From assembly GCF_027587175.1 (NCBI RefSeq), contig NZ_JAPCID010000007.1, forward strand, positions 1 to 64,000: DNA of 64,000 bases, read 5' to 3'. The position numbers and the translations under genes were made by a program. Shown in pieces: positions 1 to 64,000 of this stretch. This DNA comes from Solirubrobacter deserti. Its GTDB lineage: Bacteria; Actinomycetota; Thermoleophilia; Solirubrobacterales; Solirubrobacteraceae. Under the pieces are notes generated by a model. The model did no database searches. It saw nothing but the letters and a program-made list of their open reading frames with translations, and was not told the origin of the DNA. How positions within the stretch are numbered: position 1 is the first letter of the stretch; the number at the start of each line of letters is the position of its first letter.

Positions 1-64
1 CGCACTCAGCGATCGGCAACCGACCGCCTATCAGCCGCGTTCACAACCTCTAGAGGCAGGACAG

Positions 65-1141
65 CTAGGTGAACGCGCCGTCGGCGAGGATCGTCTCGCC
101 GTCGGCGCTCAGCGTTCCGCCCTCGCGCAGGTCGCAGATCAGGTCCCAGTGGACGACCGAGTCGTTGGTGCCGCCCGTCTCGGGATAGGAGCGGCCGAGC
201 GCGAGGTGCACGGTGCCGCCGATCTTCTCGTCGAACAGGATCGCGCCGATCGGGCGGTCGATGCCGAAGTTGGTGCCGATGCCGAGCTCGCCCAGGTAGC
301 GCGCGCCCTCGTCGGTCGCCAGCGTCGCCTGCAGGTAGTCGTTGCCGCGCTCGGCGTGGGCGCGCACGACCCGGCCCGCGTGGAACTCCAGCGTCACGTC
401 CTCGACGACCACGCCGCGCGGGGAGGTCGGGATCGTGAACCGGATCACGCCCTCGGCGGACGTCTCGTGCGGCCCCGTGAAGACCTCGCCCGAGGGCATG
501 TTGCGCTTGCCGTCGGAGTTGATCCAGGTGCGCCCGTCCACGGTCAGGCGCAGGTTGGTGCCCTCGGCCTGGATGTGGATCTCGCGCTTGGGCGTGAGCC
601 GCTCGATCAACGCCGCCTGGAACGCGCGCAGCTCGCCCCAGGCCGCGGGCGGATCGTCATGGTCCAGGAACAGCGCGCGGGTGACGAAGTCCTCGAACTC
701 GCGCGTGCCCATGCCGGCCTGCTGCGCGGCGGCGGCCGTCGGCCACAGCGTGATCGCCCAGCGGCGGGCCAGCGCGACCTCGCGCAGGGGCGCCCGCGAG
801 CGCGCCGCGCGGGACAGGCGCGCCGGGTCGACGCCCGCCAGCGCGTTCGCGTTGTCGGTGGCCTGGATGCGCAGCGACGCGTCGATCTCCTCGGCCTCGG
901 CCAGCTCGGCGGTCGGGAAGCCGTCGAGGTGCAGGTCGCGTGCGGCATTCCAGAACACCTCGTCCGCGCCGGGCAGCGACGCCCGGATCAGTGGCCACGC
1001 GTCCCGCTCGAGGATCTCCCGCTGGAGCGCCAGCAGCAGCGGCGCGGCGAGCGTCGAGGACTGGACCAGGATCTGCTGCCCGGGCTGTACCTCGAGGCAG
1101 TAGTCGGTCAGCAGGCGGGCGAAGCCGTCGACGTGGTTCAT
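65..1141 (-). CDS. M29-family aminopeptidase
   Basis: A 358-residue cytosolic metallo-exopeptidase of the M29 (AmpS/thermophilic aminopeptidase) family, which removes N-terminal residues from peptides. The family layout is visible: an N-terminal domain opening with DGFARLLTDYCLEVQPGQQ, a central strand EGTNLRLTVDGR, and the C-terminal metal-site region with LGIGTNFGID, then KIGGTVHLALG and a final HWDLICD. ATG at 1141 is chosen because it overlaps the stop codon of the gene upstream (ATGA), indicating translational coupling; the open frame runs on upstream but that part has the composition of antisense DNA. Length is a little short of the usual ~370-410 residues. Family assignment is firm, peptide specificity unknown. 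Confidence 0.9.
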   Translation of the reverse strand: MNHVDGFARLLTDYCLEVQPGQQILVQSSTLAAPLLLALQREILERDAWPLIRASLPGADEVFWNAARDLHLDGFPTAELAEAEEIDASLRIQATDNANALAGVDPARLSRAARSRAPLREVALARRWAITLWPTAAAAQQAGMGTREFEDFVTRALFLDHDDPPAAWGELRAFQAALIERLTPKREIHIQAEGTNLRLTVDGRTWINSDGKRNMPSGEVFTGPHETSAEGVIRFTIPTSPRGVVVEDVTLEFHAGRVVRAHAERGNDYLQATLATDEGARYLGELGIGTNFGIDRPIGAILFDEKIGGTVHLALGRSYPETGGTNDSVVHWDLICDLREGGTLSADGETILADGAFT

Positions 1142-1479
1142 GGTGCCTGCATCTCCGGGAAGTGCTCGGCCAGGTGCTCGCGCAGCACGCCGCGGATCCA
1201 CACGCGCTCGTCCTGGGAGGCGAAGCGGTAGCGGGCCAGCAGCTCCTTCTGCTTGGTGATCGGGGGCGTGCCGGCGATCTCCCAGCGCACGACGAGGCGC
1301 TCGAACAGGAACTCGACGGAGCGGTGCCAGGCGTCCTCCTGGCTGAGGATGTTCCCGCTGACGACCTCCGCGTACTGCAGCCGCGTGGCGGGCGTCATCG
1401 ACCCGCGCAGCACCAGGGCGGAGCCGTTCGCGTCGCTGTAGGAGAACTCGGGCGCCTTCAGGCGGGCCTTCTTCGCCAT
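1138..1479 (-). CDS. Conserved hypothetical protein coupled to M29 aminopeptidase
   Basis: A 113-residue soluble protein that I do not recognise. It begins MAKKARLKAPEFSYSDANG and is rich in charged and aromatic residues, with a predicted mixed N-terminal part and a helical C-terminal half (HRSVEFLFERLVVRWEI, then RVWIRGVLREHLAEHF). No signal peptide or membrane segment. Its TGA stop overlaps the ATG of the aminopeptidase gene, so the two are almost certainly co-translated. The divergent neighbour starts at 1549, leaving about 70 bp for promoters. Codon-position GC bias and the tight coupling support it as a real gene; function unknown. Confidence 0.7.
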   Translation of the reverse strand: MAKKARLKAPEFSYSDANGSALVLRGSMTPATRLQYAEVVSGNILSQEDAWHRSVEFLFERLVVRWEIAGTPPITKQKELLARYRFASQDERVWIRGVLREHLAEHFPEMQAP

Positions 1480-1548
1480 CGCCTCGACGGTAGCGTCTCT
1501 GCGGTGCGCAAGCCGACTCGACCGCGTGAGGTGGGCCGGGGGGAACGC

Positions 1549-2487
1549 GTGCTGCCGGGCGTCTGGCGGCTGCGGCTCCCGCTCGACCTCCCTGGCGTCC
1601 CCCACGTCAACGCCTGGGCCTTGAAGGCCGGCCGCGGCCTCGTGCTCGTGGACACCGGCCTGCACGACCGCGGCACGATGGGCCACCTCGAGCAGGCGCT
1701 CGACCGCACCGGCCACAGCGTGCGCGACATCGACCTGATCGTCATCACGCACGCCCACATCGACCACTGCGGCCAGGCGCCGCCGCTCGCCCGGCGCGCC
1801 CGCTGCGAGGTGTGGATGCACCCGAAGTGGCGGTTGCACGCGCCCGACGACCTGGACAAGACGATCGAGATCGCGCTGCTGTCGGGCGTCCCGGAGGGGC
1901 CGCTGCGGCGCTGGGCCGAGGCGCGCCGCGGGATGGGCACGGGCCAGGCGGGCGAGCTGTACGCCGACAAGGACCTCGTTCCCGGCGTGACGGTCGACAC
2001 CGACGCCGGCACCTGGAACGTGATCGAGACGCCCGGCCACGCGCCTTCGCACGTGTGCCTGCATCAGCCCGAGCAGCGCCTGCTGATCACGGGCGATCAT
2101 CTGCTCGGCCGCGTGTCGCAGTACTTCGACGTCGGCTACACGCCCGATCCGGTGGGGGAGTTCCTCGAGTCGCTGACCGTCGTCGAGCGCCTGGACGCGC
2201 GGCTCGCCCTCGCCGGCCACGCCCGCCCGTTCACGGACATCCAGGCCCATATCGACGCCAACCGCGCCGAGGTCCGCCGGCGCGTGGACGCGACCCGCGC
2301 CGCGCTCGCGGACGGCCCGAAGAGCGCCTACGAGGTCGCGCGCACGGTCTACGGCGAGGCGTTCAACGAGCTGATGGCGAGCTGGCTGATGACGATGACG
2401 CGCGCCTGGTTGGTGCACCTCCAGCGCTTGGGGGAGGTCCTCAACGATGGTGCAGATCCCGTGCAGCACTGGGAGCTCGCCTCGTAG
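1549..2487 (+). CDS. Metallo-beta-lactamase-fold hydrolase
   Basis: A 312-residue MBL-fold metal hydrolase. The HxHxDH signature appears as H68-A-H70-I-D72-H73 in THAHIDHCG, followed by the other zinc ligands in ETPGHAPSHVCLH, ITGDH and LAGHARPF. GTG 1549 is chosen because a G-rich Shine-Dalgarno-like run (GGGGGGAA) lies 4-5 nt before it and translation then begins directly at the family's opening strand (LPGVWRLRLPLDLPGVPHVNA); GTG codons at 1504 and 1531 are alternatives. The C-terminal 70 residues form a helical extension typical of the stand-alone bacterial group. Substrate unknown. Its TAG stop is also the start of the metF -10 box. Confidence 0.85.
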   Translation: MLPGVWRLRLPLDLPGVPHVNAWALKAGRGLVLVDTGLHDRGTMGHLEQALDRTGHSVRDIDLIVITHAHIDHCGQAPPLARRARCEVWMHPKWRLHAPDDLDKTIEIALLSGVPEGPLRRWAEARRGMGTGQAGELYADKDLVPGVTVDTDAGTWNVIETPGHAPSHVCLHQPEQRLLITGDHLLGRVSQYFDVGYTPDPVGEFLESLTVVERLDARLALAGHARPFTDIQAHIDANRAEVRRRVDATRAALADGPKSAYEVARTVYGEAFNELMASWLMTMTRAWLVHLQRLGEVLNDGADPVQHWELAS

Positions 2488-2490
2488 ACT
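2485..2490 (+). promoter_or_regulatory. metF -10 element (TAGACT), leaderless type
   Basis: TAGACT followed by 7 nt and then the metF ATG at 2498. There is no Shine-Dalgarno sequence. The first three bases are the stop codon of the preceding gene. The spacing fits transcription starting on the A of the start codon. Confidence 0.6.
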
Positions 2491-2497
2491 CGGCCCG

Positions 2498-3406
2498 ATG
2501 CGCATCGACGAACGGATCGCGAGCGGGACCGAACCGGCCTTCTCGTTCGAGTTCTTCCCGCCCAAGACCGAGGACGGCGAGGCGAACCTGAACGCCGCGC
2601 TCGCCGAGCTCGCCCGGCTCGATCCGACGTTCGTCTCGGTCACCTACGGCGCGGGCGGCACGCCGGCGCAGAAGGGCAAGACGATCGACATCGTCTCGCG
2701 CATCAAGGCCGACCACGGCCTGGAGGCGATGGCGCACTTCACGTGCGTCGGCGCGCACGTGGACGAGCTGCGCGCGACGCTCGACCGCATGCGCGAGGCC
2801 GGGATCGAGAACGTGCTCGCGCTGCGCGGCGACCCGCCGGCGGGCGTGGACGCCAAGAACTGGGTCGCGGCCGAGGGCGGCCTGAACTACTCGCGCGAGC
2901 TGATCGAGCTGATCCGCGCGGACTACGACTTCGCGGTCGGCGCGGCCTGCTTCCCGGAGGTCCACCTGGCGGCGGAGTCGGCCGAGTCCGACTTGCGCTA
3001 CACGCGGGAGAAGGTCGAAGCGGGCGCGCGCTTCTTGATCACGCAGCTGTTCTTCGACAACCAGCTCTACTACGACTTCGTGGCCCGCGCGCGCGACGCC
3101 GGCATCGACGTCCCGATCATCCCGGGCATCATGCCGATCACGAACGTCAGCCAGGTCAAGCGCTTCACGGAGATGTGCGGCGCGTCGATCCCGCCCGGCC
3201 TGCTGCGCGAGCTCGAGCTGCGCACGGACCAGCCGGAGGCGGCGGCGGACTTCGGCGTGGCCTACGCGACGATGCAGTGCGCCGACCTGCTGGCCAACGG
3301 CGCGCCCGGCATCCACTTCTACACGCTCAACCGCTCGCCCTCCACGCGCGCGATCCTCAGCGCGCTGCGCTGCCTGGCGCCGTGGCGGCGCCCGGTCAGC
3401 GCGTAG
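2498..3406 (+). CDS. metF: Methylenetetrahydrofolate reductase
   Basis: A 302-residue flavoprotein that reduces 5,10-methylenetetrahydrofolate to 5-methyltetrahydrofolate, the methyl donor for methionine synthesis. The MetF TIM-barrel signatures are present in order: SFEFFPPKT near the N-terminus (catalytic Glu), VSVTYGAGG, HFTCVGA, NVLALRGDPP, and the later GARFLITQLFFDN and PIIPGIMPI motifs. Length matches bacterial MetF. ATG 2498 is chosen because the SFEFFPPK motif then lies at the usual distance from the N-terminus and a leaderless-type -10 box is placed just before it. Its 3' end overlaps the convergent GGDEF gene by 11 bp. No SAM-binding domain, as normal for bacteria. Confidence 0.95.
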   Translation: MRIDERIASGTEPAFSFEFFPPKTEDGEANLNAALAELARLDPTFVSVTYGAGGTPAQKGKTIDIVSRIKADHGLEAMAHFTCVGAHVDELRATLDRMREAGIENVLALRGDPPAGVDAKNWVAAEGGLNYSRELIELIRADYDFAVGAACFPEVHLAAESAESDLRYTREKVEAGARFLITQLFFDNQLYYDFVARARDAGIDVPIIPGIMPITNVSQVKRFTEMCGASIPPGLLRELELRTDQPEAAADFGVAYATMQCADLLANGAPGIHFYTLNRSPSTRAILSALRCLAPWRRPVSA

Positions 3407-4730
3407 AGCGGCGGCCGCCGGGCTTGGCGGCGTAGAGCTCGCGGTCCGCGGCCTCGATCAGCTCCATCACCTCAGCGCCGCCTTGCGGGGCCGAGGCGAG
3501 CCCGACCGTGATCCCGAGCGGGTTCTCGCCCGTTACCAGCTCGACCGGGAGCGTGTTGGCGACATCCTGCATGATCGCGTCCGCCGCCTGGCGGCCCGCG
3601 ACCTCGCCCGCACGCACCCAGACGCCGAACTCGTCGCCGCCGAGCCGGCCCGCGACCCCGTGGCGGGCGAGCACGCGCGCCACCTCGGTCAGGACGAGGT
3701 CGCCGGCGCGGTGGCCGTGGGTGTCGTTGACGTGCTTGAAGCCGTCGACGTCGCAGATCAGCAGCGCGCCCTCGGTGCCGGTGGCGAGGTCGCGGCGGAC
3801 CGTCTCGATCCAGGAGCGGCGGTTGTGGAGGCCCGTGAGGTCGTCGGTGTGCGCGACGGCCTCGAGCCGGCCGACGGCCTCGGCGAGGTCGCCCGACGCG
3901 CCGGTGGCGGCGACGCCGGCCTTCTCGGCCACCTCGTCGAGGAGGTCCGCTGTGGCGCCGAGGCGATCGAGCGCGATCGCGAGCAGCTCGCGGTCGGGCT
4001 CGCCCCCGGTGACCATGTGCGCGAGCACGTCGCCGACGATCACGCACGCGGTCTCGTCGGACGGGACCGCGAGCCCGGTCGGGCCGCCGTGGTGGTAGGC
4101 GATCGCGCGGGTGACGTCATCGTCGGGCTCGCTCAGGCCGACGAGCAGCGAGCCCGCCTGCGCGTGGTCGAGGCCGAGGATCCTGCGCTCGAGCTCCGCG
4201 CGGGGAACGCCGAACGGCGCCTCGGCGGCGATGTCCTCGAGCGGCTGGACACCGAACGCCGCGGGCATCAGCAGCTTGCCGACGTCGTGCAGCAGGCCGG
4301 CGAGGTGTGCGGTGTCGGTGTGCGCGCCGCGCAGGTCGGCCGTGGTGGCTGAGTAGGCCGCGACGGTGACGGCGTGCACGTGCAACTGGCCGCGGCTGAG
4401 GTGCGCGCCGCCGGGGAAGCGCTCCAGGAAGCGGTAGGTCTCGGCCTCGAGGGCGATTCGCACGAGCGCGCGGCGCCCGAGCAGCGTCACGGCCTGGCGG
4501 ATCGTGCGCGCGCGGATGGCGCGCATGTAGGCGGCCGAGTTCGCGTACCGGAGCAGGTTCGCGCTGAACGCCTCATCGGACTCGATCACCTGCACGAGGT
4601 CGCTGGTCGTGCCGTGCGGGTCGTTGGCCAGCGTGCGGATGCGGGCCACGGTCCCGCCGAGCACCGGCAGCGGGCCGATGCGCTTCAGAGCGTCGTGTAC
4701 GCGAGTGTCGGGCTTGTCGAAGCGGGCCAT
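3396..4730 (-). CDS. HDOD and GGDEF domain protein, probable diguanylate cyclase
   Basis: A 444-residue soluble signalling protein. Residues ~15-200 form an HDOD domain (IGPLPVLGGTVARIRTLAN at the start; LAGLLHDVGKLLMPAAFG retains an HD-like pair), and ~280-440 a GGDEF domain with DDLTGLHNRRSW and an intact GGDEF at residues 364-368. The active site should therefore make cyclic di-GMP. The inhibitory I-site (RxxD five residues before GGDEF) is absent: the equivalent positions read ARHG, so product feedback is probably weak. No membrane segment. HDOD-GGDEF fusions are known, but the input signal here is unknown. It lies 47 bp downstream of a small gene and may be cotranscribed with it. Confidence 0.88.
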   Translation of the reverse strand: MARFDKPDTRVHDALKRIGPLPVLGGTVARIRTLANDPHGTTSDLVQVIESDEAFSANLLRYANSAAYMRAIRARTIRQAVTLLGRRALVRIALEAETYRFLERFPGGAHLSRGQLHVHAVTVAAYSATTADLRGAHTDTAHLAGLLHDVGKLLMPAAFGVQPLEDIAAEAPFGVPRAELERRILGLDHAQAGSLLVGLSEPDDDVTRAIAYHHGGPTGLAVPSDETACVIVGDVLAHMVTGGEPDRELLAIALDRLGATADLLDEVAEKAGVAATGASGDLAEAVGRLEAVAHTDDLTGLHNRRSWIETVRRDLATGTEGALLICDVDGFKHVNDTHGHRAGDLVLTEVARVLARHGVAGRLGGDEFGVWVRAGEVAGRQAADAIMQDVANTLPVELVTGENPLGITVGLASAPQGGAEVMELIEAADRELYAAKPGGRRSTR

Positions 4731-4777
4731 CCGGGGGAGTCATCGGCGGCTCCTGCAGGCAGCATGAGAGCCACCTT

Positions 4778-5074
4778 CTAGGGGCCGGTTTTCGGTGCGC
4801 TGGGTTCGATGTCGAGGGCGTGCGCGACACGCGGTTGACCATCCACGTCCCACGCGACATCCACCTGGTCGTTGCGCCCATAGGTACCGATACCCCATGC
4901 GCCTAAGAACCACCGCCAGAAGCCGAGCCGCGCCTCCTTGACCAGCTCCTTCTCGAACACCAGCCGGCCTTCCGAGACCCGGTAATCCCGCCCCAGCTCC
5001 TGACGCACCCCATTCACGTAGACCGTGAACGGCTCGCGCACACCGGGCGGGAGAGGAACGCGGGATTGCGCCAT
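4778..5074 (-). CDS. Conserved hypothetical protein
   Basis: A 98-residue protein without recognisable family. The N-terminal half looks like a small beta fold (FTVYVNGVRQELGRDYRV, GRLVFEKEL), followed by an aromatic segment RLGFWRWFLGAWGIGTYGRN that may pack on a membrane surface but is not a clear transmembrane helix, and a final strand VDVAWDVDGQP. The ATG at 5074 is preceded 11 nt upstream by a TACCCT box. It is divergent from the YgjP-like gene and shares with it a 48-bp promoter region containing a 9-bp inverted repeat. Function unknown; it may be in one transcript with the HDOD-GGDEF gene downstream. Confidence 0.65.
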   Translation of the reverse strand: MAQSRVPLPPGVREPFTVYVNGVRQELGRDYRVSEGRLVFEKELVKEARLGFWRWFLGAWGIGTYGRNDQVDVAWDVDGQPRVAHALDIEPSAPKTGP

Positions 5075-5075
5075 C

Positions 5076-5105
5076 AGCGCCTGGGAGGGTACGCCGCCAG
5101 GCGCT
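5076..5105. repeat. 9-bp inverted repeat in divergent promoter region
   Basis: AGCGCCTGG at 5076-5084 and its exact reverse complement CCAGGCGCT at 5097-5105, separated by 12 bp, fill most of the 48-bp gap between the start codons of two divergent genes. The leftward TACCCT box (5086-5091) lies between the arms and the rightward TAGGCT box (5107-5112) follows directly. Confidence 0.6.
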
Positions 5106-5122
5106 CTAGGCTCTTCGCCGCC

Positions 5123-5779
5123 GTGTCCGCGCAGCCCTATCGCATCCGCCGCTCCCAGCGAGCCCGCCGGATCCGGGTCAGCGTGGACAACAACGGCGAG
5201 ATCGAGGTCGTGCTTCCGGCGCGCTCACCCGAGCGGCACGCCGAGCAGGCCGTCCGCGAGCTCGCCCCGTGGATCGCGCGCCGCCGCCAGGCGGTCGCCG
5301 CCGCGGCGCGCGAGGTCGGCCGCGCGCCCGGCACCGTGCCCTACCTCGGGGAGACGTTGACGCTCGTCCCCGAGCGCGGGCGCACCCAGGTCCGCCGGGT
5401 CGGCGACCGGCTGCTGATCCCGGAGGGGGAAGACGCGCGCGAGGCGCTCGAGCGCTGGTACCGGCGCCGCGCCCGCGTCGAGGTGATCCCGCGGCTGGAC
5501 GCCGCTTGCGCGCGGGCGGGCTCGCGCTACAACGGGCTCACGATCCGCGGGCAGAAGACGCGCTGGGCGTCCTGCTCGAGCTCGGGCGCGATGTCGTTCA
5601 ACTGGCGCCTGCTGCTGGCGCCGCCGGAGATCCTCGACTACGTCGTCGAGCACGAGGTCGCCCACCTCGAGGTCATGGACCACTCGCCGCGCTTCTGGGC
5701 GCTGCTGGCCTCCCGCTCGCCGCGCTGGCGCGAGCACTCGGCCTGGCTGAAGCGCTACGGGTCGACGCTGACGCTCTGA
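5123..5779 (+). CDS. YgjP-like metallopeptidase domain protein (DUF45)
   Basis: A 218-residue zinc-dependent peptidase-like protein of the YgjP/DUF45 group. The catalytic HEVAH motif is in YVVEHEVAHLEVMDHSPRFW, with the family's upstream signature QKTRWASCSSSGAMSFNWRLL. The N-terminal half (YRIRRSQRARRIRVSVD) matches the usual opening strand, which is why GTG 5123 is chosen over an ATG 57 nt upstream; a TAGGCT -10 box ends 10 nt before it. No signal peptide, so it is expected in the cytoplasm. Family members have no firmly established substrate. The last 25 bp overlap the convergent gene at 5755. Confidence 0.85.
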   Translation: MSAQPYRIRRSQRARRIRVSVDNNGEIEVVLPARSPERHAEQAVRELAPWIARRRQAVAAAAREVGRAPGTVPYLGETLTLVPERGRTQVRRVGDRLLIPEGEDAREALERWYRRRARVEVIPRLDAACARAGSRYNGLTIRGQKTRWASCSSSGAMSFNWRLLLAPPEILDYVVEHEVAHLEVMDHSPRFWALLASRSPRWREHSAWLKRYGSTLTL

Positions 5780-6069
5780 CGGAGCGCCTGCAGGGCGTCT
5801 TCGCCCTCGAGCGCCTTGCGCCGCAGCCGGCCGGTCCAGGCCACGAGCGACCCGTCCCCGCGCACGTCCACGCCCGCGGGGTGCTTCGCGCCCTTGAGCT
5901 CGATCCGCGCGGCCACCAGCTGGCCCGGCTCGTACGTGCGCCCGAGCGCGTTCACGGGCCGGCGGTCGCCGCGCGCCTCGCGCTCGATCGCCGCGAGCGC
6001 CTGATTGAGCGTCTCGTAGTCCTGGTGGCTGACCTTCGGACCACGCCGGACCGTGACCCGGTAGCTCAC
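5755..6069 (-). CDS. Hypothetical protein coupled to SSI-like lipoprotein gene
   Basis: A 104-residue soluble protein, unrecognised. It starts at GTG 6069, which overlaps the TGA stop of the lipoprotein gene upstream (GTGA), so translational coupling is likely. The N-terminal part (YRVTVRRGPKVSHQDYETLNQALAAIEREA) has a strand-helix pattern typical of small adaptor-like folds and the rest is basic (WTGRLRRKALEGED). No membrane segment or signal. Cotranscription with the lipoprotein suggests a linked role, but none can be named. Confidence 0.65.
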   Translation of the reverse strand: MSYRVTVRRGPKVSHQDYETLNQALAAIEREARGDRRPVNALGRTYEPGQLVAARIELKGAKHPAGVDVRGDGSLVAWTGRLRRKALEGEDALQALRQSVSVDP

Positions 6070-6470
6070 TTCACCTGGTCGAGCAGCGGGGCGACCTTCT
6101 CCCAGCGCGAGATCTCGCACCCGTCCGAGCGCGCGAAGCTCGCATCGACGGGCTCGCCCCGGATCGCGCCCTTGATCGTCGCCGTCTCCGGGCCGCCGAA
6201 CTGCTGCGTGCACGCGACGTCGTCCGCGGTCGGTCTCAGGTCCGCGGCGGAGATCCCGGCGGCGGCGCCGCAGGCGTCGCTGTCCGTCGGCTGCTTGCAG
6301 CTGACCTCGAGCTCCTTCGGGGCCTCCGCGCCGTCGCCGTCGGAATCGACGGTCACGACGAGGCTGGCGAGCTCGTCGCTGCCACCTCCGGTCGCGGGGG
6401 TGGTGGGTTCGTCCGAGCCGCAGGCCGCGAAGGCGAGCGCGGCGATCACGGCCAGCGCGAGGCGGTGCAT
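6066..6470 (-). CDS. SSI-like (subtilisin inhibitor fold) lipoprotein
   Basis: A 134-residue exported protein. The start MHRLALAVIAALAFAACGSDE is a lipoprotein signal peptide with the acylated cysteine at residue 17. The mature part has the layout of the Streptomyces subtilisin inhibitor family: an opening strand LASLVVTVDSDG, a first cysteine pair (ELEVSC ... SDAC) and a second pair (DDVACTQQFGGPETATIKG ... SDGC), which match the C-C and C-C disulfides of SSI and the CTxxF segment that carries the reactive loop. Probably an extracytoplasmic serine-protease inhibitor tethered to the membrane. The assignment rests on cysteine spacing and motifs, not on a database search. Confidence 0.7.
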   Translation of the reverse strand: MHRLALAVIAALAFAACGSDEPTTPATGGGSDELASLVVTVDSDGDGAEAPKELEVSCKQPTDSDACGAAAGISAADLRPTADDVACTQQFGGPETATIKGAIRGEPVDASFARSDGCEISRWEKVAPLLDQVK

Positions 6471-6502
6471 GTCTTCAAGCGTAGTCGTGAGGTCACACGC
6501 CG

Positions 6503-7564
6503 TCACCAGGCGCTGGCGGCGACGAGCCGTGCACGCTCGCCCCAGCCGACCGCGCCCAGCCGTCGGCCGTCGGCGTCACGGCTTTCCGACCACCGCCAGC
6601 TGACCCCCGCGATCGAGGGCAACGGCCGGCCCAGCAGCTCGGCCTCGCTGCGCCCGAGCATCGCGCACGCCGTGCCGTTGGCCATCTCCACGCACCCCGC
6701 CGCGTCCACCGCCACGATCAGCGCGCCCGCCGCGTCGAACGCGCGCCGGCGCCGCCGGGTCAGATACGCGCCGAGCTGCCCGCCGATCGTCGCGAACATC
6801 GCCGCCGCCTCCCCGCTCGGCTCGCGCGCGTCCGTCGCGAACAGCTCGATCACGCCGACGCACTCGTCTCCGTCGGTGATCGGGAACGCGGCCGCGGTCA
6901 CCAGCCCGGCGCGCAGCGCGGCGTCCGAACCCGCGGCCCAGATCGGGCGGCGGAACGCCCACACGCGGCCCGGGAGGCTCTGGCCGGCGGCGTAGGTCTC
7001 GCCGCGAACGCCGTCGACCAACGCGGCGACGGCGGTGCGCGAGTCGGCCGCGTGCCACGCGACGACGCACCGCAGCATGTCCTCGTCGGGACGCCAGACG
7101 GCGCCGGCGGCCCAGCCGAGCGCCTCACCGAGCGTCGTCAGGACGCGCTCACAGAGCGTCACGGGCTCCAGGCCGGCCGCCAGGTGGTCGGCGATCGCCT
7201 GCTGCGCCGCGAGCAGGCGGTGGGCGCCGCCGACGCGGCGGCGCATGCGCGCGCCCTCGAGCTCGCGCGTCAGCACCGGTCCGAGCTGGGTGAGCGACGA
7301 CACGCTCGGCACACCGTGGGCACGCTGCAGCGGCGAGACGACGATGAACGGCAGGTGCGGGTCGACGAGCCGGACGAGCGCGAGCGCCTTGGCGTGCGGC
7401 GCGTCGCCGCCGTGCAGCACGGCGTCCCAGCCGCGCCGCGCGAGCGCGGCGCTCAGCGCCTCCTCGCCCGTCACCGGCACCGTGCGCAGCTCCGGCAGCA
7501 CGCGGGCGATCTGCGCCGCGTGACTCGCTGGGACGTCGACGAGCAGCGCTGAGACAGACCTCAC
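6503..7564 (-). CDS. GAF-domain sensory protein with C-terminal PAS-like segment
   Basis: A 353-residue soluble protein. Residues ~1-90 resemble a receiver-like domain without clear phosphorylation residues (VSALLVDVP start). A GAF domain follows at ~125-270: LCERVLTTLGEALGWAAGAVW, SLPGRVWAFRRPIW and AAFPITDGDECVGVIELF are characteristic. The C-terminal ~75 residues (AAGALIVAVDAAGCVEMANG, AMLGRSEAELLGRPL) are a truncated PAS-like segment ending without an output domain. GTG 7564 is taken as start because it lies 2 nt after the stop of the acetyltransferase gene, consistent with an operon. It may be the sensory half of a signalling chain whose output acts in trans. Confidence 0.75.
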   Translation of the reverse strand: MRSVSALLVDVPASHAAQIARVLPELRTVPVTGEEALSAALARRGWDAVLHGGDAPHAKALALVRLVDPHLPFIVVSPLQRAHGVPSVSSLTQLGPVLTRELEGARMRRRVGGAHRLLAAQQAIADHLAAGLEPVTLCERVLTTLGEALGWAAGAVWRPDEDMLRCVVAWHAADSRTAVAALVDGVRGETYAAGQSLPGRVWAFRRPIWAAGSDAALRAGLVTAAAFPITDGDECVGVIELFATDAREPSGEAAAMFATIGGQLGAYLTRRRRRAFDAAGALIVAVDAAGCVEMANGTACAMLGRSEAELLGRPLPSIAGVSWRWSESRDADGRRLGAVGWGERARLVAASAW

Positions 7565-7566
7565 CG

Positions 7567-8088
7567 TCAGACCATCGGCGCACCCGCCATCGCCCTTGAG
7601 GGCAGCTGGACGACGATCTCGCGCACACCGCCCTCGATCACGTCGCGGTCGACGTGGGTGCCGAAGCCGCGCAGGAGCTTCACCGCGCCGCGGTTGGTGG
7701 CGAGCATGGTGCCCGAGAACTTGTCCACGTTCGCGCGCTCGGCGAGCAGCTCGATCATCCGGCGGCCCAGGCCCATGCGCTGCCATGGGTCACCGACCAC
7801 GATCGCCAGCTCGGCGGTGTCCTCGGAGACGCGCACGCTGCGCGCGACCGCGACCAGCCCGCCGTGCAGCGCGTCGACGGCGACCAGGGCGACGTGGTCG
7901 ACCTGGTCGACCTCGGTCAGGTAGCGCAGCTCGGCCGCGCTGAAGGAGACCTTGGGGGAGAGGAAGCGCCGCATGGCGGTCTCCGGGGACAGCATCCGGA
8001 GACCGGCGGAGAGCAGCGGCTTGTCCTCAGGCGTGATCGGCCGGATGAGGACCGTCAGCGCGGGGAGGGTGAGGAGCATGAGTTGCAT
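7567..8088 (-). CDS. GNAT-family N-acetyltransferase
   Basis: A 173-residue acetyl-CoA-dependent acyltransferase. The GNAT fold is seen from LIRPITPEDKPLL through the acetyl-CoA loop VVGDPWQRMGLGRRMIELL (Q/RxxGxG/A) to the C-terminal TNRGAVKLLRGFG. The sequence resembles the acetyltransferase domains found in Pat-type protein acetyltransferases (LSPETAMRRFLSP), but no regulatory domain is attached and substrate is unknown. ATG 8088 is used; ATG 8079 and a TTG at 8091 are alternatives, and a 7-bp inverted repeat embraces the start codon. The GAF-domain gene follows 2 nt after its stop. Confidence 0.85.
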   Translation of the reverse strand: MQLMLLTLPALTVLIRPITPEDKPLLSAGLRMLSPETAMRRFLSPKVSFSAAELRYLTEVDQVDHVALVAVDALHGGLVAVARSVRVSEDTAELAIVVGDPWQRMGLGRRMIELLAERANVDKFSGTMLATNRGAVKLLRGFGTHVDRDVIEGGVREIVVQLPSRAMAGAPMV

Positions 8089-8099
8089 CAAACAACTCA
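8079..8099. repeat. Inverted repeat around the GNAT start codon
   Basis: TGAGTTG (8079-8085) and CAACTCA (8093-8099) are perfect complements separated by 7 bp that contain the ATG (8086-8088 on the minus strand). In RNA this places the start codon in a hairpin loop; in DNA it could be an operator. Confidence 0.55.
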
Positions 8100-8141
8100 G
8101 CTCCCCTCCCCGTCAAGTGGGGGTAGCCGCCGTCTTAGGGC

Positions 8142-9467
<1,326 letters not shown>

Positions 9468-9537
9468 GAGGCTCCTCTTCGAGGGGAGGGTTAAGTCTCT
9501 GACCCCCATTGTGGCGGGCGCCGACTCTTGGGGTCGG

Positions 9538-9765
9538 TTACCCCGTGATGACGGACGTGTATGCCGTGACCGCGACGAGGATCACGGTCAGCAGGATGAG
9601 CCCGTTGCCGACGACCTTCGAGGGCGGGAACGTCGCGTGGCGGGCGATGCCCACGACCGACAGCAGGACCGCGAACGTCACCAGCACGCCCGCGGAGATG
9701 TAGAACGGCGCCTTGGAGACTTCCTCCTCCGCGACCTCGGCAGCGAACAGCACGGTGGCGAGCAT
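9538..9765 (-). CDS. Small membrane protein
   Basis: A 75-residue protein with two hydrophobic segments (residues ~24-43, ISAGVLVTFAVLLSVVGIA, and ~53-72, GLILLTVILVAVTAYTSVI) joined by a short polar loop RHATFPPSK. Its N-terminus is acidic (EVAEEEVSKAP). Probably a two-helix inner membrane protein. ATG 9765 lies 8 nt after a TAGCTT box whose TAG is the stop codon of dcd, suggesting a leaderless transcript of its own. Located between dcd and citrate synthase in the same direction. Function unknown. Confidence 0.65.
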   Translation of the reverse strand: MLATVLFAAEVAEEEVSKAPFYISAGVLVTFAVLLSVVGIARHATFPPSKVVGNGLILLTVILVAVTAYTSVITG

Positions 9766-9773
9766 CGAGCGGG

Positions 9774-9779
9774 AAGCTA
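9774..9779 (-). promoter_or_regulatory. -10 element TAGCTT overlapping the dcd stop codon
   Basis: On the minus strand TAGCTT is followed by 8 nt and the ATG at 9765. Its first three bases are the dcd stop codon (9779-9777). Confidence 0.5.
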
Positions 9780-10343
9780 CCGCATGTAGCGGCTCTCGGT
9801 CGCCGCCTCCTGGCCCTGGTAGTGCGAGCCCAGTTGGGGGGACCCGTACGGGACCTCCGCGGGCTTGTCCAGAGCCATGAACGACAGCTGCGCGATGAGC
9901 AACCCGGGATAGAGCTTGATCGGGACGCGCGTGAGGTTGTTGAGCTCGAGCGTGAGCGTGCCCTTCCAGCCCGGGTCGATGAACCCGGCCGTGGCGTGGA
10001 CGATCAGCCCGAGCCGCCCGAGCGAGGACTTGCCCTCGATCCGCGCGACCACGTCGTCGGGCAGCTCAACCCACTCCTCGGTGCGCCCGAGGCAGAACTC
10101 GCCGGGGTGGATGACGAACCCCTCGTCCGGCGTGACCACGACCTCCTCGGTCAGGTTCGCGGCGGGGCCCTCACGCAGGTCGATCGTCGCGACCTTGTGG
10201 TTGCTGAAGACCCGGAAGGAGTCGCCCAGGCGCAGATCGACGGACGCCGGCTGCACGAGCGACGGGTTCCACGGCTTGATGACGATCTGGCCGTCATCGA
10301 CGAGACGGCGGATCGTGCCGTCGGAGAGGACGGACGCGGTCAC
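9777..10343 (-). CDS. dcd: dCTP deaminase
   Basis: A 188-residue trimeric enzyme of the dUTPase superfamily that deaminates dCTP (some actinobacterial members also hydrolyse dUTP to dUMP), feeding thymidylate synthesis. Family motifs are present: VLSDGTIRRL at the N-terminus, PASVDLRLG, the catalytic region RIEGKSSLGRLGLIVHATAGFID and GTLTLELNNL, and the C-terminal YQGQ. GTG 10343 is chosen: it matches the usual N-terminus and follows a TAGTCT box by 8 nt with no Shine-Dalgarno. A perfect 22-bp palindrome sits 9 bp upstream of that box. Whether it is mono- or bifunctional cannot be read with confidence. Confidence 0.93.
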   Translation of the reverse strand: MTASVLSDGTIRRLVDDGQIVIKPWNPSLVQPASVDLRLGDSFRVFSNHKVATIDLREGPAANLTEEVVVTPDEGFVIHPGEFCLGRTEEWVELPDDVVARIEGKSSLGRLGLIVHATAGFIDPGWKGTLTLELNNLTRVPIKLYPGLLIAQLSFMALDKPAEVPYGSPQLGSHYQGQEAATESRYMR

Positions 10344-10351
10344 GGCGGGGA

Positions 10352-10387
10352 AGACTAGTGATGTGGCGTTCGGGCGCGCCCGAACGC
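10352..10387 (-). promoter_or_regulatory. dcd promoter with perfect 22-bp palindrome
   Basis: The leftward -10 box TAGTCT occupies 10357-10352. Upstream, 10366-10387 is a perfect palindrome whose half-site reads GCGTTCGGGCG, covering the expected -35 position. Likely an operator, although it also falls inside the 3' end of the small open frame 10355-10627. Confidence 0.5.
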
Positions 10388-10627
10388 GGTGACCGACCGC
10401 ACGCGCGGCGGCGACGTGAGGCGGGCGCCGCAGGCCGGTCCGCCGCGGCGCGGGGGCCGCGGCCGGCGCGGACGATGCGGGTGCGGACGCCGCGGGACGG
10501 GGGTCCCGCCGTCGTTGGTGACGTCGTCCGTGTCCGTCGTCTGCTTGACCGCCCACCAGACGATGTAACAAGCGGCCGCGATCGGCAGCTTGAGGAAGAC
10601 GAACAGGTAAAGCATCGCCCAGCCCAT
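10355..10627 (-). CDS. Possible small membrane protein with basic tail
   Basis: A 90-codon open frame. The first ~28 residues (MGWAMLYLFVFLKLPIAAAC, then YIVWWAVKQ) form one convincing transmembrane helix, followed by a short acidic linker and a strongly basic, proline-rich tail. The tail is encoded by a region rich in hairpins (a 7-bp stem at 10492-10509 and the perfect palindrome at 10366-10387), so the true stop could be affected by recent change. The hydrophobic start looks genuine; the C-terminal third may not be conserved. Function unknown; oriented toward dcd. Confidence 0.45.
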   Translation of the reverse strand: MGWAMLYLFVFLKLPIAAACYIVWWAVKQTTDTDDVTNDGGTPVPRRPHPHRPRRPRPPRRGGPACGARLTSPPRVRSVTAFGRARTPHH

Positions 10628-10691
10628 TCGCCCGTGGATGGTACGCCGATGCGCCCGCCGGGGAAGCGGGCGCGTCAGATATGGCGCAGCG

Positions 10692-11627
10692 CTACCCGCG
10701 CAGCGGCACGGGCGAGGCGTCGAACACCGTCACCCGCTGGAGCTCGGCGACGCGCTCGTTGACCTCCTCGGCCGTGAGCGTCTGCATGCGCTCGGTGCCG
10801 AAGGCCTCGACGTTGAAGGAGGCCAGCGCCGTGCCGTAGGCCATCGCGCGGCGCAGCAGCTCGTCCGTGATCTCCTCGTCGGCGTGCGCGGCCACGTAGC
10901 CGACGAAGCCGCCGGCGAAGGTGTCGCCCGCGCCGGTCGGATCCACGACGTCCGCCGTCGGATACGCGGGGATGCCGAAGACGCCGTCCTTGGTGTACAT
11001 GTTCGCGCCGTACTCGCCGAACTTGACCACGACCACGCGCGGGCCCATCTCCATGATCTTCCGGGCCGCGCGGACCAGGTTCGGCTCGTCGGTGAGCTGC
11101 TTGGCCTCGCCGTCGTTGACGATCAGGCAGTCGACGCCCGCGATCGTCTTCACGAGCGACTCGCGCGCGATGTCGATCCAGAGGTTCATCGTGTCCAGCG
11201 CGACGAAGCGCGCGCCGGTGCACTGCTCGCGCACGGCCCGCTGCAGGTCCGGCTGGATGTTGGCCAGGAACAGGACGTCGGCGTCCTTGGAGGCCTGCGA
11301 GAGCTTCGGCTCGAAGGACTCGAAGACGTTCAGGTCCGTCTGGAGCGTGTGGCGGATGTTGACGTCGCGCTCGTAGCGGCCCGCCCAGAAGAACGTCTTG
11401 CCGCCCGGCACGTGCTCGATGTCGTCCGTCACCACGCCGCGGTTGCGCAGCACGGCGTACTCCTCTTCGCTGAAGTCGTCGCCGACGGGCCCGACGACGC
11501 GGGTCTCGGCGAGGAACGAGGACGCGAGCGAGAAGTGCACGGCGGCGCCGCCCAGCAGGCGGTCGCGCTTGCCCGACTCGGTCTCGACGGCGTCAAAGGC
11601 AATGGATCCGACTACGGTGAGCGACAT
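10692..11627 (-). CDS. PfkB-family sugar/nucleoside kinase
   Basis: A 311-residue ribokinase-fold kinase phosphorylating a hydroxymethyl group of a sugar or nucleoside with ATP. PfkB signature 2 with the catalytic Asp is intact (DPTGAGDTFAGGF), and the N-terminal signature is seen in VVGSIAFDAVET and LLGGAAVHFSLASSFL. Substrate cannot be read; the VGSIAFD start and the region DTMNLWID place it in a group often annotated as adenosine kinase-like or sugar kinase. ATG 11627 follows a TACCCT box by 10 nt. Divergent from the DEAD-box helicase gene across 39 bp. Confidence 0.9.
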   Translation of the reverse strand: MSLTVVGSIAFDAVETESGKRDRLLGGAAVHFSLASSFLAETRVVGPVGDDFSEEEYAVLRNRGVVTDDIEHVPGGKTFFWAGRYERDVNIRHTLQTDLNVFESFEPKLSQASKDADVLFLANIQPDLQRAVREQCTGARFVALDTMNLWIDIARESLVKTIAGVDCLIVNDGEAKQLTDEPNLVRAARKIMEMGPRVVVVKFGEYGANMYTKDGVFGIPAYPTADVVDPTGAGDTFAGGFVGYVAAHADEEITDELLRRAMAYGTALASFNVEAFGTERMQTLTAEEVNERVAELQRVTVFDASPVPLRG

Positions 11628-11666
11628 AAGGCGCGTGAGGGTAGCCGCTAGCCTGCTGGAGCGAAA

Positions 11667-13076
11667 ATGACGACTTTTGCCGAGCTCGGGCTGTCCGAGC
11701 CGATCCTGCAGGCCCTCCAAGAGATCGGGTACGAATCTCCCAGCCCGATCCAGGAGCAGGCGATCCCCCCGCTCCTCGAAGGGCGGGACATGATCGGTCA
11801 GGCGCAGACCGGCACGGGCAAGACCGCCGCGTTCGGGCTGCCGCTGATGGAGTTCGTGGACCCGTCCGAGGACGAGGTCCAGGCCATCGTCCTCACGCCG
11901 ACGCGTGAGCTGTGCATCCAGGTCACCCAGGCGCTGCGGACCTACGGCGCCAAGAAGGGCATCGACCCCGTCGCCGTCTTCGGCGGCGCGCCGATCCGCA
12001 CCCAGCAGGCGCAGTTGCGCGCCGGCGGGCAGGTCGTGGTCGGCACGGTCGGCCGCGTGCTGGACCTCATCAGCCGCCACTCGCTCGTGCTGCACTCCGC
12101 GCGCTACATCGTGCTCGACGAGGCCGACGAGATGCTCGACCTCGGCTTCCTCGAGGACGTCGAGAAGATCCTCAGCCTCGCCCCCGGCAGCCGCCAGACC
12201 GCGCTCTTCAGCGCGACGATGCCGAACGAGATCCGCAGCCTGGCCGAGCGTCACCTGTACGACCCGGTCACCGTCAAGGTCAAGGCCGCGACGCTGACCA
12301 TCGACACGGTCGAGCAGTTCTACCTCGAGACGCAGCCGAAGGAGAAGACGGACGCGCTCGCCCGCGTGCTCGAGGCCGAGCGTCCCGACCAGGCGATCGT
12401 CTTCGCGCGCACCAAGATCCGCACCGAGCAGCTCTTCCAGACGCTCAAGAACCGCGGGATGAACGTGCGCGCGCTGCACGGCGACATGAGCCAGGGCTCG
12501 CGCGACGGCGTGATGATCGCGTTCAAGAGCGGCCGCGTGCCGATCCTGGTCGCCACGGACGTCGCCGCCCGCGGCCTGGACATCTCCACGGTCACGCACG
12601 TCGTCAACTACGACGTGCCGACCTCCCCCGACGTCTACGTGCACCGCATCGGCCGCACGGGCCGCGTCGGCCGCTCCGGCCGCGCGATCACGTTCATCGA
12701 GCCGCGCCAGAAGCGCGACCTCGAGGCGATCGAGAACCATGCGTCGACGAAGATCGCGCCGTGGACCGAGGGCGCGCGCGTCGCGCCGACGCCCGCCTCC
12801 GAGCCGCGCCCGCGCCGCCACCAGAAGCCGCGCGACGCCGAGGCCGCCCCGAACGGCGCCGTCTATACGAAGCTGATCGCGACCGCCGGCCGCCACGAGG
12901 GCATCGAGGCCGCCGACCTGATCGCCGGCCTGACCGCAAGCGGCCTGGACGGCGAGGCGATCCGCAACGTCCGCATTCTCGAGCGCTTCGCGCTCGTCGA
13001 AGTGCCCGCCGGCTCCGCGCCGGAGGTCGTCTCCGTGCGTGGCCACCAGGTCGCGCTGGAGCCAATCCGAAACTAG
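11667..13076 (+). CDS. DEAD-box RNA helicase with DbpA-type C-terminal domain
   Basis: A 469-residue ATP-dependent RNA helicase of the CsdA/DeaD group, acting in ribosome assembly and RNA turnover. All core motifs are present: Q motif ([13 protein letters not shown]), Walker [21 protein letters not shown] in [31 protein letters not shown] and [11 protein letters not shown]. After a basic linker, residues ~395-467 form the DbpA-like RNA-binding domain ([17 protein letters not shown]). A GGAG Shine-Dalgarno is 5 nt before ATG 11667 and a TAGCCT box lies 12 nt before. The cyclophilin gene follows 11 bp later, probably in one transcript. Confidence 0.94.
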
Positions 13077-13087
13077 GGAGGCCCGCC

Positions 13088-13546
13088 ATGTCCGTGGCGA
13101 CCATGTCGACCAATCACGGCGACATCACGATCGAGCTGTTCGACGCCGATGCTCCGAAGACGGTCCAGAACTTCAAGGACCTCGCGAACAAGGGCTTCTA
13201 CGACGGCCTCTCGTTCCACCGGATCATCAAGGACTTCATGATCCAGGGCGGCTGCCCGCAGGGCACCGGCACCGGTGGTCCGGGCTACACGTTCGAGGAC
13301 GAGATCAACCAGCACAAGCTGGTCCGCGGCTCGCTGGCGATGGCCAACGCCGGCCCGAACACCAATGGCTCGCAGTTCTTCATCGTCACGCTCGACGCCA
13401 CCCCGTGGCTCGACGGCAAGCACACCAACTTCGGCCAGGTGACGGACGGCATGGACGTCGTCGACAAGCTCGAGAACCTGCCGACGGGTCCCGGCGACAA
13501 GCCGCGCGAGGACGCCCGCATCGAGAAGCTGACGATCACCGAGTAG
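13088..13546 (+). CDS. Cyclophilin-type peptidyl-prolyl cis-trans isomerase
   Basis: A 152-residue cytosolic cyclophilin catalysing proline isomerisation during folding. The active-site signature is intact: the catalytic Arg in [15 protein letters not shown], then [19 protein letters not shown] and the Trp/His region [12 protein letters not shown]. No signal peptide, so intracellular. ATG 13088 has a GGGAGG Shine-Dalgarno 7 nt upstream. It directly follows the helicase gene (11 bp gap) and is followed by a hairpin that may end the transcript. Confidence 0.95.
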
Positions 13547-13562
13547 CTCGCGGGTGACGCAC

Positions 13563-13592
13563 GTGGGCGGTCCTGTGAGGAACGCCCACAGG
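13563..13592 (+). terminator. Hairpin after cyclophilin gene
   Basis: GTGGGCG (13563-13569) pairs with CGCCCAC (13583-13589); an alternative stem CCTGTG/CACAGG (13572-13577/13587-13592) overlaps it. No U-tract, as common in GC-rich actinobacterial terminators. Position 16 nt after the stop codon supports the call. Confidence 0.4.
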
Positions 13593-13643
13593 CGCCCGTA
13601 TGTCGAGCCGATGATCCGGCAGAGCTTCACGGTGCAGGTCCGC

Positions 13644-13662
13644 GGCTGAGCTAGGCTCAGCC
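13644..13662 (+). promoter_or_regulatory. ALDH promoter: -10 box inside an inverted repeat
   Basis: GGCTGAG (13644-13650) and CTCAGCC (13656-13662) are perfect complements around CTAGG. The -10 box TAGGCT (13652-13657) lies in the centre and the ATG starts at 13664, 6 nt after the box. A repressor bound here would cover both -10 and transcription start. Confidence 0.55.
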
Positions 13663-13663
13663 C

Positions 13664-15160
13664 ATGGCGACCATCCCTGTCGAGAACCCGGCGACCGGCG
13701 CCACCATTCGTGAGGTGCCGGTCACGCCGCCGGAGGACGTCGCGGCGGTCGTCGAGCGCGCGCGCCAGGCCCAGCCCGCCTGGGAGGCGCTGGGCTATGC
13801 GGGCCGCGGCCAGATCCTAAAGCGGGCGCAGCAGTGGCTGCTCCAGCACGCGGACGAGGTCGCGGACACGATCGTGGCCGAGACGGGCAAGGCGCGCGAG
13901 GACGCCCTGCTCGTGGAGATCGCCTACGGCGTCAACGCCCTCGGCTTTTGGCCGGCCAAAGCGCCGAAATGGCTTGCGGATGAACGAGTCCGCACGACGA
14001 ACCCGCTCGTCCTGGGGCGCCGGATGGTCGTCCGCTACCGCCCTGTCGGCGTCGTCGGCGTGATCGGCCCCTGGAACTACCCGCTCGTCAACAGCGTCGG
14101 GGACGCCATCCCAGCGCTCGCCGCGGGGAACGCCGTCGTCGTCAAGCCATCCGAGGTGACGCCGCTGACGTCCCTCTTGTTCGAACGTGGACTGCATGAA
14201 TGTGGCCTTCCTGAGGGGGTCTTCCAGGTCGCGGTCGGCACCGGTGAGACCGGGGCCGTCCTGATCGACCACGTCGACATGGTGATGTTCACGGGCTCCA
14301 CGCGCACCGGGCGAAAGGTCATGGAGCGCGCCGCCCAGACCCTCACGCCCGTCTCGCTCGAGCTCGGCGGCAAGGACCCCATGATCGTCCTTGCCGACGC
14401 GGACCTGGACCGCGCCGCCAACGCCGCGGTCTACTACTCGATGCAGAACGGCGGCCAGACGTGCATCTCGATCGAGCGCGTCTACGTGGAGGCTCCCGTC
14501 TACGACCAGTTCGTGGCCAAGGTGACGGAGAAGACCAAGGCTCTGCGTCAGGGCCCACCCGACGGTCCGGGCTCGGTCGACGTGGGCGCGATGACGTTCC
14601 CACCGCAGCTCGAGATCGTCGAGCAGCACGTCCAGCAGGCCCGGGACGCGGGCGCGCGCGTGCTCACCGGCGGGCATCGCCGCGCCGGCGCGGGCCGGTT
14701 CTTCCAGCCCACGATCATCGCGGACGCCGACCACTCGATGACGGCGATGCGCGAGGAGACGTTCGGCCCGACGCTGCCCATCATGCGCGTCCAGGACGCC
14801 GACGAGGCGGTGCGCCAGGCCAACGACTCGCCCTACGGGCTGGGCGCAGCGGTCTTCACCAAGGACGTCGCCAAAGGCGAGCGGCTCGCCCGCCGGATCG
14901 AAGCGGGCGCCGTCTGCGTCAACGACGCCGCGGTCAACTACCTCGCCCTCGAACTGCCGATGGGGGGCTGGAAAGCGTCGGGCCTGGGCGTGCGCCACGG
15001 CCCGGCGGGCCTGCGCAAGTACACACGGCAGCAGGCCGTGATGACGTACCGCCTGCCGCTGAAACGGGAGCTCCACTTCTTCCCCTACAACGCGCGGGTC
15101 ACCGGGCTGATCACGCGGGGCCTCAAGCTCTTCTTCGGCCGCGGCTCACGCCGCGTTTGA
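13664..15160 (+). CDS. NAD(P)-dependent aldehyde dehydrogenase
   Basis: A 498-residue aldehyde dehydrogenase oxidising an aldehyde to the acid. Landmarks: cofactor loop GPWNYPLVNS, FTGSTRTGRKVM, catalytic Glu in LELGGKDPMIV and catalytic Cys in QNGGQTCISIERVY, then EETFGPTLPIM. The C-terminal ~45 residues after the usual end (basic, aromatic: LKRELHFFPYNARV, GLKLFFGRGSRR) resemble the extension found in membrane-associated fatty-aldehyde and YwdH-like members. Substrate uncertain; the ~LADADLDRAANAAV and C-terminal features favour a medium/long-chain aldehyde. Expression probably starts at the ATG itself. Its 3' end overlaps the sigma-factor gene by 15 bp. Confidence 0.92.
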   Translation: MATIPVENPATGATIREVPVTPPEDVAAVVERARQAQPAWEALGYAGRGQILKRAQQWLLQHADEVADTIVAETGKAREDALLVEIAYGVNALGFWPAKAPKWLADERVRTTNPLVLGRRMVVRYRPVGVVGVIGPWNYPLVNSVGDAIPALAAGNAVVVKPSEVTPLTSLLFERGLHECGLPEGVFQVAVGTGETGAVLIDHVDMVMFTGSTRTGRKVMERAAQTLTPVSLELGGKDPMIVLADADLDRAANAAVYYSMQNGGQTCISIERVYVEAPVYDQFVAKVTEKTKALRQGPPDGPGSVDVGAMTFPPQLEIVEQHVQQARDAGARVLTGGHRRAGAGRFFQPTIIADADHSMTAMREETFGPTLPIMRVQDADEAVRQANDSPYGLGAAVFTKDVAKGERLARRIEAGAVCVNDAAVNYLALELPMGGWKASGLGVRHGPAGLRKYTRQQAVMTYRLPLKRELHFFPYNARVTGLITRGLKLFFGRGSRRV

Positions 15161-15841
15161 GGTCGGGGCCCAGCCGGACTGCGTGAGCTCGTCACGCAGG
15201 CGCCGGCGGGCGCGGTGCTGGAGCGCGTGGACGGCGTCGATGGAGCGGCCCAGCCGCTCGGCCACCTCGCCCGGCGTGAGGCCGGCGATCAGCCGCAGCA
15301 GCATCACCTGCCGCTGATCCTCGGGCAGCGCGGCCAGCGCGCTCTTGAGCGCGTCGAGCCGCTCGGTCGCGTGCAGCTCGGCCGTCGCGCCGGTCGCGTG
15401 CACCTCGGCCAGTGGCACTGAACGCTGCGCTCGAAGGTGATCGAGCGCAGCGTTCCGTGCGACTCGCAACAGCCAGGCCGCGAAGGGGGTGGCGCCCGCC
15501 CGGTAATGGGAAAGCGCCCGCGGGAGGCGTGCGAAGACCTCGCTCGTCAGGTCCTCGGCGTCGTGCTCGTCGCGCACGATCGCGAGGACGTACCCGAACA
15601 CGTTGTCCGCGTACAGCAGGTACAGCAGGCGCAGCGCGTCATCCTCGCCGGCGCGGGCGCGCTCGGCCGCGGCGGCGACCAGCGCCTCCGCGTGGAGCGA
15701 CGTATCGAGGTGACGACGGCGCCGGTATCCCGAGCGCGCCGCCGTCGCCTCCAAGCGATCCGCCGCACGGCGCACCGCCACCTGTCCCGTTCCCTGGAGA
15801 ATGAGCGACCTTGCCCTTGTCCGAAATGCTTCCCCCGCCAT
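15146..15841 (-). CDS. ECF-family RNA polymerase sigma factor
   Basis: A sigma-70 family factor of the extracytoplasmic function type, 231 residues from the ATG used. Region 2 spans LYADNVFGYVLAIVRDEHDAEDLTSEVF, PFAAWLLRVARNAALDHLR; region 4 is LKSALAALPEDQRQVMLLRL and the helix-turn-helix GLTPGEVAERLGRSIDAVHAL. The first ~60 residues are an arginine-rich extension not needed for the fold, so the start is uncertain (GTG/ATG codons upstream reach 15895). A 6-bp hairpin (CTTGAC/GTCAAG, 15843-15859) abuts the chosen ATG. No anti-sigma gene is adjacent, so its control is not visible. Confidence 0.85.
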   Translation of the reverse strand: MAGEAFRTRARSLILQGTGQVAVRRAADRLEATAARSGYRRRRHLDTSLHAEALVAAAAERARAGEDDALRLLYLLYADNVFGYVLAIVRDEHDAEDLTSEVFARLPRALSHYRAGATPFAAWLLRVARNAALDHLRAQRSVPLAEVHATGATAELHATERLDALKSALAALPEDQRQVMLLRLIAGLTPGEVAERLGRSIDAVHALQHRARRRLRDELTQSGWAPTSNAA

Positions 15842-15842
15842 C

Positions 15843-15859
15843 CTTGACGGGAGGTCAAG
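15843..15859. repeat. Short inverted repeat before the ECF sigma gene
   Basis: CTTGAC (15843-15848) and GTCAAG (15854-15859) flank GGGAG. The repeat contains TTGAC on both strands, the core of many -35 elements, and directly precedes the sigma-factor start codon. Confidence 0.4.
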
Positions 15860-15920
15860 CGTTCCACCGCGGACGCTCCAGTGAAAGACGAACATGCGTC
15901 CACTGGACGGAGGTAGCGGT

Positions 15921-16961
15921 TCAGCCCAGGGCGGTACTGCGCGCCCGCTCGGCGATCTCCGGCACGCCCTCCTTCAGGCGGTCGAAGAACGCGTCCTCGG
16001 TGGTGCCGGCGAGTCGCCGTTTATAGCTTCCTTCCAGGAAGATCGCCGACTTCCAGAGGGCCAGCGTGGTGTACCAGCGCAGGTCCCGCATCGACCGCCC
16101 GGAGCGCTCCTCGTAGCGGGCCACGAGGGCGTCTCGGGTGGGGAAGCCGGGGGTCCGTGTGACGGTGGTCAGGGAGGCGATCGTGCTCTGCGGATCCCCC
16201 TCTTGCGCCCAGGTCGCGAGCAGGTAGCCCACGTCGGCCAGGGGGTCGCCGATCGTCGCCAGCTCCCAGTCGAAGATCGCGCTCAGGCGCCCGCCGGTGA
16301 ACATCACGTTCCCGAGCCGGTAGTCGCCGTGGACGATCGTCGCGGGCCCGGATTCGGGGAGCTGCTCGCCCAGCCAGGCCGTGACCTCGTCCAGCGCCGC
16401 GATCTCGCGCGTCGCGTTGTGCTCCCACAGCCCCGTGAAGCGGCGCACCTGGCGTTGCAGGTAGCCCGTCGGCTTGCCGAAGCCCTCCAGGCCGCACGCC
16501 TGCCAGTCCGTGGCGTGGACCTCGACGAGCGCGTCCACGAGCTCGGCCGCCACGCCGGCCGGTGTGGCGCCGTCGGGGAGTGTGGCGTTGATCACGGTTC
16601 CGTGCACGCGTTCCATCACGTAGAACGGCGCGCCGATCACCGCCTCGTCGTCGCAGGTGGCGACGACCTTCGGCACCCGCACCGCCGTGGGCTCGAGCGC
16701 GCGCAACAGCCGTGCCTCGCGCAGGACGTCGTGCGCGGAAGGCGGGAGCGGCGGGCGCGGCGGGCGCCGCAGCACCCAAACTCCGCCACGCCGGGCGACC
16801 AGGTACGTCACGTTGGAGTGCCCGTCTCCGACCGGCTGAGCCGTGATCTCTCCCGTTCCCAGCCCGTGTTCGTCCAGGAAGCGCTCGAGCGGCCGCAGCA
16901 CCAGCAGCGGTGGTTGATCGAGTGCGCTCGCCTCTTCCGGGGTAGCAACGATCGCGGTCAC
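15921..16961 (-). CDS. APH/ACAD10-type phosphotransferase
   Basis: A 346-residue protein of the aminoglycoside phosphotransferase (APH) fold, subgroup related to the kinase domain of ACAD10/11. The kinase motifs are ATIVHGDYRLGNVMF (catalytic HGDxxxxN) and IFDWELATIGDPLADVGYLLA (metal-binding DWE). The N-terminus SNVTYLV and VLRRPP give the nucleotide loop and the conserved lysine-equivalent Arg. In related acyl-CoA pathways these enzymes phosphorylate 4-hydroxyacyl-CoAs; substrate here is inferred. GTG 16961 follows a TACGCT box by 8 nt with no Shine-Dalgarno. It is divergent from the secreted glycosidase-like gene. Confidence 0.88.
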   Translation of the reverse strand: MTAIVATPEEASALDQPPLLVLRPLERFLDEHGLGTGEITAQPVGDGHSNVTYLVARRGGVWVLRRPPRPPLPPSAHDVLREARLLRALEPTAVRVPKVVATCDDEAVIGAPFYVMERVHGTVINATLPDGATPAGVAAELVDALVEVHATDWQACGLEGFGKPTGYLQRQVRRFTGLWEHNATREIAALDEVTAWLGEQLPESGPATIVHGDYRLGNVMFTGGRLSAIFDWELATIGDPLADVGYLLATWAQEGDPQSTIASLTTVTRTPGFPTRDALVARYEERSGRSMRDLRWYTTLALWKSAIFLEGSYKRRLAGTTEDAFFDRLKEGVPEIAERARSTALG

Positions 16962-17058
16962 GCTTATGCAGCGTAAACCGCAACCCGCTCACATACAGCG
17001 GGTTGGAAGTACCAGAGCCGACCGCTCCTCCCTCTGCGTCGGCGCTCCCCCACCCCTG

Positions 17059-18447
17059 ATGCGACGACTTCTCCTGACGTTCCCGCTCATCGCGCTGTGC
17101 GCGTGGGCTCCGCCCGCCGGCGCCTCCTCGCGCCAGGTCACGACCTTCGAGGCGCCGCGCGAGCTGCTCTCGGGCTCTACGCGCGCCACCACGCTCGATC
17201 AGATCAGCCAGTTCGGCGTCAAGCGCGTGCGCCAGCTCGTGTACTGGCGCGACATCGCGCCCGAGCCCGACAGCAAGACCAAGCCCGCCGGCTTCGACGC
17301 GAGCAACCCCGACAGCTATCCGGCGAACAAGTGGGACAACCTCGACGGCCTGGTCGCGGCCGCGCGCGAGCGCAAGATCGATGTCACGCTCACGCTCACC
17401 GGACCCGTCCCGAGGTGGGCGACCAAGGGCAAGCGCGACAACTACACCGATCCGCTGCCGGCGGAGTTCGGGGCCTTCGCGACCGCGATCGGCCGCCGCT
17501 ACGGCGACGCCGTCAACCTGTGGTCGGTCTGGAACGAGCCGAACCAGCCGCAGTTCCTGCGCCCGCAGTTCAAGAGCGGCAAGGCCTACTCGCCGAAGCT
17601 CTACCGCAAGCTCTACCAGGCGGCGGAGAGGGGGCTGCGCTCGACGCCGGCCAACGCGAAGGACACGCTGCTGATCGCCGAGACGTCGCCGCGCGGGAAC
17701 TCGAACATCGTCGCGCCGCTCGCGTTCCTGCGCGGGATGCTGTGCCTGGACTCCAAGTACCGCAAGTCCAAGTCGTGCGGGAAGCTCGAGCCGGGCGGCT
17801 ACGCGCACCACGCGTACACGACGAGCGCGGGGCCGCGCTGGGTGCCCCAGAACGCCGACGACGTGACGATCGGCGTGCTGCCGCGGCTGGTGACCGCGCT
17901 GGACAAGGCCGCGCGCGCGGGCGCGCTCCCCAAGCACCTGCCGATCCACCTGACCGAGTTCGGCATCCAGACCGAGCCGGACAAGATCAGCGGCGTCTCG
18001 CTCGAGCGCCAGGCCGCGTACCTCGCCGTCTCCGAGCACATCGCCTACGTGAACCCGCGGGTCGCCGCGTTCTCCCAGTACCTGATGAGCGACGACCCGC
18101 CGCGCTCGAGCGGCTACCGCTACGGCGGGTTCGAGAGCGGGCTCAAGAGCGCCGACGGCAAGGAGAAGCCCGCGTTCAACGGCTTCCGGCTGCCGCTCGC
18201 GGTCGAGGCGTACGGCAACCAGGACGTGCTGTGGGGGCTCGTGCGCCCGCAGCGGGCGGTGAGCAAGGTGACGATCGAGCGCCGGATCACGGGTTACAAG
18301 ACCTGGCGGGTGCTCAAGACGATCGACACGACGGCGTCCGGCGTGTACGCGCTCAAGACGCCCCGCAAGAAGGGCCAGCACTACCGCGTGAAGTGGACGT
18401 CCCCGAGCGGGACGACCTACACCGGTCCTTCGGTTCGCAGCTATTAG
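17059..18447 (+). CDS. Secreted glycoside-hydrolase-like protein (clan A TIM barrel)
   Basis: A 462-residue exported protein. MRRLLLTFPLIALCAWA, then PPAGASS, is a Sec signal peptide. The mature part resembles GH-A clan TIM barrels (GH39/GH5-like): strand-4 motif WNEPN places a probable acid/base Glu at residue 160 and LTEFG a probable nucleophile Glu at residue 300. TGPVPRWAT is shared with a paralog at 53358-54500 (TGPAPRWAT). The C-terminal ~90 residues form a small beta domain (YKTWRVLKTID, YRVKWTSPSG). Likely cleaves an extracellular glycan, substrate unknown. ATG 17059 is chosen for the signal peptide; no clear Shine-Dalgarno. A hairpin follows the stop codon. Confidence 0.82.
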   Translation: MRRLLLTFPLIALCAWAPPAGASSRQVTTFEAPRELLSGSTRATTLDQISQFGVKRVRQLVYWRDIAPEPDSKTKPAGFDASNPDSYPANKWDNLDGLVAAARERKIDVTLTLTGPVPRWATKGKRDNYTDPLPAEFGAFATAIGRRYGDAVNLWSVWNEPNQPQFLRPQFKSGKAYSPKLYRKLYQAAERGLRSTPANAKDTLLIAETSPRGNSNIVAPLAFLRGMLCLDSKYRKSKSCGKLEPGGYAHHAYTTSAGPRWVPQNADDVTIGVLPRLVTALDKAARAGALPKHLPIHLTEFGIQTEPDKISGVSLERQAAYLAVSEHIAYVNPRVAAFSQYLMSDDPPRSSGYRYGGFESGLKSADGKEKPAFNGFRLPLAVEAYGNQDVLWGLVRPQRAVSKVTIERRITGYKTWRVLKTIDTTASGVYALKTPRKKGQHYRVKWTSPSGTTYTGPSVRSY

Positions 18448-18452
18448 GGTCC

Positions 18453-18479
18453 CGACCCGGTACGGCGCGCGCCGGGTCG
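18453..18479 (+). terminator. Hairpin after glycosidase-like gene
   Basis: CGACCCGG (18453-18460... arms 8 bp) pairs with CCGGGTCG (18472-18479), with a GC palindrome in the loop. It starts 6 nt after the stop codon. No U-tract. Confidence 0.45.
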
Positions 18480-18496
18480 ACCCGATACCTCAAACC

Positions 18497-18829
18497 ATGA
18501 GGAAGCGTTGGAGCCGATGGAGCGTGCTGGGTCAGCAGGTCAGTGACGGGGCCGGGGTCCCGGTCGGGCAGGTCGTGGACACCTACCCGTTCGACGGCGG
18601 TGACGTCGAGATGGTCGTGGTCCGGCTGGACGGGGCGTTCGGTGGCAAGCGCATGCTGGCCGTCGACGACCTCTGGATCGACGGGTTCTCGCTGCGCACG
18701 CCGTTCGCGGCGTGGCAGATCGAGGACTCGCCCGAGCTGACGGACGGCCGCCACGCGGCGGACGACCCGTACCGGGCGCGCAGCCACTGGCGTTACGAGG
18801 AGCCGGCCGCGCTCTACGCCGCAGCCTGA
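18497..18829 (+). CDS. PRC-barrel-like domain protein
   Basis: A 110-residue soluble protein whose first ~75 residues match a PRC-barrel pattern: LGQQVSDGAGVPVGQVVDTY, then strands VEMVVVRLDG and KRMLAVDDLWI. PRC-barrels occur in RimM and in small stress-related proteins; this one is single-domain. The C-terminal 30 residues are polar and may be disordered. ATG 18497 is the only good start. The SixA gene follows 16 bp later with its own -10-like box, so cotranscription is possible but not needed. Confidence 0.6.
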   Translation: MRKRWSRWSVLGQQVSDGAGVPVGQVVDTYPFDGGDVEMVVVRLDGAFGGKRMLAVDDLWIDGFSLRTPFAAWQIEDSPELTDGRHAADDPYRARSHWRYEEPAALYAAA

Positions 18830-18845
18830 GTACTCTTGGGCCGCG

Positions 18846-19325
18846 ATGGCGGCGCAGCTGTGGATGCTGCGGCACGGGGAGGCCGTGCCGCACGACTCGA
18901 AACCCGACCACGACCGCGAGCTCACGCCGCGCGGTCGCGGCCAGTCAGAAGCCGCGGGCCGCGCGCTCGCCGCGCTTGGAGCCGAGTTCGACGCCTGTTA
19001 CGCGAGCCCCAAGGTGCGCGCGTGGCAGACCGCCGCGCTGGCGTGCGCGGCGCTGAACGTGGACCCGGTGCGCGAGGACGCACTCGCGAACGGCTTCAGC
19101 CGCGTCGACGCGCTCGCGCTGCTCGACGCCCACGAGGGCAACGTGCTGGTGGTCGGTCACGAGCCGTCGTTCTCGCAGGTCGTCTACGACTTCACGGGCG
19201 CTCGCGTGGACTTCAAGAAGGGCGGCGTCGTCGCGCTGGAGGCCAAGCGCACCGCCGGCCAGCTGCTCGTCCTGCTGCGCCCGAAGGAGCTCGAAGCTAT
19301 TGCTGCGGCGCTAGGGGCACGCTGA
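18846..19325 (+). CDS. sixA: Phosphohistidine phosphatase
   Basis: A 159-residue histidine-phosphatase-superfamily protein of the SixA type, which removes phosphate from phosphohistidine proteins. The catalytic RHG motif is in LWMLRHGEAVP near the N-terminus; the second Arg is in SPKVRAWQTA and the second His in VLVVGHEPSFSQVV. Size matches SixA (~160 residues), much shorter than phosphoglycerate mutases. ATG 18846 is 9 nt after a TACTCT box. The target histidine kinase or phosphotransfer protein is not in the neighbourhood. Confidence 0.88.
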   Translation: MAAQLWMLRHGEAVPHDSKPDHDRELTPRGRGQSEAAGRALAALGAEFDACYASPKVRAWQTAALACAALNVDPVREDALANGFSRVDALALLDAHEGNVLVVGHEPSFSQVVYDFTGARVDFKKGGVVALEAKRTAGQLLVLLRPKELEAIAAALGAR

Positions 19326-19447
19326 AGCATTCCGGCGCGCCTGCTGCGGCACATCCGCGGCGCCTCGCGCCACCCACGATGCTCGACGGGCTGGCGCCCG
19401 CCTGCGCTCGCGTGCGGCTCGAGACATCCACGGCTGCACCACATCAG

Positions 19448-20593
19448 TCACACCGTCGATGCTCCAGCGCACCCCAACGCCGCCGCGATAAGCGCCAGCG
19501 CCACCTCGGCCCGGGGCCGCAACGAGGCCTCCAGCACGAACTCGTCCGGGTTGTGCGCCTTGCCGCCGCGCGGCCCGAGCCCGTCGACGGTGAGCGGGAT
19601 GGACGCCGCGAAGTGGCTCGCGTCGGACGCGCCGCCACGGGCCGCGGGCGCGATCCGGCGGCCGAGCAGGGCGGTCGCGCGCTTCAGCAGCGGCTCGGTG
19701 GCCGCCTCGGCCTGCATGCCCGGCCAGCGGCGGATCAGCTCCGCCTCCAGCCGCACGCCCTCGTGCTCGGCCGGGATGTGGGTGAGGACGTCCTCGATCG
19801 CGTCGAGCTCGTCCGCACGGACGTCGCAGAACAGCTCGCCGTGGCCGGGGACGACGTTGAACGCTTCGCCGGAGCGCAGGATCGTCGGCACGGCGGTCAG
19901 GTGCGAAGGGCCGGCGGGCGCATGACGCGAAGCGACGGCCTGCGCGGCCACGGCCAGCGCTAGCAGCGCGTTGGCGCCGCGGTCCGGCGCCGAGCCCGAG
20001 TGCGCGCTGCGCCCGTGCGCGGTGACGTGGATCGTGCCCGCGGCCTTGCGGCGCACGACGACGCCCTCGGCGCCGTCACGCAGCTCGCCCGCCTCGAAGC
20101 ACAGGCACGCGTCGAAGCCGGCGAAGCGCGGCACGTGGCTGAAGTCGGCGGTCCGCCACTCCTCGTCGCACACGAGCAACAGCGCGAGCTCGGCGTACAG
20201 CTCGGGCCGGGCCGCGAAGGCGCGCAGCGCGCCGAGCGCGAGCACGTTCCCGCCCTTCATGTCGACGGCGCCGGAGCCGACGAGCTGCTCGCCGACGCGC
20301 GCCAGCGGCTTGTGCTCGGCGTGGGACACGACCGTGTCGTTGTGGCCGACGAGCAGGACCCGGCGCGTGCCTGTGCCGGGAAGGCGGATCACGAGATCCT
20401 CGGCGTGGCTCGGGCTCGAGCACGGCACGCGCTCGACCTTCGCCTCGTCGGGAGCGAGCGCCGCGCACAGCGACGCGCACTCGTTCGCCCCGTGCACGTC
20501 GCCCGACGGTGAGGAGACGGCGACCAGCGCCTCGAGCTCCCGCGGCGCCCGGCGCGCGATGTCCGCCGCCGCCCGCTCGATCCACGCATCCAT
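19448..20593 (-). CDS. M20-family metallopeptidase (DapE-like)
   Basis: A 381-residue zinc hydrolase of the M20/DapE family. Metal and catalytic positions are visible: VLLVGHNDTVV, SGAVDMKGG, the catalytic pair in CDEEWRT, CFEAGE, and the C-terminal GGASDASHFA. A dimerisation domain lies between (GRSAHSGSAPDRGANAL). Members remove acyl groups from amino acids or dipeptides (for example succinyl-diaminopimelate, acetylornithine); the exact substrate is not determinable. ATG 20593 lies 7 nt after a TAGCCT box and is divergent from fpg, sharing one compact promoter. Confidence 0.88.
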   Translation of the reverse strand: MDAWIERAAADIARRAPRELEALVAVSSPSGDVHGANECASLCAALAPDEAKVERVPCSSPSHAEDLVIRLPGTGTRRVLLVGHNDTVVSHAEHKPLARVGEQLVGSGAVDMKGGNVLALGALRAFAARPELYAELALLLVCDEEWRTADFSHVPRFAGFDACLCFEAGELRDGAEGVVVRRKAAGTIHVTAHGRSAHSGSAPDRGANALLALAVAAQAVASRHAPAGPSHLTAVPTILRSGEAFNVVPGHGELFCDVRADELDAIEDVLTHIPAEHEGVRLEAELIRRWPGMQAEAATEPLLKRATALLGRRIAPAARGGASDASHFAASIPLTVDGLGPRGGKAHNPDEFVLEASLRPRAEVALALIAAALGCAGASTV

Positions 20594-20600
20594 CGCGTTC

Positions 20601-20610
20601 AGGCTAACGT
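20601..20610. promoter_or_regulatory. Bidirectional leaderless promoter (fpg / M20 peptidase)
   Basis: AGGCTAACGT contains TAGCCT on the minus strand and TAACGT on the plus strand, sharing the central TA. Each box is followed by exactly 7 nt and a start codon: ATG 20593 leftward and GTG 20618 rightward. Confidence 0.6.
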
Positions 20611-20617
20611 GGACGCC

Positions 20618-21478
20618 GTGCCTGAGCTGCCCGAGATGGAGATCACCGCTCGCCGGCTGGCCGAGGCCCTTCCCGGGGAGACGATCGAGTCCGTGCTCAC
20701 GCCGGGGCTCAACGTCCTCAAGACGTTCGACCCGCCGCTGAGCGCGCTGGACGGGGCCCGCTTCACCGGTGTGCGCCGGCGCGGCAAGCTGCTGGCGCTC
20801 GAGGTCGACACGGACTCGCACGGCCCGCTCACGCTGCTGGTGCACCTGATGAGCGCCGGCCGGCTGATGCTCTACGACAAGCGCGGCTCGCTGCGCGACA
20901 AGACCTCACGCGTACTCGTTCGGTTGCCCGGCGACCGCGAGCTGCGCCTGCGCGAGTTCGGCACCAAGCAGGCCGCCTGGGTGAAGCTGCTGACGCTGGA
21001 TGGGCTGGAAGCCGAGCCCGCGCTCAAGTCGCTGGGCCCCGAGGCGTGGCCGGACCCGCCCGCCGACCTGAGCGAGCTCCTCAGCGTCCCGCGGCCGCTG
21101 CACTCGCTGCTGCGCGACCAGCAGGTGATCGCAGGAATCGGGCGCACGTGGGTCGATGAGATCCTGCATCAGGCCAAGCTCTCGCCGTTCAAGCGGGGGG
21201 ACGACCTCTCCGCCGCCGAGGCGAAGGCGCTGCGCAAGGCGATGGTCGGCGAGCTGCAGCGCGTCCTGGACGTCTACGAGGAGAAGGTCGCGCTCCCGCT
21301 GCCGGAGAAGTTCCCGAAGCCGACCAGGGTCCACGCGCACCAGGGCGAGCCGTGCCCGCGCTGCGAGACGGTGCTCGAGGCGGTCTTCTACGAGGACTAC
21401 GTCATGAGCTACTGCCCGCACTGCCAGACCGAGGGCCGGATCCTCAAGGACCGCCGCCTGTCGCGTTTGTTGAAGTAG
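20618..21478 (+). CDS. Formamidopyrimidine-DNA glycosylase / endonuclease VIII family
   Basis: A 286-residue base-excision repair enzyme of the Fpg/Nei family that removes oxidised bases and nicks the backbone. The start is fixed by the requirement for an N-terminal proline nucleophile: GTG 20618 gives (M)PELPEMEITARRL, whereas GTG 20609 would bury it. E3 is present, the H2TH region lies around LRDQQVIAGIGRTWVDEILH, and the C-terminal zinc finger has CPRC and CPHC. Whether it is Fpg (8-oxoG) or a Nei-like member is uncertain; the lesion-recognition loop cannot be judged by eye. Confidence 0.93.
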   Translation: MPELPEMEITARRLAEALPGETIESVLTPGLNVLKTFDPPLSALDGARFTGVRRRGKLLALEVDTDSHGPLTLLVHLMSAGRLMLYDKRGSLRDKTSRVLVRLPGDRELRLREFGTKQAAWVKLLTLDGLEAEPALKSLGPEAWPDPPADLSELLSVPRPLHSLLRDQQVIAGIGRTWVDEILHQAKLSPFKRGDDLSAAEAKALRKAMVGELQRVLDVYEEKVALPLPEKFPKPTRVHAHQGEPCPRCETVLEAVFYEDYVMSYCPHCQTEGRILKDRRLSRLLK

Positions 21479-21526
21479 GCAGCATCCCCTCCGCCCCGCC
21501 CCGATCATCCGACCCACGGGCGCGGG

Positions 21527-22849
21527 CTACGGAGCGCAGCGCTGCGGGCTCGTGGCGCCCGGCGGCAGGCACCGGGACGTCAGCGAAGGGCCGCGCTTGC
21601 GGCGCATCTTCAGCGTCTTGACGCTGCCGATCCTGCCCGGCGCGGTCACCTCGACGCGGATCGTCCGCCCGACACGGATCGAGCGGCGCGTGAAGCGCTT
21701 GAGCGAGAGCGTCGACTTCTTCGGCGTGGTCGTCCAGCGCTTGGCCGAGCAGCCCTTCGAGCAGGTGACCTTGACGGTCGCGCCCGCCGCGATCCGGCTG
21801 AGCGTGAGCGAGCCGAGCCGGGTCGACGTGCGTGAAGCCTTGTAGGTCCAGGTCAGCCGCGGGTTGAGCGTGGTCAGCGGCGCGGGCGGAGCGGGGGGTG
21901 CGGGCGGCGCCGGCGGCGGTGGAGCGGGCGGCAGCGCGACGGGGCCGAGCGAACTCCAGGCACCCCAGTTCGGCGTGGCGGTCTCGGCGGCGGTGACCTC
22001 ACGCCAGTGAAGCTCGCCGCCGATGCGCGCGAACAGGTACTCACGACCTTGCGCGTCCGACACGCCGGCCGGCGAGGAGTTCAGCCGCGTCGAATCGACC
22101 CGGTTCCACGTCGTCGACTCGTTGACGTGGCGGTGATGCCAGAGCCCGTCGTCGGCGCCGCGCGCGTAGAGGTTGAGGACGTTGACGGCCGGGGTGACGG
22201 TCGCGGGCGCGCCCTGGATCGGGCCGCCCTTGGGCGCCCACTCCGCGGCCGGCGTCCAGGTGCTTCCCGAGGCCCAGCGCCAAGCCACGGCGCCGGAGGC
22301 GTCCCGCATGAAGACGTCGATCGTCCCGCCGCTGAAGAAGCCGACCGCCGCCGGCGCGGACGTGGCGTTGCCGTTGAGCGACTGCCACGCGGACCAGCCC
22401 GTCCCGGGCACGAGCGCGCGGTGGAAGATCGCGTTGTTGAGGCCGCGCACGAACACGTCGACGATCGCGTTGCCGCGGCGCACGCCGGCGGCCGGAGCGG
22501 ACGCGAGTCCGCCGCCGAGCGGCACCCAGCCCAACCACGCGCCGTTCACGAGCGTGTTTTGCCACAGCGCGCCGTCCGACTCGCGGCGGGCGAACAGGTA
22601 CAGGGTCTCGCCGAACACGACGGCGGCGGGGCCGGAACCGGCGTCGAGCCCGTCGACCGCCGTCCAGTTGCTCCACGTGCCGCCGGAGAGGCTGCGGTGC
22701 AGGATGCGCCCATCCGGCCCGCGCGCGAACAGCTGGACGTCGCCGGGGCCGAACGACACGGCGGCCGGGTTGTCGTCGAACACGTCGGCGGACGCCGTTC
22801 CGCCCAGCGCGGCGAAGATCGCCAGCGCCACCAGCCACATCCTGAGCAC
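21527..22849 (-). CDS. Secreted lectin-like beta-propeller protein
   Basis: A 440-residue exported protein: signal peptide MLRMWLVALAIFAALGGTAS (from GTG), then ~290 residues of repeated units of about 45-50 residues ending in aromatic-rich motifs such as GTWSNWTAVDG, GAWLGWVPLGG, GWSAWQSLNG and NWGAWSSLGP. This pattern matches PLL-like/fucolectin-type propellers that bind sugars. A Pro/Ala linker (residues ~305-325) leads to a basic C-terminal domain with TCSKGCSAKRW, similar to small cysteine-containing domains of secreted actinobacterial proteins. GTG 22849 is favoured over ATG 22840 because a TACCCT box ends 6 nt before it. Ligand unknown. Confidence 0.75.
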   Translation of the reverse strand: MLRMWLVALAIFAALGGTASADVFDDNPAAVSFGPGDVQLFARGPDGRILHRSLSGGTWSNWTAVDGLDAGSGPAAVVFGETLYLFARRESDGALWQNTLVNGAWLGWVPLGGGLASAPAAGVRRGNAIVDVFVRGLNNAIFHRALVPGTGWSAWQSLNGNATSAPAAVGFFSGGTIDVFMRDASGAVAWRWASGSTWTPAAEWAPKGGPIQGAPATVTPAVNVLNLYARGADDGLWHHRHVNESTTWNRVDSTRLNSSPAGVSDAQGREYLFARIGGELHWREVTAAETATPNWGAWSSLGPVALPPAPPPPAPPAPPAPPAPLTTLNPRLTWTYKASRTSTRLGSLTLSRIAAGATVKVTCSKGCSAKRWTTTPKKSTLSLKRFTRRSIRVGRTIRVEVTAPGRIGSVKTLKMRRKRGPSLTSRCLPPGATSPQRCAP

Positions 22850-22905
22850 GCGGCGAGGGTACTTCAGATCCGCGCGGCGACGCGCCGGGTACCCTCAGTG
22901 CGCGA

Positions 22906-23526
22906 ATGCTGATGCTTATGGCGGCGCTCGGCGAGTGGGCGCGTGACGCGGTCGACACCGGCGGCTACCCGGCCCTGACCGGCCTCATCCTGGCGGAGAA
23001 TCTGTTTCCGCCGATCCCCTCGGAGATCATCCTCCCCGTCGCGGGCTACTTCGTGGGCGAGGGGTCGATGAACTTCGTGCTCGCGATCATCGCGGCGACG
23101 ATCGGGTCGGTCGTGGGCGCGCTGATCCTCTACGGCATCGCCCGCTACGGCGGCCGCGCGCTCGTCCTCAAGCTCGGAAGGGTCGCGCGCGTGCGCGAGG
23201 AGGACCTCGACCAGGCCGACGCCTGGTTCGACAAGCGCGGCCCGTGGTTCGTGTTCTTCGGGCGCCTCGTGCCCGGCGTGCGCAGCCTGATCTCGATCCC
23301 CGCCGGCTTGTCGGAGATGCCGCTGACGCAGTTCGTGCTGCTGACGACCGCCGGCTCCGCGCTCTGGAACACCACGCTGATCGGCGCCGGCTGGGCGCTC
23401 GGCAGCAACTACGAGCGCGTCGCCGACTACATCGGGCCGGTCGCCACCGTGGTCGTGGTCCTGTGCGGGATCCTGGTGCTCGCGCTGATCGCCTGGGCGC
23501 TCAAGCGCCGGCGCATCACCGCTTAA
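22906..23526 (+). CDS. DedA-family membrane protein
   Basis: A 206-residue DedA/VTT-domain membrane protein. The family motif is clear: LILAENLFPPIPSEIILPVAGYFVG, the re-entrant GxxxG region and FFGRLVPGVRSLISIPAG with the conserved Arg and Gly. About five membrane segments. DedA proteins are lipid scramblases/flippases for undecaprenyl phosphate or phosphatidylethanolamine and need proton motive force; which lipid is moved here is unknown. ATG 22906 follows a TACCCT box by 10 nt. Its TAA stop begins a TAATCT box upstream of furA. Confidence 0.92.
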   Translation: MLMLMAALGEWARDAVDTGGYPALTGLILAENLFPPIPSEIILPVAGYFVGEGSMNFVLAIIAATIGSVVGALILYGIARYGGRALVLKLGRVARVREEDLDQADAWFDKRGPWFVFFGRLVPGVRSLISIPAGLSEMPLTQFVLLTTAGSALWNTTLIGAGWALGSNYERVADYIGPVATVVVVLCGILVLALIAWALKRRRITA

Positions 23527-23557
23527 TCTGGAATCACTCCAATCTAGGGTTTACACT
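23524..23557 (+). promoter_or_regulatory. furA promoter region
   Basis: TACACT (23552-23557) lies 9 nt before the furA ATG. Upstream, TGGA/TCCA (23529-23532/23538-23541) and the direct repeat AATCT (23525, 23541) could be part of a FurA operator; TAATCT at 23524 overlaps the dedA stop and could be a second -10 box. The operator call is weak. Confidence 0.4.
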
Positions 23558-23566
23558 GCGCGGCCG

Positions 23567-27076
<3,510 letters not shown>

Positions 27077-27080
27077 GTCA

Positions 27081-27086
27081 TAGCCT
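27081..27086 (+). promoter_or_regulatory. bcp -10 element TAGCCT, leaderless type
   Basis: TAGCCT is followed by 7 nt and the ATG at 27094; no Shine-Dalgarno precedes the start codon. Confidence 0.55.
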
Positions 27087-27093
27087 CCGCTCC

Positions 27094-27564
27094 ATGCTCG
27101 AGACTGGCGCGAAGGCCCCTGACTTCACCCTGCCCGACCAGGACGGCGAAGACGTCACATTGTCGGCTCTGGCCGGCACCACGGTCGTGCTGTATTTCTA
27201 TCCGAAGGCCGATACGCCCGGCTGCACGACGCAGGCGTGCGGCATCCGCGACCACCTGCCGGACTACACGGCCGCGGGCGTGCGCGTGCTCGGCGTCTCG
27301 CCCGACCCGGTCAAGGCCGTCAAGAAGTTCCACGACAAGCAGGCGCTGAACTTCACCCTGCTGGCCGACGAGGACCACACGGTGTGCGAGGCCTACGGCG
27401 TCTGGGGCGAGAAGTCCATGTACGGCAAGACCTACATGGGCGCCAACCGCGCGACGTTCATCATCGACGCCGACGGCACGATCGTGCACGTCATCCCGAA
27501 GGTGTCGCCGAAGACGCACGACGACGAGGTCCTGAAGGCGATCGGGGAGCTTCAGCCCTCCTGA
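27094..27564 (+). CDS. bcp: Thioredoxin-dependent peroxiredoxin, Bcp/PrxQ type
   Basis: A 156-residue PrxQ-type peroxiredoxin reducing hydroperoxides with thioredoxin. The peroxidatic Cys and the resolving Cys five residues later are both present in YPKADTPGCTTQACGIRD. Other family landmarks are APDFTLPDQDG at the start and NRATFIIDADGTI near the end. Cytoplasmic. It adds to the peroxide defence of the neighbouring furA-katG. A leaderless-type -10 box precedes it. Its last 13 bp overlap the convergent lipoprotein gene. Confidence 0.95.
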   Translation: MLETGAKAPDFTLPDQDGEDVTLSALAGTTVVLYFYPKADTPGCTTQACGIRDHLPDYTAAGVRVLGVSPDPVKAVKKFHDKQALNFTLLADEDHTVCEAYGVWGEKSMYGKTYMGANRATFIIDADGTIVHVIPKVSPKTHDDEVLKAIGELQPS

Positions 27565-28697
27565 GGCCGGAACTCGGGGTTCACCAGGCGCCGGATCTCG
27601 CCGCGCGAGCCCTCGCCGTAGTCGAGCGCGCAGCGCGGGTTGGCGAGCTCGTAGAGCGCGGCGTCGGTCGCGGCGATGTCGCAGGCGCCGCCCTTGTCCG
27701 GCGCGATCGGCTCGCTCTGGTTGGGTGTGGCGGCGGTCGCCTCGGTCTCGATGTCGCGCGGCAGGGCGACCTGGGTGAGCGAGTAGATCCTCTCCTCGAC
27801 GCTGTCGTAGGTCTCCCAGTACAGCGCGCCGTCGGTCAGGCCCGGACCGATGTCCAGCGCGGCCCCGCCGTCGGTGCCGTTGTACGGGCGGGCGACCTCG
27901 GCCCAGCGCGGCGCGGCGGCGCTCAGGTCGAGGGCGTAGAAGAAGTCGGCTTCGAGGTTGTGCCGCGGATCCTCCCGCCGCACGGAGGCGAACGCGTAGC
28001 GGCCGTGGATCATCCAGCCGTTGAGGCCCCGGCAGCGCCGGTACTGGGGGTCGCGCGCCGGCAGCGCGGGCAGCGTGCGCGTGCGCCCGTCGACTTCGCG
28101 CACGGTCAGACGCGCCGAGCACTTGCCGCGGGAGGCGACGCCGAGCACCCGGCCGCTGTCGAGGCGGCCGTCGACCGCCGCTTCGGCGGCGGCCCCGCGG
28201 GTGCGCGCCGTGACCCGAAGCGGCGGCTCGGGCGTGAGCGTCAGCAGCTCGGCGGTGCAGCTCGACGGCTCGAGGGTACGGCAGCTCTCGATCGCGAGCT
28301 GGGGTTCGGCCGGGCCGCCGGCGCCGCGGATCATGCGCAGGGTCGACACCCAGCGCCGGCCGAGGTCCACGCTCAGCGTCGTGCCGGTGCGCTCGTCGGC
28401 GACAACGACCTTCGAGGCTCGCGGCAGCGTCTTCGGCTCCACGTCGTCGTAGCCACCGTGGCGCTTGTCGGCCGGGGTGCGGATCGACCAGGCGACGAAG
28501 TGGCCGCCCGCCGCGATCCGCTCCACCTGCCCCTTCGGGTCCTCGAGGAACACGCCGCGGTGGGTTGGGCCGGCGAGGTCGGGCGCGCCGAGGAGCGGCC
28601 GCTCGGTCGCGGGCACCGGGGCGGGCTGCGCCGCCGTTTCCCCGCAGCCACCCAGGAGCACGCAGACTGCGGCCACGACGAAGGGCATCCGGTGCAT
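27552..28697 (-). CDS. Lipoprotein of unknown function
   Basis: A 381-residue exported protein. MHRMPFVVAAVCVLLGGCGE is a lipoprotein signal peptide with lipobox LGGC. The mature part looks all-beta with repeated strands (GHFVAWSIRTPADKR, KVVVADERTGTTLSVDLG, GRYAFASVRRED, GALYWETYDSVEERIYSL) compatible with an irregular propeller, and has two or three cysteine pairs. No enzymatic motif recognised. Upstream open frame is ignored because ATG 28697 starts exactly at the signal peptide. Divergent from the FetA-like gene across 45 bp. Probably an actinobacterial surface lipoprotein family. Confidence 0.7.
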   Translation of the reverse strand: MHRMPFVVAAVCVLLGGCGETAAQPAPVPATERPLLGAPDLAGPTHRGVFLEDPKGQVERIAAGGHFVAWSIRTPADKRHGGYDDVEPKTLPRASKVVVADERTGTTLSVDLGRRWVSTLRMIRGAGGPAEPQLAIESCRTLEPSSCTAELLTLTPEPPLRVTARTRGAAAEAAVDGRLDSGRVLGVASRGKCSARLTVREVDGRTRTLPALPARDPQYRRCRGLNGWMIHGRYAFASVRREDPRHNLEADFFYALDLSAAAPRWAEVARPYNGTDGGAALDIGPGLTDGALYWETYDSVEERIYSLTQVALPRDIETEATAATPNQSEPIAPDKGGACDIAATDAALYELANPRCALDYGEGSRGEIRRLVNPEFRPQEG

Positions 28698-28742
28698 GCA
28701 GCAAGGACGGACTCCGACGGGGCAAGTTGCGAAGCTCCTGTG

Positions 28743-29345
28743 GTGAGCGACGGGCTGCGGTGCGAAAACGTACGCGTGAGAGAGGTGCTGCGGGGCGTCT
28801 CGCTGGCCGTCGCGCCTGGGGAGGTCGTTGCGCTCACGGCGCCGAGCGGGGAAGGCAAGTCGACGCTGCTGCGCGCGATCGTACGGCTCGTCGCGCTTGA
28901 CGGCGGGGTCGTGACGCTGGACGGCGTGGACGTCACGTCGCTCGACCCACGCGTGCTCCGCCGCCGCGTCGGGCTCGTCGCGCAGCGGCCCGTGATGCTG
29001 CCGGGCTCGGTCGCCGACAACCTCGCCTACGGGCTCCAGGCGCCGCCCGACCCGCGCGCCGCGCTCGAGGCCGCGGGCCTGCACGAGCGCTTCGCCGACC
29101 GCGACGCGAGCGAGCTCTCCGGCGGCGAGCAGGCGCGGGTCGCGATCGCGCGGGCCCTGACCCGCAAGCCCGAGGTGCTGCTGCTCGACGAGCCCACCTC
29201 CGGCCTGGACGCGCCGCTGGCCGAGGCGATCGGGCGCCACGTGCGCGAGCTGGCCGCCGACGGCCTGGCCGTGTGCGTGACCTCGCACGACCGCGCCGTC
29301 GTGCAGCAGTGGGCCGACCGCGAGCAGCGACTGGGCGCCGAGTGA
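28743..29345 (+). CDS. ABC transporter ATP-binding protein, FetA-like
   Basis: A 200-residue ABC ATPase: Walker A APSGEGKSTLL, Q-loop VGLVAQRPVMLPGS, signature ELSGGEQARVAIARAL, Walker B VLLLDEPTSGLD and the switch His in VTSHDRAV. It is short, as typical of FetA/YbbL. The permease gene 76 bp downstream is FetB-like, so the pair probably exports iron or another metal and supports peroxide resistance; this fits the furA-katG-bcp neighbourhood. GTG 28743 is the natural start. Metal specificity is inferred from E. coli FetAB. Confidence 0.85.
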   Translation: MSDGLRCENVRVREVLRGVSLAVAPGEVVALTAPSGEGKSTLLRAIVRLVALDGGVVTLDGVDVTSLDPRVLRRRVGLVAQRPVMLPGSVADNLAYGLQAPPDPRAALEAAGLHERFADRDASELSGGEQARVAIARALTRKPEVLLLDEPTSGLDAPLAEAIGRHVRELAADGLAVCVTSHDRAVVQQWADREQRLGAE

Positions 29346-29421
29346 CCGCCTGGCGCCGGGGCCAGCCGTGCACCACGCCGCTCCTGCCGTCCGGCCACCG
29401 CGCGGAAGGCGCTCTTTCCCA

Positions 29422-30192
29422 ATGAGCGAGGTGCTGATTCAGGCTGGCGCCGGGATCGTCCTCGCGGCGGTCGCCGTCGTCCTCGCGTCGCGGCTCGGGC
29501 TCGGCCTCTCGAAGGAGCTCGCGATCGCGGCCGCGAGAGCGGTGATCCAGCTCACGGCGGTGGGCGCGGTGATCGTCGCGATCTTCGAGGTCCCCGCGCT
29601 CGCGTTCGCCTTCGTGGCCGTGATGCTCGTCACGGCCGCGTTCACGGCCGGGCGCCGAATCGGCGGTGTCCCGCGCGCCCGCGTCTACGCGTTCGGCGCG
29701 ATCGCCGCGCCCGCGCTCACCGCGACCGGGTTCCTGCTGGCGGTCGGCGCGTTCGACGTCACGCCGCGCGCTGCCGTTCCCACCGCCGGGATCCTGATCG
29801 GCGGCGCGATGGCGGCCACCAGCCTCACCGGCCGCCGCTTGATCGAGGCCTTGGACGCGGACCACGCGGAGATCGAGGCGCGGCTCTGCCTGGGCGACAG
29901 CGCCCGCGAGGCGCTGCGCCCGTCGATCAGGCGCGCCATCCACACCGGCCTGACGCCGGCGATCGACCAGACGCGCAGCGTCGGCCTGGTCACGCTGCCG
30001 GGCGCGTTCGTCGGCCTGCTGCTCGGCGGCGCGCGCCCCGCCGAAGCCGCCTCCACGCAGCTGGTCGTCCTACTCAGCCTGCTCGCCGTCGAGCTGGCCG
30101 CCGCCGCGCTGCTGGCCGAGTTCGTGCAACGCGCCGCGATCGCACCGGGCGAGCGGGTTCACCAGGGCAGCACGCCGTGGCGGTCGAAGTAG
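29422..30192 (+). CDS. ABC transporter permease, FetB-like (UPF0014)
   Basis: A 256-residue membrane protein of the UPF0014/FetB family with about seven hydrophobic segments. Family features are the opening SRLGLGLSKELAIAAARAVIQL, the cytosolic helix ATSLTGRRLIEAL ... EIEARLCLGDSAREAL and TRSVGLVTLPGAFVGLLLGG. Partner of the ATPase encoded just upstream. ATG 29422 is chosen because it gives a short N-terminus before the first helix. The last 34 bp overlap the convergent SDR gene, so the final ~10 residues (HQGSTPWRSK) lie antisense to it. Confidence 0.85.
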   Translation: MSEVLIQAGAGIVLAAVAVVLASRLGLGLSKELAIAAARAVIQLTAVGAVIVAIFEVPALAFAFVAVMLVTAAFTAGRRIGGVPRARVYAFGAIAAPALTATGFLLAVGAFDVTPRAAVPTAGILIGGAMAATSLTGRRLIEALDADHAEIEARLCLGDSAREALRPSIRRAIHTGLTPAIDQTRSVGLVTLPGAFVGLLLGGARPAEAASTQLVVLLSLLAVELAAAALLAEFVQRAAIAPGERVHQGSTPWRSK

Positions 30193-30848
30193 CCGCCGGT
30201 CGGCCCGTCCGGACCGATCTGCGCGTACTCGACGATCGCGTCGGTGCCCTCCTGCACGGTCTGCGGGCCGCTGTGGTGGTTGAAGTCGGTCGCCGTGTAG
30301 CCCGGGTCGACGACGTTGACCCGGAAGCCCGGGTACGCCTTGGCCCACTGGACCGTGAGCATGTTCAGCGCCGTCTTCGACGGCCCGTAGGTGAGGTTGT
30401 GCAGGGTCGACTCGATGCGGTCCGGGTCGCCGCACACCCCGATCGAGCCCATGCCGCTCGAGACGTTGACGACGACGGGGTTCGAGGACTGCTCGAGCAG
30501 CGGCCGGAAGGCCTGCAGCACGCGCACCGGTCCGTAGACGTTGACCTCGAACACGGGCTCGAGGTGGGCGACCGTCACCTCGGGAACCGGGACGAACTCG
30601 CCGGGGATGCCGGCGTTGTTGACCAGCACGTCCAGCCCGGTCTCCGAGACCGTCTCCACGGCGGCGGCCACGGACGCGTCGGAGGTGACGTCGAGCTGCA
30701 CGAAACGCGCGCCGAGCTCCTCCGCGGCCTTGCGGCCCCGCGCCTCGTCGCGCGCCGCCACCCAGACGTCGTGACCCGCCTCGATCAGGCGGCGGGCGGC
30801 TTCATAACCGAGGCTGCGGTTGGCCCCGGTGATCAAGATCGTTGACAT
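30159..30848 (-). CDS. Short-chain dehydrogenase/reductase
   Basis: A 229-residue classical SDR. Nucleotide loop TGANRSLGYEAARRL, NNAG in VLVNNAGIPGE, catalytic Ser region VVNVSSGMGS and catalytic YGPSK are all in place; the PGYTATDFN loop follows. Soluble NAD(P)-dependent oxidoreductase with unknown substrate. It is divergent from an XRE-family regulator of the MmyB type, and in actinobacteria such regulators usually control the adjacent SDR, so regulation by that gene product is likely. Confidence 0.9.
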   Translation of the reverse strand: MSTILITGANRSLGYEAARRLIEAGHDVWVAARDEARGRKAAEELGARFVQLDVTSDASVAAAVETVSETGLDVLVNNAGIPGEFVPVPEVTVAHLEPVFEVNVYGPVRVLQAFRPLLEQSSNPVVVNVSSGMGSIGVCGDPDRIESTLHNLTYGPSKTALNMLTVQWAKAYPGFRVNVVDPGYTATDFNHHSGPQTVQEGTDAIVEYAQIGPDGPTGGYFDRHGVLPW

Positions 30849-30884
30849 GGGAACCAGCTTGGCGCGCCAGGCCGCAAAGACCAT

Positions 30885-30911
30885 GCCTCTGACAGGGATA
30901 CCTTGAAGGGC
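30885..30911 (+). promoter_or_regulatory. SDR/XRE intergenic operator and -10 box
   Basis: An imperfect dyad around CTGACAG (within CCTCTGACAGGG) is followed by TACCTT, 7 nt, and the GTG start of the regulator at 30912. This is the probable binding site of the MmyB-type regulator for both genes. Confidence 0.45.
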
Positions 30912-31853
30912 GTGAACGACCTCGCCGCCAACCTGCGCACCTGGCGCGACCGGCTCGTCCCCGAGCAGCCGGGCCGGCGCCGCGCGCCCGGCCTGCGCCG
31001 GGAAGAGATCGCCGCGCGCGCGGACGTCTCCGTCGGCTACCTCACGCGCCTGGAGCAGGGCCACGCCACGCACCCCTCCCCGCTCGTGTGCGCGGCGCTC
31101 GCCCGCGCGCTGGAGCTCAGCGCCGACGAGACGGACACGCTGTACCTGCTGGCCGGCCACGCGCCGCCGTGCGGAGAGCGCTTCAGCAACGAGATCACGC
31201 CCGCCGTGCAGCGGCTGCTCGAGCGCTTCCACGACCTGCCTGTGCTCGTCTACGACCTCTCGTGGGAGCTCGTGGCGTCCAACCCGCTCGGCGAGGCGAT
31301 CACCGGGCTGCGCTCGGGCAACATCGCCCGCAACCACTTCCTGGGCGAATCGCTCTACATCGAGCGCACGCCCGAGCAGGAGGACGAGATGAGCGCGTCG
31401 ATCGTCGCCGACCTGCACGCCGCGATCATCCGCCACCCAGCCGACGAGCGGTTGCACGCGCTGGTGGACGAGCTGCGCGCGGAGAGCCCACGATTCGAGG
31501 CGCTGTGGAAGCAGAGCCCGGTGGCCGTGCACTCGTCCGCGACCAAGACGATCGACCACCCCGAGGCCGGCCGGCTCACGCTCGACTGCGACGTCCTGCA
31601 GGTGCACGGCTCCGACCTGCGGGTCGTGGTCTACAGCGCGCCGCCCGGCAGCCGCGACTCGGCGGCGCTAGCCCTCCTGCTGGACCGCAGCCGCGAGCGC
31701 CTCGCGGTTGGAGACGCCGAGCTTGGCGAAGATGTTGCGCAGGTGGCTCTCGACGGTCTTGACGCTGAGGAAGAGCGCGTCGGCGATGGCCTGGTTCGTG
31801 GCGCCCTCGGCGACGAGCGCGGCGACCTCCGACTCGCGCGCGCTCAGCCCTGA
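30912..31853 (+). CDS. XRE-family regulator, MmyB-like ligand-binding type, with run-on tail
   Basis: A 313-residue DNA-binding protein. The helix-turn-helix covers ~10-70 (LRREEIAARADVSVGYLTRLEQG) and the MmyB-like PAS domain ~95-250 (YDLSWELVASNPLGEAI, then DCDVLQVHGSDLRVVVYSAPPGS). Family members end soon after this point, about residue 255; here the frame continues ~60 codons antisense to the LuxR gene, with no resemblance to the family. Loss of the native stop codon is likely. GTG 30912 is preferred over TTG 30903 because a TACCTT box ends 7 nt before it. Probable regulator of the divergent SDR. Confidence 0.82.
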   Translation: MNDLAANLRTWRDRLVPEQPGRRRAPGLRREEIAARADVSVGYLTRLEQGHATHPSPLVCAALARALELSADETDTLYLLAGHAPPCGERFSNEITPAVQRLLERFHDLPVLVYDLSWELVASNPLGEAITGLRSGNIARNHFLGESLYIERTPEQEDEMSASIVADLHAAIIRHPADERLHALVDELRAESPRFEALWKQSPVAVHSSATKTIDHPEAGRLTLDCDVLQVHGSDLRVVVYSAPPGSRDSAALALLLDRSRERLAVGDAELGEDVAQVALDGLDAEEERVGDGLVRGALGDERGDLRLARAQP

Positions 31854-34436
31854 CAGCCGGTTGCCGCCCGCCGGCGGCGCATCGCGCCGCGGTGCGCGGC
31901 GCCCGAGCTTGCGCAGCTCGCGCACGGCCGCGCCGCGGTCGAAGTCGGCGCCGATCCGGTGGAGGTGCCGCTCGGCGCGCTCGAACGCGTCCAGCGCGCC
32001 GGAGCGGTCCCCGGACTCGGCCAGCGCGCGGCCGTGCACCACCCGCATCCGCTCGGCCTCCAGCTGCGCCCCCGCGCGCTCGTAGGCCTCCACCGCGGCC
32101 CCGGCCGCGTCCGCCGCGCGCGCGTACTCGCCGCGCGCCAGCGCCAGGTGCGCCCGACCGGCGAGTGCCCACGCCGACGGCGTCGAGAGCCCGGAGTGCA
32201 GCGCCCACGCGTCCGCGTCGTCGGCCAGGCGCTCGGCCGCCGCCCCGTCACCGCGCGCGAGCGCCGCTTCCAGCAGCACGAGCCGCGGCCGCGAGCGATC
32301 GATCGGCGCCATGTGCTCGAGCTCGGCCCCGGCCGCGGCGACCAGCCGCCGCTCGGCCACGTCCAGGTCGCCGACCGCAACCGCCGCCGTCACCGCGCCG
32401 TAGGCCGTCCACAGGTCCACCAGCGGGCTCTCCGGCAAGGAAGCGGCGACGCGCTCGCAGTCGCGCATCACCTCGGCGGCTCGGGCGGCATCGCCGCTGC
32501 GGCCGAGCAGGAGACCGAGCCGGGCCAGCGCCCACCACTCGTAGCGGGCGCTCGGCGTCACGCGCGCGGCCTCGACCGCCTCCTCGGCGAGCTCGACGGC
32601 CTCGGTGAGCCGCCCGGCGCGGAAGCGCGGCTCGGTCCGGTCGATCAGGAACATGGCCACGTTGCCGTGCGCACGGCGGTCACGCGCGATCCGCAGCCCG
32701 CGGTCGAAGTGCGCGATCGCCTCGTCGTAGCGCTCCAGGTGCGTCGCCGCCCAGCCCAGGTCCCAGAGGCTCATCGGGTGGGCGGGAAAGTCGTGGTCGT
32801 CGTAGCCCGCGACCACCGTCGCCGCGTGCGCGTACGGCCCGGCCGCCGCGCGCGGGTCCGTCTGCACGAGCGTGGTGGCGATCACGCCCTCGACCTCGGC
32901 CACCAGGACGGGATCGCCGCTGTCGGCGGGCGCCCCCGCCGCGGCCTGCGCCGCTTCCCGGGCGTCGTCGTAGCGCAGGTTCCACTCGTGAACGAGGACC
33001 AGCTCGATCTCGCACTTGACCCGCACGCGCGGATCGTCGGTGGCGAGCTCCCGCGCGCGGGCCAGGTGGCGCACCGCCTCCTGCTCGAGCCCGAGCCAGC
33101 GCTCGACCTCTGCCAGCCGCCAGCACTTCTCCGCGGTGTCGCTGCCGGCAGCCAGCAGCGCCTCGCGCGCGGCGGTGAGCTCGCCCGCGAGCAGGAGCGC
33201 CGTGCCGCGCCGGGCCTGCAGCGCCGCGTAGCGCTCGCCCACCTGCATCGGCAGCAGGCGCAGCGCGGCCTCCAGCCACGCGGCAGCGTCCCCCGGCGCG
33301 CGCTCGATCACCCGCTCGGCCGCGGCCATCAGGATCAAGATCCCCTGCTCGTCACCGAGCCCGGCGCCGTGGCGGACGTGCTGGGCGACGACGGTGACGT
33401 CGGCGCCGAGCTCGAGCAGTGCCTCTCGCAGCCGTCCGTGCGCGTTGATCCGCCAGCCGGGCCCGGCCGACTCGTACGCCGCCCGGCGCACGATCGGATG
33501 GCGGAACGTGAACGCGGCGGCGCCGTCGACGGGGCGCAGCAGCTCCGCGCGCCGGGCCTCGTCGACCGCGGCGTGAGCGGTGGCCTCGTCGAGCTCGGCG
33601 GCCACGCTCGCGAGCCGCAGATCCGCGGGCTCCCCCGCCACCGCCGCGCCTCGCAGCAGCGCCTGGGCGGCGGGCGAGAGCTGCTCGATCTCGGCCCGGA
33701 TCGAGCTCGCGATCGCCGACGGCAGCGGCCCGCGCGCGGGCGAGCGGGCCAGCTGCTCGAGGTAGAACGGGTTGCCGCCCGCCTGGTCGAGGACCGTGCG
33801 CAACGCCGCGCCGCTGACGCGCTCCTCGACCAGCCGCCGGGCGTCGCCGTCGCCCAGCGGGCCGAGCCGCAGGCGCGGGTGGCCGTAGCGGTCGAGGTCG
33901 TCGAGCGCCGGGTCCGGCCGGTGCGCGCCGGCGATCAGCACGCGGCCGGACGGCGGCCGGCGCGCGAGGGCGGCGAGCGCCTCCCGCGCGCCGTCATCCG
34001 CCCACTGCAGATCGTCGAGCACCAGGACCAGCGGCCGCGGACCGGCGATGCCGTCGAGCAGCTCGCGCAGCGCCCGGTGCAGCCGGTACGCCTCGGGGAC
34101 GGCGTCACGCGGGCCTTCCAGCGCGGGGAACACCGTCGCGAGCTCCTCGGTGCGGCTGACGCCCATGCGGGCCAGCTTGCCGTCCTCGAGCTCGTCGAGG
34201 TACGGGTCGAGCGCGTCGACCAGCACGCCGAACGGAAGCAGGCGCTCGAATTCGGTCGCGTGCCCGGACAACACGCGGAACCCGCGCGCGGCGGCCTGCT
34301 CGGCGAGCGCGCCGAGCAGGGCGGACTTGCCGATGCCGGGCTCCCCCGAGACCAGCAGCAGGCCGCTGCGTCCGGCGTCCAGCCCGTCCAGGGCCTCCGC
34401 GATCTTGGCCAGCTCCGTGTCCCGACCCAGCAGCAA
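31668..34436 (-). CDS. LuxR-family transcriptional regulator with AAA ATPase (LAL type)
   Basis: A 922-residue large ATP-binding LuxR regulator. Residues 1-250 form the AAA/STAND ATPase: Walker A SGEPGIGKSALL, Walker B LVLVLDDLQWAD. The middle (~380-830) is a run of TPR-like helical repeats, and the C-terminal ~65 residues are the LuxR helix-turn-helix (LSARESEVAALVAEGATNQA, LSVKTVESHLRNIFAKLGVSN). Such proteins activate carbon-source or secondary-metabolism genes on binding a ligand such as a sugar. TTG 34436 is used because it begins the family's usual LLGRDTEL opening. It is 9 bp downstream of a DUF3592-like gene, probably one transcript. Target genes unknown. Confidence 0.9.
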   Translation of the reverse strand: MLLGRDTELAKIAEALDGLDAGRSGLLLVSGEPGIGKSALLGALAEQAAARGFRVLSGHATEFERLLPFGVLVDALDPYLDELEDGKLARMGVSRTEELATVFPALEGPRDAVPEAYRLHRALRELLDGIAGPRPLVLVLDDLQWADDGAREALAALARRPPSGRVLIAGAHRPDPALDDLDRYGHPRLRLGPLGDGDARRLVEERVSGAALRTVLDQAGGNPFYLEQLARSPARGPLPSAIASSIRAEIEQLSPAAQALLRGAAVAGEPADLRLASVAAELDEATAHAAVDEARRAELLRPVDGAAAFTFRHPIVRRAAYESAGPGWRINAHGRLREALLELGADVTVVAQHVRHGAGLGDEQGILILMAAAERVIERAPGDAAAWLEAALRLLPMQVGERYAALQARRGTALLLAGELTAAREALLAAGSDTAEKCWRLAEVERWLGLEQEAVRHLARARELATDDPRVRVKCEIELVLVHEWNLRYDDAREAAQAAAGAPADSGDPVLVAEVEGVIATTLVQTDPRAAAGPYAHAATVVAGYDDHDFPAHPMSLWDLGWAATHLERYDEAIAHFDRGLRIARDRRAHGNVAMFLIDRTEPRFRAGRLTEAVELAEEAVEAARVTPSARYEWWALARLGLLLGRSGDAARAAEVMRDCERVAASLPESPLVDLWTAYGAVTAAVAVGDLDVAERRLVAAAGAELEHMAPIDRSRPRLVLLEAALARGDGAAAERLADDADAWALHSGLSTPSAWALAGRAHLALARGEYARAADAAGAAVEAYERAGAQLEAERMRVVHGRALAESGDRSGALDAFERAERHLHRIGADFDRGAAVRELRKLGRRAPRRDAPPAGGNRLSGLSARESEVAALVAEGATNQAIADALFLSVKTVESHLRNIFAKLGVSNREALAAAVQQEG

Positions 34437-34445
34437 CGCCGGGAA

Positions 34446-34883
34446 TCATTCCAGGGGCAGGAAGTTGTCGGGGTTGTTGGGCGCGAAGGCGACCTGGATC
34501 GCGGTCCCGGGCGTATAGCCGATCCACGACGGGACGAAGAGCGTCCGGGCCGCGCGGGCCCCGGCGATGTTGACGGCCAGGCGCAGCGGGTGGCGGACGC
34601 CGACGCGCGAGTGCTGGTCGAGCGTCGCCTCGAGCACGATCGCCGTCGTGCGCTCCGTGCGGGCGTCGCGCTCGCGCGCGTCTCTGCGCCGGCCGAGCAG
34701 CGCGAGCACCGGGGCGGTCGCCGCGAAGCCCAGGCCGAGCGCGAGCAGTGCGATGCCGAGCGTGGCCGGCCCGACGATCGTGAACGTCACGCCGAGCGGC
34801 ACGAAGGTGGAAGCGAGGATGCCGGCCACGAGGGCGCCGACGAAGCCGCGGACGGCGGTGCCGGTGAGGATGGGGAGGGTCAT
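34446..34883 (-). CDS. DUF3592-like membrane protein
   Basis: A 145-residue protein with two transmembrane segments (~10-35, GFVGALVAGILASTFVPLGV; ~40-65) and a soluble beta domain ending GTAIQVAFAPNNPDNFLPLE, the layout of DUF3592-type proteins. It is clearly a paralog of the protein at 38757-39176, with which it shares the pattern PLGVTFxIV, GxRHPxxLxV and the GTxIxVxxAPxxPxNFxP end. ATG 34883 matches the paralog start; ATG 34892 and 34919 are alternatives. It lies upstream of the LuxR regulator; function unknown. Confidence 0.65.
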   Translation of the reverse strand: MTLPILTGTAVRGFVGALVAGILASTFVPLGVTFTIVGPATLGIALLALGLGFAATAPVLALLGRRRDARERDARTERTTAIVLEATLDQHSRVGVRHPLRLAVNIAGARAARTLFVPSWIGYTPGTAIQVAFAPNNPDNFLPLE

Positions 34884-34926
34884 GGCAAGCATCGTCGAGG
34901 CGCTCCGGGTCCGTGCCATCGGGCAC

Positions 34927-34970
34927 GACCCTGATCCCCCACCCTGAGTTGCGGGTCCCGGATCAGGGTC
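34927..34970. repeat. 11-bp perfect inverted repeat in divergent promoter region
   Basis: GACCCTGATCC (34927-34937) and GGATCAGGGTC (34960-34970) are perfect complements with 22 bp between them; extra copies of the ACCCTG core occur at 34941 and 34971. The cluster sits between the divergent DUF3592-like gene and the large secreted protein gene. Confidence 0.6.
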
Positions 34971-35013
34971 ACCCTGGATGGCCTGCGGGTCACGGCGCGG
35001 GACCGTGCTCGGC

Positions 35014-37632
35014 ATGCGATTCCTCCCCAACCTGCTCATCCTCACCCTGACCACGCTCGTCCTCGCCCCGCTGGCGCGTGCCGCCCCGCCGCCGTTGACG
35101 GCGGACTTCACGTACGCGCCGGCCGCGCCGGCGCCCGGGGAGCCCGTGACCTTCACGAGCACGAGCCTCGCGCCGGGTGGCGACCCGATCGCCACCGACT
35201 GGGACCTCGACAACGACGGCGAGTTCGACGACGGTCGCAAGCCGGCCGCGACCCGCGCGTTCGACGCGGGCACGCACACCGTTCGCCTGCAGGCGCGCAT
35301 CAGCGGCCCGACGCCGCGCACCGCGGTCGCGACCAAGACGTTCACCGTCGCCGCGCCCACGAGCAGCCCGACGCCCACTCCCTCCCCGCAGCCCACACCG
35401 GCGCTCGCGAACCCCACGCCGACGCCCGCGCCACCGCTCCCGAGCAAGCCGATCGGCTGCGTCGAGACCGTTCAGCACGGCGCCTTCCTCGCGACGGGCG
35501 AGTGTCTGCTGCCCCGCAAGGCGCCCGGCTGGATCGACGACGGCGGCGAGTACTGGCGCTCTACGCGGCCGGTCAGGGTCAACGGCGTCACCATCACGCC
35601 CGCCAGGGGGGAGGACGTGCTCGTCAACGTCCCCAAGTCGGGCAAGATCAGCGCGGGCACGCTGGACGGCACCGCAACGTTCACCAAGGCCGGCGAGACC
35701 ATCACCGTCGACAGCGGCCGCATCTCCTGGAAGGTCGTGAACGGGCGCTTCGAGGGCATCCAGCCGCCCGCGGACAGCAAGCTCGGCGGGCTGCCGATCG
35801 TCTCGCTGACCGAGTCGCCCCAGCTGATCGCCGGCGGCACCCGGTTCGCGTTCATGGTCCGCATGCCGCAGCAGTTCGGCGCGCCGACCTCCGACAAGCC
35901 GGTGCGCGTGACCGCCGGCGGCATCCGCCCGCTGGCGGCCGCCGACGAGGGCTTCCACTTCGAGGTCGAGAACGCCGTGCTCGGGCCGATCCAGCTGCAC
36001 AAGCTCGTGCTGGACTACGACGGCCAGGGCTCCTGGGAGATCAAGGCCGACGCCACGCTCCCGCCGCCCGTCGACGCCCGCGTGCGGGGCAGCGCCGGCA
36101 TCCGCCACGGCGACTTCGACTACGCCGACGGCGAGATGACGTTCAACGGCCAGGGCTTCAACATCATCGGCCCGGTCTTCCTCAAGCGGATCAAGTTCCG
36201 GGTCGAGATCACGCCCCAGGAGAGCGAGTGCGTGCCGAACATCGGCGTCAAGCCGAGCCCGTCGACCGGCCTGCCGGGGCTCGATCACTCCTTCCCCGGG
36301 ATGCCGGAGCCGCCGGCCACGATCGACTACGGCGTCCCGACGTTCGCGCTGTGCGGTGAGGTCGGCCTCGTGGCCGGTCCGACCGTCCTCGGCACGTCCG
36401 CGCTCTCGCTCGACGCGGGTCTTGGCATCGCGCTCTACGACGATCTGCCGATGCGCTTCCGGGCCTTCGGCGAGATCGACATCGTCGGCATCCGCTGGGC
36501 GGAGGCCGAGCTGGAGATGCACGGCAACGGTTACATCAAGGCGGGCGGGAGCGTGAAGTGGCCGTGGCCGGGCGTGGCCATGATCCACGGGCGGCTCGGG
36601 CTCGAGATGCGCGGGACGCAGTTCAACGCCTCCGGCAGCGTGGAGGCCTGCCTGCTCGACTGGTGCGCCGCGAAGGCACGCGCGGTGGTGTCCAACGCCG
36701 GTGTGGGCGTGTGCCTCTCGATCGACCTGGGCGTGACGACCTGGAACCCAGGGCTCGGCTACCGGTGGGGCGACTCGCCGACCATCTACCTCAGCGGCTG
36801 CGAGCTCGGCCCGTACAAGACGCGCGTGACCGCGGCGCGGGCGAGCCGTGCTCCGCAGAGCGTGACGCTGCCCTCCGGCCTCCCGGGCGCGGCGATCGCC
36901 ATCACCGGCGCGGACGCGCCGCCGACCGTCACGCTCATCGGCCCCAAGGGGGAGCGGTTCACCACGCCCGCCGGCACCGGCGTGACGCAGCGCAACCCGT
37001 TCTTCGTGATCAAGGACCCGGCCTCCAGGTCGACGCAGATCCTGGTCGGCAAGCCGTCCGCGGGCGAGTGGCGCGTGGTCCCGGAGCCCGGCTCCTCCGC
37101 GATCACCGAGATCCGCAGCGCGCAGGGCCGACGGGCGCCGAAGGTGACGGCGAAGGTCGAGCGCCGCGGCGGCCGGCGCGTGCTCTCCTACCGCGTCGAC
37201 GGGGACGCGAAGGTGACGTTCGCCGAGCGCGGCGCGACCGCGGGCGCGATCCTCGGCAAGGCCAAGGGCCGGCGCGGCACCATCGCGTTCGACCCCGCCG
37301 ACGGCCGCGGCGAGCGGCGTCACATCGTCGCCGTCGTCGAGCAGGACGGCCTGCCGTCCACCCAGGCGGCGATCGCGACCTACCAGGCGCCGGCGGCGAA
37401 GAAGCCCGGCCGGGTGCACGCGGTCAAGACCGCGCGCCACGGCGGCCGGGTGCGCGTGAGCTGGCGCAAGGACGCCGCGCCGGCGCACATCGTCACGCTC
37501 GAGCTCAGCGACGGCCGCCGGCTGGTGCGCCGCGTCGACGGCCGCTCCGCGCTGACCGTGAAGCTCCCGCGGGGGCTGCGGGCCAAGGCGACCGTGCGCG
37601 CCGTGGCCCGCAACGGGATGGTCGGCCGCTAG
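35014..37632 (+). CDS. Large secreted PKD-domain protein
   Basis: An 872-residue exported protein. Signal peptide MRFLPNLLILTLTTLVLAPL; then a PKD-type domain at ~28-110 (FTYAPAAPAPGEPVTFTSTS, DWDLDNDGEFDDG, GTHTVRLQA); a Pro/Thr linker (~115-145); a large beta-rich region (~150-600) of strands with no recognised family, including GYIKAGGSVKWPWPGVAMIHG and several cysteine pairs; and a C-terminal part (~625-870) with a Fn3-like last segment (GRVRVSWRKDAAPAHIVTLE). Signal and domains indicate a cell-surface or extracellular role. ATG 35014 is fixed by the signal peptide. Enzymatic activity not apparent. Confidence 0.75.
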   Translation: MRFLPNLLILTLTTLVLAPLARAAPPPLTADFTYAPAAPAPGEPVTFTSTSLAPGGDPIATDWDLDNDGEFDDGRKPAATRAFDAGTHTVRLQARISGPTPRTAVATKTFTVAAPTSSPTPTPSPQPTPALANPTPTPAPPLPSKPIGCVETVQHGAFLATGECLLPRKAPGWIDDGGEYWRSTRPVRVNGVTITPARGEDVLVNVPKSGKISAGTLDGTATFTKAGETITVDSGRISWKVVNGRFEGIQPPADSKLGGLPIVSLTESPQLIAGGTRFAFMVRMPQQFGAPTSDKPVRVTAGGIRPLAAADEGFHFEVENAVLGPIQLHKLVLDYDGQGSWEIKADATLPPPVDARVRGSAGIRHGDFDYADGEMTFNGQGFNIIGPVFLKRIKFRVEITPQESECVPNIGVKPSPSTGLPGLDHSFPGMPEPPATIDYGVPTFALCGEVGLVAGPTVLGTSALSLDAGLGIALYDDLPMRFRAFGEIDIVGIRWAEAELEMHGNGYIKAGGSVKWPWPGVAMIHGRLGLEMRGTQFNASGSVEACLLDWCAAKARAVVSNAGVGVCLSIDLGVTTWNPGLGYRWGDSPTIYLSGCELGPYKTRVTAARASRAPQSVTLPSGLPGAAIAITGADAPPTVTLIGPKGERFTTPAGTGVTQRNPFFVIKDPASRSTQILVGKPSAGEWRVVPEPGSSAITEIRSAQGRRAPKVTAKVERRGGRRVLSYRVDGDAKVTFAERGATAGAILGKAKGRRGTIAFDPADGRGERRHIVAVVEQDGLPSTQAAIATYQAPAAKKPGRVHAVKTARHGGRVRVSWRKDAAPAHIVTLELSDGRRLVRRVDGRSALTVKLPRGLRAKATVRAVARNGMVGR

Positions 37633-37791
37633 ACCGGTGCGCTCGAGCACGTGCGATCGCTGGTGGTCGCCGGCGCCGGCTGGGGCCGCACGGTGACCGG
37701 AAGTGGGCTGGTGGCCCATGACCGGTCGCCGGGTGGGTCCAGGCGGTGATCGGCGGCCGCCAGAATCGTGCGTGATCGAGTGTGCCGGTCC

Positions 37792-38622
37792 TCAGCCGTT
37801 GAACGTGTCGGGGTCTGGGCCGGTGCGATGGCCGCGGTCCAGACCCTCGATGCGCTCGACCTCCTCCGCCGACAGCTCGAAGTCGAAGATGTCGATGTTC
37901 TCCTCGATGCGCGAGGGCGTCATCGACTTCGGGAACACGACGTTGCCGATGTCGACGTGCCAGCGCAGCACGACCTGGGCCGGCGTGCGGTCGTGGGCGG
38001 CGGCGATCTCCGTGATCACCGGGTCGTCGAGCACCATGCCCTGCGCGAGCGGGCTCCAGGCCTCGGTGACGATGCCGCGGTCCGCGTGCTCGCGGCGCAG
38101 CCCGGGCTGCGTCAGGTACGGGTGCAGCTCGATCTGGTTGACGGACGGCGTGACGCCGGTCGCGTCGATGATCGCGCGCAGGTGCTCGGGCTGGAAGTTC
38201 GAGACGCCGATCGAGCGCACCAGGCCCTGCTTCTGGGCCTCCACGAGCCCTTTCCACGCCTGCACATAGGTGTCGCGGCCGGGCGCGGGCCAGTGGATCA
38301 GGTAGAGGTCGACGTAGTCGGTCGCGAGCAGCTCGAGGCTGCCCTTGAGCGTGTCGATCGGGTTCGCCTGGTCGCTGTTCCACAGCTTGGTGGTGATGAA
38401 CAGCTCCTCGCGGCTGATTCCAGACGCGCGCACGGCCTGGCCGACCTGCGCCTCGTTCTGGTAGATGCGAGCCGTGTCGATGTGGCGGTATCCGACCTCG
38501 AGCGCGTGGGCGACGTTCTCGGCGGTCTGGTCCGGCGGGACCTGGAACACGCCGAGACCGAACTGCGGGATGCGGACGCCGTCGGCGAGGTCGATCTCAG
38601 GAATCTGCAAGCTCTTGGGCAT
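37792..38622 (-). CDS. Aldo/keto reductase
   Basis: A 276-residue NADPH-dependent (beta/alpha)8 aldo-keto reductase, group of 2,5-diketo-D-gluconate reductase-like enzymes. The catalytic tetrad is in place: Asp in GYRHIDTARIYQNE with Tyr four residues later, Lys in LFITTKLWN and His in VDLYLIHWP. The cofactor-binding end IGNVVFPKSMTPSRIEENI is intact. The real substrate is unknown; such enzymes detoxify aldehydes and ketones. ATG 38622 has no clear Shine-Dalgarno. A 159-bp gap to the secreted protein gene on its 3' side holds no recognisable feature. Confidence 0.92.
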   Translation of the reverse strand: MPKSLQIPEIDLADGVRIPQFGLGVFQVPPDQTAENVAHALEVGYRHIDTARIYQNEAQVGQAVRASGISREELFITTKLWNSDQANPIDTLKGSLELLATDYVDLYLIHWPAPGRDTYVQAWKGLVEAQKQGLVRSIGVSNFQPEHLRAIIDATGVTPSVNQIELHPYLTQPGLRREHADRGIVTEAWSPLAQGMVLDDPVITEIAAAHDRTPAQVVLRWHVDIGNVVFPKSMTPSRIEENIDIFDFELSAEEVERIEGLDRGHRTGPDPDTFNG

Positions 38623-38646
38623 AGGCTTCTGAACCTACCCACGCAG

Positions 38647-38760
38647 ATGAGCGGTCACTGCGGCGAGCTGTCGGTGCCGTTCTTCGGTCGCAGCGACAAC
38701 CACGACTCCGGCAGCTCCTCGGACGGCGGTGGAGGCAGCGACGGCGGCGGCTCGTCCTAG
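38647..38760 (+). CDS. Possible 37-residue Gly/Ser-rich peptide
   Basis: An open frame too short for confidence: MSGHCGELSVPFFGRSDN, then a tail of Asp, Gly and Ser. It fills the gap between the divergent aldo-keto reductase and the convergent DUF3592-like gene, whose stop codon it shares within CTAG. The composition is not that of shadow DNA, but there is no homology and no Shine-Dalgarno, so it may be spurious. Confidence 0.3.
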   Translation: MSGHCGELSVPFFGRSDNHDSGSSSDGGGGSDGGGSS

Positions 38761-39176
38761 GCCGCCGGCACGAAGTTCGCCGGGTCGTCCGGCGCGTAAC
38801 GCACGTCGATCGTCTGGCCCGGCTGCCAGTCGACATGGGAAGGCACGAGCAGCGCGCGGGTGTGCTCGCCGCCGCCCAGCGCGACCGTGAGCTTGACGGG
38901 GTGGCGCGCGCCGACCTCGGTGTCCCAGCTGTGCTCGGCGGCGACGACCTGGGCCGTGCCGTGCGAGATGCGCGCGGCCTCCTCGCGCGCGGCGCGCCTG
39001 CGGCCGCCGTAGAACACCACCAGCGCGACGATCGCCTCGATCACGCCGACGATCAGGAACGGCAGCCCCAGCATCCCGAACACGATCAGGAACGTGACGC
39101 CGAGTGGGATCAGGGTCGCGGCCATGATGCCGCTGACCAGCCCGATGACGAAGTTGGGGGTGTGGACGCTGATCAT
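38757..39176 (-). CDS. DUF3592-like membrane protein, paralog of 34446-34883
   Basis: A 139-residue protein with two hydrophobic segments (NFVIGLVSGIMAATLIPLGV and a second at ~35-56, LGLPFLIVGVIEAIVALVV), a basic juxtamembrane stretch GGRRRAAREEAAR and a C-terminal beta domain ending YAPDDPANFVPAA. The end motif and GARHPVKLTV match the paralog 4 kb away. ATG 39176 overlaps the stop of the AlkD-like gene (ATGA), so it is translationally coupled to it. The link between DNA-repair gene and membrane protein is unexplained. Confidence 0.65.
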   Translation of the reverse strand: MISVHTPNFVIGLVSGIMAATLIPLGVTFLIVFGMLGLPFLIVGVIEAIVALVVFYGGRRRAAREEAARISHGTAQVVAAEHSWDTEVGARHPVKLTVALGGGEHTRALLVPSHVDWQPGQTIDVRYAPDDPANFVPAA

Positions 39177-39823
39177 GTGCGCACGTTCTTCAAAGCCTCG
39201 CGCCGGCTCAATGGTGCCAGCTCGTGCGTTTCGCAGTACGCCACGACCGCCTCGGGGTCGATCCAGGCGTAGGAGCGCAGCCCCCAGCCGATCGCCTTGC
39301 GGATGAAGAACTCGCGGTCGCCGCGGTTGGGCTCGATGCACGCCTGCAGCAGCTCGAAGTCCGTCTCGCGCTTGCGGGTGACCTGGGCGATGATCGCGGC
39401 GCGCCGCTTCCACAGGTCCTCGTCGACCGCCCATGCGCGCAGCACCGGCGCGACGTCCGGCAGCAGCGCGCCGAGCGGGCCCGTGGCGACCTCGTCCACG
39501 AGATCCCACCACGCGCCCGTGACGATCAGCTTCTCGTACAGCGGCAGCGCGGCCATGTCCCGGTGGGCGCGGTAGCGGCGGTCCTTGAGCACCGCGAGCG
39601 CCATGTAGCGCTCCTCCCGGAAGCGCGCCTCGTCCCACAGCGTGCGCACCACGCGCTCCCACTCGTCGCGTTCGAGCGGCTCGAACACCTCGCGCGCCAG
39701 CTGCACGCGCCCGGCCTTCTGCACGCCGTAGAAGGGCAGCTGCGACTTCATGTAGCGCTGCATGTCCGGCGCTTTCGCCGGGTCGGCGCGCGCGGCGAGC
39801 CCGGCACGGATGGCCTCGATCAT
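39173..39823 (-). CDS. AlkD-like DNA alkylation repair protein
   Basis: A 216-residue HEAT-like helical-repeat protein of the AlkC/AlkD DNA glycosylase family, which removes bulky or cationic alkylated bases without base flipping. Recognisable repeats: MQRYMKSQLPFYGVQKAGR near the N-terminus, EERYMALAVL, DLVDEVATGPLGALL, WKRRAAIIAQVTRKRETD and the C-terminal FIRKAIGWGLRSYAWIDP. These match AlkD, including the aromatic/Asp region that contacts DNA. ATG 39823. The MerR-type promoter of the ABC transporter genes lies just upstream on the other strand. Confidence 0.85.
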   Translation of the reverse strand: MIEAIRAGLAARADPAKAPDMQRYMKSQLPFYGVQKAGRVQLAREVFEPLERDEWERVVRTLWDEARFREERYMALAVLKDRRYRAHRDMAALPLYEKLIVTGAWWDLVDEVATGPLGALLPDVAPVLRAWAVDEDLWKRRAAIIAQVTRKRETDFELLQACIEPNRGDREFFIRKAIGWGLRSYAWIDPEAVVAYCETHELAPLSRREALKNVRT

Positions 39824-39830
39824 CGACCCC

Positions 39831-39861
39831 TTGACCTTGACGCAGCGTCAACCCCGACACT
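39831..39861 (+). promoter_or_regulatory. MerR-type promoter of the ABC transporter operon
   Basis: -35 TTGACC (39831-39836), a 19-bp spacer and -10 GACACT (39856-39861), then 7 nt to the ATG at 39869. A 15-bp perfect palindrome TTGACGCAGCGTCAA (39837-39851) lies in the spacer. An over-long spacer carrying the operator is the hallmark of MerR-controlled promoters, and a MerR gene is third in this operon. Confidence 0.8.
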
Positions 39862-39868
39862 CGCTTGC

Positions 39869-40618
39869 ATGCCGGCCATTCAAGTACACGGGCTCCGGAA
39901 GGCGTTCGCCGAGCTGGACGTGCTCCGCGGCGTCGACCTCGAGGTGGCGCGCGGCAGCGTCTTCGCCCTGCTCGGCTCCAATGGGGCGGGCAAGACGACG
40001 ATCGTGAAGATCCTGTCCACGCTGCTCAAGGCGGACGAGGGCGCCGTGCGCGTCAACGGGTTCGACGTCGCGGCGCAGGCCGCGGACGTACGCAAGTCGA
40101 TCAGCCTCACGGGCCAGTTCGCCGCCGTCGACGAGATCCTCACCGGGCGCGAGCACCTCGTGCTGATGGCCCGGCTGCGGCACCTGCGCGAGCCGGGCCG
40201 GATCGCCGACGAGCTGCTCGAGCGCTTCGGGCTGACCCGGGCCGGCGCGCGCCGGGTGGCGACCTACTCGGGCGGGATGCGCCGCCGCCTGGACATCGCG
40301 ATGAGCCTGATCGGCGACCCGCCGATCATCTTCCTTGACGAGCCCACGACCGGGCTGGACCCGCAGGGGCGCCTGGAGGTCTGGCAGGCCGTGAAGGCGC
40401 TCGCCGAGCGCGGGACGACGGTGCTGCTCACCACGCAGTACCTGGACGAGGCCGAGCAGCTCGCCGACCGGATCGCGATCCTCCACGACGGCCGGATCGT
40501 CGTCAACGGCACGCTGGCCGAGCTCAGGCAGCTGCTCCCGCCGGCCGAGGTCGAGTACGTCGAGAAGCAGCCGACGCTCGAGGACGTCTTCCTCGCGATC
40601 GTGGGCGCGGCGCGATGA
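39869..40618 (+). CDS. ABC transporter ATP-binding protein, DrrA-like
   Basis: A 249-residue ABC ATPase of the drug/antibiotic exporter type. Walker A GSNGAGKTTIVKIL, Q-loop SLTGQFAAVDEILTGREHL, signature TYSGGMRRRLDIAMSL, Walker B IIFLDEPTTGLDP and the His-equivalent region TTQYLDEAEQLADRI are present; the Q in the H-loop position (TTQYLDEAE) is typical of DrrA. It overlaps the permease gene start by 4 bp (ATGA). Likely an exporter of an amphipathic drug, induced through the MerR regulator downstream. Confidence 0.92.
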   Translation: MPAIQVHGLRKAFAELDVLRGVDLEVARGSVFALLGSNGAGKTTIVKILSTLLKADEGAVRVNGFDVAAQAADVRKSISLTGQFAAVDEILTGREHLVLMARLRHLREPGRIADELLERFGLTRAGARRVATYSGGMRRRLDIAMSLIGDPPIIFLDEPTTGLDPQGRLEVWQAVKALAERGTTVLLTTQYLDEAEQLADRIAILHDGRIVVNGTLAELRQLLPPAEVEYVEKQPTLEDVFLAIVGAAR

Positions 40619-41376
40619 CCACGCACTGGTTCGCCGACACGGCCGTTCTCACCGGACGCTCCCTGCGCCACATCACCCGCAGCCTGGACACGATCCTCAC
40701 CACCGTCATCACGCCGATCGCGATCATGGTGATGTTCGTGTACGTGTTCGGCGGCGCGATCGACACCGGCTCGGTCTCGTACGTGGACTACATGCTGCCC
40801 GGCGTCCTGCTGATCACGATCGCGTCCGGCATCTCGTACACCGCCGTGCGGCTGTTCGCGGACATGACGGGCGGCCTGTTCGAGCGCTTCCAGTCGATGC
40901 CGATCGCCCGCTCGGGCGTGCTCTGGGCGCACGTGCTCACCTCGCTGGTCGCCAACGTGCTCTCGCTCGTCGTCGTGGTGCTCGTCGCGCTGCTCATGGG
41001 CTTTCGCTCGGACGCGGGCGTGGCCGCGTGGCTGGCGGTCGCCGGCATCCTGCTGCTGTTCACCCTCGCCCTGACCTGGCTCGCCGTGATCCCCGGGCTC
41101 ACCGCCAAGTCCGTGGACGGCGCGAGCGCGTTCGCCTACCCGCTCATCTTCCTGCCGTTCGTCAGCTCCGCGTTCGCGCCCACGGACACGATGCCGGCCG
41201 CCGTGCGCGCGTTCGCCGAGCACCAGCCCGCGACCTCGATCGTGAACACGATCCGCGACCTGTTCGCCGGGCAGCCGGTGGGCGGCGACGTCTGGGTCGC
41301 GCTCGCGTGGTGCGCCGGGCTGCTCGTGGTGGCCTTCGGGCTCGCCGTCCTCATCTACCGGCGTAAGCTCGCCTGA
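40615..41376 (+). CDS. ABC-2 type permease, DrrB-like
   Basis: A 253-residue membrane permease of the ABC-2 family with six hydrophobic segments: ~25-50, 60-80, 105-130, 140-160, 170-190 and ~230-248. The DrrB-type motifs FVYVFGGAIDTG, DYMLPGVLLITIASGISYTA and FERFQSMPIARSGVLWAH are clear. It pairs with the ATPase just upstream to form an exporter. It starts at ATG 40615 inside the ATPase stop codon and is followed 3 bp later by the MerR gene. Confidence 0.9.
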   Translation: MTTHWFADTAVLTGRSLRHITRSLDTILTTVITPIAIMVMFVYVFGGAIDTGSVSYVDYMLPGVLLITIASGISYTAVRLFADMTGGLFERFQSMPIARSGVLWAHVLTSLVANVLSLVVVVLVALLMGFRSDAGVAAWLAVAGILLLFTLALTWLAVIPGLTAKSVDGASAFAYPLIFLPFVSSAFAPTDTMPAAVRAFAEHQPATSIVNTIRDLFAGQPVGGDVWVALAWCAGLLVVAFGLAVLIYRRKLA

Positions 41377-41379
41377 GCG

Positions 41380-42147
41380 ATGCTCACGATCAGCCGGCTG
41401 GCGGCGCACGCCGGGGTGACGGTGCGAGCCGTGCGCCACTACCACCAGATCGGGCTGCTGCCCGAGCCCGAGCGCGGGCCTTCCGGCTACCGGATCTACG
41501 ACGCCGCGGCGGTCGTGCGGCTGATCCGGATCCGCACGCTCGCCGACGCCGGCGTGCCGCTGGCCCGGGTCCAGGAGCTGCTCGACGCGGGGCCGGACGA
41601 GTTCGCACGCGGCGTCGAGGAGGTCGACCGGCACCTGCGGGCCGAGATCCGGCGCCTGCAGGAGAACCGCCGGAGGATCGCGGGCCTCGCGGCGGGCGAG
41701 CATCTCGCGCTGCCGCAGAGCGTCGTCGGCTACCTGGAGCGGGTGCGCGCGCTCGGCGTCGACGAGCGGTACGTCGAGCTCGAGCGCGACACCTGGATCG
41801 TGCTCGCGGCCCAGTGGCCGCAGCAGATCGACGAGGTGATCGCGCACAAGCACTCCGAGCTGGACGATCCCGACATGGTGCGGCTCTACCGCCTGCTCGG
41901 GCAGGCGCTCGATTGGGACGTCGACGACCCGCGAGTGGTCGAGATCGCCGACATCATGGAGCGCCAGATGCGCCGCGCGCTGGAGGCCGGCGAGGTCGAC
42001 GCCGACGACGGTCTCGACGACCCGTTCGTGGACCTGCTGGACGAGGCCGCGGCCGAGGCCGCGCCGATGGCCGAGCGGCTGCGGGAGATCCTGCAGGAGC
42101 GGGGCTGGAAGGGCTGGACCCGCATCGAGCGGGTCGCTGAGCCATGA
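41380..42147 (+). CDS. MerR-family transcriptional regulator
   Basis: A 255-residue regulator. The N-terminal winged helix (LTISRLAAHAGVTVRAVRHY, GLLPEPERGPSGYRIYDA) and helices up to ~110 are MerR-like; there is no metal-binding cysteine. The C-terminal ~140 residues resemble the multidrug-sensing TipA-like helical domain (no TipAS motif recognised). As the third gene in the operon, behind a promoter with a MerR-type spacer, it most probably activates its own operon on binding the exported drug. ATG 41380 follows the permease stop by 3 bp. Confidence 0.88.
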   Translation: MLTISRLAAHAGVTVRAVRHYHQIGLLPEPERGPSGYRIYDAAAVVRLIRIRTLADAGVPLARVQELLDAGPDEFARGVEEVDRHLRAEIRRLQENRRRIAGLAAGEHLALPQSVVGYLERVRALGVDERYVELERDTWIVLAAQWPQQIDEVIAHKHSELDDPDMVRLYRLLGQALDWDVDDPRVVEIADIMERQMRRALEAGEVDADDGLDDPFVDLLDEAAAEAAPMAERLREILQERGWKGWTRIERVAEP

Positions 42148-42155
42148 TCTGACGG

Positions 42156-43391
42156 GTGACGTTCACTTCGCCCCTGGCCGAGGCGCTCGCCCCCGGCCTG
42201 CTCGAGCGCTTCCTCCGCTACGTCCGCATCGACACCCAGTCTGCGCGCGAGCGCACCCGGTCCCCGAGCACGCCCGGCCAGCTCGACCTCGCGCGGCTGC
42301 TCGTCGACGAGCTGCAGGCGATCGGGCTCGACGACGCCGCGCTCGACGGCAACGGCTATGTGACCGCGACCCTCGCGGGCACCGGGCCGGTGATCGGCCT
42401 GATCGCGCACGTGGACACCAGCCCGGACGCGCCCGGCGCCGGGGTCGAGCCGCTCGTGCACCGCGATCACCCGGGCGGCCCGATCGAGCTGCCGCGCCAC
42501 GGGATCGTCGTGGAGGCGTCCGCCGGCGACATCGTCACCTCGTCCGGCGACACGTTGCTGGGCGCCGACGACAAGGCCGGCGTCGCGGAGACCATGGCGG
42601 CGGTCGCGCACCTCGCCGCGCATCCCGAGCTCCCGCGCCCGACGCTGCGGATCTGCTTCACGCCCGACGAGGAGATCGGCGAGGGCGCGACGCTGTTCGA
42701 CGTCGAGCGCTTCGGCGCCGTCTGCGCCTATACGCTCGACGGCTCCGACCTCGGCGAGCTGCAGGACGAGACGTTCAGCGCCGAGGAGGTCGTCCTCACG
42801 ATCGACGGCGTGGACGCGCACCCGGGCTGGGCGAAGGACGTGCTGGTCAACGCGACCCGGATCGCGGCCGAGGTCGTCGCGGCGCTGCCGCCCGAGCTCA
42901 CGCCCGAGCGCACGGACGGCCGCGACGGCTTCATCCACGTCTACGAGCTCGCCGGGGGCTCCGGGCGCATGGAGGTCCGCGCGATCGTGCGCGACTTCGA
43001 CGACGACCAGCTCCACGCGCACACGGCGCGGCTGCGCTCCACCGCGGAGGAAATCGTCGCCCGTCACCCGGGCGCGCGGCTCGACGTCGCGGTGACGGCG
43101 CAGTACCCGAACATGCGCCGCTACATCGACGCCTTCCCGCAGGCCGTGACCGCCGCCGAGGAGGCGATCCGCGCCGAGGGCATCCAGCTCATCCGCACCC
43201 CGATCCGCGGCGGCACGGACGGCTCACGGCTGAGCGCGATGGGCCTGCCGACGCCGAACCTGTTCACGGGTGGCCACGACTACCACTCGCCGCGGGAATG
43301 GGCGTCGCTGCAGGAGATGGCCGCGGCCGCGGCGGTGGTGGTGCGGCTGGCGGAGGTGTGGGCTCGCGATGGAGCGCCACCCCCGCGATGA
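42156..43391 (+). CDS. pepT: Peptidase T
   Basis: A 411-residue M20 tripeptide aminopeptidase. Zinc ligands and catalytic residues are visible: LIAHVDTSPD, GADDKAG, the catalytic Glu in FTPDEEIGEG, YTLDGSDLGEL, and the C-terminal GGTDGSRLSAMG and GGHDYHSPREW. Length matches PepT. GTG 42156 is the natural start (no Shine-Dalgarno seen). The last 128 bp overlap the run-on 3' end of the convergent EamA gene. Confidence 0.93.
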   Translation: MTFTSPLAEALAPGLLERFLRYVRIDTQSARERTRSPSTPGQLDLARLLVDELQAIGLDDAALDGNGYVTATLAGTGPVIGLIAHVDTSPDAPGAGVEPLVHRDHPGGPIELPRHGIVVEASAGDIVTSSGDTLLGADDKAGVAETMAAVAHLAAHPELPRPTLRICFTPDEEIGEGATLFDVERFGAVCAYTLDGSDLGELQDETFSAEEVVLTIDGVDAHPGWAKDVLVNATRIAAEVVAALPPELTPERTDGRDGFIHVYELAGGSGRMEVRAIVRDFDDDQLHAHTARLRSTAEEIVARHPGARLDVAVTAQYPNMRRYIDAFPQAVTAAEEAIRAEGIQLIRTPIRGGTDGSRLSAMGLPTPNLFTGGHDYHSPREWASLQEMAAAAAVVVRLAEVWARDGAPPPR

Positions 43392-44157
43392 CGAGCGCGA
43401 TCCCGAGCGCGTCCCGCAGTGACGGCACCTGCGCGAGCACGAGCAGGCCGATGACCGTCGCCGTCGCGGGCAGCAGCGACACCATCAGCGCGTAGCCGGC
43501 GCGGGAGAGCCGCTTCATCGCGATCTGGTCGGCGACGTACGGGATCACCGAGGAGGAGATCCCGACGCCGATGCCGGCCAGGATCGCGATCGGGTCACCG
43601 AGCGCGGGGATCGCGGCCCAGCCCGCCATCGGCGTGACGAACACCAGTGCGACCAGCATGGACGCCGCCAGGCCGTCCACGCCCGCGCCGGTCGACGCCA
43701 CCCGGTGCGCCAGCACGATGTAGGCCGCGAACAGCCCGGCGTTGGCCAGCGCGAGCGCGACGCCGAGCGGCTCGCCCTCCAAGTGCACGCCGGTGAGCAG
43801 GTACACACCGGGGACCGCGAGCGCCAGCGCCGCGTAGTTGCGCTTGGTGCGCATCCCGAGCGCGGCGAGCGCGATCACGGGCAGGAACTCGATCGCCGCG
43901 ACGGTCGCCAGCGGCAGCCGGTCGATCGCGAGGTAAAAGCAGCAGTTCATCGCGGCCAGGACCGCGCCCCAGAGGATCACGTCGCGGTTGCGCAGCAGGC
44001 GCCACGGCCGGCGCCAGAGCGCGAACACCACCGCCGCGGCCGCGATCCGCATCCACGCCACGCCGAGCACGTCGACGCGCACGAACAGCAGCACGGCGAA
44101 CGCCGGGCCGAGGTAGTGGAAGATCGCGCTGACGACGAACGGGAGGCGAGCGGCCAT
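43264..44157 (-). CDS. EamA/RhtA-type exporter with run-on tail
   Basis: A 297-residue membrane protein of the EamA (DMT) family with about ten hydrophobic segments. Two EamA repeats are visible (first ~5-125, second ~145-265), with FLPVIALAALG and ASMLVALVFVTPMAGWAA. Members such as RhtA export amino acids. The transmembrane region ends near IALVIAGVALHRE (residue ~261); the remaining ~36 Pro/Ala/Arg-rich residues are encoded antisense to the pepT 3' end and have no counterpart in the family. ATG 44157 is the natural start. Divergent from an Lrp-type regulator that probably controls it. Confidence 0.85.
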   Translation of the reverse strand: MAARLPFVVSAIFHYLGPAFAVLLFVRVDVLGVAWMRIAAAAVVFALWRRPWRLLRNRDVILWGAVLAAMNCCFYLAIDRLPLATVAAIEFLPVIALAALGMRTKRNYAALALAVPGVYLLTGVHLEGEPLGVALALANAGLFAAYIVLAHRVASTGAGVDGLAASMLVALVFVTPMAGWAAIPALGDPIAILAGIGVGISSSVIPYVADQIAMKRLSRAGYALMVSLLPATATVIGLLVLAQVPSLRDALGIALVIAGVALHREPTPPPAAPPPPRPRPSPAATPIPAASGSRGHP

Positions 44158-44173
44158 GAGCGCCACACAGGAT

Positions 44174-44194
44174 CGTCGGCGCAACGCGCCGACG
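44174..44194. promoter_or_regulatory. Candidate Lrp operator between EamA and lrp-like gene
   Basis: CGTCGGCGC and its exact complement GCGCCGACG flank AAC, a perfect 21-bp dyad. Its right arm covers the expected -35 position of the regulator promoter (-10 TATTCT at 44212-44217). Confidence 0.6.
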
Positions 44195-44211
44195 GAATGG
44201 CCGATCGAAGC

Positions 44212-44217
44212 TATTCT
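44212..44217 (+). promoter_or_regulatory. lrp-like gene -10 element TATTCT, leaderless type
   Basis: TATTCT is followed by 7 nt and the ATG at 44225, with no Shine-Dalgarno. It is one of the most AT-rich boxes in the window. Confidence 0.6.
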
Positions 44218-44224
44218 CCACTGC

Positions 44225-44680
44225 ATGCCTTCGGACAACGGGGCACTCGACGCGACGAACCTTCGATTGCTCGAAGAGCTCCAGCGCGACGCACGCCTCA
44301 GTCAGGCCGAGCTCGGCCGCCGCGTCGGCCTCTCCGCCCCGGCCGTCGCCGAGCGACTCGCCCGGCTCGAGCGCGACGGCACCATCACCGGCTACCGGAC
44401 CGCGGTCGACCCGCGCGCGTTCGGCTTCACGCTCGCCGCGATCATCCGCATGCGCCCCGCCCCGCGCCAGATCCCGAAGGTTGCCGAGGTCGCCCAGGCC
44501 ACGCCGGAGGTCGCCGAGTGCCACCGGGTGACCGGCGAGGACTGCTTCTACATGAAGGTCCACGTGGCGTCGGTCGAGCACCTCGAGGAGGTCATCGACC
44601 GCTTCACGCCCTACGGCCAGACGACGACGTCAATCATCCAGTCGTCGCCGGTCGTCCAGCGCGAGCTGAAGCCGGCCTGA
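44225..44680 (+). CDS. Lrp/AsnC-family transcriptional regulator
   Basis: A 151-residue regulator with an N-terminal helix-turn-helix (LDATNLRLLEELQRDARLSQ, RRVGLSAPAVAERLARLERD) and a C-terminal RAM ligand-binding domain (AAIIRMRPAPRQIPKVA, GEDCFYMKVHVASVEHLEE). Lrp proteins respond to amino acids; the divergent EamA exporter makes amino-acid export the likely target. ATG 44225 is set by the TATTCT box 7 nt upstream; an upstream ATG at 44156 in the same frame is rejected. The 3' end overlaps the convergent gene at 44630 by 51 bp. Confidence 0.93.
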   Translation: MPSDNGALDATNLRLLEELQRDARLSQAELGRRVGLSAPAVAERLARLERDGTITGYRTAVDPRAFGFTLAAIIRMRPAPRQIPKVAEVAQATPEVAECHRVTGEDCFYMKVHVASVEHLEEVIDRFTPYGQTTTSIIQSSPVVQRELKPA

Positions 44681-45073
44681 CTCGATCTCGCCCGCGAGCT
44701 CGTCGAGCAGGCGCCGGCTCGCGCGCCAGCCGACCACCTGGCGCTCCTCCAGCCACGGCCCCGACTTGGCGAACACCGTCCACGGCTTGCGCAGCACCAC
44801 GCGGGCGAAGAGCCCGAGGATCAGGCCGAGGATCAGGATCGTGAGCTCGATGGCGAGCACGACCACGTTGAAGAGCGTGACGATGAGGAACAGGATCGCG
44901 ATCGCGCCGAACACGACGAGCAGGATCGCGCCGAGGATGTCGTCGGCGGAGCCGAGGTCCGGGAACTCGAAGGAACCCGTGTCGACGCCCTCCATGCGCT
45001 TGCGGCGCGGCAGCCAGCGGCGGCCGAGCGTCCACCGGGACCCGTCGGGAGCTGTGGCCTTACGCCGGAACAC
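44630..45073 (-). CDS. Membrane protein of unknown function
   Basis: A 147-residue protein: a basic, soluble N-terminal ~42 residues (RRKATAPDGSRWTLGRRWLP), two adjacent hydrophobic segments (AILLVVFGAIAILFLIVTLF and VVLAIELTILILGLILGLF) and a soluble C-terminal part WTVFAKSGPWLEERQVVGWR that looks helical. Similar layouts occur in small actinobacterial membrane proteins of unknown role. GTG 45073 is chosen with a TACCCT box 9 nt upstream. It shares a compact bidirectional promoter with the MFS gene. Confidence 0.7.
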   Translation of the reverse strand: MFRRKATAPDGSRWTLGRRWLPRRKRMEGVDTGSFEFPDLGSADDILGAILLVVFGAIAILFLIVTLFNVVVLAIELTILILGLILGLFARVVLRKPWTVFAKSGPWLEERQVVGWRASRRLLDELAGEIESGRLQLALDDRRRLDD

Positions 45074-45082
45074 GAGCGTGGC

Positions 45083-45092
45083 AGGGTAGGGA
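45083..45092. promoter_or_regulatory. Bidirectional leaderless promoter (membrane protein / MFS)
   Basis: AGGGTAGGGA holds TACCCT on the minus strand (9 nt before GTG 45073) and TAGGGA on the plus strand (7 nt before GTG 45100). The two boxes share the central TA. Confidence 0.5.
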
Positions 45093-45099
45093 TCGACGC

Positions 45100-46203
45100 G
45101 TGCGGACGCTCCCGTTCTACATCGGTGGCTTCCTCGGCCCGTTCGGCGGGGGTGTGGTCGCCGTGCTCGTGCCCCAGCTGCGCGACGCGTTCGACGCGAC
45201 GACCGCCGGCGTCGCCGCGACGATCCCGGCGTACCTGATCCCGTTCGCCGTGCTGCAGCTGGTGTCCGGAACGATCGGCGAGCGGCTGGGACGGCGACGC
45301 GTGGTGCGCACGGCGTACTTCGCCTACGCGCTGCTGTCGCTCGCGGCCGCGTTCGTGCCGAGCCTCGGCGGCTTCCTCGTGATCCGCGCGCTGCAGGGCT
45401 GCGCGAACGCGTTCCTCACGCCGCTCCTGCTGGCCGGGCTCGCCGACCTCGTCTCCGCGCGCCAGCTCGGGCGCGCCGTGGGGACGTTCGCCGCCGTGCA
45501 GACGGCGGCGGTCGCGCTCGCGCCGCTCGGCGGCGGGCTGCTGGGCGCGTTCGACTGGCGGCTCGTGTTCCTGGTGCAGTCGGCGGTCGCGGTCGCCCTG
45601 GCGCTGATGCCGCCGGCGGACCCGGAGAAGCGCGACGAGGCCCCGCGCCTGCGCGCCGTCTTGACACGCCGCGTCGGGCTGCTCAGCGGCGCCGCGTTCA
45701 CGGCCTACGCGGGCGTCACGGGGATCGGCTTCCTCGTGGCCGTCGAGGCCGCGGACGCGTTCAGCGTCGGCTCGATCATGCGCGGCGTGCTGCTCGCCGG
45801 ATTCGGGGTCGCGGGCATGCTGCTCGGCCGGGCGGCGGGCGACGCCGTCGACCGCTTTGGCCGCGTCCCGGTCTCGCTCGTGGGGATCGCGATCAGCTCC
45901 GCGCTCGTGGTGACGATGGGGATCGCGCCCTCGCCGCTCGCGCTGGGCGCGATCTGGTTCGCGGTCGGGCTCGGCTCCGCGCTGGTGTGGGCGGGGATCA
46001 ACGTGCTCGCGGTGGAGGCCGTGCCGGGCAATCGGGCGGGCGGGACGTCGGTCGTGAGCGCGTTCAAGTTCGCCGGCAACGCGGTCGCTCCGCTGATGTG
46101 GCTGCCGCTCTATCACGCCGACCCGCGGCTCGGCTTCCTCGGCGCCGGAATCCTCGCCGCCACGGCCGCGCTCTTCATCGCACCGCTGCGCGTGGCACGC
46201 TAG
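45100..46203 (+). CDS. Major facilitator superfamily transporter
   Basis: A 367-residue MFS transporter with about 11-12 hydrophobic segments. The loop 2-3 motif GERLGRRRVVRTAYFAYALL and loop 8-9 equivalent GDAVDRFGRVPVSLVGIA are present, along with FVPSLGGFLVIRALQGCANA. It resembles the drug/metabolite efflux subgroup, but substrate is unknown. It is shorter than usual (~400), lacking a long N-terminal part. GTG 45100 begins just after a TAGGGA box. The YbhN-like gene starts 7 bp after its stop. Confidence 0.88.
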   Translation: MRTLPFYIGGFLGPFGGGVVAVLVPQLRDAFDATTAGVAATIPAYLIPFAVLQLVSGTIGERLGRRRVVRTAYFAYALLSLAAAFVPSLGGFLVIRALQGCANAFLTPLLLAGLADLVSARQLGRAVGTFAAVQTAAVALAPLGGGLLGAFDWRLVFLVQSAVAVALALMPPADPEKRDEAPRLRAVLTRRVGLLSGAAFTAYAGVTGIGFLVAVEAADAFSVGSIMRGVLLAGFGVAGMLLGRAAGDAVDRFGRVPVSLVGIAISSALVVTMGIAPSPLALGAIWFAVGLGSALVWAGINVLAVEAVPGNRAGGTSVVSAFKFAGNAVAPLMWLPLYHADPRLGFLGAGILAATAALFIAPLRVAR

Positions 46204-46209
46204 AGGGCA

Positions 46210-47190
46210 GTGACCTACGCCAGCATCGGAGATTCCTTCTCGTCGTTCTTCGACGCCGTCGGCTCGTTCTTCGAGAACTTCGCCGCCGTCCAGTGGATCC
46301 CGCTGTTCCTCGCGCTGGTCTTCTTCACGACCTACCTCACGCTGCGGGCACGCGCGTCGTTCCACATCCTGCGTGCCGCCTATCCCGACGTCAAGATCGA
46401 GTTCAGGCGCGTGTGGGGCGCGTACTTCGCAGGCTACGGCTTCAACTCGGTCATCCCGGCGCGCGGCGGCGACGTGATCCGGCTGTTCCTCACCAGGTCC
46501 TCGGTGCCGACGGCCAGCTACCCGGCGGTCGGCGCCGCGTTCGCGATCGAGTTCATCTTCGACCTCACGATCGCGGTGCCCGTGCTCGCGTACGCGTTCA
46601 GCCAGGGCGTGTTCCCCAAGCCGCCGGACTTCTCCGCGCTGCCGGCCTTCGACCTCGCCTTCTTCGCCTCCAACCCGCGCTTCACGCTGTTCCTGCTGAC
46701 CGTGCTGGGCATCGGCGTGATGGTCGGCTTCGCGCTGCTGTCGGCGCGCGTGCGGCGTTTTTGGGAACGCGTGCGCCAGGGCCTGACGATCGTGTTCGAC
46801 CGCAAGCGCTACTTCCGCGAGGTGTGGCTGGTGCAGTTCGCGGGCTGGCTGTGCCGGTTCGCGGCCTTCTGGTGCCTGCTGGAGGCGTTCAACGTCGGCG
46901 GGTCGGTGAGCAACGTGCTGCTCGTGCTCGGTGTGAACGCGATCGCCGCATTGGTGCCGTTCACGCCCGGCGGCGCGGGCGTGCAGCAGGCGTTGTTGGT
47001 CACGGTCTTCGGCTCGGGCGCGACCGTCGCCGCGTACTCGGTCGGCCAGCAGATCGCGATCGCGGCGCTGACGTTCCTGATCGGGCTGTTCGCCGTCGTG
47101 CGGATCTTCCGCTTCAAGTCCTTCAAGGAGGTCATCGCGGCGGGCCGCTCGCAGCGGGAGGCGGAGAAGGCCGCCGAACCCGCCACGTGA
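46210..47190 (+). CDS. YbhN/UPF0104-type membrane protein (lysylphosphatidylglycerol synthetase TM family)
   Basis: A 326-residue membrane protein with about eight hydrophobic segments, first of three paralogs in the window. Family features are SVIPARGGDVIRLFL near residue 85 and the signature VPFTPGGAGVQQALLV near 260. The family corresponds to the flippase-like part of MprF and to YbhN and AglD2. Probable lipid or polyprenol-linked substrate flippase, unproven here. GTG 46210 is 7 nt after the MFS stop codon. The stop overlaps the GTG of the glycosylase gene (GTGA). Confidence 0.8.
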   Translation: MTYASIGDSFSSFFDAVGSFFENFAAVQWIPLFLALVFFTTYLTLRARASFHILRAAYPDVKIEFRRVWGAYFAGYGFNSVIPARGGDVIRLFLTRSSVPTASYPAVGAAFAIEFIFDLTIAVPVLAYAFSQGVFPKPPDFSALPAFDLAFFASNPRFTLFLLTVLGIGVMVGFALLSARVRRFWERVRQGLTIVFDRKRYFREVWLVQFAGWLCRFAAFWCLLEAFNVGGSVSNVLLVLGVNAIAALVPFTPGGAGVQQALLVTVFGSGATVAAYSVGQQIAIAALTFLIGLFAVVRIFRFKSFKEVIAAGRSQREAEKAAEPAT

Positions 47191-47894
47191 TCCTGCGCGC
47201 CGCCGAGCAGCCCTACGACGGCGCGGCGCTGCTCGACTTCCTCGTCCGCCGCATGGTGCCGGGCGTGGAGGAGTATGTGGACGGCGTGTACCGGCGCAGC
47301 CTGCCCAGCGGCGAGGTCGTCGAGCTGCACCCGCATCCCGAGGGGTTCGAGGCCACGCACGACGTGTCGGGACTGCTCGATCTCGACGCGCCCGCGGCCG
47401 AGATCGCCGCCCGCATCGACCTGCCTGGCTACGACGCGGGCACGCGCGTGCCAGGCTGCGTCAGCGGCGAGGAGATCGCGGTGCGGGCCGTGCTCGGCCA
47501 GCAGATCTCGATCCAGGCCGCGGCCACCCACGCGGGACGGTTGGTGGAGGCGGTGGGAGAGCCGCTCGCCGCGCCCTCGGGGGCCGTCACGCACCGGTTC
47601 CCCACGCTGGAGGCGATCGCCGAAGCGCCCGACAGCGCGTTCGCGATGCCCGTCACCCGGCGCGACACGCTGCGCTCACTGGCCGGGCAACCGCTGGACC
47701 GGCTGATCGAGCTGCGCGGCGTCGGCGCGTGGACGCAGACCTACGTGAACATGCGGGCCCTCAAGGACCGCGACGCGTGGCTCGGAACCGACCTCGGGGT
47801 GCGCCACGCGCTGCACGACGGCGCGGTGGACGCGGAACGCTGGCGACCGTTCCGCGCGTACGCCGTCGTGCACCTCTGGCGCAGCCTCGGTTAG
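47187..47894 (+). CDS. AlkA-like DNA-3-methyladenine glycosylase II
   Basis: A 235-residue HhH-GPD base-excision repair glycosylase. The AlkA N-terminal domain is present (ILRAAEQPYDGAALLDFLVR, ... GVYRRSL), then AVRAVLGQQISIQAAATHAG, the helix-hairpin-helix LRGVGAWTQTYV and, 16-20 residues later, WLGTDLGVRHAL with the catalytic Asp. No Ada domain is attached, unlike many actinobacterial homologs. GTG 47187 overlaps the stop of the YbhN-like gene. It is the third repair gene here after Fpg and AlkD-like, but they are in different operons. Converges on the peroxiredoxin gene with 4 bp overlap. Confidence 0.85.
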   Translation: MILRAAEQPYDGAALLDFLVRRMVPGVEEYVDGVYRRSLPSGEVVELHPHPEGFEATHDVSGLLDLDAPAAEIAARIDLPGYDAGTRVPGCVSGEEIAVRAVLGQQISIQAAATHAGRLVEAVGEPLAAPSGAVTHRFPTLEAIAEAPDSAFAMPVTRRDTLRSLAGQPLDRLIELRGVGAWTQTYVNMRALKDRDAWLGTDLGVRHALHDGAVDAERWRPFRAYAVVHLWRSLG

Positions 47895-48550
47895 GCGGGC
47901 TGCGGCACGATCCGGATGTACGGCTTGGGCTCTTCCCAGCCGTCCGGGTACTTCTCCTTGGCCTGCTCGTTGGAGACCGAGCCGGCGATGATGACGTCCT
48001 CGCCCGGCTGCCACTGGGCGGGCGTGGCGACGGCGTGGGTGGCGGTCAGCTGCAGCGAGTCGATCACGCGCAGGACCTCGTCGAAGTTGCGGCCGGTCGT
48101 CATCGGATACACGAGCAGCAGCTTGATCTTCTTGTCCGGGCCGATCACGAACACGTTGCGCACCGTCTGGTTCTGCGCCGGCGTGCGCTCGGTGGCCTCA
48201 CCTTCGACCTCGGCCGGGAGCATCCCGTAGGCCTTGGCGACCTGGAAGTCCTTGTCGCCGATGATGGGGTAGTTCGGCGCGGTGCCCTGCGTCTCCTCGA
48301 TGTCCTTCGACCAGCCGACGTTGTTCTCGGCGGGATCGACGGAGATGCCGATGATCTTCACGCCGCGCTTGTCGAACTCCGGCTTGATCGACGCCATGTA
48401 GCCAAGCTCGGTCGTGCACACCGGGGTGAACGCCCGCGGGTGCGAGAAGAGCACCCCCCACGAGTCACCGAGCCACTCGTGGAACTTGATCGTGCCCTCG
48501 GTGGTCTCCGCTTCGAAGTCTGGAGCCGTATCGCCAATGGTGAGGCCCAT
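47891..48550 (-). CDS. Peroxiredoxin, 1-Cys (Prx6) type
   Basis: A 219-residue thiol peroxidase. The peroxidatic Cys is in HPRAFTPVCTTELGYMAS (PVCTTE), with the C-terminal Prx6-like extension (LQLTATHAVATPAQWQPGED, KEKYPDGWEEPKPYIRI). This long C-terminal domain marks the 1-Cys/Prx6 group. It reduces peroxides in the cytoplasm, using an unknown reductant. A strong Shine-Dalgarno (AGGAGGA) is 6-7 nt before ATG 48550, and a TAAACT -10 box lies ~36 nt upstream of the start, overlapping the stop codon of the next gene. Confidence 0.94.
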   Translation of the reverse strand: MGLTIGDTAPDFEAETTEGTIKFHEWLGDSWGVLFSHPRAFTPVCTTELGYMASIKPEFDKRGVKIIGISVDPAENNVGWSKDIEETQGTAPNYPIIGDKDFQVAKAYGMLPAEVEGEATERTPAQNQTVRNVFVIGPDKKIKLLLVYPMTTGRNFDEVLRVIDSLQLTATHAVATPAQWQPGEDVIIAGSVSNEQAKEKYPDGWEEPKPYIRIVPQPA

Positions 48551-48585
48551 CGTGTCTCCTCCTAAAAGGGGGTCTGGTTTTGGGG

Positions 48586-48591
48586 AGTTTA
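48586..48591 (-). promoter_or_regulatory. Peroxiredoxin -10 element TAAACT overlapping the upstream stop codon
   Basis: TAAACT read leftward occupies 48591-48586; its first three bases are the TAA stop codon of the gene at 48589-50082. The peroxiredoxin ATG is about 36 nt further down with a strong Shine-Dalgarno, so here the transcript has a leader. Confidence 0.55.
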
Positions 48592-50082
48592 CCGGGCCTC
48601 GGGGAGCCGGATCAGACAGGCGCGGAAGGCGAAGCGCGTCGCGGCCTCGCGCGTGACGACGCCGAGCGAACGGGGCGCCGGCGGGAGCCCGCCGGCCGCC
48701 TGGGAGCAGAACGCGCGCGCCTCGTCGTCGGTCACGGCGTAGCCACCGACGAACCCGCAACGCTCCTCGGCGAACGTCCCGATCCGGCCGCCCGGCGGTC
48801 CCTGCTCCCAGAACCGCTCGACCGAGCGCGCCGGGTCCTCGAACTCGCCGGGGATCGTCGCCCGCACGCGCGCGGCGGCGGCGCCGACGTCGCGGCCCGT
48901 CAGCGTGGCGCGGGCGAAGCGGCCGAGCGCGTCGCACGCGGGCTGCGGCGGCGGGTCGCCGGCGCCGGCGCGGCCGCCGAGCAGCGGCCCACCGACGCGC
49001 AGAAGGCGGTCCGTCTCGCCGATGTAGAGGTCCCCGTCCGCGTCGACGGCCAGCGACCGCACGAAGCCGAGCCGCGCGCTCACGGCGCGCCCGTCGCCCC
49101 GATGGGTGCCGCGCACACCCGTTCCCGCCACGACGAAGCGCCGTCCGTCGCGGAGGGCGACGATGCGCGGGAGCACACGGTCACTGACGTAGACCGTGCC
49201 GTCGGGGCCGACGGCCACGCGCGTCGCGTCGAGGTCGGCGACGACTGTCTCGGACCGCGCGGCCGGATCGACGCGCACCACCCGGCCCTCGCGGGCGAAG
49301 TACACGGCGCCGTCCGGGCCGACGGCGAAGTCGCGCGCGCGTATGCCCGGGACCACGGGCCGCAGCGATCCGTCACGCCAGCGCAGCAGCCCTTCCTCGG
49401 TGAGCAGGTCGACCCCGCCGCCGGGCGCCGGGGCCAGTCTGGACGCGCGCTGACCGAGCGGTTGCGGTCGATCTCCGGCACCGAAGCGCACGACCGTGCC
49501 GTCGCGCTCGGAGAGACCGAAGAGCGCGCCGCCGGAGGCCGCGACCAGCTCGAGGTCCTCGCGCGCGACGGCGGGAAGCTCCGTGCCGCGCGTGATCACC
49601 TGCACGAACCCGCGCTGGCTGAAGTAGGTGTCGCCGCCGTCGAACCAGATCGCCTCGGCGCCGTCGGTGGCGATGACATCCAGCTTGCCCTTGGGCACCG
49701 GATCGCTCGGCCACAGCAGGACGGCCGTCAGCGGCCCGAGCGCGACCGCCAGCCACATCGTCGAGAACCCGCTCACCACGAGCGCCGCTCCGCCGGCGGC
49801 GGCAAGGACGAGCCCCGCGTCCGGGGCGGTCTCGACCCACGGGCCGCCGGTGAGGGCCAGGTGGAGACCCGCGCGCGCGGCGAGCGCGATCAGCGTCACA
49901 CCCGCGACGCAGCGGGCCGGCCGGCAACGGACGAGAGCGGTGGCCAGGATCACGACGAGCAGGTACGGGAACGAGAAGCCGTCCTCCACGCGCGGGTCCC
50001 ACAGCGCGGGCGTGTCCCACTCTGCCCACGGCGCGAACACCGCGACCCAGGCGAGCAGAAGACCGAAGAACGCGACGGGCAT
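48589..50082 (-). CDS. Membrane-anchored NHL-like propeller protein
   Basis: A 497-residue protein with about four N-terminal hydrophobic segments (MPVAFFGLLLAWVAVFAPWA; PYLLVVILATALVRC; AGVTLIALAARAGLHLAL; and ~95-130, AGGAALVVSGFSTMWLAVAL), then a ~280-residue all-beta region with NHL-like units of ~40 residues (FAVGPDGAVYFAREGRVVRVD, VAVGPDGTVYVSDRV, SLAVDADGDLYIGET). The C-terminal ~90 residues hold several cysteines (PACDALGRF, EERCGFVGGY, RAFCSQAAG). Probably a surface-exposed sensor or anchor. ATG 50082 opens at the first helix. Function unknown. Confidence 0.7.
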   Translation of the reverse strand: MPVAFFGLLLAWVAVFAPWAEWDTPALWDPRVEDGFSFPYLLVVILATALVRCRPARCVAGVTLIALAARAGLHLALTGGPWVETAPDAGLVLAAAGGAALVVSGFSTMWLAVALGPLTAVLLWPSDPVPKGKLDVIATDGAEAIWFDGGDTYFSQRGFVQVITRGTELPAVAREDLELVAASGGALFGLSERDGTVVRFGAGDRPQPLGQRASRLAPAPGGGVDLLTEEGLLRWRDGSLRPVVPGIRARDFAVGPDGAVYFAREGRVVRVDPAARSETVVADLDATRVAVGPDGTVYVSDRVLPRIVALRDGRRFVVAGTGVRGTHRGDGRAVSARLGFVRSLAVDADGDLYIGETDRLLRVGGPLLGGRAGAGDPPPQPACDALGRFARATLTGRDVGAAAARVRATIPGEFEDPARSVERFWEQGPPGGRIGTFAEERCGFVGGYAVTDDEARAFCSQAAGGLPPAPRSLGVVTREAATRFAFRACLIRLPEAR

Positions 50083-50201
50083 CGCGTGCAGGTGTCGCCC
50101 CGGTGGTCGAATCTGAAACGCTGGTGCGCGACCCTGTGTGGTGGCGCAAGAGGATGCGTGCGGACGCTCGCGCACCTCGCGCCCGGGCGGCGACGCGGCG
50201 C

Positions 50202-51080
50202 CTACGGGAGGCTCGGATTCGTCGCGGTGCCCGGCGTCAAAGTCTTCGTGAACCAGTAGTCGGCGTACGGCTCGGCGTTGAAGGCCTCGACCTCGACATA
50301 GCCGGAGGAGCGGTACAGCGCCTGCGCCTCGGTCAGCGCGCGGTTGGTCTCGAGCCGGATCGCCGTCGCGCCCTCCAGCACCGCGTGGCGCTCGAGCTCG
50401 GCCAGGATGCGCCGGCCGACGCCCAGCCCGCGCGCCTCGGGCGCCACCCACATCCGCTTGATCTCCGGCGGGTCGGCCGTCTTGAGCGCGCCGCAGCCGA
50501 TCGGCTCGCCGCGCAGCCGTGCGACCACGAACACGCCCGAGTCGAACGGCAGCGCGACGTCCTCGCTGAAGCCCGCCTCGAAGCGCTCGTCGATCTCCGC
50601 GAAGTACCGCTGCAGGCACGCGCGCGCCCCGTCGCCGGCTGGGTCCTCGGCCGCCAGCTCGACGATCCCCGACGTCAGGAGGCGCTCGACCGTGCGCATC
50701 GCCTCGACCAGCTGCGTGCGTCCCCGCTCGTTGAGCGGCTCCAGCAGGGAGCGGGCGAGGTCGTCGCTGCGCTCGTCCAGCCGCGCGCGCTCGGCCCGGC
50801 CGGCGGCGGTCAGCGTGATCGTGCGCCGGCGCCGGTCGTCGGCCCCGGCGCGCACGGTCACCAGGCCCTCGGCCTCGAGCGTGCGCAGCAGCCGGCTCAG
50901 GTAGCCCGAGTCCAGGTCCAGCCGCGCGCGCAGCTCGCGCACGTCGGTCACGGCGCCCACCTCCCACAGCACGCGGTTGGCCCCGAGCGGGCGCCCGAGG
51001 TCCAGGTAGGAGTCCATCAGCGCGCCGACGCGTTCAGTCACGGTGCGGTTGAAGGAGCGGACCTGCGCGACCGGTTCCAT
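50202..51080 (-). CDS. MarR-GNAT fusion protein
   Basis: A 292-residue fusion of a MarR winged helix (~1-140: VTERVGALMDSYLDLGRPLG, LDLDSGYLSRLLRTLEAEGLV) and a GNAT acetyltransferase (~150-280: DSGVFVVARLRGEPIGCGAL, RMWVAPEARGLGVGRRILAEL). Such fusions occur widely in bacteria and probably couple acetyl-CoA or substrate binding to repression; targets are unknown. The start ATG 51080 lies 8 nt after a TAAAGT box that sits in the centre of a 16-bp dyad, so the protein most probably represses itself. No close operon partner. Confidence 0.9.
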   Translation of the reverse strand: MEPVAQVRSFNRTVTERVGALMDSYLDLGRPLGANRVLWEVGAVTDVRELRARLDLDSGYLSRLLRTLEAEGLVTVRAGADDRRRRTITLTAAGRAERARLDERSDDLARSLLEPLNERGRTQLVEAMRTVERLLTSGIVELAAEDPAGDGARACLQRYFAEIDERFEAGFSEDVALPFDSGVFVVARLRGEPIGCGALKTADPPEIKRMWVAPEARGLGVGRRILAELERHAVLEGATAIRLETNRALTEAQALYRSSGYVEVEAFNAEPYADYWFTKTLTPGTATNPSLP

Positions 51081-51084
51081 GGTC

Positions 51085-51100
51085 TCTGACTTTAGTCAGA
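51085..51100. promoter_or_regulatory. MarR-type operator centred on own -10 box
   Basis: TCTGAC (51085-51090) and GTCAGA (51095-51100) flank TTTA. The leftward -10 box TAAAGT (51094-51089) lies in the middle; the ATG is 8 nt downstream. Typical autorepression geometry for MarR proteins. Confidence 0.65.
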
Positions 51101-51131
51101 TATCGGTTCGCTGCCAACCTACGCCTTCGGT

Positions 51132-52166
51132 ATGGCGAGAGCGCACGAGGCAGGCATCGATTTCCGCGCCGTCGGCAAGCGCGCGCTGTTCTTCGCCGTG
51201 GTGGCCGTGCTCGCGATCGTGGCGCTCGCCGAGCTGCCCGGGATCGACGAGGTCCGCACCGAGTTCTCGCAGGCCGAGCCGGGCTGGATCGTTGCCGCGG
51301 CCGTGTTCCGGATCGGCTCGATGCTGGGGTTCGTGCGCGCGCTGTGGTCGGCCTTCGACCGCGTCATGCCGTGGCGGCGCGCGCTCGTCCTCGGCCTGGC
51401 CGAGCAGGGCGCGAACGTCCTGCTGCCCGCCGGCGGCGCGGGCGGGCCGGCCTACGGCGCGTACGTGCTGACGCGGCTCGGCGTGCCCGCCGACCTCGCC
51501 GCCCAGCGCCACGCCGCGCTGTTCCTGGTCACCAGCGCGGTGAGCTTCGCGGCGATCATCGTCGCCGGCACGCTGACGGCGATCGGTCTGCTGCCCGGCG
51601 AAGTCGCGCTGATCTGGACGCTCGGCCCGGCCGCGGCGATCGGGGCGCTGTTCGCGCTGGTGGTGCTGTTCGGCCGCAGCGATCCGCCGCAGGAGCCGGA
51701 GAGCGGGCGCGTGCGGCACCTGGTGTGGCGCGTCTGGGGCTTCGTGCGCGACGGGGTGCGCACGTCGCTTCAGCTCGTCCTGCACGGTGACCCGCTGCTG
51801 ATCGTCGGCTCGATCACCTACTTCGCGTTCGACGTCGCGAGCCTCGCCTGCATGTTTCATGCCTTCGGCGGCGGCGCGCCGGACCTCGGCGTGTTCGTCC
51901 TGGCCTACGCGCTCGGCCACGCCGGCGCGCTGATCCCCACGCCCGGCGGCGTCGGCGGCACCGAGGGTGGCCTGATCGGCGCCTTCGTCGCCTACGGCAC
52001 GGCGCTCCCACTGGCCACGGCGGCGGTTGTCGGCTACCGCGTCTTCCAGCTCGGCCTGCCGGCGCTGTTCGGCGCGGCGGCGCTCGTGCGCGTGCAGCAC
52101 GTGCTCGCGCACCCGCCACCGCGGGAGGAGGTCGCGGCGCGCTTCGAAGCGCACCGCTGGCGCTGA
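51132..52166 (+). CDS. YbhN/UPF0104-type membrane protein, second paralog
   Basis: A 344-residue protein with about eight hydrophobic segments (first ~18-35, FFAVVAVLAIVALAELPG). Signatures: NVLLPAGGAGGPAYGAYV near 105 and IPTPGGVGGTEGGLIGAFVA near 275, the latter the family hallmark. Same fold as the proteins at 46210 and 56879, but the three are not closely similar, so they probably diverged long ago and carry different lipids. ATG 51132 is the first start after the divergent MarR-GNAT gene. Function inferred as lipid flippase. Confidence 0.8.
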   Translation: MARAHEAGIDFRAVGKRALFFAVVAVLAIVALAELPGIDEVRTEFSQAEPGWIVAAAVFRIGSMLGFVRALWSAFDRVMPWRRALVLGLAEQGANVLLPAGGAGGPAYGAYVLTRLGVPADLAAQRHAALFLVTSAVSFAAIIVAGTLTAIGLLPGEVALIWTLGPAAAIGALFALVVLFGRSDPPQEPESGRVRHLVWRVWGFVRDGVRTSLQLVLHGDPLLIVGSITYFAFDVASLACMFHAFGGGAPDLGVFVLAYALGHAGALIPTPGGVGGTEGGLIGAFVAYGTALPLATAAVVGYRVFQLGLPALFGAAALVRVQHVLAHPPPREEVAARFEAHRWR

Positions 52167-52253
52167 ATCTTCACGGGATACCCGCGCCGCTCGCCTAGCG
52201 TCGCCGCGGTCACTGGCCCTGCGGGAAGGGCCTCTGAATTCAGGAGGAAGCGC

Positions 52254-53351
52254 ATGCGCGCACGTATCGCCGCCCTGATGTTGGGCGGGTTGCTCTGCAC
52301 CGCGGTCCCGGCCGAGGCGAGGGACCGGCCGTTGCCGGCCGACGGCGGACCGCGCCAGTTCGACCTCGAGGCCCACCGCGGCGGGCTCGGGCTCACGACC
52401 GAGAGCACGCTGCAGGGCTTCCGCAAGGCGCTGGAGCTCGGGGTCACCACGCTCGAGCTCGACGTCCAGATCACGCAGGACAAGTACGCCGTCGTCACGC
52501 ACGACCGCCGCGTGTCCGCCCAGAAATGCAAGGACACCACGCCGGTCACGGCGGGTGACCCGGAGTTCCCGTATGTGGGCAAGTTCATCAAGGACCTCAC
52601 GCTCGCCCAGGTGTGGACGTTGGACTGCGGCCAGCCGCTCGCCGACTACCCGCTGCAGGAGGTCATCCGCGGCGTCAAGATGCCGCTGCTGCGGCAGGTG
52701 TTCGCGCTCACCGAGTGCATGCGCGGCGACCGCACGTGGATGAACATCGAGACCAAGGTCGAGGCCGGCGCGCCGCACGAGACCGCGCCGCGCGAGGAGT
52801 TCGTCCAGATCACGGCGCAGGAGATCCGCCGCGCGCGCGTCCAGGACCGCGTCACGATCCAGAGCTTCGACTGGGGCAGCCTGATGCGCTGGCGGCAGGT
52901 GATGCCGCGCCTGCCGATCGTCGCGCTCACCAACGGCGACTTCCTGCAGGTCGGCCAGCCGGGCGCGTCGCCGTGGCTGGGCGGGATCGACGTCGACGAC
53001 TTCGGCGGCTCCTACGTGCGCGCCGCGCACTCCTTCGGCGCCGACGCGCTCTCGCCCGTGCACGGCAACCCGCAGAACGGCAAGGTCGGCGACCCGAACT
53101 ACGTGCCGTACACGACGCCGGCGCTGGTGCGCGAGGCGCACCGCGTCGGCCTGCCCGTCGTGCCGTGGACGGTCGACGATCCCGCGACGATGGCGTCGCT
53201 GATGGACGCCGGTGTCGACGGGATCATCACCAACTATCCGGACCGGCTGCGCGCCGTGATGGCGCAGCGCGGCTACAAGCTCCCGCGCGGGGAGCGTGAG
53301 CCGCGCCACACCGACTGCGTCGGCTACGCGATGTCGGCCGCCAAGCCGTGA
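52254..53351 (+). CDS. Secreted glycerophosphodiester phosphodiesterase
   Basis: A 365-residue exported GDPD-family enzyme. Signal peptide MRARIAALMLGGLLCTAVPA. Catalytic features: the first His-Arg in LEAHRGGLGLTTESTLQGF, ELDVQITQDKYAVVTHDRRV (metal ligands Glu-x-Asp and the second His), and NIETKVE. The C-terminal PVVPWTVDDPATMASLMDAG and DGIITNYPDRLRAVM match the family. Likely hydrolyses glycerophosphodiesters or teichoic-type polymers outside the cell. A strong GGAGGA Shine-Dalgarno precedes ATG 52254 and a TAGCGT box is about 50 nt upstream. Confidence 0.92.
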   Translation: MRARIAALMLGGLLCTAVPAEARDRPLPADGGPRQFDLEAHRGGLGLTTESTLQGFRKALELGVTTLELDVQITQDKYAVVTHDRRVSAQKCKDTTPVTAGDPEFPYVGKFIKDLTLAQVWTLDCGQPLADYPLQEVIRGVKMPLLRQVFALTECMRGDRTWMNIETKVEAGAPHETAPREEFVQITAQEIRRARVQDRVTIQSFDWGSLMRWRQVMPRLPIVALTNGDFLQVGQPGASPWLGGIDVDDFGGSYVRAAHSFGADALSPVHGNPQNGKVGDPNYVPYTTPALVREAHRVGLPVVPWTVDDPATMASLMDAGVDGIITNYPDRLRAVMAQRGYKLPRGEREPRHTDCVGYAMSAAKP

Positions 53352-53357
53352 GCTGAC

Positions 53358-54500
53358 TCAGGCACCGGGCCGGAGCAGTCCGGCCCGGCGCTGCCGCTCC
53401 ACCCACGCCTTCAGCGAGGTGAAGGAGGCGTCCGGCGAGCCGTCGGGGCGCAGCAGCCCGGTGTTCCACTGCACCTCGGGGTTCTGCAGCAGCCCGAAGT
53501 AGAGGAGCTCGGAGACCTTCGGGTTCTTGCGCGCGAGCTCGAAGGCCTGCGTGATGTAGCGGGCGCGGGTCGAGCGCGGGAACGCGAGCGAGCCGGACGC
53601 GAAGTAGGCGAACTCGGTCAGGTGCACGGCGGGCTCGCGGCCCTTGGAGGTCGACAGCGCCTTGGCCCGGCGCAGGCGCGTGAGCGCGTTCGTGAGCCGG
53701 CTGACGGTGCCGATCGTGACGTCGTCGGCCGGGATCTTCTTGTACGTGGGCGAGTGCCGGTAGTCGTACGGGTGCAGCGAGACGGCGTCCGCGCGCACGG
53801 TCCCGCAGCCCGAGCGCTTGCGCCAGCGGGTGTCGACGCACAGCACGTCGCGCATGAACCGCAGCGGCGCGTACGCCGCCCCCGGTCGGGCCTGCGGGGC
53901 GAGCTCGCCGAACGAGACCTGCGCGCGCGAGTCGGCGCGCTTGATCGCCGAGTAGGCGCCGCGGTACAGCGCCCGGTACTGCTTGGCGGCCGTCCGCGCC
54001 GGGCTCAGCCACGAGTGCCAGTTCGGCTCGTTCCAGATGCTGTAGCGCTCGACGTCACCGCGGTAGCGCTGCGCGACGAAGGAGGCAAAGCGCGCGTACT
54101 CCTTCGCCGACGGCCCGCGCGTGGACGGCCCGCGGCGGTCCGCCGTCGCCCAACGCGGCGCCGGACCGGTGAGCGTGAACTCCAGCCGCATGTCGTGCTG
54201 CTTGGCCAGCGCGACCAGGAAGTCGAAGTCGCCGAGCTCGTAGCGCACGCGCGAAGGCTTGGAGCGCTGGTTGGCCTGGCCGCTGGCGAGCACGCGCGAC
54301 CAGATCATGTTCGCGCGGAGCTTGGTCACGCCGAGCTCCTTGGCGCGCACCATCGCCGCCTCGCGGGTGAAGGTGGCGCTGCTGTCGCCGAGGAAGACGA
54401 AGTCGTCCTGCAGGCCGATGTCCATCGTGCGCGAGGCGTGCGCGGGCGCGCACAGCGCGAAGAACGCGATGAGGAGGCTAATCGAGCGCTTGAAGTTCAT
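53358..54500 (-). CDS. Secreted glycoside-hydrolase-like protein, paralog of 17059-18447
   Basis: A 380-residue exported protein with signal peptide MNFKRSISLLIAFFALCAPA. WNEPN places the probable acid/base Glu at residue 158 and LTEFAYF the nucleophile Glu at residue 296. TGPAPRWAT and the Glu spacing mirror the paralog at 17059 (Glu160/Glu300). It lacks the C-terminal beta domain of that paralog. The start overlaps the stop of the SGNH lipoprotein gene by 23 bp, so it is part of the leftward exported-protein operon. Target glycan unknown. Confidence 0.82.
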   Translation of the reverse strand: MNFKRSISLLIAFFALCAPAHASRTMDIGLQDDFVFLGDSSATFTREAAMVRAKELGVTKLRANMIWSRVLASGQANQRSKPSRVRYELGDFDFLVALAKQHDMRLEFTLTGPAPRWATADRRGPSTRGPSAKEYARFASFVAQRYRGDVERYSIWNEPNWHSWLSPARTAAKQYRALYRGAYSAIKRADSRAQVSFGELAPQARPGAAYAPLRFMRDVLCVDTRWRKRSGCGTVRADAVSLHPYDYRHSPTYKKIPADDVTIGTVSRLTNALTRLRRAKALSTSKGREPAVHLTEFAYFASGSLAFPRSTRARYITQAFELARKNPKVSELLYFGLLQNPEVQWNTGLLRPDGSPDASFTSLKAWVERQRRAGLLRPGA

Positions 54501-55338
54501 CTGTGAGGAAGGGTCCCAGGGTCGCGGCGAACGTCGGGGTGACGTGCGTGAGGTCGTGATAGGCAAGAACACCGCCGATGACAGGAAAGCACCGGTGCTG
54601 GTCGCAGAAGTAACGGCTCAGGTCGATCACGGGCGCTTGGCGCTGCCCGGCCGCGGCCACCGCCGGGTCGGGCGCCAGGGCGGTGTCGCGGGGGACGGCG
54701 CAGCTCGACCCCGGCTTCTCCGTGGCGGCGTTCACGCACGCCAGCGTGTCCTCGCGCAACTCGGGCGTGTCGCGGAGCACGACGAGCTTCACCGTGGGCG
54801 GGAGGCGGTCCCAGGCGGCGAGCCAGTTCGCCGGGTCCTGCGAGGCGGCGTTGCGGGGCAAGCCGATGATGAACACGGTCCTGACCTCGGGGTGGGCTGC
54901 GAGCCACTGCGGCACCTGCTGCTTCCAGGTCGCGCATTCCGAGAACGCCGGCTCCGGCAGCGGGCGGCCGTCTGCGACGAACGGACAGCCGTTGCGGGTG
55001 ATCGCGTAGCCGCGCCGGCCGAGCCGCTCGGCCGCGACCGCGAACGCCGAGCGCAGCGCGTTCGCGTGGCTGTCACCGACCAGCGCGAACGTCTCGTCCC
55101 CGCGGCCGAAGGCGCACGGCTCGACCAGGCCGAGCGGCTGCGCGCGCTCGCACGGCGCGCCGCGGGCGCCGCTGCGCTCGACGGTGTCGGGCTCGGGGCA
55201 GCCGTTGGCGAGCGCCGCGGCGCCGGCGCAGCCCTCGGCGGTCGGGGCCGGGGTCGCGCGCGGCGGCGCGGGCTGCTCACCGCAGCCGGCGAACGCGAGC
55301 GCGAGCGCCACCACGCTAAGCGAAGCCGACGACCGCAC
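54478..55338 (-). CDS. SGNH-domain lipoprotein
   Basis: A 286-residue exported protein whose GTG 55338 start gives signal peptide VRSSASLSVVALALAFAGC with lipobox FAGC. The mature part is an SGNH-like hydrolase as found C-terminal to OafA/YrhL acyltransferases: FALVGDSHANALR (block I), RNGCPF, WKQQVPQWLAAHPEVRTVF and the C-terminal YHDLTHVT with the catalytic Asp/His pair. Four conserved cysteine pairs are shared with the next gene. Without an acyltransferase membrane domain it probably trims or transfers acyl groups on surface polysaccharide. The 5' part overlaps the SGNH gene upstream by 23 bp. Confidence 0.78.
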   Translation of the reverse strand: MRSSASLSVVALALAFAGCGEQPAPPRATPAPTAEGCAGAAALANGCPEPDTVERSGARGAPCERAQPLGLVEPCAFGRGDETFALVGDSHANALRSAFAVAAERLGRRGYAITRNGCPFVADGRPLPEPAFSECATWKQQVPQWLAAHPEVRTVFIIGLPRNAASQDPANWLAAWDRLPPTVKLVVLRDTPELREDTLACVNAATEKPGSSCAVPRDTALAPDPAVAAAGQRQAPVIDLSRYFCDQHRCFPVIGGVLAYHDLTHVTPTFAATLGPFLTDELQALD

Positions 55339-56239
55339 GCAGCAGGAACGGCCCGAGCGTCTCCGCGAAGTGCCGCGTGAGGTGGTTGAGATCCTTGTGT
55401 ACCAGGACGCCACCCACGACCGGATAGCAGTTGCGCTCATCGCAGAAGTGCGGGGTGAGGTCCACGAGCCGGAACCGCGACGGGTCCGCCTGCGTGATCG
55501 CGACCTCGACGGGGTCCGGCGGCAGCGCCGTCGCGCGCGGGATCGCGCAGTGGGTGCCGGGCGTGCGGCGGCGGTTGAGCGCCCGCTGCACGCAGCGCAT
55601 CGTGCTCACCTGCGCGGACGGGTTGTCGCGGATCACGAACACGCGCGTGACGGACGCCGGCAGCCACGACCAGGCCCGCACGTGCCCGGCGACCTGCGCC
55701 TCGAACGCCGGCATCGGCCCCGGCGCGTAGTCCCGCGGGCCGGGCGTCTTGGTCGCCAGGAAGACCGTCGTGACCTCGGGGTGCCGGTCCAGCCACTCCA
55801 CGACCTGCTGCTTCCACGCCGCGCACTCGGAGAAGAACGGCTCGGGCTGCGCGAGCGGCACCGTCGTCAGCGAGCAGCTGTTGCGCGAGAGCTGGTAGCC
55901 GTGCCACTGCAGCCCGCGTGCGAGTTCCGCGAGCGTCGGGCGCCAGTGCGCGGCGTGGCTGTCGCCGAACAGCGCGAAGTGGGCGCGGGCGTTCGGGCTC
56001 AGCACGCCGAACTCGCACGGCACGACGAGCCCCTCCGGCACGAGCTTGGTGCACGGCGCGCCGCGCACGAGCGGCGCGTTGCGCGGGTGCGGGGTGACCT
56101 TCAGGCGCAGCGACGGGTTCACGCACGGCAGCATCGGGTCGCGCGCCGCGGCGCCGAAGCAGCTCGGCGCCGCGCCCGCCGGCGGGGTGAACGCGGCCAG
56201 CACCGCAAGCGCCGCGAGCGCGACGACCCAGACCTTCAT
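55316..56239 (-). CDS. Secreted SGNH-domain protein, tandem paralog
   Basis: A 307-residue exported protein with signal peptide MKVWVVALAALAVLAAF, cleaved near PAGAAP. Same SGNH layout as the gene downstream: FALFGDSHAAHWR, SRNSCSLTT, CAAWKQQVVEWLDRHPEVTT, CAIPRATALPPDPV, and HKDLNHLTRHFAETLGPFL with Asp/His. It is a tandem duplicate, soluble rather than lipid-anchored. ATG 56239 overlaps the stop of the ankyrin-like fragment upstream (ATGA). The substrate is presumably acylated surface glycan. Confidence 0.78.
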   Translation of the reverse strand: MKVWVVALAALAVLAAFTPPAGAAPSCFGAAARDPMLPCVNPSLRLKVTPHPRNAPLVRGAPCTKLVPEGLVVPCEFGVLSPNARAHFALFGDSHAAHWRPTLAELARGLQWHGYQLSRNSCSLTTVPLAQPEPFFSECAAWKQQVVEWLDRHPEVTTVFLATKTPGPRDYAPGPMPAFEAQVAGHVRAWSWLPASVTRVFVIRDNPSAQVSTMRCVQRALNRRRTPGTHCAIPRATALPPDPVEVAITQADPSRFRLVDLTPHFCDERNCYPVVGGVLVHKDLNHLTRHFAETLGPFLLRAVVGFA

Positions 56240-56562
56240 CGGGCGGCCTCCTCCAGCCGCACAGCGACCTCGTCGGCCGCCAGCTCGATCATGGCGTCTG
56301 TAACGCGGGCCCCCGCCTCGAGTAGTGCGGTTGTCGCCTCCAGGTAGCCGTCGAGCCTCTCAGGGGCGCCGCGGAGCTCCCGCGAGCCCCACGCCGTCCA
56401 GCCGAGCGGCGGGCCGTGGATGGAGCCGGCGTGCGAGTCCGCGCCGCGCGCGAGCAGCAGCCGTACCGTGCTGCCGCGGCCCCACATCCCCGCATCGTGC
56501 AGCGCCGCGCGCCACGAGTCGATCGCGAACGTGCACGGTGATCCGTCGAGCGATGGGCCTCA
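56236..56562 (-). pseudogene. Truncated ankyrin-like gene
   Basis: The open part (56236-56487 from ATG) encodes 83 residues with ankyrin-like repeats (STVRLLLARGADSHAG, TTALLEAGARVTDAM). Conserved-looking sequence continues upstream in the same frame without any start codon (translating to SLDGSPCTFAIDSWRAALHD) until an in-frame TGA at 56560-56562, so the N-terminal part of an older gene appears to be lost. The remaining stub still ends with an ATGA overlap to the SGNH gene. It may be translated from an internal start, or be decaying. Confidence 0.5.
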
Positions 56563-56611
56563 GGCCCTTCCCGCGAGCCGGGCGCGCTCACCTCCGCGCG
56601 CCCGCGAAACC

Positions 56612-56875
56612 CTATTGCAAACCCTGACGGGCTTCGCGCACGAGCGTGACCGCCTCGGGGAAGACGGTCGCCATCACCGACCGGATCTGCTGAGCCTGTT
56701 GCTCGGTGGTGCCCTGGATGTTGACGCGGTTGATGGCTGCGACGGTCATGTCGACCGCGAGCTTGATCGCGTTGTCCGCCCACGCCAGCGTCTGAGCCGA
56801 CTGCATCTGCTCGGCCATCTCCTGCATTCGACGCTGAAAGTCTGGGTCGTTGAAGAACCCGCCAAAGCCTTCCAT
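56612..56875 (-). CDS. Small hypothetical protein
   Basis: An 87-residue soluble, predicted all-helical protein, rich in Gln, Ala and Met (RRMQEMAEQMQSAQ, TTEQQAQQIRSVMATVF). No recognised family. Its ATG 56875 lies 3 bp after the stop of the YbhN-like gene, so it is probably cotranscribed with it. Possibly a partner of that membrane protein, but this is only position-based inference. Confidence 0.6.
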   Translation of the reverse strand: MEGFGGFFNDPDFQRRMQEMAEQMQSAQTLAWADNAIKLAVDMTVAAINRVNIQGTTEQQAQQIRSVMATVFPEAVTLVREARQGLQ

Positions 56876-56878
56876 GGC

Positions 56879-57952
56879 TCAACTGTACTGGTGGCAGAGC
56901 GCGCCGCGGTGCGCGCGCTCGCGCTTGCGGCGCTCCGGCTCCCGCTCGCCGGCGTCCTCGGCCTCCCAACGGGCGACCGTGCGGCGCAGGGTCGCGAAGG
57001 CGACCGCGCCCGGCGCGATCGGCAGCCAGAAGGAGAAGAAGCGGTACGCGAGCACGGCGACGATCGCGGTGCCCGGGTCCACCCCGAACGCGATGAAGGC
57101 GCCGATCATGCCGCCGTCCACGCCGCCGACGCCGCCCGGCAGCGGGAGCGTGTTGGCGAGCATGCCGATGAAGTAGCCCAGCACGAGCGCGCCGAACGCG
57201 GGGGAGGCGCCGAAGGCCTCAAAGCACGCCCACAGGCAGGCGATGTCGAAGCCCCACTTCATCAGCGAGCCGAGCAGGCCGGCGTTGCCGGACGCGATCA
57301 GGCGGCGCGCGTCGCGCACGCCCTGGCCGACCGGCGCCAGCCAGCGCCGCAGACGGCTCTCGCCCGGCTGGACGAGCTGCGCGCTCGCGACCAACGCGAT
57401 CACCGCGCCGCCGAAGATCGCGGGGACGATCGTCAGCGAGAACGAGCCGCCTCCGGGAATCAGGCCGACGTACATGCCGAGCCCGCCGAACAGCAGCGCG
57501 CCCATGTAGACCATGTACAGCAGCACCATGAACGTGGTCATGCGGGCGGCGACGTCCCGGGCTTCCATGCCCGACTTCCGCAGCGCCCAGGCCGTGAGCG
57601 CGATGCCGCCGGCGCCCGCGGACGCGAACAGGCGCGTCGCGGCGTGGCCGGCGAGGGCGATCTCGGTGCTCGCGCGGAACCCGATCCGTGTGCCGTTGCC
57701 GTCGCGGTCGATCGAGACCGCGCGGAACAGGATCGCGTAGCCGACGAAGGACAGCGCCTCCAGGATCAGCGCGAACGTGAGCCAGCCGAGATGTCCGGTG
57801 GAGAGCTTGGACCAGACATCGGGGAGATCGGCCAGCGCGGGAGCGATCACCACGAGGCCGACGACCATCAGCGCGCTCGCGAGGACGAGCACGACGATCT
57901 GCCGAGGGGAGACGCGCCCGATCGGCGGGCGCTCGGCGGTGGTCGCGGCCAT
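56879..57952 (-). CDS. YbhN/UPF0104-type membrane protein, third paralog
   Basis: A 357-residue membrane protein of the LPG synthetase TM family with about eight hydrophobic segments (first ~20-45, VLVLASALMVVGLVVIAP). The hallmark LPLPGGVGGVDGGMIGAFIA is near residue 278, with SAGAGGIALTAWALRKSGM earlier. The last ~25 residues are very basic and acidic (WEAEDAGEREPERRKRERAH), a cytosolic tail. Third of its kind in the window and in a different transcript from the others. Probable lipid flippase. Confidence 0.8.
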   Translation of the reverse strand: MAATTAERPPIGRVSPRQIVVLVLASALMVVGLVVIAPALADLPDVWSKLSTGHLGWLTFALILEALSFVGYAILFRAVSIDRDGNGTRIGFRASTEIALAGHAATRLFASAGAGGIALTAWALRKSGMEARDVAARMTTFMVLLYMVYMGALLFGGLGMYVGLIPGGGSFSLTIVPAIFGGAVIALVASAQLVQPGESRLRRWLAPVGQGVRDARRLIASGNAGLLGSLMKWGFDIACLWACFEAFGASPAFGALVLGYFIGMLANTLPLPGGVGGVDGGMIGAFIAFGVDPGTAIVAVLAYRFFSFWLPIAPGAVAFATLRRTVARWEAEDAGEREPERRKRERAHRGALCHQYS

Positions 57953-58018
57953 ACACGGAATGGTCGCGCCGAGGCGGTCCGTTTCCCAGGCAGGCAGGCA
58001 CCCCTCTTTAGGTTCGGG

Positions 58019-58963
58019 TTACCCGTAGGTGTCGGTCAACCACTCGGTGCGATGCGTCAGGGCGGGCGCGATGACCGGCAGCGCGGCCACGCCGTGCAGC
58101 GCCCGGGTGGGGAGCAGCGCGAGGCCGTGTCCGGCCGCGACGAGCGCGAGCAGGCCGGCGAGATCGGCGCCGTCGTAGTGCAGCGCGGGGCGGAAGCCCT
58201 CGGTGCGCGCGAGCGAGGCGAGGTCGGCGAGCGGCGCGCAGATCGCCGGCGCGTCGATCCAGCGGGCGTCGACGAGGTCCTCGAGGCGGACGCCGCGTCC
58301 GGTTTGGCGGGGCGCCGTGGTGGCCGGCCGCGCGCGACCCCCGTCTCGCGGAACCGGCTTCGCCGAAAAAGGGGGATGTTCCGCGAGGACGGGGGTCGCG
58401 CGCGCCCGGCTGGAACCGCGTGGCGACTCGCTGAGGGCCGCCAGCGGGTGGTTGAGTGGCGCGGCGACGGCCAGCGGTTCCTCTTTGACCCGTGCCACGC
58501 GGGCGCCCGTCTCCGGGAGGCGCAGCGGGTCGTTGGGCGCGGCGACCCCGTCGACGACGCCCGCGTCGAGCTCGCCGACGGCCACCGCGCGGGCGATCTC
58601 GTCCCGCGCGCCCACGCGGACGGTCACGGCCAGCGCGGGCGCGACGAGCTCTGCGGCGAAGGTCGCGGCCAGGGGCGTCGCGCCGATCCGCAGCCGCGAC
58701 GGCGGCCCGCTCGCCACGCGCGCGACGTCCGCGCGGGCCGCGTCTAGCCGCAGCAGGATCGGCTCCGCGTGCTCGAGCAGCCGCGCGCCCGCCTCGGTCA
58801 CGCCGACCGGCCGGCGCGTGAGCAGCGGCACGCCGACGTCGCCCTCGAGCACCGCGATGTGCTGGGAGACGGCGGACTGCGTGTAGCCGAGCTCGGCCGC
58901 CGCGGCGCTGAACGAGCCGAGCCGCACGACGCGCACGAACGTCCTCAAGAACCGCGGGTCCAT
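58019..58963 (-). CDS. LysR-family regulator with palindromic in-frame insertion
   Basis: A 314-residue LysR regulator. The helix-turn-helix (MDPRFLRTFVRVVRLGSFSA, GYTQSAVSQHIAVLEGDVG) and the effector domain (RLRIGATPLAATFAAELVAP) are normal. Within the effector domain, HPLAALS should be followed quickly by VRLEDLVDARWID, but ~40 extra residues lie between; residues 185-214 are encoded by an almost perfect ~88-bp inverted repeat (58323-58410). If the insert is removed the protein is slightly short for the family (~275). It probably still folds, as the insert is in a surface loop. Target genes unknown. Confidence 0.85.
   Translation of the reverse strand: MDPRFLRTFVRVVRLGSFSAAAAELGYTQSAVSQHIAVLEGDVGVPLLTRRPVGVTEAGARLLEHAEPILLRLDAARADVARVASGPPSRLRIGATPLAATFAAELVAPALAVTVRVGARDEIARAVAVGELDAGVVDGVAAPNDPLRLPETGARVARVKEEPLAVAAPLNHPLAALSESPRGSSRARATPVLAEHPPFSAKPVPRDGGRARPATTAPRQTGRGVRLEDLVDARWIDAPAICAPLADLASLARTEGFRPALHYDGADLAGLLALVAAGHGLALLPTRALHGVAALPVIAPALTHRTEWLTDTYG
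58323..58410. repeat. Long imperfect palindrome inserted in a LysR gene
   Basis: Left arm 58323-58353 pairs with right arm 58379-58410: 30 paired positions, one mismatch (58328/58405) and one bulged G (58387); loop 25 nt with a small CGGC-TTC-GCCG hairpin. The stem includes GCGCGCGACCCCCGTC. It lies in frame in the LysR coding sequence, like palindromic repeat elements known to insert in genes. Confidence 0.75.
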
Positions 58964-59024
58964 AAGCGAAGCTGATCGTACTCGCAGGAATCATCGTTGG
59001 ACGTGAACTCGACCAGACGCGACG

Positions 59025-59756
59025 ATGCACCGCATGCCCGCCGCCACCATCGCCCTCGTCGGAGACCGCTCGCCCACCGTTCGCGCCCACGGACGAATCC
59101 CGCTGCTGATCGACACGCTCCGCCGTCGCGACGGGATCGTGCTCGACCCGTATTGGATTCCGTCCACCGAGGCCGAGGACCTGGACCGCTTCGACGGCAT
59201 CTGGGTCGTGCCCGGCAGCCCCTACACCGACCGCGAGAAGGTCATCGACGCCGTCGGCACCGCGCGCGCGAATGGGATCCCGTTCCTGGGCACGTGCGGC
59301 GGCTTCCAGCACGCGATCATCCACCTCGCCCGTGAGCTGGCGAACCTCCCCGAGGCCAACCACGCCGAGTACGGCTCGACCGGCACCGACGTCATCGTGC
59401 CGCTGGAGTGCTCGCTCGTCGGCCACGAGGGGGTGATCCGCTACACGCCCGGCACGCTGATCGCGAAGATCGCGGGCGTCGACCAGCGCCTGGAGCGCTA
59501 CCACTGCTCGTACGGGATCGCGCCCGAGTTCGTCACGCGGCTCGAGTCCGCCGGCGTCGTGTTCGGGGCCCACGACGAGGACGGCGCGCCGCGCGCGCTG
59601 GAGCTCCCGGGCCGCCCGTTCTTCCTGGGCACCCTCTTCCAGCCGGAGCTCGCGGGCGACGGCAGCCGCGCGCACCCGGTGATCCGCGCGTTCGCGGAGG
59701 CGGTCGTCAGCCGCCGCGAGCGTGGAACAGATACTCGGGCAGCGCAGCTCGTGTGA
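59025..59756 (+). CDS. Class I glutamine-amidotransferase-like protein (CTP-synthase GATase type) with His-to-Gln change
   Basis: A 243-residue protein resembling the glutaminase part of CTP synthase. The nucleophile C91 is present in PFLGTCGGFQHAII, but the usual catalytic histidine of FHPE is replaced by Gln206 in TLFQPELAG (Glu208 kept). This matches a stand-alone group related to the CTP synthase C-terminal domain, not CTP synthase itself. It may act on another amide or not hydrolyse glutamine at all. ATG 59025 is used; ATG 59034 is also possible. The last 50 bp overlap the convergent CBS gene. Confidence 0.78.
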   Translation: MHRMPAATIALVGDRSPTVRAHGRIPLLIDTLRRRDGIVLDPYWIPSTEAEDLDRFDGIWVVPGSPYTDREKVIDAVGTARANGIPFLGTCGGFQHAIIHLARELANLPEANHAEYGSTGTDVIVPLECSLVGHEGVIRYTPGTLIAKIAGVDQRLERYHCSYGIAPEFVTRLESAGVVFGAHDEDGAPRALELPGRPFFLGTLFQPELAGDGSRAHPVIRAFAEAVVSRRERGTDTRAAQLV

Positions 59757-60144
59757 CGCGCGCCGACAGCTCCGGCTCCAGCCCGCGCGAGGACAGGTCG
59801 TCGAGCGTGACGACGCCGACCACGGAGCCGCCGCTGACCACGACGAGCCGCCGCACGGCGTGGCGGATCATCCGCTGGCTGGCCTCCTCGACCTCCATGT
59901 CGGGCTCGGCCTTGATCACGGGCGAGGAGGCGTGCTCGGCCGCGCGGTCCTCTCCCGTGCGGCCCTCGGCCACGACCGACAGCGCGATGTCGCGGTCCGT
60001 GATGAACCCGACGGGCGCGCCGCCGTCGCGCACGAGCACGACGGAGCCCACGTTGCGCTCGCGCATGAGCTCCGCGATCTCGCGCACGGGCGCGTCAGGG
60101 TTCGCCGTCACCACCGACTCCGTCATCACCTCGCCGACCAGCAT
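59707..60144 (-). CDS. CBS-domain pair protein
   Basis: A 145-residue protein consisting of two CBS motifs: MLVGEVMTESVVTANPDAPV and VLVRDGGAPVGFITDRDIAL, then SSPVIKAEPDMEVEEASQRM and LVVVSGGSVVGVVTLDDLSS. CBS pairs bind adenine nucleotides and usually regulate a partner; alone it may be an energy sensor. ATG 60144 follows a TACACT box by 8 nt and shares a bidirectional promoter with the small gene at 60172. The final ~17 residues overlap the GATase-like gene end. Confidence 0.85.
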   Translation of the reverse strand: MLVGEVMTESVVTANPDAPVREIAELMRERNVGSVVLVRDGGAPVGFITDRDIALSVVAEGRTGEDRAAEHASSPVIKAEPDMEVEEASQRMIRHAVRRLVVVSGGSVVGVVTLDDLSSRGLEPELSARVTRAALPEYLFHARGG

Positions 60145-60152
60145 CGGCGGCG

Positions 60153-60162
60153 AGTGTACCCT
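60153..60162. promoter_or_regulatory. Bidirectional leaderless promoter (CBS / small gene)
   Basis: AGTGTACCCT contains TACACT on the minus strand (8 nt before ATG 60144) and TACCCT on the plus strand (9 nt before GTG 60172), sharing the central TA. Confidence 0.55.
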
Positions 60163-60171
60163 TGCGCGATC

Positions 60172-60357
60172 GTGGCCTACAGAAGCGCGGCACAGCTCCG
60201 CAACACCCGCCGCATCGAGGCGCTGATCAAGCTCGCGGCGCCCGCGCTCAACGTCGTCCTGTACGCGGGTGACAAGGCGTCCCGGATCGCCGGCCGCGAT
60301 CAACTCGGCCCGGAGCCGGCGCGCCGAGTCGGGCTTCCCCCGAGCATGCGCGACTAG
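60172..60357 (+). CDS. Small hypothetical protein
   Basis: A 61-residue basic protein. The N-terminal part RNTRRIEALIKLAAPALNVV, LYAGDKASR has an amphipathic helix that may associate with the membrane; the rest is polar. Its TAG stop begins the -10 box of the next gene. No recognised family. GTG 60172 is chosen for the TACCCT box 9 nt upstream. Plausible but needs comparison with relatives. Confidence 0.5.
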   Translation: MAYRSAAQLRNTRRIEALIKLAAPALNVVLYAGDKASRIAGRDQLGPEPARRVGLPPSMRD

Positions 60358-60360
60358 AGT
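60355..60360 (+). promoter_or_regulatory. -10 element TAGAGT overlapping an upstream stop codon
   Basis: The TAG stop of the small gene forms the start of TAGAGT, 10 nt before GTG 60371. Confidence 0.45.
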
Positions 60361-60370
60361 GTCAGCGGAC

Positions 60371-61261
60371 GTGGCCGCCGCAACGCTGGATCCTGAAAAG
60401 ACGCTCTCGTGGGAGAGGCGCCACCGTACGCGTGCCGCCATCGCGGCGCTGCTCGGAACGCTCGGCCTGCTCGTCTACTTCATCTCGGGTGAGGTGCTGC
60501 GCGCCGACGGGCCGCGCATCAGCGGCCTGGACGCGATCGTGCGCGGCGCGCAGCCCGGCCGGGTCGCCGAGCTCGAGTCACTGCGGGTCGCCGAGTTCCA
60601 GTACCTGCAGGACAACCAGCTGCTCGTGCTCGGCATCGGCATCGGCGGGCTCGTCGGCTTCATCGGCATGGCCTGGGTCGCCGGCTTCCTCGGCGTCGCC
60701 GTGCGCGGCCGGGCAGCCGAGTTCAAGCGCTTCCTCGTCTACGTCCCGATCATCGGCGGCGTCGTCCTCGGCCTCGGGACGCTGATCGTGCAGGGCTCGG
60801 TCGTCGTGCTCACCAACGAGTTCATGGACGGCACGCGCACGGTCGAGGAGGCGACCCGGCCGCAGAACAGCTTCCAGCAGTTCGGCCAGATCATGTTCAG
60901 CATCGGCTCGCTGCTGCTGGCCGTCGGGCTCGTGATCATCTCGCTCAACGCGATGCGCGTCGGGCTGCTCACCAAGCTCTTCGGCTACCTCGGGATCGTC
61001 GCCGGCGCGATGTTCGTCATCTATCCGCTGCCGGTCGTGCAGGTCTTCTGGGTCGCCGGTCTCGGCGTGTTGTTCCTCGGCCGCTGGCCGGGAGGAGATC
61101 CGCCCGCGTGGAGAACGGGTAAGGCGGAGCCGTGGCCGACCGCGGCCGAGCTCGCGCAGGCCCGCGCCGAGCGGCTCGGCCATGCGGCGCCGCAGCCGGC
61201 TCCGGCGCAGGCGCCCAAGGCGCCCAGCGCGGGCCGCAGCAAGCGAAAGAAGCGTTCCTAA
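60371..61261 (+). CDS. Multi-pass membrane protein of unknown function
   Basis: A 296-residue protein with about six hydrophobic segments (AAIAALLGTLGLLVYFIS; LLVLGIGIGGLVGFIGMAWV; FLVYVPIIGGVVLGLGTLI; IMFSIGSLLLAVGLVIISLN; KLFGYLGIVAGAMFVIYPLP; QVFWVAGLGVLFLG) and a basic C-terminal tail rich in Ala, Pro and Lys. A ~60-residue external region lies between the first two segments (RADGPRISGLDAIVRGAQPG). No recognised family. It precedes acsA by 23 bp but acsA has its own strong Shine-Dalgarno. GTG 60371 (or GTG 60359) is the start. Confidence 0.65.
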   Translation: MAAATLDPEKTLSWERRHRTRAAIAALLGTLGLLVYFISGEVLRADGPRISGLDAIVRGAQPGRVAELESLRVAEFQYLQDNQLLVLGIGIGGLVGFIGMAWVAGFLGVAVRGRAAEFKRFLVYVPIIGGVVLGLGTLIVQGSVVVLTNEFMDGTRTVEEATRPQNSFQQFGQIMFSIGSLLLAVGLVIISLNAMRVGLLTKLFGYLGIVAGAMFVIYPLPVVQVFWVAGLGVLFLGRWPGGDPPAWRTGKAEPWPTAAELAQARAERLGHAAPQPAPAQAPKAPSAGRSKRKKRS

Positions 61262-61284
61262 GACACACCAGGGGAGGAGATCGC

Positions 61285-63245
<1,961 letters not shown>

Positions 63246-63246
<1 letters not shown>

Positions 63247-63263
63247 GTGCGGGCACCCGCACC
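63246..63263 (+). terminator. Hairpin directly after acsA
   Basis: GGTGCGGG (63246-63253) pairs with CCCGCACC (63256-63263), a compact GC stem starting at the last base of the stop codon. No U-tract. Confidence 0.45.
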
Positions 63264-63334
63264 CGAGAACTTCAGGGATAGGTTCGGGGCCGGGTGCCGA
63301 TGTCACGGCGCCCGGCGGCGCCGATGATGGCGCC

Positions 63335-63829
63335 ATGAACCGACTCTTCCTCAGCCTGCTGGCTGCGCTGATCCTCACCCTGGCCGGGGCGGGCACCGCC
63401 TCGGCCGCCAACGCCCCGATGGGGCTCGTCATCGACGGCGGTGGCTGGTTCTCGGTCACCGACGAGGACGTCTGGAGCAAGGAATCCAAGACGTGGAGCC
63501 TCGGCGGCATCACCGTCGGCGTCCTCGGGTCCGGCAACAGCACCTTCAACTACAAGTACTCGCGCTGCTACGGCGGTGAAGTGCGCGCCGAGCTCATCAT
63601 CACCGGGTATCGCTGGAAGACGTCCACCGAGGCGACGGTCACCGCCCACATCGACCTGTACGAGGGGGCGAGCTGCGCGACGACCGACTTCGACGGCCAG
63701 TCCGAGCTGTACACGTTCAACATCAAGATGGGCCAGACGATCGGCGTGTACCTGAACGCGATCAACGACCACGAGGACGCCGCCGACGGTGGGCACACGC
63801 TGTTCCGGCTGCGGGCGGTGCCCGCGTAG
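63335..63829 (+). CDS. Small secreted protein
   Basis: A 164-residue exported protein: signal peptide MNRLFLSLLAALILTLAGAG, then TASAAN, followed by a ~135-residue all-beta mature domain (MGLVIDGGGWFSVTDEDVW, RAELIITGYRWKTSTEATVT, ELYTFNIKMGQTIGVYLNA) with two cysteines (SRCYGG, ASCATT). No recognised family. It is between acsA and the partial gene at 63959 but is unlikely to be part of acetate metabolism. Confidence 0.72.
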   Translation: MNRLFLSLLAALILTLAGAGTASAANAPMGLVIDGGGWFSVTDEDVWSKESKTWSLGGITVGVLGSGNSTFNYKYSRCYGGEVRAELIITGYRWKTSTEATVTAHIDLYEGASCATTDFDGQSELYTFNIKMGQTIGVYLNAINDHEDAADGGHTLFRLRAVPA

Positions 63830-63836
63830 GGGGAAT

Positions 63837-63918
63837 CCGTCCGTCGTGGTGGCGCGACCGTTCGTCGCGCCACAACCACCGTCCGTCGATTGCGCGTTTC
63901 GATACTTGCGCGGTCGCG
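63837..63918 (+). repeat. Repeat cluster before the 63959 gene
   Basis: Direct repeats CCGTCCGTCG at 63837-63846 and 63879-63888 (42 bp apart) bracket a hairpin with 9-bp arms TGGCGCGAC/GTCGCGCCA (63850-63872). A third element, CTTGCGCG/CGCGCAAG (18 bp, 63904-63921 region), follows near the presumed promoter of the next gene. Could combine a terminator and an operator. Confidence 0.5.
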
Positions 63919-63958
63919 CAAGGCTCCTCCAAATCGCTGCAAGGAGGAGAGAGACGCG

Positions 63959-64000
63959 ATGCCGGACTGGGAACGCATCGAGCGCTCGGACGAGTTCAGA
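63959..64000 (+). CDS. Start of a probable DUF485-family membrane protein (cut by window end)
   Basis: ATG at 63959-63961 with a strong AAGGAGGAG Shine-Dalgarno 8-9 nt upstream. The 14 codons visible read MPDWERIERSDEFR, which resembles the start of DUF485 proteins (W/Y-E-x-I-x-x-S-x-E-F). DUF485 genes usually stand between acs and the acetate symporter actP, fitting the acsA gene upstream. Only the first residues are in the window, so the call is tentative. Confidence 0.5.
   Translation, partial: MPDWERIERSDEFR

What the first reader, a model, noticed from the sequence alone, without database searches (positions are those of the whole stretch)
20593..20618. Minimal bidirectional promoters with two -10 boxes sharing a central TA
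At 20601-20610, 45083-45092 and 60153-60162 a 10-bp core of form ANNNTANNN(T/A) gives a TANNNT (or TAGGGA) box on each strand, and each box is followed by 7-9 nt and a start codon. The fpg/M20 case is symmetrical, with 7 nt on both sides and only 24 bp between start codons. Symmetric -10 boxes driving divergent transcription are known in general, but using them for two leaderless genes at once in so little DNA is striking, and three cases in 64 kb suggest a lineage habit.
Basis: partly seen in the sequence, partly recalled or inferred. Interest (0 to 1): 0.75.

Follow-up and report, generated by a model that had tools for sequence, protein, structure and literature searches.

The report
Shared two-way promoters for leaderless genes
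In the soil bacterium Solirubrobacter and its family, about twenty pairs of back-to-back genes per genome, including the essential alaS, appear to be switched on by one tiny two-way promoter squeezed into about 24-28 bases between their start codons, a compact and unusually clear form of the known two-way promoters of bacteria.

Summary
The feature is real at two of the three places given. The cores at 20601-20610 and 60153-60162 carry a TANNNT box on each strand sharing one TA. The third (45083-45092) does not hold: its plus box, TAGGGA, is unlike this genome's -10 boxes and is absent in five other species. The window is Solirubrobacter. Genome-wide the geometry occurs 29 times, against 2 for the same core with start codons moved 10 nt away; at least 22 of the 29 lie between two plausible divergent genes (fpg/M20, NUDIX/alaS, and others). 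The excess is 7.3-fold in the genus, 8-fold in the rest of the family, 3.3-fold in the rest of the order and absent over the phylum as a whole, apart from one other family. Both boxes persist in 13 of 14 orthologous sites found by protein homology; the exception has lost the divergent gene. The best reading is a bidirectional promoter of the already described 23-bp class, adapted to two leaderless or nearly leaderless mRNAs. It is a new variant of a known kind. Transcription starts were not measured.

The parts
20601..20606 (-). -10 box TAGCCT of the M20 peptidase gene
   Evidence: ANNNTANNNT kept in S. phytolaccae, soli, pratensis and taibaiensis
20605..20610 (+). -10 box TAACGT of fpg, sharing T20605-A20606 with the opposite box
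20618..21478 (+). fpg (Fapy-DNA glycosylase family); the GTG start is fixed by the conserved N-terminus (V/M)-PELPE, whose Pro2 is the catalytic residue
   Evidence: Fapy_DNA_glyco, H2TH; role of Pro2 from general knowledge
19448..20593 (-). M20 family peptidase; ATG at 20593, start aligned across species ((M/V)D-x-WI)
60153..60158 (-). -10 box TACACT of the CBS-domain gene
60157..60162 (+). -10 box TACCCT of a conserved 61-aa ORF
59707..60144 (-). CBS-domain protein
60172..60357 (+). small ORF, 61 aa, GTG start, conserved in three other species, no Pfam match
1491..1496 (+). -10 box TAGCGT of a metallo-beta-lactamase-fold gene
1504..2487 (+). metallo-beta-lactamase-fold protein, GTG start
1138..1479 (-). 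113-aa ORF, ATG start, no Pfam match
45083..45088 (-). one-way -10 box TACCCT of a 147-aa protein gene (44630-45073)
45087..45092 (+). TAGGGA, claimed second box; rejected as a -10 box

Best explanation
Each intact site is a minimal bidirectional promoter. The sigma-A type RNA polymerase recognises TANNNT on either strand. The two boxes share their -12/-11 TA step, so polymerase can bind in one direction or the other but not both at once. Melting the shared box starts transcription at, or within about 0-3 nt of, the start codon on whichever strand is chosen, giving two leaderless or nearly leaderless mRNAs from a 24-28 nt intergenic region. In Solirubrobacteraceae this is a recurrent, conserved way to express two adjacent, functionally unrelated divergent genes. 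Shown here: sequence geometry, excess over matched controls, plausibility of the genes, conservation of both boxes, lineage distribution. Inferred: sigma recognition, start sites, mutual exclusion, leaderless translation.
For: TANNNT peaks 6-10 nt before called starts genome-wide (65, 77, 69, 41, 33 against about 3-5 per position). Of 297 divergent pairs in 1.97 Mb, 35 have TANNNT on both sides; boxes of the same make-up with letters moved give 0-4. Genome-wide 29 against 2 with shifted starts. At least 22 of the 29 are plausible divergent pairs, many with Pfam domains on both sides, such as NUDIX/alaS, MM-CoA mutase/SelA-like, helicase/ABC-F, HpcH aldolase and a second Fpg. Genus 160 against 22, rest of family 288 against 36, rest of order 127 against 39, rest of phylum 2324 against 2313. 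Sites located by protein homology keep both boxes: fpg/M20 4 of 4 other species, CBS 5 of 5, 1487 4 of 5, the exception having lost the divergent gene. In other Solirubrobacterales fpg keeps its own box in 30 of 43 but has the second box in only 3 of 43. Two Fpg starts are fixed by the PELPE N-terminus.
Against: No transcription data exist here. The gene caller is home-made and its starts are approximate. Spacings of 8-9 nt could leave 1-3 nt leaders. Sharing a TA spares two A/T bases in a 71% GC genome, so part of the excess of this geometry may be ease of origin rather than function. Gene pairs of this kind could also be kept by selection on each gene separately, with no benefit from sharing.
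Confidence: 0.85

Rival explanations
1. Only one box is a promoter at each site; the other is a chance TANNNT and its gene is expressed otherwise.
For: True at 45083, where only the minus box is kept. Up to seven of the 29 genome-wide matches have no convincing second gene.
Against: Whole-genome 29 against 2 with shifted starts; second box kept in 13 of 14 orthologous sites and lost where the divergent gene is lost.
Confidence: 0.07
2. Two ordinary leaderless promoters brought together by genome compaction; sharing the TA is the cheapest fit, with no functional coupling. This concerns why the arrangement exists and is compatible with the mechanism preferred above.
For: The pairs are functionally unrelated. 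TA sharing spares two A/T positions in a GC-rich genome. Double-TANNNT pairs occur at many other spacings.
Against: An equally cheap geometry (TANNNTA, the 18-bp class) is far rarer: 27 against 11 shifted, compared with 160 against 22. Either way the physical outcome, mutually exclusive binding, would be the same.
Confidence: 0.4
3. The symmetric core is an operator (binding site of a dimeric regulator), not two -10 boxes.
For: It is symmetric and lies between divergent genes.
Against: The inner three bases differ freely between sites and between orthologues; only A, T, A, T and the distance to the starts persist.
Confidence: 0.02
4. A chance pattern picked out by a reader looking at degenerate motifs.
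For: Only four specified bases; overall no excess across the rest of the phylum.
Against: All matched controls above.
Confidence: 0.01

Closest known systems
Bidirectional promoters of Escherichia coli and Salmonella (Warman, Grainger and colleagues: PMC12825309, PMC10268837)
   Same: A near-symmetric -10 element drives both directions. Start-site distances of 18, 10 and 23 bp are reported; 23 bp is what results when positions -11 and -12 coincide, which is the shared-TA geometry here (my derivation; the figure itself was not readable).
   Different: [quoted passage not shown] Here the shared-TA geometry dominates, both products are mRNAs, both apparently leaderless, and the whole promoter fits between two start codons.
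Leaderless genes of Actinobacteria with TANNNT near -10 (PMC3160421, PMC3898074)
   Same: TANNNT about 12 bp upstream of the start codon; no conserved -35 motif in M. tuberculosis.
   Different: Those are described as single promoters.
Closely juxtaposed divergent promoters of Mycobacterium tuberculosis, such as prpD/Rv1129c, both leaderless (PMC3898074)
   Same: Two divergent leaderless genes next to each other.
   Different: Sharing of one -10 core was not described in the passages read; spacing not checked here.
Overlapping divergent promoters of EcoRV and CfrBI restriction-modification systems (PMC5333194)
   Same: Two divergent promoters with overlapping polymerase sites.
   Different: Single regulated systems; the EcoRV C transcript is not leaderless.

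Membership tests
Bidirectional promoter (shared -10 type) | -10 elements on opposite strands overlap so that key positions coincide | tested here: met
   -12T/-11A of both strands share one TA step at 1487-1496, 20601-20610 and 60153-60162
Bidirectional promoter (shared -10 type) | Divergent transcription start sites 7-25 bp apart | not testable with these tools
   No RNA data; geometry predicts 23-29 bp
Bidirectional promoter (shared -10 type) | Both directions produce RNA | not testable with these tools
   Indirect: both boxes conserved in 13 of 14 orthologous sites
Bidirectional promoter, 18-bp subclass | TANNNTA core with -7T and -11A coinciding | tested here: not met
   The cores are ANNNTANNNT; TANNNTA is only weakly enriched in the genus, 27 against 11
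Leaderless gene | TANNNT about 12 bp upstream of the start codon | tested here: met
   6-9 nt gap, sharp genome-wide peak
Leaderless gene | mRNA 5' end at the start codon | not testable with these tools
   Needs 5'-end mapping; 0-3 nt leaders remain possible
Site 45083 as a member of the same class | TANNNT on both strands | tested here: not met
   Plus box TAGGGA; not TANNNT in any of five other species

The most novel reading that the evidence does not exclude
Solirubrobacteraceae, and independently one other family of the phylum, have made the shared-TA promoter a standard element: a 24-28 nt unit that encodes two leaderless mRNAs with no room for a leader or a classical operator between the genes, so the only built-in control is competition between two orientations of one polymerase site, even for essential genes such as alaS.
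Probability: 0.35. Interest if true: 0.65.

Novelty: new variant of a known kind. Interest (0 to 1): 0.5.

Why it matters
It offers a set of about twenty natural promoters per genome, with almost no extra sequence, to test how RNA polymerase chooses direction at a symmetric site and whether two essential or housekeeping mRNAs can share one. It also fixes start codons: an ANNNTANNNT core 6-9 nt from two starts is a good annotation aid in this family. For bidirectional promoters generally it shows a lineage in which many coding-coding pairs use the arrangement and the preferred geometry differs from that of E. coli.

Tried and rejected
A first gene caller trained on ORF length locked onto wrong frames; replaced by one seeded with codon-position composition. 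Raw counts with scrambled boxes are misleading, because any palindromic overlap gives chance excess; replaced by gene-aware counts and shifted-start controls. The idea that A is avoided just after TANNNT, explaining the rarity of the 18-bp class, was dropped: 3.1% against 5.6% genome-wide, p = 0.13. The 35 bases upstream of the box in leaderless genes show no -35-like signal. The 2021 paper that founded the field (PMC7612053) was not held. Literature searches for leaderless bidirectional promoters found no description of this combination.

Full report
WHAT IS THERE. The window is from Solirubrobacter: the window's Fpg is 100% identical to Solirubrobacter sp. CPCC 204708 and about 86-91% to named species; the genome is 7.09 Mb, and the 1.97 Mb sampled is 71% GC. 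The three cores are at the stated coordinates. Two fit the description: 20601-20610 AGGCTAACGT (M20 peptidase/fpg, 7 and 7 nt, 24 nt between starts) and 60153-60162 AGTGTACCCT (CBS-domain protein/61-aa ORF, 8 and 9 nt). The third, 45083-45092 AGGGTAGGGA, has a TANNNT box only on the minus strand. A further clean case at 1487-1496, ACGGTAGCGT (113-aa ORF/metallo-beta-lactamase-fold protein, 7 and 7 nt), was missed. Pfam supports Fpg, M20, MFS, CBS and metallo-beta-lactamase; the 147-, 113- and 61-aa proteins have no match.

ARE THE GENES LEADERLESS? In 1.97 Mb of the own genome with genes called by codon usage, without use of promoter motifs, TANNNT peaks at 6-10 nt before the start (65, 77, 69, 41, 33 genes; background about 3-5 per position), most often in divergent genes (21%). 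TA...A, TA...G and TA...C show no such peak, so TAGGGA at 45087 is not a -10 box by this genome's own standard. The fpg start is fixed by its conserved PELPE N-terminus, and TANNNT stands 5-10 nt before fpg in 30 of 43 other Solirubrobacterales (background 0.4).

IS THE TWO-WAY CORE MORE THAN CHANCE? The whole own genome holds 29 CAY-N7-9-ANNNTANNNT-N7-9-RTG matches. The same core with starts moved to 17-19 nt gives 2; the pattern reversed gives 5. Within 1.97 Mb, 12 of 88 cores have both starts at 7-9 nt, against a mean of 0.42 in 19 other distance bins; that sample is partly biased, since four contigs were chosen for containing matches, so the whole-genome figure is the better one. Among 297 called divergent pairs, 35 have TANNNT on both sides, against 0-4 for control boxes of the same composition; five share the TA.

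ARE THE OTHER MATCHES REAL PAIRS? At least 22 of the 29 lie between two plausible divergent genes. Domains found include DHDPS/glycosyltransferase, rhodanese/ALO, methyltransferase/glycosyltransferase, carbonic anhydrase/cupin, hexapeptide/MeaB, metallo-beta-lactamase/glyoxalase, enoyl-CoA hydratase/ribonucleotide-reductase-like (below the curated cut-off), TPP enzyme/AbrB, HhH-GPD/BKACE, helicase/ABC-F-like, a second Fpg/HpcH aldolase, methylmalonyl-CoA mutase/SelA, luciferase-like/SMP-30, glyoxalase/diacylglycerol kinase and NUDIX/alanyl-tRNA synthetase. The partners are not evidently related in function, which argues against the arrangement existing for co-regulation of pathways. The call for L258 was corrected by eye: its coding score was negative, but the sequence reads as a thioredoxin-like protein.

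CONSERVATION. Orthologous sites were found by protein homology, not by the pattern. fpg/M20: core kept in S. phytolaccae, soli, pratensis and taibaiensis, with inner bases and spacers varying (AGGCTAGTGT, AGGCTAACGT, AGGCTAACGT, ACGTTAACGT; in pratensis the M20 spacing is 11 nt). CBS site: kept in five of five other species (AGGGTACACT or ATTGTAGACT read from the CBS side), and the 61-aa ORF is conserved in the three species where it was translated. 1487 site: kept in four of five; in S. pratensis the divergent gene is gone and so is its box, while the other box stays. 45083: minus box kept in four of five, plus box in none. Outside Solirubrobacter the second box is present at fpg in only 3 of 43.

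LINEAGE. With the shifted-start control: genus 160 against 22, rest of the family 288 against 36, rest of the order 127 against 39, rest of the phylum sample 2324 against 2313 (sums, for which the tables were copied by hand). One other family, labelled f29, shows 63 against 10 in six genomes; a few others show weaker excess, such as f31 with 77 against 41. So the habit belongs to Solirubrobacteraceae and at least one other family, not to Actinomycetota as a whole.

GEOMETRY. The E. coli favourite, the 18-bp class (TANNNTA), is only weakly enriched in the genus: 27 against 11, compared with 160 against 22 for the shared TA (Fisher p = 0.013). Published distances are 18, 10 and 23 bp (PMC12825309). 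By simple arithmetic, positions -7 and -11 coincide at 18 bp (as stated in PMC10268837), and positions -11 and -12 coincide at 23 bp, which is the geometry here. The present sites are therefore best filed as working like, and geometrically matching, the 23-bp class, with membership dependent on start-site data.

HOW IT MOST LIKELY WORKS. Polymerase with the housekeeping sigma factor binds the shared TANNNT element in one of two orientations; binding in one excludes the other; transcription starts at or just before the start codon, so the mRNA has no room for a Shine-Dalgarno leader. PMC12825309 reports that tested E. coli bidirectional promoters have basal activity too low for competition, becoming competitive when one side is activated; the same would be expected here but is untested.

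LIMITS. PMC3898074 already notes closely juxtaposed divergent promoters, and two adjacent divergent leaderless genes, in M. tuberculosis.

Noticed in passing
window 60172-60357 (+): A conserved 61-aa ORF (VAYRSAAQLRNTRRIEALIKLAAPALNVVLYAG...) without Pfam match, divergent from the CBS gene, kept in at least three other species; likely a small protein gene that an annotator could miss.
   Followed up: partly
L255:4746-5486 (-), contig C129 of the own genome: A second Fpg (MPELPEAERARAQ..., with the canonical FPG zinc finger) also uses a shared-TA two-way core, opposite an HpcH/HpaI aldolase. The window's own Fpg lacks a zf-FPG_IleRS match.
   Followed up: partly
L103:6474-6502, contig C29 of the own genome: alaS (alanyl-tRNA synthetase), expected to be essential, appears to depend on such a core shared with a NUDIX gene.
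   Followed up: partly
genomes G092, G126, G148, G169, G177, G197 (family f29): A second, unnamed family of the phylum shows the same excess (63 against 10 with shifted starts); the family was not identified.
   Followed up: no
L247:4995-5064, contig C61 of the own genome: A core whose plus side leads to a 16-codon ORF ending inside the start of a helix-turn-helix-like gene; similar flanks (CAATTCCGGTG) are seen in other species. Could be a leader peptide or a short leader.
   Followed up: partly
L105:7937-7946, contig C37 of the own genome: A core with similar matches in other species, whose plus side has no gene (the next gene lies on the minus strand); the second box might drive a non-coding or antisense RNA.
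   Followed up: no
window 27076-27094: Two ATG starts only 17 nt apart, with TAGCCT 7 nt before the plus start; an even tighter divergent pair with a single visible TANNNT box.
   Followed up: no

What the first reader, a model, noticed from the sequence alone, without database searches (positions are those of the whole stretch)
51080..51132. MarR-GNAT fusion with operator centred on its own -10 box
The dyad TCTGAC-TTTA-GTCAGA has the leaderless -10 box TAAAGT in its middle. A MarR dimer bound here would fully block its promoter. The GNAT half suggests the enzyme product or acetyl-CoA level feeds back on repression, a one-protein enzyme-sensor.
Basis: partly seen in the sequence, partly recalled or inferred. 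Interest (0 to 1): 0.5.

Follow-up and report, generated by a model that had tools for sequence, protein, structure and literature searches.

The report
Self-controlling enzyme with its own operator
A soil bacterium carries a DNA-binding regulator fused to an acetyl-transferring enzyme, and the short mirror-image DNA site on its own promoter recurs beside the same gene in distant relatives, so the enzyme very probably controls its own production.

Summary
TCTGACTTTAGTCAGA (51085-51100) lies 4 bp before the start of a MarR-GNAT fusion gene (50202-51080, minus strand) and encloses the -10 box TAAAGT, with TTGGCA 17 bp upstream.

The dyad looks like a real operator. It stands at the gene start in 39 of 41 non-redundant actinobacterial orthologues (at least 11 of 14 positions); 20 of 9,000 shuffled windows do as well. 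Exact copies occur in 11 of 201 genomes of the order and 3 of 396 of the phylum, once each, always beside this gene.

Arms and -10 box separate: position 8 is A (needed for TANNNT) in 28 of 29 standard-geometry loci, its dyad mate T in only 2. A paralogous clade, also in this genome, carries TTGACNNNGTCAA (12 of 12).

Best reading: near single-target autorepression at a leaderless promoter. Binding was not tested. Feedback by enzyme product or acetyl-CoA is plausible but untested.

The parts
50202..51080 (-). MarR-GNAT fusion gene, 292 aa; MarR half about residues 1-137, GNAT half about 138-285
   Evidence: ORF; Pfam MarR_2/MarR and Acetyltransf_1 above gathering cut-offs; AlphaFold2 model, mean pLDDT 84.7, winged-helix order of elements then GNAT; GNAT half matches solved GNATs at Z up to 19.6
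51085..51100 (.). operator-like dyad TCTGAC-TTTA-GTCAGA (consensus in relatives TCTGACTNNAGTCAGA)
   Evidence: at least 11 of 14 positions in 39 of 41 orthologues
51089..51094 (-). -10 box TAAAGT inside the dyad
   Evidence: TANNNT at this place in 28 of 29 loci with a start 2-5 nt after the dyad
51112..51117 (-). -35 box TTGGCA, 17 bp from the -10 box
   Evidence: inside a block invariant in four Solirubrobacter genomes; -35 boxes of 5/6 or better at 16-19 bp in 11 of 39 orthologues against 0.8% in shuffles
51078..51080 (-). start codon ATG of the fusion gene, 4 nt after the dyad, 8 nt after the -10 box
51132..52166 (+). divergent flippase-like membrane protein gene (LPG_synthase_TM), possible second target in Solirubrobacter
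   Evidence: Pfam PF03706, 76.4 bits; found beside the fusion gene in four non-redundant loci, L001, L015, L016, L017, and in no other of the 41

Best explanation
The MarR half dimerises and binds TCTGACTNNAGTCAGA, which covers the -10 box and start region of the gene's own leaderless promoter, so RNA polymerase is kept off and the fusion protein represses its own synthesis. The enzyme it limits is on the same chain, so the gene is a self-contained unit with essentially one site in the genome: when the GNAT half or the MarR pocket meets its substrate, product or CoA ligand, the dimer lets go and more enzyme is made. Shown here: fusion, dyad, promoter-like boxes, conservation, one exact site per genome, paralogue with its own site. 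Inferred: dimer, binding by this protein, repression. Least certain: what relieves it. The confidence given is for self-binding and autorepression; for relief by a ligand of the enzyme half I would give about 0.35.
For: Dyad with at least 11/14 matches at the gene start in 39 of 41 non-redundant orthologues of >=42% identity, 36 with at least 12 and 15 with 14; 20 of 9,000 mononucleotide shuffles of 96-nt windows reach 11 or more. Exact dyad in 11 of 201 order genomes and 3 of 396 phylum genomes, one site each, all directly upstream of the fusion gene (coordinates with 55, and 18 with 19); reversed-pattern controls hit 0 of 201 and 1 of 396. The arms persist where TANNNT is not in the dyad (L051, L052, L054, L056, L057, L060), so they are kept for something other than the -10 box. 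The paralogous clade (12 of 12 rows with an intact N terminus) carries TTGACNNNGTCAA, twice and 21 bp apart in 7 of them, and that clade is 100/100 supported. Outside Solirubrobacter no neighbouring gene is shared by more than two of the 41 loci. Acetyl-CoA loop intact.
Against: No binding, transcript-start or expression data. Two of 41 orthologues lack the dyad: L046 (10/14, with a GGAGG before its ATG) and L061 (7/14). Only 11 of the 20 order genomes and 3 of the 19 phylum genomes with a protein match have the exact 14-letter form; the others have variants. In L030, L056, L057, L060 and L063 the promoter position is not clear, and L030 is from the same genus. Weaker or further sites are not excluded: other genomes were scanned for exact matches only, the own one for up to 2 mismatches. 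In Solirubrobacter the site may also control the divergent flippase-like gene.
Confidence: 0.8

Rival explanations
1. The dyad is the binding site of another regulator encoded elsewhere, and the MarR half of the fusion acts on other genes or has lost DNA binding.
For: No binding was measured; a promoter can carry sites of foreign regulators.
Against: The exact site occurs once per genome and only beside this gene, neighbours change while it stays, and the paralogous clade has a related but different site. The recognition helix (LDSGYLSRLLR in this protein) is well conserved.
Confidence: 0.08
2. The operator serves mainly to control the divergent flippase-like gene (51132-52166), the fusion being an ordinary neighbour-regulating MarR protein.
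For: In four Solirubrobacter loci the two genes are divergent across 48-51 bp, with the dyad and the AGGTTGGCAGCG block conserved between them.
Against: The flippase-like gene was not found (tblastn, E <= 1e-6) in the fetched DNA of the other 37 of the 41 loci, of which 35 keep the dyad, 25 in the standard geometry.
Confidence: 0.07
3. The feedback works by self-acetylation of lysines in the DNA-binding half.
For: GNAT enzymes can acetylate proteins (recalled), and the MarR half sits on the same chain.
Against: Residues 1-137 hold no lysine in the window's protein and in 25 of 39 aligned sequences, itself included. N-terminal or other acetylation is not excluded.
Confidence: 0.03
4. The dyad acts as an RNA hairpin or terminator.
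For: It is an inverted repeat between two genes.
Against: With the -10 box inside it, it lies upstream of the inferred transcript; no terminator-like site was found in 50900-51300.
Confidence: 0.02

Closest known systems
MarR-family autorepressors such as CrtR of Corynebacterium glutamicum (PMC5401885)
   Same: Actinobacterial MarR protein that represses its own gene, whose transcript is reported leaderless, with possibly one site in the genome (passages of the paper seen)
   Different: The site shown for CrtR lies over the -10/-35 of the adjacent carotenoid operon, which it also represses, and its own promoter motifs were not clear; no enzyme domain is mentioned in the passages seen. Here the enzyme is part of the predicted repressor and no target gene is widely conserved beside it
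Trigger enzymes (BirA, NadR, PepA, PutA, PyrH; listed in PMC8249747)
   Same: An enzyme that is also a DNA-binding regulator (passages seen)
   Different: Those named regulate pathway genes or operons (recalled for most); here the only conserved site found is on the protein's own promoter. Regulation is inferred, not shown
Annotation class 'bifunctional helix-turn-helix transcriptional regulator/GNAT family N-acetyltransferase' (full name recalled)
   Same: The same domain order; both halves of the name occur in one held paper, PMC13295564, of which only the search listing was seen
   Different: A name, not a studied system: seven literature searches aimed at the fusion listed no study of its operator or regulation; only listings were seen, some of them capped

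Membership tests
MarR family | winged-helix MarR domain above the curated cut-off | tested here: met
   PF12802 31.7 bits (cut-off 27), PF01047 28.2 (24.6); MarR_2 matched in 12 of 12 members of A2
MarR family | palindromic site of 16-20 bp over promoter elements | tested here: met
   16-bp dyad over the -10 box; rule as quoted in a passage of PMC5401885; that the protein binds it was not tested
MarR family | dimer that binds the site and is released by a ligand | not testable with these tools
   no binding data; one monomer model only
GNAT acetyltransferases | GNAT fold | tested here: met
   PF00583 57.9 bits (cut-off 20.7); Z 19.6, rmsd 1.8 over 142 residues to 3d8p_B and Z 19.6, rmsd 1.8 over 135 to 3lod
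GNAT acetyltransferases | acetyl-CoA pyrophosphate loop R/Q-x-x-G-x-G/A (motif recalled) | tested here: met
   RGLGVG at 217-222; R217 and G220 invariant in 39 sequences
GNAT acetyltransferases | acetyl transfer | not testable with these tools
   substrate unknown
Trigger enzymes | DNA binding controlled by the enzyme's substrate or product | not testable with these tools
   no experiment available
Leaderless promoter | TANNNT about 6-8 nt before the start codon (spacing recalled; TANNNT consensus in a passage of PMC5401885) | tested here: met
   TAAAGT 8 nt before ATG; TANNNT in 28 of 29 standard-geometry loci; transcription start not mapped

The most novel reading that the evidence does not exclude
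A phylum-wide family of orphan enzymes whose only gene target is their own promoter: the acetyltransferase reaction itself, by substrate, product or CoA state, opens and closes the repressor, making the gene a complete one-protein homeostat that can move between genomes with its switch attached.
Probability: 0.35. Interest if true: 0.68.

Novelty: new variant of a known kind. Interest (0 to 1): 0.5.

Why it matters
It turns an annotated but, as far as the searches made here show, unstudied fusion into a testable unit: a likely promoter, a defined operator, one predicted main target and an intact enzyme loop. Because the target is the enzyme itself, ligands that release the repressor should point to the unknown substrate. 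Two sister clades with different sites in one genome also give a natural test of how MarR dimers set half-site spacing.

Tried and rejected
RNA hairpin or terminator reading: no terminator-like site found, and the dyad lies upstream of the inferred transcript. Lysine self-acetylation: no lysine in the MarR half. Neighbour-targeted regulator: neighbours not conserved beyond the genus in more than two loci. Studied MarR-GNAT operator: seven searches aimed at the fusion listed none; one search listed 20 of 39 papers, 7 of 8, 10 of 13, and only listings were seen. Three further searches were on MexR (no paper), trigger enzymes and leaderless MarR genes (8 of 12 listed). Most subscription papers are not held. 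Sequence search of solved structures gave separate MarR and GNAT proteins only at E <= 0.001, 8 distinct sequences; the fold lists shown are filled by the GNAT half, so nothing follows from them about full-length relatives or the MarR half. Promoter of the divergent flippase-like gene: no clear -10 box found by eye, left open.

Limits of the counts. Rows dropped before the 45: 7 duplicates of the same locus or species (L012, L014, L033, L034, L035, L064, L065) and loci whose tblastn match begins after query residue 20 or does not reach E 1e-15 (among them L003, L004, L031, L032). The 41 are the 45 less four rows of the other operator clade (L002, L041, L043, L044). In one search, L076-L081 (6 rows) show no site, but their matches do not cover the N-terminal part, so they were not counted; L066 and L067 repeat L002. 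The 29 'standard geometry' rows were listed by hand. The shuffles keep only base composition and used windows centred on the best match. The cluster list was cut at the 15 largest (ORFs of at least 90 aa, blastp E <= 1e-12, flanks up to 1.5 kb), so further two-locus clusters may exist. Related sequences were not down-weighted in the Fisher test.

Full report
What is there. The window belongs to a Solirubrobacter genome: the search for related loci gives a 100% identical locus in Solirubrobacter sp. CPCC 204708; the own assembly has 7,085,520 bases in 129 contigs. The ORF 50202-51080 (minus, 292 aa) is a MarR-GNAT fusion by Pfam. The AlphaFold2 model (mean pLDDT 84.7, pTM 0.71, 12 sequences) shows helices 3-18, 32-40, 47-54, 58-70, a wing 74-78/86-90, helices 92-113 and 118-137, then a GNAT domain, which matches solved GNAT structures (Z 19.6, rmsd 1.8 over 142 residues to 3d8p_B). 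The acetyl-CoA loop RGLGVG is intact.

The dyad. TCTGACTTTAGTCAGA at 51085-51100 surrounds TAAAGT on the minus strand, with TTGGCA 17 bp upstream, 8 nt before the ATG. In the own genome it is the only site at up to 1 mismatch.

Conservation. Relatives came from protein searches in 201 genomes of the order (20 with a match at E <= 1e-30, two of them to the GNAT part only) and 396 of the phylum (19 at E <= 1e-40), and from the genome collection (13 loci). After dropping duplicates and partial matches 45 loci remained, 41 of them with at least 42% identity. Of these 41, 39 have the dyad with at least 11 of 14 matches, 36 at least 12, 15 all 14. Positions 3, 4, 5, 12, 13 and 14 are invariant in the 39. 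Mononucleotide shuffles of the 96-nt windows reach 11 or more in 20 of 9,000. The two misses are L046 and L061. In several relatives the palindrome extends to ATTCTCTGAC...GTCAGAGAAT and its right end runs into the ATG (L018, L040, L049).

One site per genome. The exact pattern was found in 11 of 201 genomes of the order and 3 of 396 of the phylum (the own genome is in both sets, and the sets share others). Each has it once, and comparison with the gene coordinates puts every one directly upstream of the fusion gene. Reversed-pattern controls hit 0 of 201 and 1 of 396 genomes. The remaining genomes with the gene carry variants that this exact scan does not see; weaker sites elsewhere were not scanned in other genomes.

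Operator and promoter separated. In the 29 loci with a start codon 2-5 nt after the dyad, T7-A8...T12 (TANNNT) is present in 28; in the 10 others in 2 (Fisher p = 6e-6, relatedness not corrected for). Within the 29, A8 occurs in 28 but its dyad partner is T in only 2: a purely symmetric operator would not do this, so A8 is best explained by the -10 box. Conversely, L051, L052, L054, L056, L057, L060 and L063 lack T7-A8 but keep most of the arms. In the clade L051-L054 (100/100) a -10-like box lies just before the dyad (TATTAT in L051, TAATAT in L054; L052 and L053 by eye) and an in-frame ATG or GTG lies in the dyad centre (L052 and L053; L051 and L054 by eye); the spacing box, about 6 nt, start is that of the other loci. 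With the -10 placed in the dyad and a spacer of 16-19 bp, -35 boxes with 5 or 6 of 6 matches occur in 11 of 39 loci, against 0.8% of shuffles.

The paralogue. The own genome carries a second MarR-GNAT gene (L002, 36% identity). Its clade (12 rows with an intact N terminus, including two Pseudomonadota and one Myxococcota by the tree labels) has TTGACNNNGTCAA with 9 or 10 of 10 matches in 12 of 12, as two copies 21 bp apart in 7. By eye, in the Solirubrobacter members the left arm of the upstream copy reads as a -35 box (TTGACA or TTGACT) and the centre of the downstream copy as a -10-like GACNNT (GATCCT in L069), 17 bp apart and 7 nt before the ATG. Operator type follows the protein tree: the clade has 100/100 support. 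In the own genome this less specific pattern occurs at 5 places, two of them this promoter.

Targets. Among ORFs in the flanks (up to 1.5 kb) of the 41 loci, clusters of three or four loci are all from Solirubrobacter; the others printed (15 largest) join two loci only. The flippase-like gene is divergent in four Solirubrobacter loci and was not found in the other 37; the fifth genome of the genus in the order set (G196, L030, 51% identity) lacks it too. In the four, the dyad block and the AGGTTGGCAGCG block are the conserved parts of the gap.

Mechanism. The simplest account is negative autoregulation by steric block at a leaderless promoter. [quoted passage not shown] CrtR there binds over the -10/-35 of the crt operon and represses its own gene, whose transcript is reported leaderless. 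The fused enzyme suggests feedback in the manner of trigger enzymes (passage of PMC8249747), but the signal is unknown. Lysine self-acetylation of the DNA-binding half is not possible in this protein, which has no lysine in residues 1-137.

Novelty. Seven literature searches aimed at the fusion listed no study of a MarR-GNAT operator; only listings were seen, some capped, and most subscription papers are not held, so this is no proof of novelty. Autorepression by MarR proteins and enzymes that regulate genes are both known; what is new, if it holds, is their union in an orphan gene with its own conserved site as the only target found.

Noticed in passing
L002:1513-2397 (own genome C59): A second MarR-GNAT gene with two TTGACNNNGTCAA sites 21 bp apart on its promoter; an arm appears to serve as -35 box, and the pattern recurs in two Pseudomonadota and one Myxococcota relative.
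   Followed up: partly
L051-L054, about 20 bp around the start: In one clade the dyad is centred on the start codon and a -10-like box stands in front of it, keeping the leaderless spacing.
   Followed up: partly
46210-47190 and 51132-52166: Two flippase-like genes (LPG_synthase_TM) in one window; the second is followed by a glycerophosphodiester phosphodiesterase gene at 52254-53351.
   Followed up: no
54478-55440 and 55316-56239: Two neighbouring minus-strand ORFs with similar stretches by eye (GDSHA; HDLTH/KDLNH), possibly a tandem pair of esterase-like genes.
   Followed up: no
L028 (G121), after the dyad: Where most relatives have ATG after the dyad it reads ATC, in frame; either a rare start codon or a start further downstream.
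   Followed up: no
L046: An orthologue without the dyad has GGAGG before its ATG instead, so it may have left the leaderless arrangement.
   Followed up: no

What the first reader, a model, noticed from the sequence alone, without database searches (positions are those of the whole stretch)
53358..56562. Leftward operon of secreted SGNH pair, glycosidase-like protein and ankyrin remnant
Two tandem SGNH proteins, one soluble and one lipoprotein, overlap each other and the glycosidase-like gene by exactly 23 bp each, and the first overlaps an ankyrin-like fragment by ATGA. All three intact products are exported. SGNH domains of this type normally sit on acyltransferase-3 membrane proteins; here they are free-standing, with a TIM-barrel glycan enzyme. 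This looks like a small machine for deacylating or remodelling an acylated surface polysaccharide and I do not know a described system with this set.
Basis: inference. Interest (0 to 1): 0.7.

Follow-up and report, generated by a model that had tools for sequence, protein, structure and literature searches.

The report
Secreted acyltransferase pair with glycosidase gene
A soil bacterium carries three neighbouring genes for exported enzymes, two that probably move small acyl groups on or off a surface sugar polymer and one that probably cuts that polymer; the parts are known, but the acyl enzymes lack the membrane half they are usually fused to, which makes an open question about split acyltransferases testable.

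Summary
On the minus strand, 56239-53358, lie three exported proteins: an SGNH protein, an SGNH lipoprotein and a clan-A glycosidase. Both SGNH proteins match PF19040, the SGNH half of AT3-SGNH acyltransferases, with no AT3 part. The trio is conserved in four Solirubrobacter species and absent as a unit from two. The exact 23-bp overlaps are not conserved, and the ankyrin piece is a remnant peculiar to this species.

The SGNH1 model (pLDDT 92.9) is closest to the Salmonella OafB SGNH domain (Z 17.3), then PatB. The catalytic triad residues are intact and block II appears to be Asn, as in the transferases OafB and Campylobacter PatB. The glycosidase is closest to PslG, with both catalytic Glu conserved.

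Free-standing PF19040 proteins turn out to be common in Solirubrobacteraceae. In five genera, including this genome, one sits beside an MBOAT; most of the MBOATs read end in the FxYxxF acyl-shuttle motif, and several clusters add a PatB-family protein. I therefore favour acyl transfer to, and trimming of, a surface polysaccharide, with a membrane partner encoded elsewhere, over plain deacylation. Activity, substrate and partner are inferred, not shown. New variant of a known kind.

The parts
55316..56239 (-). SGNH1: exported free-standing PF19040 SGNH protein, 307 aa; catalytic Ser94, Asp283, His286
54478..55338 (-). SGNH2: PF19040 SGNH lipoprotein, 286 aa from the GTG at 55338; start uncertain, the frame is open further upstream
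53358..54500 (-). Exported clan-A glycosidase, PslG/GH39-like, 380 aa; E158 (NEP) and E296 (TEF) conserved
56236..56562 (-). Ankyrin-protein remnant (C-terminal ~90 residues), only in this species; not part of the module
56612..56875 (-). Conserved small protein (87 aa) upstream; present also in species without the trio, so a neighbour and not a part
56879..57952 (-). Flippase-like PF03706 membrane protein upstream; conserved neighbour
52254..53351 (+). Convergent GDPD gene; at this site only in this species and S. taibaiensis, so not core
51132..52166 (+). Second PF03706 flippase-like gene; conserved flank

Best explanation
The trio is an extracytoplasmic O-acylation and trimming module for a surface or exported polysaccharide. 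SGNH1 (soluble) and SGNH2 (membrane-anchored lipoprotein) are the transfer halves of OafB/PatB-type acyltransferases. They take an acyl group, as an ester on the GDSH serine, from a separately encoded membrane acyltransferase and pass it to sugar hydroxyls. The PslG-like glycosidase cuts or trims the same polymer. The best candidate donor in this genome is its single MBOAT on contig C101, which ends in APFIYFRF and sits next to a PatB-family (DUF459) protein and another free SGNH; one of the three AT3-only proteins is the alternative. Shown by computation: fold of SGNH1, triad residues, the catalytic Glu pair, gene order, and the MBOAT cluster in other genera; export signals are read from sequence. 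Inferred: transfer rather than hydrolysis, the partner, the polymer, and joint action of the three.
For: Both SGNH proteins are PF19040. The SGNH1 model has pLDDT 92.9; the best PDB match is OafB's periplasmic SGNH domain, Z 17.3 over 238 residues beginning in its SGNH extension, then PatB, Z 14.3. Ser94, His286 and eight Cys are invariant, and Asp283 nearly so, in 31 relatives, fused and free. The residue two before the invariant Cys122, taken as block II by its Cys anchor, is Asn in both trio clades; OafB has Asn459 there (PMC7448272) and Campylobacter PatB Asn165 (PMC12148441, which ties Ser or Asn at block II to transfer over hydrolysis). PMC9487903 calls the characterised SGNH-AT3 enzymes transferases and DUF459 the PatB family. 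In 11 genomes of five genera a free SGNH lies next to an MBOAT, in several with a DUF459 protein; ten of eleven called MBOAT genes end in FIYF[RS]F, the acyl-shuttle motif of PMC12148441. The one Solirubrobacter species without any PF19040 protein also lacks an MBOAT. For the glycosidase, the family profile hits PslG at E 6e-16 with both Glu aligned, and the weak model also ranks PslG first. In three genomes of two other genera a free SGNH adjoins a different secreted clan-A glycosidase-like protein. The trio is present in four species and absent as a unit from two that keep the flanking genes.
Against: No MBOAT, AT3 or polysaccharide synthase lies beside the trio, so the donor is a guess. Species G192 has the MBOAT cluster but not the trio, so the trio is not required for it. 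OafA/B SGNH domains also hydrolyse model esters (PMC7448272). The block II argument rests on a sequence anchor, not on measured geometry. Flanking genes are syntenic too, so conserved order alone does not prove joint function. The glycosidase model is poor (pLDDT 57.9).
Confidence: 0.45

Rival explanations
1. Deacylation and cutting module: both SGNH proteins are esterases that strip acyl groups from the organism's own surface polymer (as Ape1 does for peptidoglycan), opening it to the glycosidase for turnover or release.
For: No membrane acyl donor in the operon; SGNH proteins are mostly esterases and OafA/B SGNH domains hydrolyse pNP-acetate (PMC7448272); Ape1 is an SGNH esterase encoded with PatAB (PMC12148441); AlgX and AlgJ show esterase activity in vitro (PMC9487903).
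Against: Closest fold and family members are transferases (PMC9487903); Asn at block II rather than Gly; paralogous free SGNH proteins sit with an MBOAT and a PatB-family protein.
Confidence: 0.3
2. Nutrient scavenging: secreted esterases plus a glycosidase break down acetylated plant or microbial polysaccharides in soil.
For: Esterase-plus-glycosidase sets are common in carbohydrate use (general knowledge); the glycosidase family is large in this order, 197 of 232 genomes.
Against: No sugar transporter or other catabolic gene at the locus; the nearest solved glycosidase is PslG, an exopolysaccharide enzyme; SGNH2 is membrane-anchored.
Confidence: 0.13
3. The three genes are neighbours by descent without a shared function: unrelated secreted proteins in a syntenic block.
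For: Flanking genes are equally syntenic; the glycosidase has about eight relatives per genome; the two SGNH clades are not resolved as sisters.
Against: The trio is gained or lost as a unit; the genes overlap or abut; a free SGNH beside a glycosidase recurs in two other genera.
Confidence: 0.12

Closest known systems
OafA/OafB (AT3-SGNH O-antigen acetyltransferases), SGNH half
   Same: PF19040 domain, SGNH extension, triad, likely counterparts of the three Cys pairs tested in OafA, block II Asn as in OafB; best structural match (PMC7448272)
   Different: No AT3 membrane domain; own signal peptide or lipobox instead; two tandem copies; next to a glycosidase
PatA/PatB peptidoglycan O-acetylation (MBOAT plus separate SGNH, with esterase Ape1)
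   Same: Separate exported SGNH protein; PatB is the second-best fold; a PatB-family gene and an MBOAT with the FxYxxF tail occur elsewhere in this genome with a paralogous free SGNH
   Different: No MBOAT at this locus; the SGNH proteins are PF19040, not DUF459; polymer unknown
Exopolysaccharide operons that pair O-acetylation with a polymer-cutting enzyme (alginate AlgI/J/X with AlgL, cellulose wss and ccsZABHI)
   Same: SGNH-type acyl enzymes together with a polymer-cutting enzyme (PMC6813494, PMC7710045, PMC9487903)
   Different: Here without synthase, MBOAT or export genes in the operon
PslG (GH39 endoglycosidase acting on Psl)
   Same: Best sequence-profile and structural match; both catalytic Glu aligned
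   Different: About 20% identity; below Pfam's GH39 cut-off; not in a Psl-like operon; substrate unknown
SucT (mycobacterial AT3-SGNH acyltransferase)
   Same: The only NCBIfam model matched with a low E-value, over its SGNH part
   Different: 47-54 bits against a cut-off of 1275; no AT3 part

Membership tests
PF19040 SGNH domain family | Match above the gathering score | tested here: met
   114.7 and 111.7 bits, cut-off 27
PF19040 SGNH domain family | Ser (GDS) and DxxH triad residues | tested here: met
   GDSHA at 92-96 and D283..H286 in SGNH1; GDSHA and DLTH in SGNH2
PF19040 SGNH domain family | SGNH fold | tested here: met
   SGNH1 model against 6se1, Z 17.3, 3.6 A over 238 residues; SGNH2 not modelled
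AT3-SGNH acyltransferase (OafA/OatA/SucT type) | N-terminal AT3 membrane domain fused to the SGNH domain | tested here: not met
   307 and 286 aa with only a signal peptide and extension before the SGNH part; Pfam finds no PF01757
MBOAT-SGNH system (PatAB, AlgIJX) | MBOAT encoded with the SGNH protein | tested here: not met
   None beside the trio; one on contig C101 of the same genome
MBOAT-SGNH system (PatAB, AlgIJX) | MBOAT with C-terminal FxYxxF acyl-shuttle motif as donor | tested here: inconclusive
   The genome's one MBOAT ends APFIYFRF but is not linked to the trio
MBOAT-SGNH system (PatAB, AlgIJX) | O-acyl transfer to a polymer | not testable with these tools
   needs biochemistry
GH39 / PslG | Pfam GH39 match above the gathering score | tested here: not met
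   16.7 bits against 26
GH39 / PslG | Clan-A barrel with acid/base Glu in NEP and a second catalytic Glu on a later strand | tested here: met
   E158 and E296 invariant in 26 homologs and aligned to PslG; fold from a low-confidence model
Exopolysaccharide synthesis operon | Synthase or glycosyltransferase in the operon | tested here: not met
   Nearest flanks are PF03706 flippase-like, GDPD, GNAT-MarR and NHL-repeat proteins

The most novel reading that the evidence does not exclude
The trio is a split OafA/B-type acyltransferase: PF19040 transfer domains without their AT3 half, loaded in trans by AT3-only or MBOAT membrane proteins encoded elsewhere and shared among several free SGNH proteins with different targets, two of them coupled to a polymer-cutting enzyme. 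That would supply the kind of soluble partner that has been proposed but not found for AT3-only proteins.
Probability: 0.2. Interest if true: 0.7.

Novelty: new variant of a known kind. Interest (0 to 1): 0.45.

Why it matters
Whether AT3-only membrane acyltransferases need a separate SGNH partner is stated as an open question (PMC9833829, PMC7448272, PMC9558356; the last leans towards AT3 working alone, and also reports that the AT3-only protein WecH can work with PatB). This genome has three AT3-only proteins, one MBOAT, no AT3-SGNH fusion and five free PF19040 SGNH proteins, so the partner question can be tested by deletion and by in-vitro loading. The trio also couples acyl transfer to a polymer-cutting enzyme in a group of soil bacteria whose surface polymers I found nothing about.

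Tried and rejected
The 23-bp overlaps as a conserved coupling signal: not kept in relatives. The ankyrin piece as a system part: remnant peculiar to this species. GDPD as a core gene: at this site in only two of four species. A fused AT3 upstream of either SGNH frame: none. An AT3-only gene beside a free SGNH in the fetched loci: a scan for multi-TM proteins nearby showed MBOATs, PF03706 proteins and a few others that I did not identify, and nothing I recognised as AT3. The AT3-only genes of this genome have no SGNH neighbour among the called genes. PDB sequence relatives of SGNH1: none by phmmer or profile, so the link to OafB rests on Pfam and structure. Viral relatives of the glycosidase: none. 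Sigma-70-type promoters: none found, uninformative at this G+C. Rfam: none. SGNH1 and SGNH2 as products of a recent tandem duplication: each clade has 100% support but they are not resolved as sisters. Co-occurrence of the SGNH clade with the MBOAT subfamily across the family (27 both, 14 SGNH only, 12 MBOAT only, 93 neither, tallied by hand; Fisher p 1.6e-10) is not corrected for relatedness or incomplete genomes and is used only as support. An early profile built by mistake from three concatenated proteins was discarded and redone.

Full report
What is there. SGNH1 and the glycosidase begin with Sec-type signal peptides and SGNH2 has a lipobox; these are read from the sequence. Both SGNH proteins match PF19040, named by Pfam for the SGNH domain fused to AT3 domains, at 112-115 bits against a cut-off of 27. 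The glycosidase gives only sub-threshold Pfam matches (DUF5722, GH39, GH1, GH10).

Conservation. The window's genome is, or is very near, Solirubrobacter sp. CPCC 204708 (100% match). SGNH1-SGNH2-GH recurs in S. taibaiensis, S. phytolaccae and a fourth species (G189), at 62-82% protein identity, with dN/dS 0.23-0.72. Two further Solirubrobacter genomes (G191, G192) keep the upstream LysR, flippase-like and small-protein genes but have other genes in place of the trio, and no close copy of any of the three elsewhere. So the trio comes and goes as a unit, but inside one genus. The exact 23-bp overlaps are not conserved. The ankyrin stretch lies only in this species, between the small protein and SGNH1, and corresponds to the last ~90 residues of a ~400-aa ankyrin protein of S. 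taibaiensis: it is a remnant.

What the SGNH proteins are. In an alignment of 31 free and fused relatives the GDSHA block, the block V His and eight cysteines are invariant, and the block V Asp nearly so. The AlphaFold2 model of SGNH1 is good (pLDDT 92.9). Its best PDB match is the periplasmic SGNH domain of Salmonella OafB (6se1, Z 17.3, 238 residues, beginning in the SGNH extension that sets acceptor specificity in OafB), then PatB (Z 14.3) (PMC7448272). Block II, which is Gly in ordinary SGNH esterases, lies two residues before a conserved Cys in OafA (Ser437 and Cys439, PMC7448272). The same place in both trio clades is Asn, as at block II in OafB and Campylobacter PatB, and PMC12148441 links Ser or Asn there to transfer over hydrolysis. 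This placement rests on the Cys anchor, not on measured geometry.

Free-standing PF19040 is a lineage trait. Among the loci fetched I classed 35 proteins as free, 18 as carrying a shorter N-terminal extension and 57 as AT3-fused, the last mostly outside the order (counts depend on what was fetched and on a simple gene caller, and include two fragments). The maximum-likelihood tree puts nearly all free forms and the Solirubrobacterales AT3-fused ones in one strongly supported clade in which the architectures are mixed. This genome has five PF19040 proteins, none fused to AT3, three AT3-only proteins and one MBOAT.

Clue to the membrane partner. On contig C101 of the same genome another free SGNH follows an MBOAT, a DUF459 (PatB-family) protein and a small secreted Cys-rich protein. 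MBOAT beside free SGNH occurs in 11 genomes of five genera. Ten of eleven called MBOAT genes end in FIYF[RS]F; the eleventh, in L130, is shorter as called. In PatA the Tyr of the FxYxxF motif carries the acetyl group to PatB (PMC12148441). The one Solirubrobacter genome without PF19040 also lacks the MBOAT. This links the free SGNH family to acyl transfer, though it does not link the MBOAT to this trio. AT3-only donors remain possible: WecH can replace PatA with PatB (PMC9558356).

The glycosidase. A 26-member family profile finds PslG as its best solved relative (E 6e-16), with NEP Glu158 and TEF Glu296 aligned to PslG's two catalytic Glu motifs. The structural model is poor (pLDDT 57.9) but ranks PslG first, hardly above many clan-A barrels. 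PslG cuts Psl and takes part in its synthesis (PMC6813494). The family is widespread in the order, 197 of 232 genomes, and there is a paralog in this window at 17059-18447. In G110, G170 and G175 a free SGNH is adjacent and convergent to a different secreted protein with WNE(A/E)N and TETGG motifs, distantly related to this family, so SGNH next to a glycosidase is not confined to Solirubrobacter.

Mechanism. Most likely the SGNH pair receives acyl groups from a membrane protein encoded elsewhere and transfers them to a surface or exported polysaccharide that the glycosidase trims (confidence 0.45). Deacylation followed by cutting is the main rival (0.30); foraging (0.13) and chance neighbourhood (0.12) follow. 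Enzyme activity, donor, acceptor and joint action are not shown by anything here.

Verdict. Known parts in an arrangement that I did not find described; a new variant of a known kind. Interest 0.45, mainly because the genome separates every AT3 or MBOAT membrane half from its PF19040 SGNH half and so makes the partner question testable.

Noticed in passing
L013:4260-7867 (own genome, contig C101): MBOAT, DUF459, small secreted Cys-rich protein and free SGNH in a row; the flanks carry a protein that reads like a contractile tail sheath (L013:1-1482, by eye) and an AAA ATPase with a winged-helix domain (L013:7864-9837), which suggests a contractile injection system next door.
   Followed up: partly
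cluster 1 proteins, e.g. L013:6666-7001, L152:6601-7005, L010:5474-5839: A small secreted Cys-rich protein without any Pfam match occurs near free SGNH genes at 14 loci; function unknown.
   Followed up: partly
window 17059-18447: A second secreted member of the same glycosidase family, with the NEP and TEF motifs conserved.
   Followed up: partly
L161:6534-7805 (own genome, contig C103) and other 'ext' forms: Some free SGNH proteins carry an extra N-terminal region of roughly 150 residues that Pfam does not recognise.
   Followed up: no
L169:7726-8703 and 8825-11011: A free SGNH directly downstream of an AT3-SGNH fusion on the same strand, in genome G061.
   Followed up: no
L190:6968-8943, L193:6978-8831, L196:6930-9028: Free SGNH convergent with a different secreted clan-A glycosidase-like protein, in two genera.
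   Followed up: partly
window 51132-52166 and 56879-57952: Two PF03706 (lysylphosphatidylglycerol synthase TM region) genes flank the locus and are conserved with it in the genus.
   Followed up: partly
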